Below are positions 1 through 41,039 of a stretch of DNA of 41,039 bases, piece after piece. Positions within the stretch are counted from its first letter, which is position 1; each line of letters opens with the position of its first letter. The notes beneath the pieces are model-generated. The model was not told the DNA's origin. It saw only the letters and a program-made list of their open reading frames with translations, and made no database searches. Origin of the DNA: Akkermansiaceae bacterium (GTDB lineage: Bacteria > Verrucomicrobiota > Verrucomicrobiia > Verrucomicrobiales > Akkermansiaceae); the NCBI GenBank assembly GCA_028822695.1, contig JAPKDA010000012.1, positions 1 to 41,039 on the forward strand, written 5' to 3'. The translations under genes were made by a program, and so were the position numbers.

Positions 1-12
1 CTTCTCTTTCGG

Positions 13-1149
13 CTAGCGGTCTTTGCGGCGAGCGTCCGCCTCTTTGGCCAAGGGGTCGAGTTCCGCCAGTGTGAACCGCGTGTTGAGGACCGAGTGCTGC
101 TTCTTGCCGGGCTTGTACTTGATGTAAGTGGTGGCGATTACCGTGCCGTCGTCCAATATCTCCATGCCGGGGTAGCCGCAGTCGAAGCCGGCGTAGCTGT
201 GGAGAAGCTTGACCCGATATTGGCCGGGCTGGCATTTGCGAATGTCGTCGTAAGTGCCCACCCAGGCGACGAAATGATCGTAGGTCGAACTGCCGGGGGC
301 TTTGTCGCGGAAGGAAATTACCAGGCGATTGTCGGGCGTATAGACGCCCGCGTGCCGGTCGCCGGTCAATCCCCAGGGCGTGTCTTGCGGCTTACTCCAC
401 GTTTTGGCTTCGTCGCTGCTGAACATCATCAGACTGCGCCCTTTGTGGGTATTTTCTCGCATCAGGCAGCAAAGCTCCTTGCCGTCGGGCGAGCGGAAGA
501 CGAACGGTTCGCAGACGGCTTTGCCCTTGACCTGCGCGGATACGGTCGGCTCCGACCATGTCAACCCGCCGTCGGTGGTTCGCGTTTGAAGCACTTGCAA
601 GCCGTCGGGTTGGCGGCGGTGATACATGCCGAGGTAGCTGCCGTCTTTCAGCTGAACCACGGAGCTGAAGGTCATGACGCAATTGAAGCCCAGTCGGGGC
701 ATTTCCTTCCAGGTCTTGCCTCTGTCTTCGCTGACAATGCGCGGCATTCCTCCATGGGCGGAGAAAACCCAAATCCGCTCCTTGCCCGCCGGATCGACCA
801 TGCGGTAGATGCTCGGGCAGTTGCGGTGTGTCTTGTAGCCAGGCGGAAGCCGATCGTCCAACCGTTTCCAGGTCAGCCCCGCGTCGTCGCTGCGGCCCAT
901 CGGGCCGCCCGGGCCGCCGTGGCCGATGCTCCATACGGCGAACATGGTTTTCTTGTCGGGCAGCAAGACGGTCGTTGGGTGGCCCTGGTAGATCTCTTCC
1001 GTACCGGCGGCTACGATCACGTGCCGTTCGGTCTGTTGCGAAATATCGATTACGGGAAGGTTTTCCGCCTCGGCCTTTTCCGCCGCCGTTGCGATCGTGA
1101 GGCTCGATGCACACAAGATTCCCAAATGGATTAGATAACGTCGTTTCAT
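13..1149 (-). CDS. Secreted sialidase-like (BNR/Asp-box) protein
   Basis: Predicted 378-residue six-bladed propeller protein of the sialidase superfamily. Seen: an N-terminal signal peptide ([20 protein letters not shown]...) and four Asp-box type motifs ([24 protein letters not shown], and a degenerate SSDEAKTW), the blade-turn signature of sialidases. The reading frame stays open upstream into the AraC gene, but the start at 1149 is chosen because it begins the signal peptide. Family knowledge: such proteins may hydrolyse sialic acids or other sugars outside the cell, but many verrucomicrobial members have no proven substrate, so exo-alpha-sialidase is only the best guess. It lies 140 bp downstream of the AraC regulator on the same strand, which suggests control by it. 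The stop is inside the window, so the gene looks complete. Confidence 0.8.
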
Positions 1150-1288
1150 GATTTTGCTTTGTTTAAAGGGGTTATACAGAGACAAGCGATCATTACCGCC
1201 TGCAGAAAATCTGGACAGACATTTTCCAAGAAGAAGCAAAGCTTCGTAGCCGGGCCGCTTCCGTCCCTGTCGAAGCAGGACGGGTATA

Positions 1289-2053
1289 TCAGTTTCCAGA
1301 ATCTCGCTGCGATACTTGGATTTCACTCTTGCTGCAAGGAATCTGCCTTTTCGAGTGCGCCCGCAATGACCGGGGAGTGCACTTGAAGCGCTTTTTGAAC
1401 TGGGTTGAAAAATATTGGCTGGATGAAAATCCGCAGTCGAAAGCGACTTCGGTGATCGTCGCCTTGGGGTCTTGCTCCAGAATTTCCCTCGCTGAATCAA
1501 GTCGGCATTCGTTCAGGTAGGCCATGGGAGACCGGTTGGTGATCTGCTTGCAGTAGTGTATGAACCTAGTCACTCCGAGTCCGCATTCCCTGGCGAGGTC
1601 CTCCAGCGTCCATGCTTGGTTGGCGTTCTCTTTGAGATGCGCGAGGAAAATTTCCACGCTCCTCCGGCTACTCGTGAGGTGCTCACGGAGTTCGATCTTC
1701 TGGGAGGATCGCTCCTCCAGAATCGTCAACAGGAGGTCATTCACAACAATGGCCAATCTTGAGTATAGGTTGGTTGACCTCTCTGCAGACAAGGTTTCCG
1801 GCAACTTCGCAAACAAGGCCCGAACATTCGTGGTCGTCGGAAGCATGATATACTCCGTCTGCCGAATGATCTTGGTCAACTCTTGGAGGTCGGCCCGATC
1901 CAAGATGATCCAGTCCGGCCAGACCCATTCCTGATTTGGATAGCGCACCCCCAGATCGATGATGAGCCAGTGAAGGCGACCAATACCGATGTTGGGGCGG
2001 CCCAATTTGTGCTGTTGCCAGGGCCGAGTGATGACCAAATCATCAGGCTTCAT
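1289..2053 (-). CDS. AraC-family regulator, probably lacking its N-terminal part
   Basis: Transcriptional regulator of 254 residues counted from the ATG at 2053. The C-terminal ~90 residues hold the two helix-turn-helix units of AraC/XylS proteins ([15 protein letters not shown] and [24 protein letters not shown]). The start of the protein ([17 protein letters not shown], then [11 protein letters not shown]) looks like the middle of the cupin sensor domain; relatives usually have some 60-80 more residues before it. The missing part would lie exactly where the 80-bp repeat begins: the ATG itself spans the border (2051-2053), and a longer reading with 15 repeat-derived residues is possible from 2098. 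I infer a truncated gene. A purine-rich stretch supplied by the repeat could act as its ribosome binding site, so a shortened protein may still be made. Confidence 0.75.
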
Positions 2054-2131
2054 CAACCCCCTTTCACCCCTCTCCGATCCCACCAATGACGCCCTCAACC
2101 GTTCAGCCTCAAAAGCAAATTCCTAGCAGCC
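2052..2131 (+). repeat. 80-bp direct repeat, copy 1
   Basis: Identical over all 80 bases to 4609-4688. The left border coincides with the truncated N-terminus of the AraC gene, the right border with the point where the sulfatase frame loses its family sequence. No terminal inverted repeats, no transposase and no integron attC core were found in it. It could be a recombination or rearrangement scar, a small mobile sequence, or an assembly join through a short repeat. Confidence 0.9.
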
Positions 2132-2730
2132 ACGACTTTTGTGGTGGTGCGGCTGCCGAATTTTGCCTCTGCGGCCGCGCCTATCTTATCCCAACCCCGT
2201 GCATCTTTGCCGCGGCGTTTTCCGCCCGGAGTTTGGATCTGCGCAAAGAAAGGCTGGCCTTCCTTTCGCCCCGACCAGTCGGCCCCATCGTAAATAGATC
2301 TATCCCACTCGAAATTGTAATCCGTTTTGCCCAGGCGCCCCTTCTTTCCAGGCCAACCGGTGATCGATGTGTGGTATCCAGCTTCTTTGAACAATTCCGG
2401 AACCATTTTCACCCCTTCGGGTAGATGGATCTTCAATTTTCCCCGGCCGCTGCGGTGATGGTGCGCACCGATGCTGCTTTGATACATTCCGGTGATAAAC
2501 GCCGAGCGGCAGGTCGAACACACCGGCGCAGTCACGTAGGCGTTGGTGAATTTCAAGCCCCTTGCTGCCAGCTTGTCAACATTGGGTGTCTCGATCGCAG
2601 TTTCACCGTAGCACGAAAAATGCGCGGACATGTCGTCCGGGATAATCCACACGATATTCGGGCGGGTATCGGCAGCATGGACACATGCGCCGATAAGGGC
2701 GAACGAGATGACGAGAAGGAGGTTTTTCAT
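2095..2730 (-). pseudogene. Secreted sulfatase, C-terminally truncated
   Basis: N-terminal part of a type I sulfatase. Seen: signal peptide ([20 protein letters not shown]), the [11 protein letters not shown] metal-binding start, and the formylglycine region [15 protein letters not shown] with Cys71 and Arg75, followed by GAHHHRS typical of the family. Family knowledge: sulfatases are about 450-600 residues, and the second half provides the remaining metal and sulfate ligands. Here the family-like sequence ends near residue 200, and the last 11 residues ([11 protein letters not shown]) come from the 80-bp repeat, so the product of 211 residues cannot be a complete enzyme. The start at 2730 is preferred over 2769 because it begins the signal peptide. 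The third position of the formylglycine motif is Thr rather than the usual Pro/Ala. Confidence 0.85.
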
Positions 2731-2863
2731 TATTAGCCATTTGCTTTTCACAAACAGGTGAGCCATCAAACAGGAACCCTTAATAGAGTCAAATTACATT
2801 GAACAAGACATGGGGCAATTACAAGATTCAGCGTCTGGCCCCTTTTTCGTTTCTTCTCCCCCA

Positions 2864-2883
2864 AATCGGTATCGATACCGATT
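2864..2883. promoter_or_regulatory. Perfect 20-bp palindrome, LacI-type operator candidate
   Basis: AATCGGTATCGATACCGATT is a perfect palindrome with a central CG, the layout of LacI/GalR-family operators. It lies between the end of the dioxygenase gene and the start of the sulfatase, about 134 bp upstream of the sulfatase ATG. No LacI-family gene is in the window, so the regulator would be elsewhere. Binding is inferred only from symmetry. Confidence 0.45.
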
Positions 2884-2941
2884 AAAGAGGAGTTTCTTGG
2901 ATCCCTCTAGCCTCGTAGCGATGTATCACTTTTGACGTTAT

Positions 2942-3874
2942 TCATCCAACGGTATTAATAGTCGGAATATCATCCAACTGGCCAATCTCATTTTCCGGAT
3001 CCATTAACAGCGGGTAATATGTTCCGCCCATAGCTTCACCTTTTGGAACCTGGGGATAATTATCAGCCCCCGGGGCATTATCCTGATCTTTATTAGAAAC
3101 AACGCCATCGGCAAAAACGTTGATTAGCGTAGCACGCCGCGAGCGGTCAGATTTGTTTTCATAAGAACCATGCATAAGCAATGGGTGATGGAAGCTCGCA
3201 TGCCCTATTTCCATTTCAACCGGAACCTGATTATCAAAGTCTTCGATTTGCTCATCGGATAATACCTTGCGTACCGAATCCATATCACCTGCAAGACCGG
3301 TTTTTTCGAGCAACCCCCATTTGTGGCTTTTGGGGACATAATACATACAGCCGTTTTCTGTGCTTACATCATCGAGACCAATCCATGCCGTAAGATGATT
3401 CATCGGAGAAGTCCATGTCCAGTATGAGAAATCCTGATGCCATGATACTACACTACCATGTTTCGCTGGTTTAGAAAAAAGCTGATCATGAAATAAGCGG
3501 AACCCTTTGCCAATTAATTGATAGGCCGCCATGCGAAAAGCTGGAGCCCAGAGGATATCATGAAATACCGGACTCACCCGCCACGCTCCAAGAGCATGAA
3601 ACAAAACCCTGTCCTTATTCGCGGACTCGTTTGAATGGTATTCGTAGAAAAATTCGTTACCCGGATTGGATGGATTCGTCAGTTCCTGTAGGCTAGCACG
3701 AAGTTGCTCAATTTGATCATCATCCAGTATTTTTATATCCTTAACAAAGCCATTCTCTTTAAAGTGCCTTATCTGCTCCTCGCTTAAAGCATAGCTCCGC
3801 CACTCTTCAGCAGACTCGGGCTGCTTGAATAGCTCAGTTATTGCTTGCTGCTCCAGCCCGTAGTCTTTGTGCAT
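2942..3874 (-). CDS. Phytanoyl-CoA dioxygenase (PhyH) family protein
   Basis: Predicted Fe(II)/2-oxoglutarate-dependent oxygenase of 310 residues, intact. The iron-binding HxD is in SWHQDFSYW, the distal His in HHPLLMHGSYEN, and the Arg that would hold 2-oxoglutarate is in the following DRSRRATLINVF. Residues LTAWIGLDDVSTENGCMYYVPKSHK are the typical core strands of the PhyH family. The substrate cannot be told; relatives act on lipids, amino acids, phosphonates or secondary metabolites. No signal peptide, so cytoplasmic. The gene is clearly richer in A/T than the dcw genes, suggesting recent acquisition. Upstream, at 3897-4004, is an open tail that may be the end of a lost operon partner. 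Confidence 0.85.
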   Translation of the reverse strand: MHKDYGLEQQAITELFKQPESAEEWRSYALSEEQIRHFKENGFVKDIKILDDDQIEQLRASLQELTNPSNPGNEFFYEYHSNESANKDRVLFHALGAWRVSPVFHDILWAPAFRMAAYQLIGKGFRLFHDQLFSKPAKHGSVVSWHQDFSYWTWTSPMNHLTAWIGLDDVSTENGCMYYVPKSHKWGLLEKTGLAGDMDSVRKVLSDEQIEDFDNQVPVEMEIGHASFHHPLLMHGSYENKSDRSRRATLINVFADGVVSNKDQDNAPGADNYPQVPKGEAMGGTYYPLLMDPENEIGQLDDIPTINTVG

Positions 3875-3896
3875 ATTTTCAGTAGTACAGATATTG

Positions 3897-4004
3897 TCAG
3901 TCCGAATTTAACTCAGTTTTCGAGCCTTCAAAATCGCTCGCTTGGGCTGCCTTCTTTGCTGCCTTCGCTTCCTCTCGCGCCTTGCGCTTTTCGATTTTCT
4001 TTAT
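3897..4004 (-). other. Low-complexity stretch, possible C-terminal gene remnant
   Basis: On the - strand this reads a 35-residue Lys/Ala/Glu-rich tail ending SDFEGSKTELNSD and a stop, 22 bp before the dioxygenase start. It has no start codon and is closed upstream by a TAA at 4005-4007. It may be the end of a lost upstream gene, or an intergenic low-complexity sequence (repeated gca-aag-type units). The remainder of 3875-4431 contains no convincing gene. Confidence 0.3.
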
Positions 4005-4082
4005 TTAACGCTCTTTGCGTTTGTAGTCTTTGCTCGGAGTTACGGCCATAGCGCAATTTAAGTAAACGTAAACAAGGACTCC

Positions 4083-4184
4083 GGCAATGACTTTCGCAAA
4101 AAAGGTTCTTGATAGGCGAATTTCCTCACCGCAGCTTCCTCGCAATAGAAGCATAACAAGGCGATGTCTCGCAAAGTCATTGCC
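4083..4184. repeat. 102-bp element with 12-bp inverted ends
   Basis: GGCAATGACTTT at 4083-4094 is matched exactly in inverted orientation at 4173-4184. The interior has no start-to-stop gene of note. The layout resembles a small non-autonomous element or a remnant of an insertion sequence, but no target duplication was seen. Confidence 0.4.
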
Positions 4185-4236
4185 CTACCCTGAGAACAAC
4201 GGTTCGGTAATAGGTTTGGCGAGAACCTAGTTCGAA

Positions 4237-4331
4237 CATTCAACACGGAACATTCAATTTTCAATTATAAGATATTTTTCTTATCCTAGATATTGCATTT
4301 CACTTGGACATTGAATGTTCCGTGCTGAATG
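4237..4331. repeat. Inverted repeat with 21-bp arms
   Basis: The 21 bases at 4237-4257 (CATTCAACACGGAACATTCA + A) pair with 4311-4331 with a single mismatch that is a G-U pair in RNA. The arms are built of attcaa/ttgaat units, a style of intergenic repeat common in Verrucomicrobia and Planctomycetes. The 53-bp spacer is AT-rich. It could form a long hairpin in either transcript. Confidence 0.55.
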
Positions 4332-4431
4332 TTGAATGTTGAAAATGACCGTCCCAGCACCTACATTTCCCCTGATTCCCATATATAGTCCTATACATAG
4401 GGGGCATGTGTTATACTGAGCCATATTCTAA

Positions 4432-4683
4432 ATGACTCATCACCCCACAGTTTCACCTTCCCTAATACCACGCTTCCTCCTCGTCGCAGCTTTGCTGTGT
4501 TTATCCCCTTCCCTATCGCATGCTGCGACTACTGAATGGAGTGGCTGTGGCGGATGCTGGCCAAACAACTGGAGTTGTGGTCCGCCTGTTGCAGGTGAAA
4601 TTTCTGAAATCAACCCCCTTTCACCCCTCTCCGATCCCACCAATGACGCCCTCAACCGTTCAGCCTCAAAAGCAAATTCCTAG
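4432..4683 (+). pseudogene. Start of a secreted surface protein, cut at the 80-bp repeat
   Basis: The first 59 residues show a signal peptide (LIPRFLLVAALLCLSPSLSHA) and then WSGCGGCWPNNWSCGPPVAGE, like the first strand of passenger or PEP-CTERM type surface proteins that begin W...NNW...P. Residues 60-83 and the stop codon are supplied by copy 2 of the 80-bp repeat, so the native protein has been lost after codon 59. Relatives of this kind are usually hundreds of residues long. I regard it as a gene fragment, not a small secreted peptide, although the latter cannot be excluded. Confidence 0.55.
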
Positions 4684-4688
4684 CAGCC
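4609..4688 (+). repeat. 80-bp direct repeat, copy 2
   Basis: Identical to 2052-2131 and in the same orientation, 2477 bp to the right of the end of copy 1. Its left border falls at codon 60 of the truncated secreted-protein gene. To its right is sequence leading to the tRNA-Ser locus, about 380 bp away. The two copies thus bracket the sulfatase fragment and the dioxygenase gene. Confidence 0.9.
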
Positions 4689-4773
4689 CCTGGAGCGGTG
4701 TTCACAGGCGGTGTGAGCCGGAGGACCAGGTGCTGTTCCGGAGACCAGCAATGAAAAGCCGGAAGAAGCTTGT

Positions 4774-5010
4774 CTACCCGGGAGTGAGTCCGTTGGACTC
4801 GATCACATTTTCCCCGTCCTTGGCCAAGACCTCATCACTGTGGGATGGCCAGAAACCGATTCTTGTTCCCCGGTAGCCCAAATCCTGGTGGGAGCTCAGA
4901 CAATCCTCGGGTCCGTGAAAAACGGTGATGGTGGCAGACTCCCCCAGAGCAAGTCCCAGCCGGGAAAGAGGCTCGTGCACCTTCACGGATGGCTCGCTAA
5001 GGCTCGGCAT
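4774..5010 (-). CDS. Small hypothetical protein, 78 residues
   Basis: No family recognised. The ATG at 5010 is preceded by GGAGG with a 7-base spacer, a good ribosome binding site, and the codons are rich in G/C at the third position like neighbouring genes. No signal peptide or membrane segment; composition is ordinary (MPSLSEPSVKVHEPLSRLG at the start, ending VIESNGLTPG). It lies downstream of tRNA-Ser on the same strand, after a strong hairpin. A longer reading from 5061 would overlap the hairpin and is less likely. It could also be a chance frame; 4689-4773 holds nothing clear. Confidence 0.4.
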   Translation of the reverse strand: MPSLSEPSVKVHEPLSRLGLALGESATITVFHGPEDCLSSHQDLGYRGTRIGFWPSHSDEVLAKDGENVIESNGLTPG

Positions 5011-5035
5011 GGGTTTTCCTCCCGCCCAGAACGCC

Positions 5036-5070
5036 AGACCCCCCATGCCGCGTTGCAGCATGGGGGGTCT
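5036..5070 (-). terminator. 13-bp hairpin directly after tRNA-Ser
   Basis: AGACCCCCCATGC (5036-5048) and GCATGGGGGGTCT (5058-5070) pair perfectly around a 9-base loop. The hairpin begins at the CCA end of the tRNA-Ser. There is no T-run after it on the - strand, so it is an imperfect intrinsic terminator; it could instead be a processing or stabilising structure. Confidence 0.5.
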
Positions 5071-5159
5071 GGCGGAGAGACTGGGATTCGAACCCAGGGT
5101 AGGTTTCCCTACACTCGATTTCGAATCGAGCGCCTTAAACCGGGCTCAGCCATCTCTCC
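5070..5159 (-). tRNA. tRNA-Ser (anticodon CGA)
   Basis: On the - strand the acceptor stem GGAGAGA (from 5159) pairs with TCTCTCC, followed by discriminator G and an encoded CCA. The anticodon stem CTCGA/TCGAG encloses the loop TTCGAAA, giving anticodon CGA, which reads UCG serine codons. A long variable arm (GTGTAGGGAAACCTAC) and the T-arm GGGTTCGAATCCC are as expected for tRNA-Ser. tRNA ends are frequent integration sites, which fits the mosaic region beside it. Confidence 0.97.
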
Positions 5160-5183
5160 GTGGTCCCTGCCGGTAGGGGCGGG

Positions 5184-5213
5184 AACCTAGCCCGGGCTCC
5201 ACAAGTTTGTAAA
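5184..5213 (-). promoter_or_regulatory. Possible promoter of tRNA-Ser
   Basis: On the - strand, TTTACA (5208-5213) and TAGGTT (5184-5189) are separated by 18 bases and lie 25 bp upstream of the mature tRNA 5' end. Matches to the sigma-70 consensus are partial. Confidence 0.35.
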
Positions 5214-5322
5214 GTCACGATTCAGACCACCGGCATTCAAAAATTAGCGATCAATCCCTCCGAGCATCCCCCACCCCCCCGAATCAGCGAAATCAGCGGC
5301 CCCTTCCCGTCCTACCACCGGC

Positions 5323-5568
5323 CCCCTTGCCTTCCGCCCACCCCTCGCCTTCCACATCGTCCTCGGCGGACTCCTCATCGACTCCGTCGTCCGCAATTTC
5401 TCCACAATCAAATCAACCCCAGACGAGGCCTTCCCCGGCGCCCTCCCCTACCAACCCGCCTACTTTCTGGTCGTGATCGCTGCTTTCTTCCTGTTCATCG
5501 GCCTTCGCCGAAAAAAGGAGTCCTCATCCGCCGTTAAAAAAACTAGCGTTCCTGCCTCAAGCACCAAC
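5323..5568 (+). pseudogene. Remnant of a membrane protein C-terminus
   Basis: In the frame of the next gene, this stretch reads a plausible membrane-protein end: AFHIVLGGLLIDSVVRNFS, then YFLVVIAAFFLFIGLRRKK, a hydrophobic helix followed by a basic tail. There is no clear start and no stop before the next gene, so it runs in frame into the PVC-type protein. It resembles the last helix of a transporter, family unknown. I infer a degraded gene rather than an N-terminal extension, since the next gene has its own signal peptide. The stretch 5214-5322 shows nothing recognisable. Confidence 0.3.
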
Positions 5569-8500
5569 ATGTCCCGCCTCCTCCTTCTCCTCTCAGCAAC
5601 AGCCGCTCTCGCCGCACCTCCCTTCGACCCCGGCGAACCAATCAAGGCCGCCAACGGCACGGAACTCCGCCTCTTCGCCAAGGAGCCGTTCCTCAGGAAC
5701 ACTGTCGCCGTCTGTGTCGACGAACAAGGCCGAGTCTATGCGACTTCGGTCGTCCGACGCAAAGCCGCCGACCTCGACATCCGCCAGTTCCGGGACTGGA
5801 TCACAAAGGACCTCGAACTCTCCACCATCGAAGAGAAGCGAGCCTGGCTCAAAAGTGAACTCACCCCTGAGAACGCCGCCCGTTACAAGAAAATCGGCGA
5901 CCAGAACAAAGACGGCACCATCGACTGGAAAGATCTCACCGTCCTCACCGACCGCATCATCATGGTCGAAGACACCAACGCCGATGGACTCGCCGACCGA
6001 GCCACCACCTTCGCGAAAGGCTTCAACACCGAAATCACCGGCATCGCCGCCGGCATCACCGCCTGGGACAACACAATCTACGCCACCGTGGAGCCCGATC
6101 TCCTCAAACTCAAGGACACCAACGGAGACCGGATCGCCGACGCCCGCGAATCCCTCGCCAACGGGTTCTCCGTTCGCCTCGCCTACGCCGGACATAATTT
6201 CAGCGGCCCCATCATCGGACCGGACGGGCGCGTCTACGCCTCGGCACCCGACAAGGGCCTCCACCTCACCACCAAGGAAGGCAAGATCCTCGCCAACCCC
6301 CTCTCCGGCGCCATCGTTCGCTGCGAACTCGATGGCTCGAACCTCGAACTCTTCGCCACCGGCCTGCGCAATGTCCAGCAACCCGCCTTTGACCAATTCG
6401 GCAACCTCTTCGGCGTCGACAACGACGGCGACATGAAGGGAGAGAAAGAACGCTTCGTCTACATCACCGAAGGCTCCGACCACGGCTGGCGCAACAACTG
6501 GCAATACCGCGGCAAGGATTGGTGCCCCTGGATAAATGAAGGCCTCTCCATCCCCGCCCACTCCGACCAACCCGCCTACATCACCCCGCCCCTTCAAAGC
6601 TACAAGGACGGCCCTGCTGGACTCGCCTTCAATCCGGGCACCGCCATCAACGATTTCTATACCGATCACTTCTTCATGAGCAGCTTCCCCTCCGGGAGAC
6701 TCTTCGCCTTCAAAGCCGAACAAGACGGTGCCGCCTTCAAAATGACCGGTGAACACCAGGTCGCCTCTGGCTTCCTCATGGTCGGCCTCGGCTTCGGCCC
6801 CGAGGGAGCCCTCTACATCGCCGACTGGTCCGCCAAAGGATACGAACTCAACGAACAAGGCGGCGTCTGGAAACTCGACGACCCCTCCCAGTCCACCAGC
6901 GAATACCGCGAACACATCAACCACCTCATCGCCGCTGACTGGTCCAAACCGAGTGTCAAGAAAGTCGCCAAACACCTGGCCAGCCCCGACCAACGGGTCC
7001 GCATGAAGGCGCAGTTCGAACTCGTCCGCCGCAAGGAAATTAAGTCGCTCCAAACCATTTATCTCAACCAAGGCCAACCACTCCTCGCCCGCCTCCACGC
7101 CCTCTGGGGCCTCGGCCAACTCGGCCGCACTGGAACGACACTCGAAGCGGCAGCCTTCCTTGCGGGCTTGAAGGATTCCGATCCCGAACTCCGCGCCCAA
7201 ACCGCCAAGGTCCTTTCTGAATTCCAGGCTCCCGCCGTCGCCACGGCTCTCATCAAGCTCCTCGCCGACCCTGAAGACCGCCCCCGCTTCTTCGCCGCCA
7301 TTGCCCTCGGCAAACTGAAGACTCCCGCCGTCTACGAAGCGTTGGCCATCTATGCCTCCACCCACGGCACCGACCCCTACCACCGCCACGCCGCCATCGT
7401 GGGACTCGTCGGTTGTGCCACCTCCACCCAACTTGCGGCCCTCTCCACCCACGAATCCCGCCCTCTGCGTCTGGCCGCCGTCGTCGCCCTCCGCCGCCAA
7501 CGCGCCCCCGAGATCACCGCCTTCCTATCCGATCCAGACCCTCTCCTCGTCGCCGAAGCCGCCAGCGCCATCCACGACGACACCTCCATCCCCGCCGCCC
7601 GAGACGCCCTCGCTCAGCTCCTCGATTCCCCCACCCACCACGAACGCACTCTCCGCCGCGCCCTCTCCGCCGCCCTCCGTCTCCGCTCCCCCGAACAGGC
7701 CGCCCGCGTCGCCAAATTCGCAACTAGCAACACCACCCCCAAGCACCTCCGCCTCGTCGCCCTCAACATCCTCAACACCTGGCCCAACCCACCCGTCCTC
7801 GACACGGTCGAAGGCCGCCACCGTCCCCTCCCCAAAATCAGCGCCAGCACCATCGCCCCCGCCGTCACCGAGTCCCTTACCTCCCTCCTCGACGACTCCC
7901 ACGCAGACATCGCCAAAGCCGCCCGCGCCGCCGCCAGCACCTACGGCATCGGCACCGACCCCGCCGAACTCCTCGCCATCGTCGAAGCCGACAATCCCGA
8001 AACCGCTCCCGATGCCCTCCGCCTCCTCGCAACACATCCCGCCAAACAAAAAGAGGCCGCCAAACTCGCTCTCGAATCAAAACACGAAATCATCCGAGCC
8101 GAAGCGCTTCGTGCTCTCGCATCCACCGATCCCGAAAAGTTCATCACCATCGCCTCTGCCTTTCTCGCCGACGAAAACATCCTCGAGTCCCGGGCCGTCT
8201 TCGAGGGTCTTGGTAACCTCAACCACCCCGATGCCGGAAAAATTCTCATCACCGCCTTGCCAGCCATCCGTTCCATGAAAATTCCCGCGGAACTCCGCCT
8301 CGACGCCCTCGAAGCAGCCCGCGCATCGAAAGTGCCAGCAGTGATCAAAGCCCTCGCCGAATACAACGCCACCCCCACCAAAGACCATCTCATCGCTTAC
8401 ACCGGCACCCTTTACGGCGGTAATCCCGTCAAAGGTGAAGACCTCTTCAACAATCACATCGCCGCCCAATGCATCCGCTGCCATTCCACCGACGCCGGAG

Positions 8501-8829
8501 GAAGTACCGTCGGTCCCAATCTCAAAAAAATCGGAGCCAAGGATCCTCGATTCCTCCTGGAGTCTCTCGTCCTCCCCAGCAAAGCCATCGCCCCAGGCTA
8601 CGGCCTCCTCAGCATCACCCTCAAGGATGGCGACTCCCTCGCCGGCACCCTCATGGAGCAAACCCCGCACGCCCTCACCATCCGCCTCGCCGACCAATCC
8701 ACCCGCAAAATCTCCCGCGCCGACATCGCCACCCAAACACCCCCCGTCTCCTCCATGCCCCCCATGAACCTCCTCCTCACAAAGAAAGAACTGCGCGACG
8801 TCCTCGCCTACCTCCAATCACTGAAGTAG
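5569..8829 (+). CDS. PVC-type propeller/HEAT/cytochrome c secreted protein
   Basis: Large secreted heme protein of 1086 residues, a family expanded in Planctomycetes and Verrucomicrobia. Seen: signal peptide (MSRLLLLLSATAALA); an N-terminal beta-propeller of the membrane-bound-dehydrogenase type (about residues 15-440) carrying three calcium-binding-like loops (DQNKDGTID, DTNADGLAD, DTNGDRIAD); a long run of HEAT-like helical repeats (about 450-930); and a C-terminal cytochrome c domain with CIRCH at residues 968-972, which binds heme covalently, followed by a Met-rich PPMNLLLTKKEL end that may supply the axial ligand. Role inferred: periplasmic electron transfer linked to sugar or alcohol oxidation; substrate unknown. 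The start at 5569 is chosen for the signal peptide. A gap of 62 bp with twin hairpins separates it from the next gene. Confidence 0.9.
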   Translation: MSRLLLLLSATAALAAPPFDPGEPIKAANGTELRLFAKEPFLRNTVAVCVDEQGRVYATSVVRRKAADLDIRQFRDWITKDLELSTIEEKRAWLKSELTPENAARYKKIGDQNKDGTIDWKDLTVLTDRIIMVEDTNADGLADRATTFAKGFNTEITGIAAGITAWDNTIYATVEPDLLKLKDTNGDRIADARESLANGFSVRLAYAGHNFSGPIIGPDGRVYASAPDKGLHLTTKEGKILANPLSGAIVRCELDGSNLELFATGLRNVQQPAFDQFGNLFGVDNDGDMKGEKERFVYITEGSDHGWRNNWQYRGKDWCPWINEGLSIPAHSDQPAYITPPLQSYKDGPAGLAFNPGTAINDFYTDHFFMSSFPSGRLFAFKAEQDGAAFKMTGEHQVASGFLMVGLGFGPEGALYIADWSAKGYELNEQGGVWKLDDPSQSTSEYREHINHLIAADWSKPSVKKVAKHLASPDQRVRMKAQFELVRRKEIKSLQTIYLNQGQPLLARLHALWGLGQLGRTGTTLEAAAFLAGLKDSDPELRAQTAKVLSEFQAPAVATALIKLLADPEDRPRFFAAIALGKLKTPAVYEALAIYASTHGTDPYHRHAAIVGLVGCATSTQLAALSTHESRPLRLAAVVALRRQRAPEITAFLSDPDPLLVAEAASAIHDDTSIPAARDALAQLLDSPTHHERTLRRALSAALRLRSPEQAARVAKFATSNTTPKHLRLVALNILNTWPNPPVLDTVEGRHRPLPKISASTIAPAVTESLTSLLDDSHADIAKAARAAASTYGIGTDPAELLAIVEADNPETAPDALRLLATHPAKQKEAAKLALESKHEIIRAEALRALASTDPEKFITIASAFLADENILESRAVFEGLGNLNHPDAGKILITALPAIRSMKIPAELRLDALEAARASKVPAVIKALAEYNATPTKDHLIAYTGTLYGGNPVKGEDLFNNHIAAQCIRCHSTDAGGSTVGPNLKKIGAKDPRFLLESLVLPSKAIAPGYGLLSITLKDGDSLAGTLMEQTPHALTIRLADQSTRKISRADIATQTPPVSSMPPMNLLLTKKELRDVLAYLQSLK

Positions 8830-8840
8830 AGTCACCGTAG

Positions 8841-8884
8841 CTGCCGCATCTTGCGGCAGGCCGTTCCCGCGGCGTCCCGCCGCG
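8841..8884. repeat. Twin triloop hairpins (REP-like)
   Basis: CTGCCGCA-tct-TGCGGCAG (8841-8859) and CGCGGCG-tcc-CGCCGCG (8868-8884) are two perfect stems with 3-base loops, 8 bp apart, filling the gap between two + strand genes. No T-run follows, so a REP-like element or transcript-stabilising structure is more likely than an intrinsic terminator. Confidence 0.6.
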
Positions 8885-8891
8885 ATTCCCC

Positions 8892-9848
8892 ATGTTCCGC
8901 GCCCTCACACTAGCTGCCCTCTTCCTGCTCACCTCTTCCGCCTTCGCCGAAGACCTCAAACCCTGGCCGCAAAAGTTCCAAGCCCGCCCGGCAAAGGTCA
9001 TCGCCGTCGAGGCTCTCAAAGGAGTTGCCCACGCCTACGAGACAGCCAACTTTCGCCTCCATTCCGACAATCCCATCAAGGAGCCGCAACTCACAAAGTT
9101 CGCCACGGTCATCGAATCCGTTCCCCAACTCATCAGAACCCTCCCCCTCGACCTCTGGGCTCCACCAGCTGAAGCCAAACCCCGCATCGTCCTCTGCCGC
9201 GATGCACAGACCTACCACCGTCAAGGCGCCCCCGTCGGAACCACCGGTTACTACAGCGGCCGCCGCCAATGCGTCTTCATCCGCGCTGACGTCTTCCTCA
9301 ACCCCCCTCCCTCCCAACCCACCCGTCTCCAGCCAAAACCCAACGAGGACCTCCTCGTCCACGAGCTAACCCACCTCGTCATGCATGGTCTTCTTTGGCG
9401 CACTTCCCCCTGGCTCTACGAAGGCCTTGCCGAATACATGTCTGCCGCCCACATCGGAGGCGGTGCCTACAACTTCTCCCGCATCGACTCCGCCATCCGC
9501 GATCACATCCGCCTCAGGCACCCACCCAATGCCAACCACCAAATCACTTGCGCCTCCCTCGACTACTTCCTCCCCATGACCGGCAAACAATGGATTGACG
9601 CCAACAGCTTGGCTGAAAATCGAGCCGCCCACAGCGCCTATGCCGTCTCCCTTCTCCTCACCCACTACCACCTCCAATCCTCCGAGCGCCGCAAAGACAT
9701 CCAGAGCTACCTGATCCTCGCCCGCGCCCACCGCGATTCCCGCCGCCCCTTCCCCCGCATGCAAATCGGCTCCGCCACCGAGATCGAAAAACGCCTCGCC
9801 AAGTTCTGGCACCCGAAGGGCCTTCCGATCCGATTCAAGAAACCCTAA
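8892..9848 (+). CDS. Secreted zinc metallopeptidase-like protein
   Basis: Predicted extracytoplasmic gluzincin of 318 residues. Seen: signal peptide (MFRALTLAALFLLTSSAFA), the zinc-binding HELTH at residues 157-161, and WLYEGLAEY at 174-182, whose Glu177 or Glu181 would be the third zinc ligand, as in peptidase MA-like and DUF1570-like families. An upstream stretch (TTGYYSGRRQCVFIR) resembles the edge strand of the active site. The substrate is unknown. It follows the cytochrome c gene on the same strand and may be co-transcribed with it. It ends 4 bp before the convergent end of ftsZ, leaving no room for a terminator between the two. Confidence 0.8.
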   Translation: MFRALTLAALFLLTSSAFAEDLKPWPQKFQARPAKVIAVEALKGVAHAYETANFRLHSDNPIKEPQLTKFATVIESVPQLIRTLPLDLWAPPAEAKPRIVLCRDAQTYHRQGAPVGTTGYYSGRRQCVFIRADVFLNPPPSQPTRLQPKPNEDLLVHELTHLVMHGLLWRTSPWLYEGLAEYMSAAHIGGGAYNFSRIDSAIRDHIRLRHPPNANHQITCASLDYFLPMTGKQWIDANSLAENRAAHSAYAVSLLLTHYHLQSSERRKDIQSYLILARAHRDSRRPFPRMQIGSATEIEKRLAKFWHPKGLPIRFKKP

Positions 9849-9852
9849 TACC

Positions 9853-11712
9853 CTACTTCTTCTTCCGCAGGAACGGCGGGATATCAAGATCCTCGCCCTC
9901 CACCAAATTCGGGTCCTCTCCCTCGAAGCGACCCTTCGGCCCCCCCTCGAGCAGAAGCTCTCCTTGCGGCTTGGGATCATAATCCGCGGCCGCCTGCAGT
10001 TCCTCAATCGAACTCACCGTGCCAGTTCCGGAATCGTCCCCGGGCTCCACAGTGGAGAATGCCACCACGTCGCCATCCGCCTCGGGATCAATCTCGGTAA
10101 TCTCAATGGAGGCCGTCGCTCCGATCGGACTGACTTCCGCCTCCTCCCATTCCTCCATCTTCACGACGGGATCGGGCTCAGGATCGTCTTCCTCCTTGGA
10201 AGAGAAGACCTCATCGAGGAGGCTGACCGAGGAACCTTGACGCTTTGGCGGCAGCTTCACGCGGCGTCTAACCTCCGCCCCCTCACGCCCGCGCAGAGGT
10301 GGGAGTGAATGATTTTTTGAGCTCTCTTTAAATGCGGGCCGGCCCTCTCTAGCCTGAGGCTCCGACTCCACGAGTTCGGGGGGTTCCACCTTCGCAGCAA
10401 GCTCCACCTCGGGAACCTTTTCGGCAAAAGGCGCTTCTTCCACTTCCTTGGCAGGCCCCTTAGGCTCAGGCGATTTTGGCGCAACCTTCGAAGGCTTCGG
10501 AGTACGTTCTATCTTGCGAGGGGACTTCGCCGGAGCAATCTTCTCGATCCCCGAAGTCCCCTTAACTTTTTTTGGCGATGAAGTAATCCGAGCTCGCGGC
10601 TCATCCGCAGGCTCATCCGCAGGATTATTTCCGACCGGCTCGATATCGACAAAGCCATCCTTCGGATCACTGCCCGGCGCATCGGGCTTCTCCCGCTCGG
10701 GCGGTCCTCCAGAAGCTGCCGCACTGATTCCCTCTTGCAGCGCCTCCTCGGGAAGCGAACTGATGAGCGTCACACTCAACGACTCCTTCATATTCGGGTC
10801 CACCGCGGTGCCGAACAGCATCTGCGCCGTATCCGGCACGTGCTTCCCGAGCCCCCGCATGAGTAACTCGATCTCGTAAAGCGTCAGATCCTCTCCTCCG
10901 CAAATATGCACCAAGACCGTCTCGGCCTGCGCCAACAAACGTCCCCGATCGAGGAGCGGACTCAGCAGTGCATTCTTGAGCGCCGCCTGTGCGCGATTCT
11001 CGCCTTCCGCGATTCCCGATCCAAACAAACACCGCGAACGGTTCGAGCTGAGCGCAGCAACCAGATCGTCGAGCCCGATGTTCACCAAGCCAGGACGCAG
11101 CACAATCCGCATCACCGCTTGGATTGCTTCCGAAATCATCCGGTCCGCCGCAGCGAAGGCTTCGTGCACCCCCTGCTTGGCGAGCACAAGATCTCCCATC
11201 CGTCCGTTGTCAAAAGTCACCAGCGCATTCGCCAAAACGGCCAACTCGTTGAGTGCCGTCCCGGCCTGCTCCCGACGGCGCTTTCCTTCAAAGGCAAAAG
11301 GCATCGTCGCAAACACCACCGTGAAGGCTCCAGCTTCCCGCGCCAACCGCGCAATGAGCGGCGCGGCACCGGAGCCGGTTCCACCACCAAGTCCCACACA
11401 GATGAAAACAATCTTCCGGTCCCGTAGCGCGTCACGCAGCTCCAACTCAGCTTCCAAAGTAGCCTGACGACCCAAATCCGGATCACCACCAGAGCCCAGG
11501 CCCTTCGTCAAACTACGACCCATCTGGATCTTTTCCGCCGAAACCGAACTCGTCAGAGTCCGCATGTCGGTGTTGGCGGCGAGGAGTTCCGCCCCATCCA
11601 TCCCGTCGAGAGCAACGCGGTCCAGCATATTGGCTCCGGCACCACCGACACCGATGATTTTGACTGAAGAATTAGGAATAGTCTGTTGACGGGTACGCTC
11701 GTAAGGGATCAT
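9853..11712 (-). CDS. ftsZ: Cell division GTPase FtsZ with long C-terminal linker
   Basis: Tubulin-like GTPase that forms the division ring. 619 residues, against about 350-400 in most bacteria. Seen: GGAGANMLD near the N-terminus, NTDMRTL, the GTP-binding loop as GGGTGSG (residues 109-115; usually GGGTGTG), and the T7 loop GLVNIGLDD (209-216). In the T7 loop Asn211 and Asp216 are kept, but the position of the first catalytic Asp (E. coli D209) is Gly213. After residue ~320 comes a ~285-residue Pro/Lys/Glu-rich linker, then the conserved tip DIPPFLRKKK for binding FtsA. The start at 11712 (MIPYERTRQQ) follows the ftsA stop by 28 bp; a longer frame from 11832 would overlap ftsA. Last gene of the dcw cluster. 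Confidence 0.95.
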   Translation of the reverse strand: MIPYERTRQQTIPNSSVKIIGVGGAGANMLDRVALDGMDGAELLAANTDMRTLTSSVSAEKIQMGRSLTKGLGSGGDPDLGRQATLEAELELRDALRDRKIVFICVGLGGGTGSGAAPLIARLAREAGAFTVVFATMPFAFEGKRRREQAGTALNELAVLANALVTFDNGRMGDLVLAKQGVHEAFAAADRMISEAIQAVMRIVLRPGLVNIGLDDLVAALSSNRSRCLFGSGIAEGENRAQAALKNALLSPLLDRGRLLAQAETVLVHICGGEDLTLYEIELLMRGLGKHVPDTAQMLFGTAVDPNMKESLSVTLISSLPEEALQEGISAAASGGPPEREKPDAPGSDPKDGFVDIEPVGNNPADEPADEPRARITSSPKKVKGTSGIEKIAPAKSPRKIERTPKPSKVAPKSPEPKGPAKEVEEAPFAEKVPEVELAAKVEPPELVESEPQAREGRPAFKESSKNHSLPPLRGREGAEVRRRVKLPPKRQGSSVSLLDEVFSSKEEDDPEPDPVVKMEEWEEAEVSPIGATASIEITEIDPEADGDVVAFSTVEPGDDSGTGTVSSIEELQAAADYDPKPQGELLLEGGPKGRFEGEDPNLVEGEDLDIPPFLRKKK

Positions 11713-11740
11713 GGCAATATCTACCCCCGGAATTAGCGGT

Positions 11741-12958
11741 TCAGCCCCCGAATGGCCAGAGTGAACGGAAAAAACTACCCACCTTTGCCGAGCCACGCGA
11801 TTCCGGGCGCTCCTCATCGAGAATCTGCGCATAGCGGATCAAGCCCAAGGCAGTCGAATATTGAGGATCCTTAAAGTAAGCATGCACTCCACTCACGTCC
11901 GGCTGCTCCGGGCGATAGACCGGTAGGCCGAATACATCACAGGCCAGCTCACCGAACCCAGCCATCAAACTCGTCCCACCAGTCAGGAAAACCCCCGTCC
12001 CGACCCGCTCCAACATGCCCTCCGGCAAGCGCGCCTTCACCAACTGCAGGGTCTCCTCCAGACGCCACCGGATCACATCATTGAGAATCTGCCGCTTGAT
12101 CTCCACTTCCGGAAACCCCCCTTCGTCAGGAACAACGACCGTTCCGATCGAACGCTCCGCATTCCCCGAAGCATCCCCCTCCGTCTTTTTCACCTGCTCA
12201 GCCTTGGACAGCGGGATATGCGTCACCAGGTGAATGTCATTCGTCACATGATCCCCTCCCACCGGAATACAACCTGACGCACAAATCGCCCCACCCACAT
12301 ACAACACGTAATCCGTCGTCCCGCCCCCGATATCGATCACCAAGGCCCCTGCTTCCTTCCGCTTCCGCGTCAACGCGATCTGCGCCGAAGCAATTGGCGC
12401 AAATACCACATCGTCCACATCCAACGGAATCTCCCGCACACACTTGATGCTGTTCTGAATCCTCGTCCGCACTCCGTGCACGATGTGGAAATCCGCATCC
12501 AGCGTCTTCCCCAACAAACCAATCGGCATCGTCGTATGCGGCTGCCGGTCCACCACGTAGTTGCGGATCAGACTATGCAGGTAAACATGATCACTCGGAA
12601 TCGCGATGTCGCTCGCGATCTCCTTTACCTCATCGATGTGCTTCGGCAGAATCTCCGGCTCCCCTTCCGGCAAGCGGTAGGTCCCCCGGTTGTTGATCCC
12701 CTCGATGTGCGAGCCGCTCACCGCCAGATAGACACTGTTGATGTCGACATCACTGATGTCTTCCGCCTCCAGCAACGCCGCCTTCACACAAGCTCGAACC
12801 TGCGGGTAATCTATAATCTCCCCTTTCCTCACTCCCGCCGTGCGGGTCTCTCCCATCCCGAGGATCTTCACCGAACTGTCCGGCTTCACCTCAGCCACAA
12901 CCATACAGGTCTTCGTCGTCCCAATTTCGAGTCCTACATGGATGCGCGTCTTGGCCAT
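11741..12958 (-). CDS. ftsA: Cell division protein FtsA
   Basis: Actin-like ATPase that tethers FtsZ to the membrane. 405 residues, normal length. Seen: HVGLEIGTTKTCMVVAEV (phosphate 1 loop), VIDIGGGTTDYVLY (phosphate 2), FLTGGTSLMAG (adenosine motif), and the 1C subdomain in between. The C-terminus GSFFRSLWPFGG is a short amphipathic helix of the kind that inserts into the membrane. It lies 7 bp after ftsQ and 28 bp before ftsZ, the usual ftsQ-ftsA-ftsZ order. Confidence 0.97.
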   Translation of the reverse strand: MAKTRIHVGLEIGTTKTCMVVAEVKPDSSVKILGMGETRTAGVRKGEIIDYPQVRACVKAALLEAEDISDVDINSVYLAVSGSHIEGINNRGTYRLPEGEPEILPKHIDEVKEIASDIAIPSDHVYLHSLIRNYVVDRQPHTTMPIGLLGKTLDADFHIVHGVRTRIQNSIKCVREIPLDVDDVVFAPIASAQIALTRKRKEAGALVIDIGGGTTDYVLYVGGAICASGCIPVGGDHVTNDIHLVTHIPLSKAEQVKKTEGDASGNAERSIGTVVVPDEGGFPEVEIKRQILNDVIRWRLEETLQLVKARLPEGMLERVGTGVFLTGGTSLMAGFGELACDVFGLPVYRPEQPDVSGVHAYFKDPQYSTALGLIRYAQILDEERPESRGSAKVGSFFRSLWPFGG

Positions 12959-12965
12959 AATTCTG

Positions 12966-13934
12966 CTAGCTCCGATTCAAAATCGCCCTGATGTCTTTTT
13001 CCAAGCGATTTTCCACCGCCGGAGCTGATTTCGGGGTCGGAGCTACTCCGCTCCCCTGGGTGAAAATCACCGGAATGTTCCGCTCCGGGATCAAATTGAT
13101 ACGTTCCATCTGCCGCTGTGTTTCACGCGAATGCCGCTCCAGCACCACTAAATCTTTCAACTGCCGCTCGTGATCATACATCCCAAAGGTCACCACCGTC
13201 CCCTCCGTCGTTGCCGCCACCAATGAATAATCATTCTGCACCCCCACCACCGCCAGGCCCCAGGGAACCTCCGAAAGCATGTGCCGACTCAGTCGCACCA
13301 GATGCAAAGCCCGCTCCGCCTCACGATGACGCATCCGCGTTCCGATCTCAAAATCTCCGACCTCACCATCCATCAGCATCAATGCCGGCAAGCGCTTCGT
13401 CCCATCCACCCACCATGGCTCACAAGCGAAAACCACACCCCCTTTGTCCACCAACAATCCACGCTCCACATCCCGCGCCACGATCCCGAGCCCGCGACAC
13501 TCCAACCACGCAATCGGTTCCCGCTCCTTGATGTCCACTTTCAAGGTCCCCGGCAAACGCCGACTGACATCAATATCGAGAATCCCCGGATACGCTTCCA
13601 ACTTCTTGCGCACATCACTCAAAGTCACCGAAAACACACTGCCCGCCGGATCTACTCCCGTCACCCGCACAAAGTCTTCCACTCCCATCCGGCCATTCGT
13701 CCGCAACTCAATCGCCTCCAAACGAAATTCCTCATTCTCAATAAGCGCCTTCCGCAATCCCACCTTCACTCCCCAACCAACTCCCACCAACAAACCCGCC
13801 AGCACCAAAAACTTCACGCCCTTCCCAAACACCTTCAAGCAGGTGAAACCAAAGATCCGTGGTGAATTCACTTTCAGGTGCAACTGCCGTGTGTTGCGCC
13901 TGTTCTTCACTTTGGATGTTTTACGTCTCAGCAT
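12966..13934 (-). CDS. ftsQ: Cell division protein FtsQ/DivIB
   Basis: Bitopic divisome protein that bridges early and late division proteins. 322 residues: a strongly basic cytoplasmic start (MLRRKTSKVKNRRNTR), one membrane helix (VKFLVLAGLLVGVGWGVKV), a POTRA domain (RLEAIELRTNGRMGVEDFVRVTG, ending in PGTLKVDIKEREPIAW) and the FtsQ beta domain. The C-terminal ~40 residues (TQGSGVAPTPKSAPAVEN...) look flexible. It overlaps the end of ddl by 14 bp, indicating coupled translation. Confidence 0.92.
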   Translation of the reverse strand: MLRRKTSKVKNRRNTRQLHLKVNSPRIFGFTCLKVFGKGVKFLVLAGLLVGVGWGVKVGLRKALIENEEFRLEAIELRTNGRMGVEDFVRVTGVDPAGSVFSVTLSDVRKKLEAYPGILDIDVSRRLPGTLKVDIKEREPIAWLECRGLGIVARDVERGLLVDKGGVVFACEPWWVDGTKRLPALMLMDGEVGDFEIGTRMRHREAERALHLVRLSRHMLSEVPWGLAVVGVQNDYSLVAATTEGTVVTFGMYDHERQLKDLVVLERHSRETQRQMERINLIPERNIPVIFTQGSGVAPTPKSAPAVENRLEKDIRAILNRS

Positions 13935-14865
13935 CGGTCCCTCTCAAGTTTAACGATAGTTCAGCAATCCTCCGACACAGAGCCCCAAAATCGTATCCCG
14001 GCTCCGCCGCCGCCGCCGCTTTCGGCAACAGGCTACTCGCGGTCATTCCTGGAATAGTATTGGCTTCTAATATATAAGGATTGCTTAAGGAATCTAGCAG
14101 GACATCCACCCGCGAGTAAACCTCAATCTCTAAGGCTTTGTGCGCTTTTTGTGCCGCCTCCTGCACCACCCGAGTCTCCTCCGCCGTCAAATCGGCCGGA
14201 CAGATATACTGACTCCCCACCTCCTGCCCGCTCAACCACGGATACTTGGTGCTCATATCATACCAACCATCCTCCGGCGGAATGATCTCCACCACCGGAA
14301 AGACCTCGTCACCGATGATCGCCACCGTTAACTCCCGCCCTTCCACAAACTGCTCCACCAAAACATCATCGCCGTATTTTGCCGCATCGCCCATAGCCGC
14401 CTCAGCCTCCCCCGCGTCCTTCACGATGTGAATTCCCACGCTCGATCCCTCCCTCGGCGGCTTCACCACATAGGGCAAGGCCATTGTCGGCATCGTCACC
14501 CCGCCGGAAACATCCACCGTCTCCGACTCCGGCGTCGGCACCCCCGCCGCCACAAACTTTGCTTTGCTCAACACCTTGTCAAAAGTCACCCGACTCGTCG
14601 CTTCCCCCGCCCCGGTGTATGGAATCCCGAGCTTTTCCAAATACGCCTGCAACTCCCCATCTTCCCCAAAGGTCCCGTGGATCGCGTTAAAGGCCAGCCC
14701 TGTCCCTTCCGGCAAGATCGGTTCCCGGTCTTTCACCTCCACCCCCACCGCATTCAATCCCTCCACCAAAAGCGCCTCCAACACCGCCTTCCCCGAAGCC
14801 AGAGAAACCTCCCGCTCCGATCCCGGCCCACCCATCAACACTGCAATCAATACCGTCTCGTCCAT
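13921..14865 (-). CDS. ddl: D-alanine-D-alanine ligase
   Basis: ATP-grasp enzyme joining two D-Ala for the peptidoglycan stem peptide. About 314 residues from the ATG at 14865; another ATG two codons upstream (14871) is equally possible. Seen: VLMGGPGSEREVSLASGKAV (Gly-rich N-terminal motif), FGEDGELQAYLEKLGIPYTG, the ATP-grasp VVKPPREGSSVGI, EQFVEGRELTVAI, and the metal/substrate site YILEANTIPGMT. The frame is open up to 15063 but no similarity is expected there. It is the first gene after the opposite-strand transporter, so ddl-ftsQ-ftsA-ftsZ probably needs its own promoter in 14866-15111. Confidence 0.95.
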   Translation of the reverse strand: MDETVLIAVLMGGPGSEREVSLASGKAVLEALLVEGLNAVGVEVKDREPILPEGTGLAFNAIHGTFGEDGELQAYLEKLGIPYTGAGEATSRVTFDKVLSKAKFVAAGVPTPESETVDVSGGVTMPTMALPYVVKPPREGSSVGIHIVKDAGEAEAAMGDAAKYGDDVLVEQFVEGRELTVAIIGDEVFPVVEIIPPEDGWYDMSTKYPWLSGQEVGSQYICPADLTAEETRVVQEAAQKAHKALEIEVYSRVDVLLDSLSNPYILEANTIPGMTASSLLPKAAAAAEPGYDFGALCRRIAELSLNLRGTDAET

Positions 14866-14922
14866 CACCATTATCAGATTAAGAAGCGTCCCCCACCTCG
14901 TCCAGCGCTTAAAAAGTGGCGT

Positions 14923-14970
14923 GACCGTCTCGGTCGCAGGCCTCCCCCGTGGCCTGACCGTCCCCCGGTC
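14923..14970. repeat. Cluster of three short-loop hairpins upstream of ddl
   Basis: GACCG-tct-CGGTC (14923-14935), CAGGCC/GGCCTG with an 8-base loop (14937-14956) and GACCG-tcccc-CGGTC (14956-14970) follow each other directly. This is the same style of compact hairpins as at 8841 and 35126. It lies in the ddl upstream region, 58 bp from the start codon, so it would be in or near the 5' leader. Confidence 0.5.
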
Positions 14971-14981
14971 ATGATCAAAAC

Positions 14982-15003
14982 CCCTCCTCGCCCCAGCGAG
15001 CAA
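14982..15003 (+). repeat. 22-bp direct repeat, left of the transporter gene
   Basis: The 22 bases around CTCCTCGCCCCAGCGAGCAA recur at 15997-16018 with one change (G to A). Each copy contains a small CTCG/CGAG inverted repeat, and both are preceded by gatcaa. The pair brackets the opposite-strand transporter gene inside the dcw cluster. Confidence 0.65.
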
Positions 15004-15111
15004 GCTCCCTCTCCCTTGGATCTTGGTCATTCCTTGTTCGACAATAGACATTCCTCCCCTCATTCAACACCCCCCTTCTCCCCAATAACGGATCACCGAT
15101 AACTTCCCCCC

Positions 15112-15975
15112 ATGTCCGGCGCCATCTACCTCCCCCTCCTCGCCGCCCTCCTCCACCCCATCCTCGGCTGGGCCATCCAGTCCGCCACCAAACGCGGCGT
15201 CTCCCTCCTCCTCATCGCCGGCATCTGCAACATCGTCACCGGCATCGTCGTCCTCACCTGGAAACGTCCCCCCGGCCCCCTCACTCAACTCTCCCCCCAC
15301 GACTGGATCGCCCTCGCCAACGGCTTCCTCTTTTTCTTCGGCCAGTGGTTCTCCATTCTCTCCCTCCGCAACGGTCACCTCGCCGTCCACTCCTCCGCCC
15401 TCGGCGCAAAGATTCTCATCGTCGCCCTCCTCTCCATCGGCTTCGGTCTCGAACCCGCCCGACCGTTCCTCCTCCTCGCCGTCGTCGTCGCCATCTTCGC
15501 CGTCTTCCTCGTCGCCGGCGCCAGCCTCGCCGGATGGCGCGCCCACCGCCGCACCGTCGGACTCACCCTCATCGCCTGCCTCTTCTTCGGCACCAACGAC
15601 TACCTCACCGGCCAATTCGGCGGGACCGTCGGCACAGCCCGCTGGCTCGGACTCATGCTCGGCACCTCCGCCACCCTGTCCCTCTTCCTCGTCGCCAGCC
15701 GCGCCAAACAATTCGCCGACCTCACCCGCAACCGCGGCGCCTTCTCCTTCGTCCTCCTCGCCGGACTCATGCTCGGCATCCAAACCGTCTTGGTAAACAT
15801 CGCCTTCTCCGAGTACGCCCAACCCACTCTCTCCAACGTCGCCTACGCCTCCCGCGGCGTCATCGCCGTCATCGCCCTCGCCATCTTCGGCGCCGCCGCC
15901 GGTAAAGAATACTGGGGCCGCCGCATCACCGGCTCCTTCCTCATGATCGCCGCCCTCTGGCTGGCCTTAATGTGA
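15112..15975 (+). CDS. DMT-superfamily (EamA-like) membrane transporter
   Basis: Predicted inner-membrane transporter of 287 residues with about ten hydrophobic helices arranged as two repeats of five, as in drug/metabolite transporters. The helices are seen for example in LLIAGICNIVTGIVVL, LLLAVVVAIFAVFLVAG and VIAVIALAIFGAAAG; SEYAQPTLSNVAYASRGV resembles the conserved end of the EamA domain. The substrate is unknown; amino acids, nucleosides or cell wall precursors are possible. It stands alone on the + strand between murC-murB and ddl, both on the - strand, divergent from ddl and convergent with murC-murB. With the 22-bp direct repeats on both sides this looks like an insertion into the dcw cluster. 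Confidence 0.75.
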   Translation: MSGAIYLPLLAALLHPILGWAIQSATKRGVSLLLIAGICNIVTGIVVLTWKRPPGPLTQLSPHDWIALANGFLFFFGQWFSILSLRNGHLAVHSSALGAKILIVALLSIGFGLEPARPFLLLAVVVAIFAVFLVAGASLAGWRAHRRTVGLTLIACLFFGTNDYLTGQFGGTVGTARWLGLMLGTSATLSLFLVASRAKQFADLTRNRGAFSFVLLAGLMLGIQTVLVNIAFSEYAQPTLSNVAYASRGVIAVIALAIFGAAAGKEYWGRRITGSFLMIAALWLALM

Positions 15976-15996
15976 CGTGATTCGTTTCGATCAATT

Positions 15997-16018
15997 CCCT
16001 CCTCGCCCCAACGAGCAA
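15997..16018 (+). repeat. 22-bp direct repeat, right of the transporter gene
   Basis: Second copy of the repeat at 14982-15003, one mismatch. It lies between the transporter stop and the convergent murC-murB stop, and its CTCG/CGAG core could also be a weak hairpin. Confidence 0.65.
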
Positions 16019-16033
16019 TTCCCCAAACCCCCC

Positions 16034-18334
16034 TTAAAACACCACCTCGTCTTCCCCCAAAATCTGCACCTCCGTCTCCAAAGTCACCCCGCGCTCTTCC
16101 AAGGCCTTCTTCTGAATCTCCTCAATCAACCCCTGCACATCCTTCGCCGTCGCCTTCCCCCGGTTCACGATGAAATTCCCATGCTCCGCGGAGACCCCCG
16201 CCTTCCCCACACCGCTCCCCTTCAAGCCGAGTTCATCCACCAACTGCCCCGCCCCAATCCCCTCCGGATTCTTGAAAATACATCCCGCACTCGCCGCAAT
16301 TGGCTGAGAGCTCCGCCGCTTCGCCTTCGAAGCATCCATCTCCGCGCCAATCTCCTCCGCACTCGCCGCCTTCCCTCGAAACACCACCTTCAGCGCGTAG
16401 TTCCGACGCAACTCCGGCACGTTCCGATAAAACGACTCAATCTCCTCCCGCATCCGCGTCCGCAACTCTCCGTCCTCATCCAAAAACGTGACGCTCACCA
16501 CCTGATCAAAGGTCTCCGTCCCCATCGCCCCCGCATTCATCCGTAATCCACCACCCACATTCCCCGGAATCCCCTCCATCCACTCAAACCCACCAACCCC
16601 CGCCGCCTGCGCCGCACTCGCCACCTTCTTGAAACGCACTCCCGCCCCCGCCGTCACCAAATTCCCATCCACACTCACATCCCCAAACTCTCCCTTCGCC
16701 GGATGAATCACCGCCCCGCGAATTCCTCCATCACGCACCAAGAGGTTTGATCCACGCCCCACCACCCGCACCGGAATCCCCCGCTCCTTAAAAAAGTTCA
16801 CCGCCTTCGCAAAAGCCGTCGCGGTGTGCGGCTCCACCCAATACTGCGCCGGGCCACCCACCAACATCGTCGTGTGCCGCCGCATTGGCTCATAGAGCTT
16901 CGTCTCCACGTCCTCCCCACCAAGACCCAATCGCAATTCCTCCAAGATCCGCAAATCCGCCGCCAACTTCTTCCCCGCCTCGTGCACGTTCCCCGCACCG
17001 AGCGTCAGAATCAAATCCCCCGGCTCCACCGCATTCCCCACCACGTGATGCGCCGACACCAAATTCGGCACCGAATAACAATTCGTGTCTCCATTCCTCT
17101 TCACCGCATCGACAATCGTCTCCCCGCTCACGCCCTCGATCGGCGCCTCACTCGCCGGATAAACATCCGTCACGTAAACCGCATCCGCCCCCTGCAAGGA
17201 TTCCCCAAATTCCTCCGCCAATCGCTGCGTCCGCGAAAATCGATGCGGCTGAAACAGCACAATGATCCGGCCCGGATTCAACGAACGCGCCGTCTGCAAA
17301 GTCGCCGCGATCTCCGTGGGATGATGCCCGTAGTCATCAATGATCCTGAACCGTGATGATAAATACCTGGTCTCAAATCGCCGCTTCGCCCCCGCAAAAG
17401 AACCCATCGACCGCGCCACCAGATTAAAGTCCACCCCCAGGTCATCCGCCAAAGCAATCGCCGCCAGAGCATTGAGCACATTGTGCCGCCCCGGAATCCC
17501 CAACTCCACCCGCCCGAGAAACTCCCCCTTCTTCAGCACGTCAAAGCTCACCACCCCACGCCCCTCGGAAAGGTTCGAGGCCACAAAATCGGCATCGCTC
17601 CACCCATAAGAAATCGAGTCATCCCGCTCCCCGCACAGCTCCCGCGCCGTCTCATCCTCCCCACAATAAATCACCCGTCGCGAGGTCTGGCTCAACAGCG
17701 TCCTAAACACCACCTTGATCTCGTCCAGCCCCTTGTAGAAATCCAAATGCTCCGCCTCGATGTTCAACACAATCGAGTGACTCGGACGATACAAAGCCAG
17801 CGTCCCATCACTCTCATCACCCTCCGCGACCATGTATTCACTCTCCTCTTCCCACCGCGCATTCGCCCCCAACACCGGAATCTCCGCGCCCACATAATGC
17901 GACGCCGGCTTCCCGCCCTTCCGCAACACATGCGCACACATCGCCGAGGTCGTCGTCTTCCCGTGCGTCCCCGAAATTACCACCCCCTTCTTGGTGTGCA
18001 AAATTGCCGCGAGACACTCCGCCCGACGCATCGTCGGAATCCCCTGCTCCTCCGCCGCCACCCGCGCCACGCTCTCTTTCTTGATCGCCGAGGAATACAC
18101 CACCACGTCCGCTCCTACGACGGCCTCCGCCGAATGCGGCGACGAAAATTGCAATCCCACTCCCTGCAAACGCTCAGTCTCCCCACTGGTCACCCGATCC
18201 GATCCACTCACCCGATGCCCCATCTCTATGAGAAGCAACGCCAACCCACTCATTCCCGAACCAGCCACCCCAATCATGTGCACCCGCACCGGATTGGACC
18301 GATCCAGAAGACGCTGACTCAATTCCTCAATCAT
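16034..18334 (-). CDS. murC-murB: MurC-MurB fusion: UDP-MurNAc-L-Ala ligase / UDP-MurNAc dehydrogenase
   Basis: One 766-residue protein with two consecutive peptidoglycan precursor activities. Residues 1-465 are MurC: nucleotide-binding IGVAGSGMSGLA, the ATP loop SGTHGKTTTSA (about 121-131) and the MurC-specific DDYGHHPTEI (333-342). Residues ~478-766 are MurB, the FAD enzyme that reduces UDP-GlcNAc-enolpyruvate: MRRHTTMLVGGPAQYW, GRGSNLLVRDGG, GIPGNVGGGLRMNAGAMG, and GCIFKNP (684-690), where the usual catalytic Ser is Cys685. The MurB product is the MurC substrate, so the fusion may favour channelling. The start overlaps the end of murG by 4 bp. Confidence 0.95.
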   Translation of the reverse strand: MIEELSQRLLDRSNPVRVHMIGVAGSGMSGLALLLIEMGHRVSGSDRVTSGETERLQGVGLQFSSPHSAEAVVGADVVVYSSAIKKESVARVAAEEQGIPTMRRAECLAAILHTKKGVVISGTHGKTTTSAMCAHVLRKGGKPASHYVGAEIPVLGANARWEEESEYMVAEGDESDGTLALYRPSHSIVLNIEAEHLDFYKGLDEIKVVFRTLLSQTSRRVIYCGEDETARELCGERDDSISYGWSDADFVASNLSEGRGVVSFDVLKKGEFLGRVELGIPGRHNVLNALAAIALADDLGVDFNLVARSMGSFAGAKRRFETRYLSSRFRIIDDYGHHPTEIAATLQTARSLNPGRIIVLFQPHRFSRTQRLAEEFGESLQGADAVYVTDVYPASEAPIEGVSGETIVDAVKRNGDTNCYSVPNLVSAHHVVGNAVEPGDLILTLGAGNVHEAGKKLAADLRILEELRLGLGGEDVETKLYEPMRRHTTMLVGGPAQYWVEPHTATAFAKAVNFFKERGIPVRVVGRGSNLLVRDGGIRGAVIHPAKGEFGDVSVDGNLVTAGAGVRFKKVASAAQAAGVGGFEWMEGIPGNVGGGLRMNAGAMGTETFDQVVSVTFLDEDGELRTRMREEIESFYRNVPELRRNYALKVVFRGKAASAEEIGAEMDASKAKRRSSQPIAASAGCIFKNPEGIGAGQLVDELGLKGSGVGKAGVSAEHGNFIVNRGKATAKDVQGLIEEIQKKALEERGVTLETEVQILGEDEVVF

Positions 18335-19425
18335 CCCTTCATCCCCCCTTCAATCACATCACAAATCCGCGCGGCTGCATCATCCACCGCCATGCTCCGC
18401 ATCCCATCGATCATCGAGGCCATCTTCACCTGATCAGAAACCAAACCCTTCACCTCCACCGCCAAGCTCGCCCCACTCAAATCCTTTTCCGCCATCAACA
18501 CCGCCCCGCCACCAGCAACAAAGGCATCCGCATTCTTCGTCTGGTGATCGTCCGCCGCATAAGGATACGGAACCAACACCCCCGGCAATCCCACCCGCGA
18601 CAACTCCGTCAAACTCGAGGCACCCGACCGGCAAACCACCAGGTCCGCTGCCGCATACGCCGCCGGCATGTCGTCACAGAAAGCGGTGACCACATGATGC
18701 TCCAATCCCTCCGCCTCCTTGCTCACCCGATCAAAATCTCCGCGACCAGCCACGTGCAACCACTGCACATCCGCCCCGATCTCCTTGCTCGCTTCGAGCA
18801 CAATCGTATTCAACCCCTGCGCCCCCTGACTTCCCCCCACCACCAGCACCACCGGACGCCCCGCATCCATACCGAACTTCTGCAGCGCATCATACTTCGT
18901 CGGCAAACTCAGCATCTCGCTCCGCACCGGAGTCCCGGTCACCTCGGTCTCCCTCCCCTTGAAATACTGCACCGCCGCCTCCAACCCCAACAGGGTCTTC
19001 GTGCAAAACCTCCCCGTCAGCCGGTTCGACTTCCCGGGCAGCGCATTGGAGTCATGCACGTAAGTCGGCAAACCCAGCCTGTGCCCCGCATACACCGGCG
19101 GCAACGAGGTAAACCCGCCCATCCCGATCACTGCATCCGCCCTCCGAGCCACCAGCATCGCCTTGCATCGCCGGACCGTCTTCCAAAGACGAAGCAAAAA
19201 CGGCAACATCTTCGGTGACAAGGTCGGCGGTTTGGCGATCGCCGGGATCACCTTGAAATCCAATCCCGCATACTTCGCCGAGGCCTCCGCATCGACCTTC
19301 TTCTCAGAAATCAACAAGAGCACCTCGTGCCCCCGCCGTTGCAATTCCTCCGCAACAGCGATTCCAGGAAACAAATGCCCCCCGGTCCCCCCACAGGCAA
19401 TCACTACAGTCCGTTCTCTTCCCAC
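18331..19425 (-). CDS. murG: UDP-GlcNAc:lipid I transferase MurG
   Basis: Peripheral membrane glycosyltransferase adding GlcNAc to lipid I to give lipid II. 364 residues, normal length. Seen: ACGGTGGHLFPGIAVAEEL (G-loop 1), MGGFTSLPPVYAG, the second loop VVGGSQGAQGLN, and the UDP-GlcNAc site CRSGASSLTELSRVGLPGVLVPYPYAADDHQTKNA. It follows ftsW after 4 bp and overlaps murC-murB by 4 bp. Confidence 0.97.
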   Translation of the reverse strand: MGRERTVVIACGGTGGHLFPGIAVAEELQRRGHEVLLLISEKKVDAEASAKYAGLDFKVIPAIAKPPTLSPKMLPFLLRLWKTVRRCKAMLVARRADAVIGMGGFTSLPPVYAGHRLGLPTYVHDSNALPGKSNRLTGRFCTKTLLGLEAAVQYFKGRETEVTGTPVRSEMLSLPTKYDALQKFGMDAGRPVVLVVGGSQGAQGLNTIVLEASKEIGADVQWLHVAGRGDFDRVSKEAEGLEHHVVTAFCDDMPAAYAAADLVVCRSGASSLTELSRVGLPGVLVPYPYAADDHQTKNADAFVAGGGAVLMAEKDLSGASLAVEVKGLVSDQVKMASMIDGMRSMAVDDAAARICDVIEGGMKG

Positions 19426-19429
19426 CTGG

Positions 19430-20575
19430 TCAGATCTTCAATGCGAGTTTGCGTTCCTTGATGACTGGCATCGCGGCGCGTTCCGCGAATCGGGCGCGCC
19501 GATGCAGACTGACAAGCAAACCGATCGCCGCAAGCGTAAAGACGAGGTTCGAACCTCCATAGCTGACAAAAGGCAGCGGAAGCCCCGTATTCGGGAGCAT
19601 CGCCGTCACCACCCCAATATTCATCAGGGCCGGAACAATAATCACCGCCGTCAGCCCCACTCCCAGAATACGCCCAAAGTGATCCTGCGCATGGAGGGAA
19701 ATCGACAAGCCCGTAATCGTAATCATCACGTAGCACAGCACCATGGCCAGCGTGAAAACGAGCCCCAATTCCTCTCCCACCGTGGAGAAGATGAAGTCCG
19801 TATGCGCAAAGGGAAGCGAACCGTGCTTCATCAACCCATCCCCCAGTCCCACTCCGTTCATGCCGCCTGAGGACAAGCCGAGAAGCGAATAATACTGCTG
19901 CGCCCCAGCCTCCAATTTCGTCCCCTCCAAATCCTGAAATGCCATGATCCTGTTCCAGCGCACTTCATCACTCATCACCATGTAAGCGAGCACCACGAAA
20001 CCTAATGATCCAGAAATCAACAGCCCCCACCACCGTGTGCCGGCGACATAGAGGAGGCCAAACCCAGCAGCCCCAATCGCGACTGCGGTTCCCATGTCCT
20101 TCTCAAAGAAGATCAAGCCGGTTGGAATGGCCAACAAGGCCCCGGGAATCACGAACCCCCGCCAGAAGCTCCCCGCCTCAGCTTGGTATTGCGCAAACCA
20201 GGCCGCCAGAGCGACCACTATCGCGATCTTCGCCGCCTCGGATGGCTGGAACTGACCCAGTATGGGGAGTGAAATCCAACGCGCCGCGCCACCCCGCCAA
20301 ACCTGAACTCCAGGCACGTAGCACAGGACAAGCAACAAACAGGCTCCCAAAAAAATCGGAATCCAGAACTTCCGCAACAGCCGGTAATCAAGCCATGCAA
20401 GCGTCACGGCGCCCAAGACACCAACCACTGCCCAGATCGCCTGACGTTTCACCAAGGCATACTCCACTCCGGTCCCATCGGTCGCCCACAAGCTGGTGCT
20501 GGCCAACATGACCAACCCCAGCGCAACCATCGCGGCTACCGAGACACAGAGGAGAATTGCGGCGCTTCGTCCCAT
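19430..20575 (-). CDS. ftsW: Septal peptidoglycan polymerase FtsW
   Basis: SEDS-family glycosyltransferase that polymerises lipid II at the septum with FtsI. 381 residues and about ten membrane helices. Seen: the FtsW signature NIGVVTAMLPNTGLPLPFVSYGGSNL-type region, here read as NTGLPLPFVSYGGS near residue 330, and FFEKDMGTAVAIGAAG, which carries the catalytic Asp. The start at 20575 begins the first helix. It lies 27 bp after the LysM gene, within the dcw operon. Confidence 0.95.
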   Translation of the reverse strand: MGRSAAILLCVSVAAMVALGLVMLASTSLWATDGTGVEYALVKRQAIWAVVGVLGAVTLAWLDYRLLRKFWIPIFLGACLLLVLCYVPGVQVWRGGAARWISLPILGQFQPSEAAKIAIVVALAAWFAQYQAEAGSFWRGFVIPGALLAIPTGLIFFEKDMGTAVAIGAAGFGLLYVAGTRWWGLLISGSLGFVVLAYMVMSDEVRWNRIMAFQDLEGTKLEAGAQQYYSLLGLSSGGMNGVGLGDGLMKHGSLPFAHTDFIFSTVGEELGLVFTLAMVLCYVMITITGLSISLHAQDHFGRILGVGLTAVIIVPALMNIGVVTAMLPNTGLPLPFVSYGGSNLVFTLAAIGLLVSLHRRARFAERAAMPVIKERKLALKI

Positions 20576-20602
20576 CGATCCTATCTACATTGGCTCAAGA
20601 AA

Positions 20603-21493
20603 TTATTTGGCAGGAATTTTCAACTCCATTCCAAGGCGAAGCTTGTTCGGATCAGCAATGCCGTTGAGCCCAAGAAGGTCCGCCTGCGCCACCTTGTACT
20701 TGCGGGTAATCCCCCAGATGCTGTCTCCAGACTTCACCTTGTGGCGGATGCCACTGTCACCAGCTTCCACGACCTTGGCCTTCACCGGCTCGGTCCGGAA
20801 CATCACGGGAGTCGCCACATTTGGCATCACCTTCACCAGCTCTTCCTCCCTCACCACGACGGGTGCCGTCCGCTCATCCTCAACAATCGTTTCCCGGGCA
20901 ACCACCACCACCGGCTCCGGAGCCCGCTCGACCACCACAGGTCGGTCATACCCCGGACGAGGCGGATCCATCACCACCGGAGGCGCCGGACGCGCTGGAA
21001 CCTGCGCTGCGGCAGGAACCGCAGCCTCAGTCGGCAACCGCAAAATCCGTCCAGCCCGAAGAGCGACATTGCTGTTGAGCTGCTTAAGAGCGGTCACATC
21101 CACCCCCTTGCTCCGCGCGATCTTGTCGTAGGTATCCCCCGTCGCCACAAAGTAGTAGTCCTCACCCCGCTGCTTCGCGATCGCCACAGGCTCCTCACCC
21201 GCACCGACCGCCAGGAGCTTCGCTCCATCCTGCACCGAGGATTTCATCACTACTGGATCGTCGTCGGTCACTTTGTTGTGCACAAAAATCGCCGCAATCG
21301 CCGCGACATGCAGAGCAAGAATCACAAACAACGCACGCGCCACCCCGAGATTCGGCACTTCCGAACCAAGGTCCGCCCCTGCCGCCCCTGCCGCAACCCG
21401 CTGCTTCCTCCGGGGGCGCGTCTTGCTGTGGAGAATCATCAGTCCGCCATTAGCTGCAGCCCGCCGTTTCTTTTGTAGAGTCCGATCTTTCAT
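20603..21493 (-). CDS. Membrane-anchored double-LysM protein
   Basis: Predicted peptidoglycan-binding protein of 296 residues. A basic cytoplasmic start (KDRTLQKKRRAA, TRPRRKQR) is followed by one membrane helix at about 51-70 (ARALFVILALHVAAIAAIF), so the bulk lies outside the membrane. LysM 1 is at about 112-155 (YYFVATGDTYDKIARSKG ... LRAGRILRLP) and LysM 2 at about 249-294 (HKVKSGDSIWGITRKYK ... LRLGMELKIP), linked by a Pro/Val-rich segment. LysM domains bind GlcNAc in glycan strands. Its place between murD and ftsW in the dcw cluster suggests a role in septal wall synthesis or divisome anchoring; no enzymatic domain is visible. Confidence 0.85.
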   Translation of the reverse strand: MKDRTLQKKRRAAANGGLMILHSKTRPRRKQRVAAGAAGADLGSEVPNLGVARALFVILALHVAAIAAIFVHNKVTDDDPVVMKSSVQDGAKLLAVGAGEEPVAIAKQRGEDYYFVATGDTYDKIARSKGVDVTALKQLNSNVALRAGRILRLPTEAAVPAAAQVPARPAPPVVMDPPRPGYDRPVVVERAPEPVVVVARETIVEDERTAPVVVREEELVKVMPNVATPVMFRTEPVKAKVVEAGDSGIRHKVKSGDSIWGITRKYKVAQADLLGLNGIADPNKLRLGMELKIPAK

Positions 21494-21523
21494 TGGGTGT
21501 TGGATGGTTTGGTTATTGGATAG

Positions 21524-22831
21524 TTATTTAAGATTGTTGACGGCGTCGCGGAAGACATCCCCTCGCGCCTCGTAACCGGAAAACATGTCGAAGGAAGAAG
21601 TCCCGGGCGAAAAGAGCACCGTTCCCCCGCAAACCGCGAGATCCCGGGCAACTTCAACTGCCTCTTCCAACGACCCTGCCTCCCGCGTAGAAACAGTCTC
21701 GGAAACAACATCACCCAGACTATGACTGATCTCACCGATAAGCACAATAGCGCTTACTTTTTCCGCTAACAACGGAAGAACCCCATTGTAGTCGAGACCC
21801 TTGTCCTTCCCCCCCGCGATCAACACAGCCGGACGATCCAGCGACTTCAACGCCGACTCCAACGCGTGAAGATTAGTCGCCTTCGAATCATTGATATACT
21901 CAACCCCGTCAAGAGTCCTCACCAACTCGCAGCGATGCACCGGCGGCGCATAGTCAGCAAGGGCAGCCGCGACCACTTCCACAGAAATTCCCACCGCCCG
22001 CGCCGTGGCCATGGCCGCCATGGCGTTTTCGGCATTGTGCAATCCACGAAGCCGCGTCGTCCCCAGATCCAACACCCGCGCCCCCTCCGTGACGATCGAG
22101 GTGCCCTCCAAGGCGTAATCCCCACCCGCCTCACTCGCCGAGAAGGTCACCTGCTTGGCCTTCACTCCCGGCAGGTCCTCGCCCAATCGGATCACCGCAC
22201 AGTCCCCCGACCCCTGGTTCTCAAAAATTCGCAGTTTCGCCTTCCGGTAGTCGTCGACCGATGTGTAACGATCCATGTGATCCGGAGAAAAATTCAACCA
22301 CACCGCCACATTTGGTCGGAAATCGCGGATCGTCTCGAGTTGGAACGACGACAATTCCAAGGCCACCGCCGAAGGAGCCTCCGCCACCATCACCGCATCG
22401 GCAAACGGAGGTCCGTAGTTTCCACAGGCCTCACAGGTCCGCCCAGAAGCTTTCATGATCCGCTCGATCAACTCCGTGGTGGTCGTCTTCCCGTTCGTCC
22501 CAGTGATTCCCACCACCGTCCCCTCGTAAACCCGGCCCGCGAACTCCACCTCACCGATGAATTCCCCTGCGCCTTCCGCAAACGCCGAGGCAAAATTTCC
22601 ACCGGTCGCAATGCCCGGGCTGATCACCACAAGATCCGCCGTGCAGGAATTCCCGGTCTCCACCGTCGCCTCGGGATGAATCGCAATCCCCTCCGGCATG
22701 TCCGCGAAGGCCTCGACTCCCGCCGAGTCATACACCGTCACATCTCCCCCGAGACGCTGCGCCAACCGTGCCGCGGCCCGACCACTCCGACCCACCCCCA
22801 ACACTGCCACACGATGTCCAGTCAGATCCAT
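21524..22831 (-). CDS. murD: UDP-MurNAc-L-Ala-D-Glu ligase MurD
   Basis: Cytoplasmic ATP-dependent ligase adding D-Glu to UDP-MurNAc-L-Ala. 435 residues, normal. Seen: AVLGVGRSGRAAARLAQRLG (N-terminal nucleotide fold), the ATP loop VVGITGTNGKTTTTELIERI, LELSSFQLE, the DSKATNLHALESAL motif and ILIAGGKDKG in the C-terminal domain, and LFSPGTSSFDMF. The start ATG overlaps the mraY stop by 1 bp. Confidence 0.97.
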   Translation of the reverse strand: MDLTGHRVAVLGVGRSGRAAARLAQRLGGDVTVYDSAGVEAFADMPEGIAIHPEATVETGNSCTADLVVISPGIATGGNFASAFAEGAGEFIGEVEFAGRVYEGTVVGITGTNGKTTTTELIERIMKASGRTCEACGNYGPPFADAVMVAEAPSAVALELSSFQLETIRDFRPNVAVWLNFSPDHMDRYTSVDDYRKAKLRIFENQGSGDCAVIRLGEDLPGVKAKQVTFSASEAGGDYALEGTSIVTEGARVLDLGTTRLRGLHNAENAMAAMATARAVGISVEVVAAALADYAPPVHRCELVRTLDGVEYINDSKATNLHALESALKSLDRPAVLIAGGKDKGLDYNGVLPLLAEKVSAIVLIGEISHSLGDVVSETVSTREAGSLEEAVEVARDLAVCGGTVLFSPGTSSFDMFSGYEARGDVFRDAVNNLK

Positions 22832-24030
22832 TAGAGTATTTTAATCAGGGCGAGTCCCCCCATCGCTAGGACCACGGAGAGAATCCAAAAGCGAATGATG
22901 ACCTGGCTCTCATGCCAGCCGCGCAGTTCGAAGTGATGGTGAATCGGCGACATCGCAAAGATGCGCTTCCCTCGTAGCTTGAAACTCCCCACCTGCAAAA
23001 TCACCGACATCGCTTCCATCACGAAAACCCCGCCAATGATCACCAGCAGCAGCTCCTGCTTCGTGCAGATCGCCGCCGTCGCCAGCGCTCCACCTATCGC
23101 CAACGACCCAGTGTCCCCCATGAAGACCTTTGCCGGATGGCAATTGAACCAAAGAAAGCCCATCCCCGCTCCCACCAGCGCCATCATGAACACCGAAAGC
23201 TCACTGAGCAGCGGATTAAAGGGAATGTTGAGATACTCCAATCCAAGCGTCGCACTTCCCGCCAAATACGCGATCACCCCGTAGGCCAACGCCACCGTGA
23301 TCGTACAACCGGTCGCCAAGCCGTCCAACCCATCGGTCAGATTCACCGCATTCGAGCAACCCACCGAGATGATGATGAAAAACGGAATCGCCAGCAATCC
23401 GAGCGACGGAATGATCGGGTGCTTGAACAGAGGGAAACCAACCGAAGAGACGTCGATATGACCCGCGTCCTTCATCCGATAGCCCATCGACTCGAGCTCT
23501 CCGGCCACCGCACCGAATCCGGATACTTCCTTCTTAAAGTAGATGAAACACGCCGCGATCAACCCGATCACAAACTGCCAGAACAACTTCTGCCTCGCAC
23601 TCACCCCTGCCGAGTCCTTCTTGATGACTTTCGTGTAGTCATCCACAAAACCCAGCAGACCGAGCGCCAACATCACGCAGGTCGTCACCGCGACGAACGG
23701 ATTGAGTGGACGACCGCAGATGAGGACCGTCAGCAACACCGTTCCCAGAATCAGCACCCCGCCCATCGTCGGCGTCCCCGCTTTACCACCGTGCAGTTCC
23801 GCAAGCTTGTGCACTTCTTCCGCACTCCGAATCGGCTGACCGACCTTCATTGAAATCAGCTTCCGGATCACCTTCGGCCCCAGGACCAGACTCAAGGTAA
23901 ACGAGAAGATTGCAGCCAGCGCAGCCCGGAAGGTGATATAATAGAGAAGATTCAGAAATTTGAATGTCTGTGCCCAGCTTTCCCCCGCGCGGAAGGCGGC
24001 ATCCCATTGTTCGTAAATCCAGTAGAGCAT
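22831..24030 (-). CDS. mraY: Phospho-MurNAc-pentapeptide transferase MraY
   Basis: Integral membrane enzyme making lipid I from UDP-MurNAc-pentapeptide and undecaprenyl phosphate. 399 residues with about ten helices; slightly longer than the usual ~360. Seen: GTPTMGGVLIL, DDYTKVIKKDSAGVSARQKL (catalytic Asp pair), NLTDGLDGLATG, and the His-rich MSPIHHHFELRGWHESQV. It overlaps murF and murD by one base each. Confidence 0.97.
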   Translation of the reverse strand: MLYWIYEQWDAAFRAGESWAQTFKFLNLLYYITFRAALAAIFSFTLSLVLGPKVIRKLISMKVGQPIRSAEEVHKLAELHGGKAGTPTMGGVLILGTVLLTVLICGRPLNPFVAVTTCVMLALGLLGFVDDYTKVIKKDSAGVSARQKLFWQFVIGLIAACFIYFKKEVSGFGAVAGELESMGYRMKDAGHIDVSSVGFPLFKHPIIPSLGLLAIPFFIIISVGCSNAVNLTDGLDGLATGCTITVALAYGVIAYLAGSATLGLEYLNIPFNPLLSELSVFMMALVGAGMGFLWFNCHPAKVFMGDTGSLAIGGALATAAICTKQELLLVIIGGVFVMEAMSVILQVGSFKLRGKRIFAMSPIHHHFELRGWHESQVIIRFWILSVVLAMGGLALIKIL

Positions 24031-25412
24031 CAGTTCTTCGAAAACGCTTCGTTCATGACGGTCTCCACCGCCGCCATCCGACTTCCTTTGAAGAGAACAA
24101 GGTCACCCGCATGCAATTCCTTCCGCAGCCACGCAGCAGCTTCACTATAGTCGTCAAAATGATTCACCCCTTGTGCATTGAGCTCCCGGCCCCCCTCCGC
24201 AATCGGCGCCGCTTCCGCCCCAACTGTCACTAGACGCACCCCCTGCCCCACCGCATGGCGACCAACATCCTTGTGCATTTCCTCTGCAAACCGCCCCAAC
24301 TCCGCCATCATCCCCAACACCACCGTCTTCGTATTCCCATTCGTCGTCACCTGCTCGGCCATGACGTCGATCGCCGCCTTCACCGACTCCGGATTGGCAT
24401 TGTAGGTGTCGTCAAAGACAGTGATCCCATCCGTTTCAAATCGTTTTAACCGGCCACTGGTCAGCTCCGCCTTCTCCAGTCCCACCGCAATCTCATCCAC
24501 CGCCAACCCGAGGGCCACTCCGGCTCCGGCAGCCAGCAAGGCGTTGTTGACCATGTGTCGACCGACCACATTCACCCTCACCTGCGACTGCCCCTGACCT
24601 TCCACCACCAAATTGAACGACGCCCCGTTCTTATCGAAGACCAAGGCTTCCGCCCGGACCATGCCCCGTCCGTTTCCAACCGTCACCGTCCGCGCCAAGG
24701 TCCGATCCTGATAGTAGTTGGCGTAGTCACAACCTGCCGTCACCAACAAGGTTCCCACTTCGGGCAAACACCGTGCCAAAGCCCCCTTCTCTTCCGCGAT
24801 CGCATCGCGACTCCCCAAGTGCTCAATGTGCGCCGTGCCAACGTTGGTGATGATTCCCAAATGCGGCCGGACAATCTCACAAAGCGGTGCAATTTCTCCC
24901 GGATGGTTCATCCCCATCTCCACCACGATCACCTCCGCATTCTCGTCCGTACTGAGAATAGTCAGCGGAACGCCAATGTGGTTGTTCAGGTTCCCTTTCG
25001 TGGCATTCACCTCGAACCGCTGTCCGAGAACTGAACGGGTAAAATCTTTCACCGTGGTTTTACCGTTCGATCCGGTAATCCCAACCACCACCACCCCCAA
25101 TTTGTCACGATACCACCGCGCCAAACGCTGCAACGCCAGCAAGGTGTCGTCGACCTGAATCACCGCCCTCTCACCCGCTTCCAAATCCTCCGGCACCCGA
25201 CTCACCAACATCGCTGCCGCACCGCCTTCCACCGACTTGGCAAGGAAGTCGTGTGCATCAAAGTTCTCTCCAACCAAAGCCACAAACAAGCACCCCTCCG
25301 GAAGGCTCCGGGTGTCGGTCGAAACCCCCGCCACCACCATCGCATCACCATTGCCACTCACCAAGATTCCCCCGGTGGCGTCGCAAATGGTCTGGATGCT
25401 GCACTTCATCAT
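24030..25412 (-). CDS. murF: UDP-MurNAc-tripeptide:D-Ala-D-Ala ligase MurF
   Basis: Adds D-Ala-D-Ala to complete the pentapeptide. 460 residues. Seen: VSTDTRSLPEGCLFVALVGENFDAHDF (N-terminal substrate domain), the ATP loop VVVGITGSNGKTTVKDFT, EMGMNHPGEIAPLCEIVRP (MurF-type), and TVFDDTYNANPESVKAA in the C-terminal domain. Two adjacent ATGs (25412, 25409); the first overlaps the murE stop as ATGA and is preceded by GGAGGAGGA. Confidence 0.97.
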   Translation of the reverse strand: MMKCSIQTICDATGGILVSGNGDAMVVAGVSTDTRSLPEGCLFVALVGENFDAHDFLAKSVEGGAAAMLVSRVPEDLEAGERAVIQVDDTLLALQRLARWYRDKLGVVVVGITGSNGKTTVKDFTRSVLGQRFEVNATKGNLNNHIGVPLTILSTDENAEVIVVEMGMNHPGEIAPLCEIVRPHLGIITNVGTAHIEHLGSRDAIAEEKGALARCLPEVGTLLVTAGCDYANYYQDRTLARTVTVGNGRGMVRAEALVFDKNGASFNLVVEGQGQSQVRVNVVGRHMVNNALLAAGAGVALGLAVDEIAVGLEKAELTSGRLKRFETDGITVFDDTYNANPESVKAAIDVMAEQVTTNGNTKTVVLGMMAELGRFAEEMHKDVGRHAVGQGVRLVTVGAEAAPIAEGGRELNAQGVNHFDDYSEAAAWLRKELHAGDLVLFKGSRMAAVETVMNEAFSKN

Positions 25413-26911
25413 TCCTCCTCCTCCATCTTCTTCATTCGTCGCTCCGCAAGTGCCGCCCGGGCAACATTCCGGTCATCAAAGGAAATCGTCTTGTCCGCGA
25501 ACTGCTGGTAGTCCTCGTGACCCTTGCCGGCGATGATGACCACGTCACCCTTCCAGGCATCCACTACCACGTGGCGAATCGCTTCGCCCCGATCCACCAC
25601 CACTTCGTGTGCCTTGCCAACCATTCCTGCCTGCGCATCGCGGATGATGCTCTCAGGATCTTCCGAACGCGGATTGTCAGAGGTCAGGATACACCAGTTA
25701 CTCAAGGTCGACGCCACTCTCGCCATCTTCGGCCGCTTCTCCTTGTCACGATCACCACCACATCCAAAGACCGTTACCAAACGCTTCGGCTCGGTTTCCT
25801 TGATCGTCATACAAGCGTTCTCCAGAGCATCCGGGGTGTGCGCATAATCCACATAAACCGTCACCCCTTCCGCAATGCCCACCAACTCCAAGCGACCCGG
25901 CACCTGCGGAGTCTCCGCCAATGCCGCCACCGCCTCACGAAGCGGGACCCGGACCGAAGCCGCCGCAGCAAGCGCCGCGAGGGAATTGTAAATATTGAAT
26001 CGACCGATCAGCGGAAGGCGCACCAGATAGGAATTTCCATTCGCAGTGAGCGGATACTCCACCCCGTCACGGTGCCGCTTCACATTCCCGGCCCGGAAGT
26101 CGCAATCGATGCCAAAGCCATAGGTCACCACCTTCAACTTCTCCGCAAATTCCTCCGCCAGAAGCTCACCGTAACGATCATCAAGATTGATCACCGCGAT
26201 CGGCTTCTTTCCCCGGGGATGAGCCGCCAACTGCTCGAACAGCGCCTTCTTCGACTTGAAATAGCGCTCCATCGTCCCATGGTAGTCGAGATGATCCTGC
26301 GTCAGATTCGTGAACACTGCCGTGTCAAAAGCCACTCCCGACGTCCGCCCCTGCTCGATCGCGTGGGACGAAACCTCCATCGCCACAGCCTGACAACCGT
26401 TGTCCCGCATCTCTCCCAACAACGACTGCATTTCCACCGCACCCGGCGTGGTGTGCGTCGCCTTGGTCTGTTTGTCCCCGTTGTGAAAGTGAACCGTCCC
26501 CACCAACCCCACCCGGTGCAACACCCGCTGCATGATCCCGTGCAACAGAAACGCCGTCGTGGTCTTGCCGTTCGTTCCGGTCACTCCCACCACCCGGAGG
26601 TCCTGTGACGGCGATCCGTTCCAGAAATCTGCCAAGATCGACAGCGCAATCCGCGTGGATGGCACCATCACCCAACTGACATTTTCGGAAAGGTTTGCTG
26701 GCGCCGGCCTCTCAGCAACCACGGCACCTGCTCCAGACTCGATCGCCTTGTCGATGAAGTCATGACCATCCACCCCCCCGCCCCTCACCGCCACAAAGAC
26801 AAACCCATCCCGCACTTCCCGGCTGTCATCAACCAGGCCGGCCACTTCCCGCCCCGCCGGACCAACGAGGGCCGCTTGGGGTAGACTATCAATGAGATCG
26901 CTCAGCAACAT
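25409..26911 (-). CDS. murE: UDP-MurNAc-L-Ala-D-Glu:meso-DAP ligase MurE
   Basis: Adds the third residue of the stem peptide. 500 residues. Seen: LVDDSREVRDGFVFVAVRG (UDP-binding domain), the ATP loop VVGVTGTNGKTTTAFLL, THTTPGAVEMQSLLGEM, and TSDNPRSEDPESII, whose DNPR motif marks meso-diaminopimelate-specific enzymes, so the wall is expected to be of the Gram-negative DAP type. It starts 3 bp after the ftsI stop and overlaps murF by 4 bp. Confidence 0.97.
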   Translation of the reverse strand: MLLSDLIDSLPQAALVGPAGREVAGLVDDSREVRDGFVFVAVRGGGVDGHDFIDKAIESGAGAVVAERPAPANLSENVSWVMVPSTRIALSILADFWNGSPSQDLRVVGVTGTNGKTTTAFLLHGIMQRVLHRVGLVGTVHFHNGDKQTKATHTTPGAVEMQSLLGEMRDNGCQAVAMEVSSHAIEQGRTSGVAFDTAVFTNLTQDHLDYHGTMERYFKSKKALFEQLAAHPRGKKPIAVINLDDRYGELLAEEFAEKLKVVTYGFGIDCDFRAGNVKRHRDGVEYPLTANGNSYLVRLPLIGRFNIYNSLAALAAAASVRVPLREAVAALAETPQVPGRLELVGIAEGVTVYVDYAHTPDALENACMTIKETEPKRLVTVFGCGGDRDKEKRPKMARVASTLSNWCILTSDNPRSEDPESIIRDAQAGMVGKAHEVVVDRGEAIRHVVVDAWKGDVVIIAGKGHEDYQQFADKTISFDDRNVARAALAERRMKKMEEEE

Positions 26912-26914
26912 GGT

Positions 26915-28843
26915 TCAATTCTCTTCAGCAGAGGCTAAGATTTCTTCTTCCGTCAAAGTTTCCGGTTCGATCGGATTGGGGGGAACGAGACTCATGTAGG
27001 CTGCGGTGCGCTCCATGATCTTCGAGTAAATTGGCCCGGCAATGAGTCCACCGTAACGGCTCACTTCTTCGGTCAGAGGGTCATCTACCACCACCACACA
27101 GACGAACCGCGGGTCATCGGCAGGCAACATTCCAGCAAAGGAAACGACATAATGACCGTGCATGTATTTGCCGTCCGGCCCGATTTTGATCGCCGTCCCC
27201 GTCTTCCCAGCACCATGACCCTCAAAACCAGGGACATTGGCCAACTTGGCCGTGCCCCCTGGACCGAGCACCGTGGTCAGCGCCTCACGCATCTGCCGCG
27301 CCGTCCGCTCCTTCAAGACCCGCCGAACCATCTCGGGGTCGAAACTCTCCACCACCATTCCGTTGTTTGCTTGAATCTCCTTGACGATCCGCGGCTTCAT
27401 CAGGTTTCCGCCGTTCGCGATCGCCCCGTATGCCATCGCAATCTGAAGTGGAGTCACACTTGAAGCGTAACCATAGCTCATCCGCGAAAAATTCGTCGGA
27501 TTCGTGGGATCGGCCAGCCTCCCGGATTGCTCACCGCTCAAGGGCAAGCCGGTCTTCTTCATGAATCCGTATGCCTTCAAATATTCCACAAATGCAGGAC
27601 GCCCGACCTTCTTGGCCAGTTTGTAGGTCCCGATATTGTTGGACACCTTGATCACGTCAACAAAACTGATGAGCCCCTTTGGGTAATCGTCCCTGACCGT
27701 CACCTTCCCGTCCCGATAGCGCCCATACTCGCAGTTGACCATGGTCCCCGGCGTCACCAAGCCCCGATCCAACGCAGCAGACGTCGCCACAATCTTGATT
27801 ACCGAACCCGGCTCGTTGATCGCTTGGATTGCATAGTTGAAACTCGCCTCATTGATATTTTTCCGCAGGTTCAAGTCAAAGGTCGGACGACTTGCCATCG
27901 CGAGAATGTCACCAGTCTTCGGATCCAGCAAAATCACCGCTCCTTGCTTTGCAATGAATTGCTCAAGCCCCGCATCCAATTCCTCTTCCACGATCGCCTG
28001 CAGACCCAGATCGAGCGTCAACTTCACATGCAATCCGCCTCGCGGGGGACAGAGCTCACCTTCGTTCGGTGCCAGCAAACGCCCCTGTAAACTCACCTTC
28101 GTCTTCTGCCAACCGTCCTTCCCGGCCAAGCGAGCCTCCATCACCCGCTCAATACCAGTCTGGCCGATCCCCTCGTGGTTCACAAAGCCCACCACATGAG
28201 CCGCGAGCTCCGATGAGGCATACCAACGTTTGAGCGTCTTCCTGAAAAACAATCCTTGGATCCAGTTCTCCCGCACCAAATCACTCAACGGCGCAGCCAC
28301 GTCCTCGTGCATCTCCTGAATCAACACATGCTCGCCCTTCCTTCTGTCAGGAAGGGCCCTCAGTAATTCCGATTCCCGCATTCCCAGGGGCCGCGCCAAA
28401 ACCCGCGCAATGTGCTCCCGATGCAGCCGAACAATGCCCTCACCGGTGATCTCGGTCGACTGCAACATCTTCATCCGCTGCACTTTCACCATCTTCCGCC
28501 GCTCTTCTTCATCCGCAATCTTCCACTCCGGCGTCGCTGAAACTTCCGCATAAGCTGCTCCCCAGGCCGCGACCTTGGGATCACTGAGATGCTTGAGGTC
28601 GGCAACCACATCGTTCACCGGAAAGTTCCGCGCCACGATCTCATCGTTGCAATCCACGATGACCCCCCGCGTCCCAGGAAGAATAATCGTCCGCGATGAT
28701 GCCTTCGCCGATCTCTCCACCGCATCACCACGATCCACCCACTGCAAACGCACAAGCCGCACCGAGAGTGCGCTGAACCCGGCAACAAGTACCAGACAGA
28801 CGACCAGGGCGCGGCGTTGGATTGGACGGCTCACTTGTGTCAC
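26915..28843 (-). CDS. ftsI: Septal transpeptidase FtsI (PBP3)
   Basis: Class B penicillin-binding protein cross-linking septal peptidoglycan with FtsW. 642 residues. An N-terminal membrane helix (RRALVVCLVLVAGFSALSVRLVRLQ) is followed by the pedestal domain (from GTRGVIVDCNDEIVARN) and the transpeptidase domain with the three active-site motifs: EPGSVIK (SxxK), KVSNNIG (SxN) and GAGKTGTA (KTG). Its start overlaps ftsL as ATGA. A GIVRLHREHIARVLARPLG stretch fits the pedestal fold. Confidence 0.96.
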   Translation of the reverse strand: MTQVSRPIQRRALVVCLVLVAGFSALSVRLVRLQWVDRGDAVERSAKASSRTIILPGTRGVIVDCNDEIVARNFPVNDVVADLKHLSDPKVAAWGAAYAEVSATPEWKIADEEERRKMVKVQRMKMLQSTEITGEGIVRLHREHIARVLARPLGMRESELLRALPDRRKGEHVLIQEMHEDVAAPLSDLVRENWIQGLFFRKTLKRWYASSELAAHVVGFVNHEGIGQTGIERVMEARLAGKDGWQKTKVSLQGRLLAPNEGELCPPRGGLHVKLTLDLGLQAIVEEELDAGLEQFIAKQGAVILLDPKTGDILAMASRPTFDLNLRKNINEASFNYAIQAINEPGSVIKIVATSAALDRGLVTPGTMVNCEYGRYRDGKVTVRDDYPKGLISFVDVIKVSNNIGTYKLAKKVGRPAFVEYLKAYGFMKKTGLPLSGEQSGRLADPTNPTNFSRMSYGYASSVTPLQIAMAYGAIANGGNLMKPRIVKEIQANNGMVVESFDPEMVRRVLKERTARQMREALTTVLGPGGTAKLANVPGFEGHGAGKTGTAIKIGPDGKYMHGHYVVSFAGMLPADDPRFVCVVVVDDPLTEEVSRYGGLIAGPIYSKIMERTAAYMSLVPPNPIEPETLTEEEILASAEEN

Positions 28844-29184
28844 GGACCGCGCTGCGCGAGGTCCGGTGCGGGGATGTGGTTGAGGGCTCGTTGATCAATT
28901 TCCTCGATCACATTGATGGGAATGGGAACCAGCGACGACTGCTTCAGCCGGTCGCGGAGAAGAGGAAGAATCAGCTGCTGATCGATGCGCATCTGCAGCA
29001 TCTTGATATCCATGCTCAACTGCTGGGTGCCCTTCTCGGTCTTCTGCGTTTCACGGGCAACCTGCACCTGCATGTTCTTGATGTAGGCATGAAACACCCC
29101 GACCGTGGCCAGGACGACTGCCACCAACACGAGAAAGCCAATGCTTCCCAGAGTCAGGTTTCGTGTACTGCGTTTGCGATTCAT
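28840..29184 (-). CDS. ftsL: FtsL-like division protein
   Basis: Small bitopic protein of 114 residues: basic N-terminus, one membrane helix (LTLGSIGFLVLVAVVLATVGVFHAY) and a periplasmic coiled coil rich in Gln/Leu (QVARETQKTEKGTQQLSMDIKMLQMRI). Sequence conservation in FtsL is weak, so the call rests on topology and on position between rsmH (gap 3 bp) and ftsI (overlap 4 bp), where FtsL is normally found. It would link FtsQ to the FtsW-FtsI synthase. Confidence 0.8.
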   Translation of the reverse strand: MNRKRSTRNLTLGSIGFLVLVAVVLATVGVFHAYIKNMQVQVARETQKTEKGTQQLSMDIKMLQMRIDQQLILPLLRDRLKQSSLVPIPINVIEEIDQRALNHIPAPDLAQRGP

Positions 29185-29187
29185 GAC

Positions 29188-30162
29188 TTAAATTCGTTCT
29201 GCGGCCCTCAACTTCGCACTCCGGGAACGCGGATTCTCATCCAGCTCCCCTTTCGCGGCCACCACTGGTCGCTTGGTGAGAATGTTGAACGCCAATTCTG
29301 GATTAGGCCGGGCCTCCGGCCATTCCGGACGGTCGATCTCCTTCTTGCTCCGCCGCTGCATGAAGCGCTTCACGAGACGGTCCTCCAAACTGTGAAAGGA
29401 GATCACCACCAGCCGTCCCCCCGGCTTCAAAATGGCCGCCACCGACTCGAGCGCCTCTTCAATCGACTCCAACTCCCGGTTCACCCGCATCCGCAAGGCC
29501 TGAAAGGTCCGCGTCGCAGGATGTGTCCGACCCACCTGCTTCACCACCGAAGCGACACAATCCGCCAAATCCAAAGTCCGCTCGAACGCCTTCTCCTCGC
29601 GACGCTGAACAATCGCCCTCGCCACTGCCCGGGAACGACGCTCTTCCCCCAACTCAAAAATCAAATTGGCGAGATCTTCCACCTCCCAAGTGTTGACGAT
29701 CTCCCCGGCCGTCAGCTCTTCACTCGGATCCATCCGCATGTCCAAAGGCCCGTCCGAACGCAACGAGAAACCGCGCTCCGCACTGTCGAGCTGATGGGAT
29801 GACACCCCCAGGTCCATCAAGACACCGTCCACACCGTTCGGAGCCAACTCCTCGGTCACTTTCGCAAGCTCTGCAAAATTCGCACGTCGCGATACGAAGG
29901 CCTCGCCATGGCTGCGCAACCTCACGACAGCATTGGCGAGTGCCGCTGGATCACGATCGATGCCAATCACACGGGCCCCCCTTCCCAGAACCGCCTCGGC
30001 ATGACCAGCACCTCCCAACGTCGCATCTAAAATCGTTTTTCCCGGAGCCGGCGCCAGATAGTGCAGTGTTTCCTCAAAGAGAACCGGGACATGATGAAAA
30101 CCACCCGCTGTGTCAGCCCGCTCCGCACTCACCGAAAAAAGAGGGTGCCCCAACCCCGGCAT
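29188..30162 (-). CDS. rsmH: 16S rRNA m4C1402 methyltransferase RsmH (MraW)
   Basis: SAM-dependent methyltransferase modifying C1402 of 16S rRNA, the standard second gene of dcw clusters. About 324 residues. Seen: HHVPVLFEETLHYLAP (typical family start), DATLGGAGHAEAVL (SAM-binding loop), IGIDRDPAALANA, GVLMDLGVSSHQLD, FSLRSDGPLDMRMD, FQALRMRVNRELE and VISFHSLEDRLVKRFM. The start is uncertain: ATGs lie at 30162, 30174 and further up to 30237, none with a clear Shine-Dalgarno; family alignment would begin close to HVPVL. The chosen ATG lies within a 19-bp inverted repeat that may control access to it. Confidence 0.93.
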   Translation of the reverse strand: MPGLGHPLFSVSAERADTAGGFHHVPVLFEETLHYLAPAPGKTILDATLGGAGHAEAVLGRGARVIGIDRDPAALANAVVRLRSHGEAFVSRRANFAELAKVTEELAPNGVDGVLMDLGVSSHQLDSAERGFSLRSDGPLDMRMDPSEELTAGEIVNTWEVEDLANLIFELGEERRSRAVARAIVQRREEKAFERTLDLADCVASVVKQVGRTHPATRTFQALRMRVNRELESIEEALESVAAILKPGGRLVVISFHSLEDRLVKRFMQRRSKKEIDRPEWPEARPNPELAFNILTKRPVVAAKGELDENPRSRSAKLRAAERI

Positions 30163-30222
30163 CGCCAACAGCATCGAAGAGCTGTCAGCAAGGCACCACA
30201 ACATTGGCGATACCGGGGTTGG
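30150..30222 (-). promoter_or_regulatory. Long inverted repeat covering the rsmH start
   Basis: CCAACCCCGGCATCGCCAA (30150-30168) and TTGGCGATACCGGGGTTGG (30204-30222) pair over 19 bp with one mismatch, around a 35-base loop. In the mraZ-rsmH transcript the 3' arm contains the ATG at 30160-30162. It has no T-run, so it is not an ordinary terminator; it may hide the start codon, be a processing site, or be a mobile repeat. Confidence 0.55.
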
Positions 30223-30278
30223 AGAGGGCAACAACATTGTTGTTCAGCAGTCAGTCAGTGTGTTTACAGGTAAATTCA

Positions 30279-30773
30279 TCAGGAGAAGTCCACAGTATCG
30301 TAGAGCTCGGTCAGCATCCGTGCTTCTGCTTCGTTCATCGCCGCGTGATCCCGTGGGCTCACGATGTCGAAATTCGTTCCTCTCCCATACAAGTGAGCAG
30401 CTCCCCCACTACTCAGTCCGTTCTCTTCCGCCACCTTCTTTGGAATCAACAGCTTCCCCTGCTCGTTGATCGTCACCGGCGTATTCAGGGAATACAGCAG
30501 CCCCTTCTTCTGCCCCCTCGGTCCCGCTTTCAGGTCCGGATCGTTGTCGATCGACCAAATCATCGCCTCAAAAGCCTCGTCCGTAAGCGCCTTCAAGACC
30601 GGAACCCCGTAGGTCTTCCAGCGTAACAACCTCAAAGTCAACGCCTCACCGCGACTTGGGCGCCACTCCGACGGGACTGAAACGCGAACTTTCGCGTCCA
30701 GTTTGAAGTCAAAGACCCCTTCAAAGCTATGATTTGGTACACCCACAGTGCTAATCTCGTCGATTGAGTGCAC
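30279..30773 (-). CDS. mraZ: Transcriptional regulator MraZ
   Basis: AbrB-like DNA-binding protein, first gene of the dcw cluster and often its repressor. 164 residues from a GTG at 30773; the codon is preceded by AGGGAAG with a 9-base spacer. Seen: the first SpoVT-AbrB half FEGVFDFKLDAKVRVSVPSEW and the second half TPVTINEQGKLLIPKKVAEENGL. The usual LDxKGR is LDAKVR here. The N-terminal 16 residues before FEGVF are longer than in most MraZ proteins, so a start at the GTG at 30743 is also possible. No regular array of MraZ boxes was recognised upstream. Confidence 0.9.
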   Translation of the reverse strand: MHSIDEISTVGVPNHSFEGVFDFKLDAKVRVSVPSEWRPSRGEALTLRLLRWKTYGVPVLKALTDEAFEAMIWSIDNDPDLKAGPRGQKKGLLYSLNTPVTINEQGKLLIPKKVAEENGLSSGGAAHLYGRGTNFDIVSPRDHAAMNEAEARMLTELYDTVDFS

Positions 30774-30784
30774 TGCAGTACACT
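30767..30784. promoter_or_regulatory. 18-bp near-perfect palindrome over the mraZ start
   Basis: AGTGCACTGCAGTACACT is symmetric except for one base pair and overlaps the GTG start codon of mraZ. A dimeric regulator could bind here, or the symmetry could be chance in a short region. Confidence 0.3.
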
Positions 30785-30864
30785 TCCCTACCCCTTTTGG
30801 TCAAATTAAAAACTTACAACCCCAAAATAAATCCAAAGCCCACTCCCCCGTTCGCCTTTTTGAA

Positions 30865-30893
30865 ATAATTAGTTAAATTTTGTGAAATCTCAA
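30865..30893 (-). promoter_or_regulatory. Possible dcw promoter
   Basis: On the - strand TTGAGA (30888-30893) and AATTAT (30865-30870) are 17 bases apart, with a start expected about 85 bases upstream of mraZ. The whole stretch 30774-31045 is non-coding and markedly AT-rich compared with the genes around it, as expected for the main dcw promoter region. Confidence 0.4.
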
Positions 30894-31045
30894 GAACTCC
30901 GCTATATTTCGACCAATTCCCCCCGAATATAGAGGCATTTCCCCGAAATTGTGCCTCAACCACCAAAAAAAGACCGTTTAAGAGCCCACAAGCCCACTGC
31001 AGCAGCTCCCTGGGCGGCCCACCTGATCACACCAAGTCCCCTGCG

Positions 31046-31855
31046 TTACTTGATCTCGATCTCCAACTGAGCCCCTGAGGTCTCTGCCTTCGCAGGATCC
31101 ACATACCAATTGAGGTAGAACCCGTTATACGCGGTCTTGGTCTGATTCACCTCAATCGTGCCGGCACCCTCAACCACGGAACGAAGGGTCATCGTCTTCC
31201 CTGCAATTTTGTTCGACTCGAAGGAGAACCACTTGGCCCCACCTTCAAAGTAATCCGATCCACCCAACTCGGGCTTTTCATAGAGATCCGCCTTCTTGCG
31301 CTCCCCCTTCACCGTCTCTCCAGCAATCTCCGCATCGATCTTCTTCTTCAAATCACGCTCCGACAGCCCCCTGTCCTCCACGTGCCTGTAGAGGTCCGCC
31401 ACCATCACCGAGACTCCACAACGGAGCGGGTTTTCAGTGCCTTTCCCGACAATCTTCGTCCCAATGATCACGGACGATTTTTCAAACTCATGCGTGATCT
31501 CAACCTTGGTGTCGCCCGTAAAGGTGGCGGTAAAGGTCAGCTTCTCGGGATCCTCACTCGGCTTGTCCTCCGTCTCAAATCCGTCTTTCGAAATGCTCCG
31601 GCGCACCCACCTGTCCTTGATCTGCTCCTCCAGGACGTAGCTGATCTTGAACCTCGCATGGATATTGACCCGATTCCTCCCCTTCTTGAAGAAGAGTTCC
31701 GTTTTGCCATCCGCACCGAGCGCGAAATCAAATCCCCGCCCCTCGTGCCCGGCAAAACATCCCAGCCACGGCTTGTCCTGCAACTCCGGCAACTCCGCTG
31801 CCATGACCCCGCCCGCCGCAAATGCCCCAACCACCAAAACGCACAACATTCTCAT
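31046..31855 (-). CDS. Secreted protein of unknown function
   Basis: 269 residues, family not recognised. A signal peptide is visible (MLCVLVVGAFAAGGVMAAE). The mature part is rich in charged residues and short beta-strand-like segments (GFDFALGADGKTELFFKKG, VEITHEFEKSSVIIGTKIVGKG), with a Lys/Glu-rich middle (RDLKKKIDAEIAGETVKGERKK); no catalytic motif seen. Probably periplasmic. It lies upstream of mraZ on the same strand, 272 bp away, and diverges from the 97-residue gene on the right; it may be transcribed separately from dcw. Confidence 0.7.
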   Translation of the reverse strand: MRMLCVLVVGAFAAGGVMAAELPELQDKPWLGCFAGHEGRGFDFALGADGKTELFFKKGRNRVNIHARFKISYVLEEQIKDRWVRRSISKDGFETEDKPSEDPEKLTFTATFTGDTKVEITHEFEKSSVIIGTKIVGKGTENPLRCGVSVMVADLYRHVEDRGLSERDLKKKIDAEIAGETVKGERKKADLYEKPELGGSDYFEGGAKWFSFESNKIAGKTMTLRSVVEGAGTIEVNQTKTAYNGFYLNWYVDPAKAETSGAQLEIEIK

Positions 31856-31919
31856 CCCCGACCCCTACCATCGCCCCGGGCTTTTCTCCAATCTCATTTT
31901 CGGTCAAGGTCGTCCAATC

Positions 31920-32213
31920 ATGACCGCCGACGAACTCGCCGCCTCCGCCTCCCGCGATCCCTCCCCCCCTTCCGACCTCTCCCTCGCCGCCCAAGCACTC
32001 TGGCTCGCTAAAGCCGGCCGCTGGGACGCCTCCCATGACCTCTGTCAGGACGTCCCCGACCCGGCCGGATCTTGGATTCACGCCTACCTGCACCGCGTAG
32101 AGGGCGATCTCGGCAATGCCGCCTATTGGTACTCCAGAGCCGGTCGAAGCGCTCCCCCGGAAGGCTCCAGCCTCGCCGCCGAATGGCAGAAAATCACAGA
32201 AGCTCTTCTATAA
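31920..32213 (+). CDS. Conserved-looking hypothetical protein, 97 residues
   Basis: Small cytoplasmic protein. LSLAAQALWLAKAGRWDASHDL and SWIHAYLHRVEGDLGNAAYW + YSRAGR form two helix pairs resembling a minimal tetratricopeptide-like unit; I recognise this pattern from unnamed proteins found in several phyla, but no function is known to me. The start at 31920 is chosen because family-like sequence begins just after it; the frame is open upstream to 31647 opposite the secreted-protein gene. Confidence 0.75.
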   Translation: MTADELAASASRDPSPPSDLSLAAQALWLAKAGRWDASHDLCQDVPDPAGSWIHAYLHRVEGDLGNAAYWYSRAGRSAPPEGSSLAAEWQKITEALL

Positions 32214-32314
32214 GACTGATTTAGCGGACCTATACACTCCCAATCGCTTGCCGCACCGCCTCGATCCTGATATCCCCCGCCCTCTCTCCTCCCGCGAGGT
32301 CGGTCACCCACTCT

Positions 32315-33658
32315 ATGAAACTCTCCATCATTGGCACCGGGTACGTCGGCCTCACCACCGGCGCTTGCTTCGCAGAAGTCGGTCACGAAGTCACCTGCGT
32401 CGACAACAATCAAGAGAAGGTCCAAATGCTCCTCGACGGGAAAATTCCCATCTATGAGCCCGGTCTCGCTGAGTTGGTCACAAGGAACGTCAATGCCGGA
32501 CGACTCAAATTCACCACCTCCACCGCGGAAGGCGTCCGTGACGGCGAAGTTATCTTCATCGCCGTTCCCACCCCCCCACAAGCCGACGGCTCCGTCGACC
32601 TCAGCTTCATCGAACGTGTGGCCCGCGAAATCGCCGAATCACTTAAGCCGGAATACGGCTACCGGGTCATCGTCGACAAATCCACCGTCCCCGTCAAAAC
32701 CGGACAGAAGGTCAGTGACACAGTGCGTCGCTATGCTCCCGCCGGCGTTCAGTTCGGCGTTGCTTCCAACCCTGAGTTTCTCCGCGAAGGCTGCGCCGTT
32801 GATGACCTCCTCCACCCCGACCGCATCGTCTTTGGCGCCAACGACGAACAGGCCCTCGACCTGATGCGCCGGTGCTACGATCCCTTCGTCGCCCCGATCC
32901 TGGTCACGGATATCGAATCGGCCGAACTCATCAAGCACGCCGCCAACTCCTTCCTCGCCCTCAAAATTTCCTACATCAATGCCGTCGCTCGCATCTGCGA
33001 AAAGTCCGGCGCCGACATCGAAAAAGTAGCGGAGGGCATCGGCATGGACAAACGCATCGGTCGCTCTTTCCTCAACGCAGGCCTCGGCTACGGAGGATCC
33101 TGCTTCCCCAAGGACATCAAGGCCTTCATCGCCATCTCCGAATCACTCGGCTATCCCTTCGACCTCCTCAAACAGGTCGAAGACATCAACGCCTCCCAAC
33201 TCGAACTCTTCCTCGACAAAATCCGCGAGAACCTCTGGGTGCTGCAGGAGAAAAAAATCGCCCTCTGGGGCCTCACCTTCAAACAGAACACCGACGATGT
33301 CCGCGAATCGGTCGCCATCAAACTTGCCCAGCGCATGATCGCCGAAGGCGCCGCGATCACCACCTGGGACCCGCGGGGAATGGATACCGCCAAACGATTC
33401 GGCAACCTCGGCGACAAGATCACCTACGCCGACGACATGTATTCCTGCCTCGATGGCGCTGACGCCCTCGTCATCGGAACAGAATGGCCGGAGTTCACCA
33501 ACGCCGACCTCAGCGAACTCAAAGCCCGCATGCACAGCCCCCTCGTCTTCGACGGACGCAATTTGCTCGACCCTCAAACGATGGCCAACCAGGGCATCGA
33601 ATACCACTCCGTCGGCCGGGCCACCCTAGCACCGGAACAAGGCTCCCCGAGCGCCTGA
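32315..33658 (+). CDS. ugd: UDP-glucose 6-dehydrogenase
   Basis: NAD-dependent oxidation of UDP-glucose to UDP-glucuronate for surface polysaccharides. 447 residues, normal. Seen: MKLSIIGTGYVGLTTGACFAE (Rossmann NAD site), PTPPQADGSVDLSF, STVPVKTG, NPEFLREGCAVDD, and the catalytic GYGGSCFPKDIKA with the active-site Cys, then the C-terminal UDP domain (LWGLTFKQNTDDVRES). Some relatives prefer GDP-mannose, but the motifs favour UDP-glucose. The next gene begins 17 bp downstream, so the two are probably co-transcribed. Confidence 0.95.
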   Translation: MKLSIIGTGYVGLTTGACFAEVGHEVTCVDNNQEKVQMLLDGKIPIYEPGLAELVTRNVNAGRLKFTTSTAEGVRDGEVIFIAVPTPPQADGSVDLSFIERVAREIAESLKPEYGYRVIVDKSTVPVKTGQKVSDTVRRYAPAGVQFGVASNPEFLREGCAVDDLLHPDRIVFGANDEQALDLMRRCYDPFVAPILVTDIESAELIKHAANSFLALKISYINAVARICEKSGADIEKVAEGIGMDKRIGRSFLNAGLGYGGSCFPKDIKAFIAISESLGYPFDLLKQVEDINASQLELFLDKIRENLWVLQEKKIALWGLTFKQNTDDVRESVAIKLAQRMIAEGAAITTWDPRGMDTAKRFGNLGDKITYADDMYSCLDGADALVIGTEWPEFTNADLSELKARMHSPLVFDGRNLLDPQTMANQGIEYHSVGRATLAPEQGSPSA

Positions 33659-33675
33659 CCCCACCAATCAATATC

Positions 33676-34914
33676 GTGCCAGAACAAAATAAAAACGTCC
33701 GCCGCGCCGCGGTTTCCGCACTCCGCGCCTGGGCCAAAGGCCACGACTACGCAGACACGCTTGTCGAACGTCACGCCACCCGGAACCACCTTTCCAGTTC
33801 AGACCGGGGACTGCTCAATGCGATCCTCCTCGGCGTCCTCCGCAACCGCCGTCTCCTCGACCATTGGATCAATCTCCTCCGCAAAGGAAAACTCGATCAC
33901 GAAACCCGCGATATCCTTCGCGTCGGCATCTGCCAACTTCTCATCCTCGGCATCGCCGATCACGCCGCCGTCAACGAAACGGTGAACTGCGCCCGGGCCC
34001 CCATCCGCGGACTCATCAATGCCGTCCTCCGCCGCGCCATCGCAGCCCGCAAACGATTTGCCAAGGACCTTGGCGATCTCAATCCCGCCGTCCGCTTCTC
34101 CCACCCCGACTGGCTCTACAAACGCTGGCGCAAGGAGTTCGGCGTGGATGCCGCCGACACCCTCATGGCCTGGAACAGCGATCCCGCCCCGACCTTCCTG
34201 CGACTCAATCCCCTGCGTCCCATCGAAGGCGATGCCCCCGGCACCCCGCTCGAAGACTATCCCGGCTTCTTCAAAATCGAAGGCTCCATTCCGCAGAATC
34301 TTCTCGATGGCGGACACGCCTACATCCAGGACCCCGCCACCACCCACGCCGTGGAGCTCCTCGCTCCCCGACCCGGCGAAACGATCCTCGACGCCTGCGC
34401 CGCTCCCGGTGGCAAGGCCGCCCTCATCGCCACCGCGATGGACAACGAAGGCCACCTCCTCTGCACCGACAAGAACGAGAAACGACTCCCCCGCCTCGGC
34501 GACAACCTCTCCAAACTCGGCATCGAGATCAGCGCCACCGCCTCCTTCGACTGGACGCAACCCGCCCCCGATGAATGGCAGCGTAAGTTCAACGCCATCC
34601 TCCTCGACGTCCCCTGCTCCAACACCGGCGTCCTCCGCCGCCGCGTCGATGCCCGATGGAGACTCACCCCCGAGCAAATCGAAGAACTCACCCGCATCCA
34701 GCACCGCATCCTCCAGAACGCCCTCCCCTGCCTCGCTCCCGGCGGACGCATCGTCTACTCCACCTGCTCCATCGAGTCGGCCGAGAACGACCAGCAGGTC
34801 CAGAATTTCCTGAGCGAGAAACCGGCCATGGAAGTCCGTGCCTCCCACCAATCCCTCCCCTTCCGCGAAGGCACCGACGGCGCCTACGCCGCCGCCATCC
34901 ACTTCTCGCCCTAA
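33676..34914 (+). CDS. rsmB: 16S rRNA m5C967 methyltransferase RsmB
   Basis: SAM-dependent methyltransferase modifying C967 of 16S rRNA. 412 residues from a GTG at 33676, 17 bp after ugd; the frame is open farther upstream but only inside ugd. An N-terminal NusB-like helical domain (about 1-135, with DRGLLNAILLGVLRNRRLLDHW) precedes the methyltransferase domain with DACAAPGGKAAL (SAM site), LLDVPCSNTGVLRRR (motif IV Cys) and YSTCSIESAEN (catalytic Cys motif VI). No close Shine-Dalgarno is visible. Confidence 0.93.
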   Translation: MPEQNKNVRRAAVSALRAWAKGHDYADTLVERHATRNHLSSSDRGLLNAILLGVLRNRRLLDHWINLLRKGKLDHETRDILRVGICQLLILGIADHAAVNETVNCARAPIRGLINAVLRRAIAARKRFAKDLGDLNPAVRFSHPDWLYKRWRKEFGVDAADTLMAWNSDPAPTFLRLNPLRPIEGDAPGTPLEDYPGFFKIEGSIPQNLLDGGHAYIQDPATTHAVELLAPRPGETILDACAAPGGKAALIATAMDNEGHLLCTDKNEKRLPRLGDNLSKLGIEISATASFDWTQPAPDEWQRKFNAILLDVPCSNTGVLRRRVDARWRLTPEQIEELTRIQHRILQNALPCLAPGGRIVYSTCSIESAENDQQVQNFLSEKPAMEVRASHQSLPFREGTDGAYAAAIHFSP

Positions 34915-34952
34915 CATTGACGCCCCCTCCCCTCCCCGCTACTCTCCCTTTC

Positions 34953-35090
34953 GTGCGCAGCCTCCTCAGCCTCCTTCTCGCCCTCATCATCCTCCTCATC
35001 TTCGGAGGGGTGGCCTTCTTCCTCTGGAACACCAGCGCCAAGGCCAGCTTCGAGCGCACCGACAAAAAGGAAGCCCCTGCGACGGAGTAG
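34953..35090 (+). CDS. Small single-span membrane protein, 45 residues
   Basis: From a GTG at 34953: VRSLLSLLLALIILLIFG + GVAFFLW is one membrane helix, followed by the charged tail NTSAKASFERTDKKEAPATE. It follows rsmB after 38 bp and may be translated from the same mRNA. No family name known to me; similar short membrane proteins occur in this phylum. There is no strong ribosome binding site. Confidence 0.5.
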   Translation: MRSLLSLLLALIILLIFGGVAFFLWNTSAKASFERTDKKEAPATE

Positions 35091-35125
35091 AGAGGCAGAC
35101 CAATCGTACTGTGTGGAAGATCCCC

Positions 35126-35169
35126 GCACCAACGGTGCTCAACCCGCCAGCCCAGGGCAACGCCCTGGG
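35126..35169. repeat. Twin triloop hairpins (REP-like)
   Basis: GCACC-aac-GGTGC (35126-35138) and CCCAGGGC-aac-GCCCTGGG (35151-35169), 12 bp apart, both with the 3-base loop aac. Same architecture as 8841-8884. Lies between two convergent operons, just before their shared terminator. Confidence 0.55.
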
Positions 35170-35212
35170 AATCCGGTCGACGAGGCCCCCGCGCCCTCCA
35201 CCCACAAAAAAA

Positions 35213-35237
35213 CGCCTTGGGAACGAATCCCAAGGCG
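35213..35237. terminator. Bidirectional intrinsic terminator
   Basis: CGCCTTGGGA (35213-35222) and TCCCAAGGCG (35228-35237) pair over 10 bp around a 5-base loop. On the - strand the stem is followed by a run of seven T (end of pnp); on the + strand by a weaker tttgaagttttt (end of the ugd-rsmB group). Confidence 0.85.
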
Positions 35238-35261
35238 CTTTGAAGTTTTTGTTCGGAAGAG

Positions 35262-37565
35262 TTAGTCGCTCAGCGAGTAGCTCTTCTCTTCGGCAGGAGG
35301 ATCCTGTTTCTCTCCGCGAGGCACGCGACCTCCGCTGCGACGACCACCACCACCGCGGTTGTCATCACCACCACCGCGATTGTCATCACCGCCACGGCCA
35401 CGACCGCCGCCGCCGCCGCCACCGCCGCGACGATCATCATCGCCGCCACCGCTGTCGCCTTCGCTGTCCTTGCTCAGAGCCTTGATGCTCATCTTCACGC
35501 GACCTTTTTCGTCAACCCCGATGCACTCTGCAGTCACCACGTCGCCGGTCTTCACCACGTCTTCCGTGTTGTCAACGCGTCGGTTGGCGAGCTCGGAGAT
35601 GTGAATGAGGCCGTCCTTGCCGGGCAGCACTTCCATGAAGGCACCAAAGGCCATCGTGTTCACGATCTTGCCGGTGTATTCCTTGCCGACTTCGATCTCC
35701 GCGAACATGTTCTCGATCATCTCCTTGGCGCGCTCCAACGACTCCTTCTTCGAAGCGTAGATGTGCACGGTGCCGTCGTCCTCGATGTTGAGGTCGGCGC
35801 CCGACTCGGCCTGAATCGCTTTGATGTTCTTTCCGCCAGGCCCAATAAGCTCACCGATGCGATCAGGATTGATCTTCACGGTCTCGATGCGTGGAGCGTG
35901 TTCGCTCAGGGCACCAGGATCGGTGATCGATGCAGCCATCACTTCCAGCACCTTCGTGCGGGCTTCCTTGGCAATATGCACCGCCTCAGCGAGAATATTG
36001 AGTGGAAGGCCGGGAAGCTTGAGGTCCAACTGGAAGCCGGTAACCCCTTCGCTGGTGCCACAGAGTTTGAAGTCCATGTCGCCGTAGAAGTCCTCACTAC
36101 CGATGATATCGAGCAGGGTCTTGTATTCCTTGATCGATCCGTCGTCGTTCATCTCGGTCACGAGACCAACCGCGATTCCACCCACTGGGCGAATCAACGG
36201 CACGCCGGCGTGCAAGAGGCTCATGGTGCCGGAACAAACCGTCGCCATTGAACTCGAACCGTTCGACTCGAGAACCTCGGAGGTCACACGCATCGCATAC
36301 GGGAAGTCTTCCTCAGCGGGAATCACCGGAGCGATGGAACGCTCGGCAAGTGCACCGTGACCAATCTCGCGGCGGTTCAAACCACCGAAGCGGCCTGTCT
36401 CACCAACCGAGAAGGGCGGGAAGTTGTAGTGGAGGATGAAGCGCTTGCTGTCCTCGCCACCGGCGTAGTTGTCAAAATATTGACGCTCGTCGGCAGGAGC
36501 CAAGGTCGTGGTTCCCAATGCTTGGGTTTCACCCCGTGCAAAGAGAGCCGAACCGTGCACCCGTGGGAGAAGTCCCACTTCACCGTAGAGCTCACGAAGA
36601 TCCCCTGGCGCCCGGCCATCGGCACGGACACCTTTTTCCATGATGCTCAGGCGGAAGGCCTTCTTCTGAATGTATTCGAAGACCTGCTCGATCTCGAAGC
36701 CGGTCGTGTCGGGAGCGCGTTCCTTGATCGCTGCCTCCACTTCGTTGCGGAGGGCACCAACCTTCTTGGCGCGCTCGACCTTGCTGGCCGCGTAGATAGC
36801 GTCCTCGATCCGGTCGCCTGCGATCTCGTAACCGATGGCAAGCAAATCGTCCTTGGCCACCGTCACAGTGTAGTCACGCTTTTCCTTGCCGGCCAACTTG
36901 ACCAACTCTTCCTGGGCCTCGACCAATTGGGTCACGGCCTTCTGGCCAGCCTCGAGAGCTTTGATAAACTCGTCTTCGGGAATTTCGTCGCCCGCACCTT
37001 CAACCATGATCACGTCGGTCTTGTTACCAACGTAAACCAAGTCGAGGTCGCTTCCTTCGCGCTCCTCAAAGGTCGGGTTGATGACAAACTCGCCGTCGAC
37101 CCGGCCAACACGCACAGCACCGATCGGTCCTGCAAACGGGATGTCGGAAACCGCGAGGGCCGCCGAAGCACCGTTCATGGACAAAATGTCCGCGTCGTTG
37201 ACTGCATCCGCACTCAGCATGAGCGCGATGATCTGCGTGTCATAAAGGTAACCTTTCGGGAACAACGGACGCAATGGGCGGTCCGTCATCCGGCAGGTGA
37301 GAATCTCTTTTTCGGTCGGACGTCCTTCACGCTTGAAGTAGCCGCCGGGGAACGTTCCAGCCGCTGAGGCCCGCTCCTTGTATTCCACCGAGAGAGGGAA
37401 CCATGTCTGTCCGTCCCTGATTTTGGTTGCGGAGACCGCGGTCACGAGAACGGTGGTCTCACCACTGCTCACGACTACTGCGCCGTCTGCCAATCGTGCC
37501 AACTTACCAGTTTCTATGGTAATTGGATTTGAGCCAACTTGGCTCGTTACTTTGTGTGTACTCAT
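35262..37565 (-). CDS. pnp: Polynucleotide phosphorylase (PNPase) with Gly/Arg-rich tail
   Basis: Phosphorolytic 3'-5' exoribonuclease, core of the RNA degradosome. 767 residues. Seen: first RNase PH domain (GSNPITIETGKLARLADGAV, LSVEYKERASAAGTFPGG), helical linker, second RNase PH domain (RADGRAPGDLRELYGEVGLLPRVHGSALF, GERS-like GAL + AERSIAPVIP), the KH domain (IGELIGPGGKNIKAIQ) and S1 domain (GKEYTGKIVNTMAFGAFMEVLPGKDGLIHISE). The last ~66 residues are a low-complexity tail of Gly, Arg and Asp with tandem GGDDNRG units, ending KSYSLSD. Such RGG-like tails bind RNA or partners; most PNPases end soon after S1. Upstream is rpsO, the usual partner. Confidence 0.97.
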   Translation of the reverse strand: MSTHKVTSQVGSNPITIETGKLARLADGAVVVSSGETTVLVTAVSATKIRDGQTWFPLSVEYKERASAAGTFPGGYFKREGRPTEKEILTCRMTDRPLRPLFPKGYLYDTQIIALMLSADAVNDADILSMNGASAALAVSDIPFAGPIGAVRVGRVDGEFVINPTFEEREGSDLDLVYVGNKTDVIMVEGAGDEIPEDEFIKALEAGQKAVTQLVEAQEELVKLAGKEKRDYTVTVAKDDLLAIGYEIAGDRIEDAIYAASKVERAKKVGALRNEVEAAIKERAPDTTGFEIEQVFEYIQKKAFRLSIMEKGVRADGRAPGDLRELYGEVGLLPRVHGSALFARGETQALGTTTLAPADERQYFDNYAGGEDSKRFILHYNFPPFSVGETGRFGGLNRREIGHGALAERSIAPVIPAEEDFPYAMRVTSEVLESNGSSSMATVCSGTMSLLHAGVPLIRPVGGIAVGLVTEMNDDGSIKEYKTLLDIIGSEDFYGDMDFKLCGTSEGVTGFQLDLKLPGLPLNILAEAVHIAKEARTKVLEVMAASITDPGALSEHAPRIETVKINPDRIGELIGPGGKNIKAIQAESGADLNIEDDGTVHIYASKKESLERAKEMIENMFAEIEVGKEYTGKIVNTMAFGAFMEVLPGKDGLIHISELANRRVDNTEDVVKTGDVVTAECIGVDEKGRVKMSIKALSKDSEGDSGGGDDDRRGGGGGGGGRGRGGDDNRGGGDDNRGGGGRRSGGRVPRGEKQDPPAEEKSYSLSD

Positions 37566-37694
37566 CTTTTGTTTCTTCTTTTTACGTTCAGTTGGATCTC
37601 CTCTCCTCTATTGGGATCGGGAATCCGGGGTTAGTGCCGTCCGTCCGAACGAAAAATGTGAGGACGAAGCGGCGGGTGATTTGTCGGTTAACAC

Positions 37695-37729
37695 AAAAAG
37701 CGGTCGCGAGTTTCCCCGGACCGCTTTTT
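37695..37729. terminator. Hairpin between rpsO and pnp
   Basis: AAAAAGCGGTC (37695-37705) pairs with GACCGCTTTTT (37719-37729) around a 13-base loop, giving a stem with a T-run after it on the - strand. It can terminate rpsO transcription or be the processing hairpin in front of pnp that is known from other bacteria. 37566-37694 would hold any separate pnp promoter. Confidence 0.75.
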
Positions 37730-37731
37730 CA

Positions 37732-37989
37732 CTACCGTCGCAAGCCAAGTGCCGCGATTGTCTTCTCGTAGCGCTCTCTCGAGTCGCGTTTGAGAAAATC
37801 AAGCAACTTGCGTCTGCGGGCCACCAACGTGAGCAATCCACGCCGGGACGCGAAGTCCTTCTTGTGGATGAGCATGTGGTCGGTCAAATGGAGGATTCTC
37901 GTGGTGAGAAGAGCCGCCTGGTAGTCTGCACTTCCTGTATCCTTGTCGTGGAGTTGGAAGTCCTTCGGTTCGATTGTTTTTTCACTCAT
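37732..37989 (-). CDS. rpsO: 30S ribosomal protein S15
   Basis: Primary 16S rRNA-binding protein of the small subunit platform. 85 residues, slightly shorter than the usual 88-89. Seen: DTGSADYQAALLTTRILHLTDHMLIHKKDFASRRGLLTLVARRRKLLDFLK with the rRNA-binding TGS...H...D and HKKD...SRRGL residues, and the basic end LGLRR. rpsO followed by pnp is a widely conserved pair. Confidence 0.98.
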   Translation of the reverse strand: MSEKTIEPKDFQLHDKDTGSADYQAALLTTRILHLTDHMLIHKKDFASRRGLLTLVARRRKLLDFLKRDSRERYEKTIAALGLRR

Positions 37990-38022
37990 ATTGCTTTCGC
38001 ACGCTTCAGGCCAGCGGAGTTG

Positions 38023-38051
38023 CCGGCCTGCCCTTTATGCGGGGAGGCCGG
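38023..38051 (-). promoter_or_regulatory. Hairpin in the rpsO leader
   Basis: CCGGCCT (38023-38029) and AGGCCGG (38045-38051) form a 7-bp stem with further C/G pairs toward the loop, about 33 bases upstream of the rpsO ATG. S15 represses its own mRNA through leader structures in several phyla, so this may be an autoregulatory element. Confidence 0.35.
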
Positions 38052-38460
38052 GAGGAAATCAGGTTTCGGCGGCAATTCAACCCTCTTTTGGGCCTCGCTC
38101 CCCATCTCAACAGCCGATTTCCCCGGAAATCAGAGCCCTCAAGCCCCAGAGCAGGCTCGAGACCCCCATTTCACAGCCCCCGCCGCCCCCTCCCCCCTGG
38201 GAAGATCTCCTTGCCGCCGCAGCTAGATTCCCCACCAGTCCCGAACCGAATTCTCCCGCTTCTCGCCCTTCTCACCCTCCCGGGCAGCCTCTCCGCCGAC
38301 TCCCTTCACCCCCTCGTCGACTGGATCAAGGCACTCTAACGAGCTCTCGACGCACTCCCCCACCCTCCCGGAGGGGCAACGAACGGTAGCCAGCAGTAAC
38401 ACCACCGGAAACGAAAGCGCCTCAACCAAGCCTCCCGAAGGGATGCGGCACTGTGCCCAC
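38052..38460. other. Intergenic region without a convincing gene
   Basis: C-rich, low-complexity sequence between rpsO and the LOG gene. One + strand frame ends with a signal-peptide-like RILPLLALLTLPGSLSADSLHPLVDWIKAL and a stop at 38339, but it has no start codon of its own; it may be a remnant. An rpsO promoter is expected near 38055-38100 on the - strand but was not identified with confidence. Confidence 0.4.
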
Positions 38461-39576
38461 CTAGCCCACCGGCGGGTGCGCCTTCAGAAACTCGATCACC
38501 TTCTCCCCCGAATTCGTCAGCAACAGCGAGTCCGCATACGCCTTCCCCGCCGCCTGACGACTCAAACAATCGAAGACCCCCGTCTTCTCCCCGAAGTGCT
38601 CCTTCCCAAGGAACGCCATCGGACTGACCACCCCAAAAGTCTGATAGTGATTTTGCGTCGCGTCTTGGAAAACCTCCTGCGTCGTCCCCGCGCTCCCCGG
38701 CGCAAACACAATCCCATGTGCCGCAATGGTCAGCAATCCATCCTCCCGCAGGCTGTTTGAGAAGTATTTGGCGATGTGCACCGAGAACAAATTTCCCGGC
38801 TCGTGACCGTAAAACCATGTCGGCACCGCCAAACTCGCTTGCCCGTGCGGATACATGTCCAATACCTCCTGCGCCGCCTCCATGTAGCCCGGGTCTGTAT
38901 AAACCTCCGAACGCCCCAAGATCAGAAGTGCGCTTTCCATCTCCTTGTTTGAGACATCCGCCAAATAGGCACCCAGATTCGCCGCCTCCATGATCCCCGG
39001 CCCCCCACCTGTCGCCACAAAATATCCATCCCGCGTCAACTGCTGCGCCATCCGCGCCACCTTCCAGTAATAGGGATCCGTCCGCGGAGTCCCATGTCCC
39101 CCCATCAGTCCCACTACTTTCTTCCTCCCCGATCGATCCGTCCTCCCCTCCAGCAAATCATGCATGGCGTCTTCAATGGCATGATCATGCAATCTCTGCG
39201 CCAAGGCATCGATCACACTCGGCCGATCCTTCCCCGCACCCACAAAATAATCGTAGATCTTCTTGTCCACACTCTGATCCACCAAGGGAGTCCACCCCTC
39301 CATCAACTCGGCCCGCGAGTACAAACGTGGCCGATACGGATCAAAGGGCAGATCACTAAAGCCCGGGAACACCATCGCCCCCTTCGCCAACAAATCCGCA
39401 ATCTCCACTCCGTCCGGAAACCCACACCCCAGAAAAATTGCTCCCTCACACTCCACCTCGTCCCAATCCACTCCCAGCTTTCGCAAATCCAAGCCCTGCA
39501 CCACCGCATGCCCCAGCTGACCCTCGCTCCGACAAAGCGCGGCTACCGAATCCAATTCTCTCACATAGCTGCTCAT
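38461..39576 (-). CDS. LOG-family (TIGR00730-like) nucleotide-binding protein
   Basis: 371-residue cytoplasmic protein with a Rossmann-type lysine-decarboxylase-like fold. Seen: KVVGLMGGHGTPRTDPYYWKVA, TGGGPGIMEAANLGAYLADVSN (the GGGxGxM nucleotide site), and FAPGSAGTTQEVFQDATQ, a variant of the PGGxGTxxE motif of this family. It is longer than cytokinin-activating LOG enzymes (~200), with an extra N-terminal ~150-residue domain, so nucleotide 5'-monophosphate hydrolysis is possible but unproven. It overlaps the upstream hpt gene by 4 bp. Confidence 0.8.
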   Translation of the reverse strand: MSSYVRELDSVAALCRSEGQLGHAVVQGLDLRKLGVDWDEVECEGAIFLGCGFPDGVEIADLLAKGAMVFPGFSDLPFDPYRPRLYSRAELMEGWTPLVDQSVDKKIYDYFVGAGKDRPSVIDALAQRLHDHAIEDAMHDLLEGRTDRSGRKKVVGLMGGHGTPRTDPYYWKVARMAQQLTRDGYFVATGGGPGIMEAANLGAYLADVSNKEMESALLILGRSEVYTDPGYMEAAQEVLDMYPHGQASLAVPTWFYGHEPGNLFSVHIAKYFSNSLREDGLLTIAAHGIVFAPGSAGTTQEVFQDATQNHYQTFGVVSPMAFLGKEHFGEKTGVFDCLSRQAAGKAYADSLLLTNSGEKVIEFLKAHPPVG

Positions 39577-40118
39577 AATTCCTCCTTAATGCACTCCTCT
39601 TTCAACACGCCGACATAGGGCAAATTTCGATAAAGCCCCCGATAGTCGAGTCCATACCCTACCACAAACTCATCGCCGATGACAAACCCGGTGTAATCCG
39701 CCTCCACCTCCGTCGCCCGCTCCTTGTCTTTCGACAACAACACACAGCTCCGAACCATCTCCGCCCCTTGCTCCACCAACTTCTTCTTCACCGCAATCAG
39801 AGTCCGACCGGTGTCGAGAATGTCATCAATCACCAAGACCTGTTCACCCGCCACGTCCGGCAACTTGTGATCGAGAAAGTCCACCTGACCGGAACTCTCC
39901 GTCCCCCCATGATAACTCGACACATTCAAGGTCTCGATCTGCAAAGGCACCTGCATCCGCCGCAACAAGTCCGCCGCAAAAACCAAGGCCCCCTTCAGAA
40001 TCACGATCGCCACAAACTCACGCCCCCCGAAGTCCTCCATGACCTTCTCCGCCACCGCATCCAGGCGCTTCTCAATCACCTGCTCATCAACCAGTACCTT
40101 TGCGACGTCATCGTGCAC
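39573..40118 (-). CDS. hpt: Hypoxanthine phosphoribosyltransferase
   Basis: Purine salvage enzyme making IMP/GMP from hypoxanthine/guanine and PRPP. About 181 residues from the GTG at 40118, matching the usual length and start (HDDVAKVLVDEQVIEKRL). ATGs at 40184, 40196 and 40205 would add 22-29 residues without family-like sequence. Seen: VAIVILKGALVFAADLLRR, the PRPP loop VLVIDDILDTGRTL, and the C-terminal FVVGYGLDYRGLYRNLPYVGVL with the base-binding Asp-Tyr. It overlaps the LOG gene as ATGA, suggesting a nucleotide salvage pair. Confidence 0.92.
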   Translation of the reverse strand: MHDDVAKVLVDEQVIEKRLDAVAEKVMEDFGGREFVAIVILKGALVFAADLLRRMQVPLQIETLNVSSYHGGTESSGQVDFLDHKLPDVAGEQVLVIDDILDTGRTLIAVKKKLVEQGAEMVRSCVLLSKDKERATEVEADYTGFVIGDEFVVGYGLDYRGLYRNLPYVGVLKEECIKEEL

Positions 40119-40281
40119 AAGGCCCAGCCTAGCAATATCCTCCCACCTCTTGCAAGCTCCCCACCTCCACACCACTAAAACCATCGGGATGAGCATTGCA
40201 TGCACTTTGTAAGCGCTTCTCGAATTTACTGGCCCTCTTCAACCCCTTTTAGGGCAAGAACCGCCCCAGATAAGCCGTTGA

Positions 40282-40475
40282 GAGGAACCAGGTGAGATCC
40301 GGCTCGTCATCGGGGATCCATTCTTTGATGGCCTCCCAGGGTGGCTCGATGTCGAGGGGGGGGCAATGATGCCGAGTTGCTGCTACTGGCCCGGGTATTG
40401 AAATGCGGGGTGGCGGACCTCTACCCGAAGCGGCTGGAGAATCTGGCGGGGGTGGTCCGGCATGGACGGGGGTAG
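40282..40475 (+). pseudogene. Possible frameshifted gene remnant
   Basis: From 40362 a frame reads NDAELLLLARVLKCGVADLYPKRLENLAGVV and a stop at 40473-40475, like the C-terminus of a helix-turn-helix regulator. The preceding stretch continues plausibly only in a different frame, with the shift at a run of seven G (40357-40363). On the - strand the same region reads WEAIKEWIPDDEPDLTWFLSTAYLGRFLP, so which strand was coding is open. The rest of 40119-40572 holds nothing clear. Confidence 0.2.
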
Positions 40476-40572
40476 GCGGAGGGGGTTGATCGCCCCAATC
40501 GACAAGTCCGAAAGAGACTTGCACGCGATGCCGATTGGCACTTTGGCCCAGTCTCGGGCCAAGTTATGGTGA

Positions 40573-41039
40573 CTAATTTGCCGCTGCCACTTCGACACGG
40601 AAAAAGAGTTGGGCCGGCGGACTGCTACTCGAAATCCATGTGGCCGTCAGCGCTTGGGCGGAGTCTTCAACCTCCCAATCGACTTGGTCTACTGTTACCC
40701 AGTTCGTGAGGTCTGAGCTTAACTTGACTTGGTAAGTCAATGAATCACCCACCTCGCTGGCCGCCCTAGTATACACAAACTGAGGCACCAGCCGAGGTTG
40801 CATCGAGCTTTCCTCAACCCATTGAACTTGGGCAAGGCCCAGCAATTGCAAAGACAGAGTGCTGAAGGTGGAAACGTCACTGTAGCTCGTGCCGGCACTA
40901 TTAGTAGCATAGGCTTTGAAGTGATATTCTGTATCTGCCGCCAACGAAGCAACATCCACTGTGAACGGCCCCATGGTTCCGTCGGCAGTGACTTTGGTCA
41001 CACCGGAGCCACCAATCACCGGATTATTGTTTGTGGAAG
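40573..41039 (-). CDS. C-terminal part of a secreted FN3-like surface protein (partial)
   Basis: Open to the window edge, so the N-terminus lies outside. The first visible residues (VIGGSGVTKVTADGTMGPF, then LAADTEYHFKAYATNSAGTSYSDVSTFST) are the second half of a fibronectin type III-like repeat of bacterial surface proteins. The end (LTYQVKLSSDLTNWVTVDQVDWEV ... LFFRVEVAAAN) resembles the C-terminal beta domain often found in verrucomicrobial secreted proteins, where it begins S.DL.NW. No sorting signal is obvious at the end. Confidence 0.7.
   Translation of the reverse strand, partial: STNNNPVIGGSGVTKVTADGTMGPFTVDVASLAADTEYHFKAYATNSAGTSYSDVSTFSTLSLQLLGLAQVQWVEESSMQPRLVPQFVYTRAASEVGDSLTYQVKLSSDLTNWVTVDQVDWEVEDSAQALTATWISSSSPPAQLFFRVEVAAAN

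Follow-up and report, generated by a model that had tools for sequence, protein, structure and literature searches.

Direct repeats around a DMT-fold transporter gene in the dcw cluster of an Akkermansiaceae bacterium are tails of a dispersed REP-type family

The dcw cluster of V. spinosum is represented in Table 1 of PMC12283558, in which ddl, ftsQ, ftsA and ftsZ have consecutive locus tags and murCB has a separate one. For repetitive elements, the closest described systems are the GTAG-tagged REPs, short palindromes that are dispersed at high copy number and, in most of the families dealt with in PMC3733652, occur as units placed close together in opposite orientation. According to the same source, the GTAG-20 REP family of Opitutus terrae is mostly GTGG-headed, and a copy lies in frame within uvrA of that organism. 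IS200/IS605 relatives are described as acting on the lagging-strand template (PMC6006769).

The stretch analyzed here (the window) comprises 41,039 nucleotides of the draft genome of an Akkermansiaceae bacterium. Similar to V. spinosum, murC and murB form a single fused open reading frame (murCB, 16034–18334, - strand; Pfam Mur_ligase, FAD_binding_4 and MurB_C), which lies upstream on the - strand of ddl, encoding D-Ala-D-Ala ligase (13921–14877, - strand; Pfam Dala_Dala_lig_N and Dala_Dala_lig_C; start set from relatives), and ddl is in a run with downstream genes that, from their sequences and position, we take to be ftsQ, ftsA and ftsZ. In V. spinosum murCB is away from ddl by locus tag (Table 1, PMC12283558), whereas here the two are near each other, kept apart by one + strand open reading frame of 287 aa (15112–15975). 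The original prediction, made from the sequence alone, had described a + strand DMT-type gene between murC-murB and ddl on the - strand, with a 22-bp sequence on both sides and gatcaa preceding each copy. These elements are all present: the 22-mers, at 14982–15003 and 15997–16018, differ by one mismatch, and gatcaa is found at 14973–14978 and 15989–15994, three and two bases away from them, respectively. The longest ddl reading frame (380 aa) can be read from 15063, with its start upstream of the left repeat. The Ddl proteins of relatives can be aligned only from about residue 31–73 of this frame, in most cases from at least residue 48; the ddl start was therefore placed at about 14877 or 14871, and the left repeat within the ddl leader. 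That the gene would force a new promoter for ddl-ftsQ-ftsA-ftsZ, as was also proposed, follows logically from this layout, but a scan of 14800–16100 revealed no sigma-70-like site.

The two 22-mers are the tail hairpins of a dispersed REP-type repeat and not insertion scars. Similarity between the flanks extends beyond the 22 bases. On the left, the ddl leader contains a REP palindrome with a GTGGC head, a 7-bp stem and a TCY loop (14916–14937, + strand), followed by a second, degenerate palindrome directly before the 22-mer (14949–14972, + strand). On the right, a palindrome overlapping the stop codon of the transporter gene (15972–15993, + strand) is a degenerate copy of the one that precedes the left 22-mer. 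Shuffled sequences reached an equal alignment to the left flank in 2/2000 cases, and to a typed consensus in 9/2000. Both flanks thus have the same layout, a palindrome and then a tail hairpin with a CTCGC/GCGAG stem, with the right palindrome much more decayed than the left. The window holds no third copy of the 22-mer at up to 3 mismatches, and 100 dinucleotide shuffles hold no match at all. In the 2.69-Mb draft genome, by contrast with the reversed control (1 place), the 22-mer matches at 8 places at up to 3 mismatches, and a looser core at 13 places (control 2). No match at up to 3 mismatches is present in the congener G001, and other relatives have seven scattered matches, none of them at murCB. 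We rejected a reading of the 22-mers as terminators or structured RNA: no terminator-like site was found in the scan of 14800–16100, folding around the 22-mers is at most slightly stronger than in shuffles (z -0.04 to -1.82), and 13900–18400 has no Rfam match. The original prediction had named a 22-mer scattered through the genome as a common terminator as evidence against itself; the scattering was seen, whereas no terminator was detected.

The palindrome itself (GTGGC head, 7-bp stem, TCY loop) occurs at 122 places in the draft genome at up to 3 mismatches (none in the reversed control), and at up to 2 mismatches there are 132 places in G001 and 68 in G026. Across contexts the repeat has a common layout: the palindrome, in some copies another, GTAAG-headed palindrome about 38 bases further along, next TCAAACCC or a similar stretch, and finally the hairpin. 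The stems of the hairpin differ among copies (CGGC/GCCG, CTCGC/GCGAG, GCGGC/GCCGC, CCCCGC/GCGGGG), and the 22-mer represents the CTCGC/GCGAG version, one of several in the genome. Of 19 tails, one of which is an unrelated match at 36152 of the window, 16 have a perfect stem of at least 4; averaged over the copies, however, the shuffle fraction is 0.36. Judged by eye, the hairpin keeps its position and its pairing while the stem varies (e.g., at loci L129, L134, L139 and L158), an assessment that rests on position and stem differences and finds no support in the shuffle test. Among the places listed (100 of 122), eight other pairs of REPs lie 0.5–2 kb apart. With a short palindrome headed by GTGG (or GTAAG), high copy number and dispersal, the window repeats look like the GTAG/GTGG-type REPs of O. 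terrae as far as these are characterized in PMC3733652, a likeness seen at the level of sequence. They differ from the families in that source in having an additional tail hairpin with a changing stem, and in keeping to one orientation with respect to strand composition rather than being arranged, as in most of those families, as close, opposite units. A copy resembling the one described for O. terrae uvrA (PMC3733652) is found near position 1501 of L134, where a REP and its tail hairpin are read in frame through a uvrA-like open reading frame of 1006 aa.

We determined the GC skew around REP copies on the strand carrying the palindrome, excluding 150 bases on either side. In bacteria generally, GC skew of this kind marks the replication strand. 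In a first set of 30 loci, reduced to 29 by removal of one duplicate, all 29 distinct copies from the window's own genome showed negative skew (mean -0.32). In a second set, made up of 20 stretches, the skew was negative for 23/24 copies; the exception is one member of two closely spaced, inverted copies on contig C88. Pooled, and with one place common to both sets, the palindrome is on the C-rich strand in 51/52 distinct copies of this genome, and the same was observed for 24/24 copies in G001, as well as for the copy upstream of ddl. With 8 G and 7 C the palindrome is close to parity, and its own composition is therefore not the cause of the bias. A second repeat unit has the same skew orientation in 8/9 cases. 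For the 22-mer core all 15 rows agree in orientation; this count carries little weight, however, since overlapping loci enter two of the places twice and the core itself is rich in C. We discarded counts of REPs against gene strand, because the codon-usage caller picked the antisense of the transporter as a gene. In 4-kb blocks from 4000 to 40000 of the window, the GC skew of the + strand is strong and constant, at about -0.19 to -0.38; codons of + strand genes end in C, those of the - strand dcw genes in G. With orientation locked to the strand, neighboring REPs will almost inevitably form direct repeats, and bracketing of a gene by direct copies is therefore weak evidence for insertion. In REP-rich, strand-locked genomes, near-identical direct repeats around a gene should not be read as insertion scars. 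A search of titles and abstracts found no paper on REP orientation relative to the replication strand; a related observation is already in print for P. fluorescens, whose REP arrays are reported to be oppositely oriented on opposite sides of the genome (PMC3116915).

To compare the junction in relatives, murCB was searched in 58 genomes, the stretches downstream of it were read, and ddl was located. The family of the window's organism (f1) accounts for 36 genomes including its own, 32 of them decidable (G001, G002 and G020 reach a contig end or offer only about 0.2–0.7 kb to read; G004 has no murCB match), and the other families of the order for 22, with 20 decidable (G039 ends with its contig, G053 has a partial murCB match). 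Directly after murCB we found ddl in 20/32 decidable f1 genomes and in 8/20 outside f1. The junction is open in the remaining 12/32 of f1, so that its interruption is nothing special: three genomes carry inserts (the window's own, one gene of about 1 kb; G032, 1.3 kb; G009, 8 kb), and nine have no ddl within the 4.3–10.2 kb read past murCB. Twelve genomes outside f1 lack ddl in the 7.2–9.0 kb past murCB, and adjacency is absent from all members of f3 (5) and f4 (6). The fillings vary: G032 has a weak match to a PIN domain, and different genes are found in G009, G026, G008 and G022. Since adjacency recurs in f1, f2 and f6, it is probably ancestral in the order, and yet the coupling is readily lost. 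ftsQ adjoins ddl in 14/14 genomes examined, which indicates that ddl-ftsQ forms a unit separate from murCB elsewhere too.

The transporter-like protein has no match above the cut-off in Pfam or NCBIfam, and its score for the EamA family (PF00892) is 10.4 bits, where 28.2 is needed. A structure model (pLDDT 82.1, built on an alignment of four sequences) matched SLC35B1, the triose-phosphate translocator, 5i20 and LicB in Foldseek with a probability of 1.00 and TM-scores of about 0.67–0.74. As modeled, the protein is a member of the DMT fold superfamily; it shares the helical fold and equal size of these transporters, but only about 14–18% identity, and it remains far below the EamA cut-off. Homologs were identified in 20/58 genomes, the own genome included (E <= 1e-5). 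In a tree of 19 rows, from which rows with fewer than 200 aligned residues or without a match in that search were excluded, the window transporter falls inside a clade of nine (support 100/100) made up of f1 genomes, two MAGs named Akkermansiaceae and one uncultured Verrucomicrobiales MAG. Identities for this clade are about 43–53%, so a distant transfer need not be invoked. Genes for ThuA and an M20 peptidase adjoin the homolog in 5/8 loci examined, and the window's dcw proteins in none of the eight. Within the own genome, the best match to ThuA (contig C122, 55%) has neither an M20 nor a transporter gene in the flanks searched. Third codon positions of the transporter gene are 82% C and 8% G, as against 61–65% C in three further large + strand genes; this extreme composition suggests that the gene is not a recent arrival from the other strand. 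In one MAG (L108, 3404–4901) the homolog adjoins a gene whose product is a 64% homolog of that of window gene 39573–40205, which here is about 24 kb away.

We consider it likely that a DMT-fold transporter gene resident in this family was moved to between murCB and ddl, a frequent break point of the dcw cluster in the family, and that the direct repeats are the tails of strand-locked REP-type elements occupying both intergenic gaps. The uninterrupted junction would be the ancestral state, the relocation would have taken place through ordinary rearrangement and not via the REPs, and the two REPs would have arrived independently. The left one probably predates the split of the two species, because G001 has a REP palindrome in the corresponding position before ddl; REP and ddl start align with 75% identity over 182 bases. 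Insertion into a coupled operon, as originally predicted, thus stands as far as the junction is concerned, being uninterrupted in many relatives, but the repeats, part of a family with 122 palindrome matches, do not mark it. Nor was an uninterrupted junction with a single 22-mer copy, which had been predicted, encountered in any relative. That the two 22-mers are target-site duplications or the ends of a transposon-like insertion would explain why near-identical copies bracket the gene exactly. We give this very little credence. Six more places match the 22-mer at up to 3 mismatches, so that it is not confined to the ends of the insert, and these dispersed copies refute target-site duplication; in addition, its similarity runs on into the repeated palindrome, no transposase lies between the copies, and the readable murCB places of relatives showed no empty site with a single copy.

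A rearrangement involving the REPs themselves deserves closer consideration. If a REP already present upstream of ddl had recombined with one carried behind the transporter gene, or been joined to it by a RAYT-type single-strand reaction, the gene would have ended up with a composite on either side, the two being direct repeats, and both flanks indeed consist of a palindrome with the same tail-hairpin version in the same orientation, with a REP upstream of ddl probably already present before the two species parted. As CTCGC/GCGAG is one of several tail versions, a common origin of both composites is conceivable, which counts against independent arrival. Direct orientation is expected in any case from strand locking, however; the right palindrome is far more decayed than the left; neither an empty nor a donor site was found, and the missing donor weighs against the relocation we favor as well; and the insert of G032, the one other interruption tested, lacks flanking direct repeats of at least 16 bases and contains just an internal tandem pair. 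REP-REP recombination is thus a possible mover of the gene, and as a full account of the locus we regard it as rather unlikely. It is still less probable, in our judgment hardly so at all, that the transporter is an ancestral or genus-wide occupant lost from other relatives. In its favor, the junction of the congener, the closest relative, falls in an assembly gap, so that for the favored relocation, too, we infer the order of events and the state before insertion; moreover, no murCB-ddl adjacency can be read in any of the three nearest genomes by MurCB (G001, G026 and the window). Against such an occupant, the transporter is found at the junction in 1/58 genomes, the window's own, and not throughout the family, G035 and G015 have a homolog elsewhere together with an adjacent murCB-ddl pair, and the murCB contig of G001 continues for 742 bases past murCB without ddl or transporter. 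About 410 bases after murCB, this contig enters an unrelated opposite-strand open frame that has no Pfam match and reaches the contig end.

Returning to the REP family as a whole, we tentatively propose, while holding it doubtful in its full extent, that copies enter or survive only when oriented one way with respect to the replication fork, as RAYT-type insertion into one exposed single strand would lead one to expect, that each copy ends in a hairpin of fixed position and conserved pairing with a variable stem, and that recombination between direct copies could excise and reinsert gene-sized segments, possibly including the transporter gene in the dcw cluster of the window. Strand locking gives a testable way into the link between replication and the spread of REPs. 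GTAG-type REPs commonly, though not universally, flank a RAYT gene of their own. The draft genome has three Y1_Tnp matches. None has the REP palindrome in the flanks searched, an apparent difference from the GTAG REPs as presented in PMC3733652, and other GTAG/GTGG palindromes lie on both sides of one of them. Separately, locus L044 (499–3060, - strand; G000:C214) contains an open reading frame of 853 aa with GcpE (IspG) matches in two stretches and a RAYT-like Y1_Tnp domain between them; GTAG/GTGG palindromes surround the Y1_Tnp part, and the transposase-like domain seems to lie in frame within ispG.
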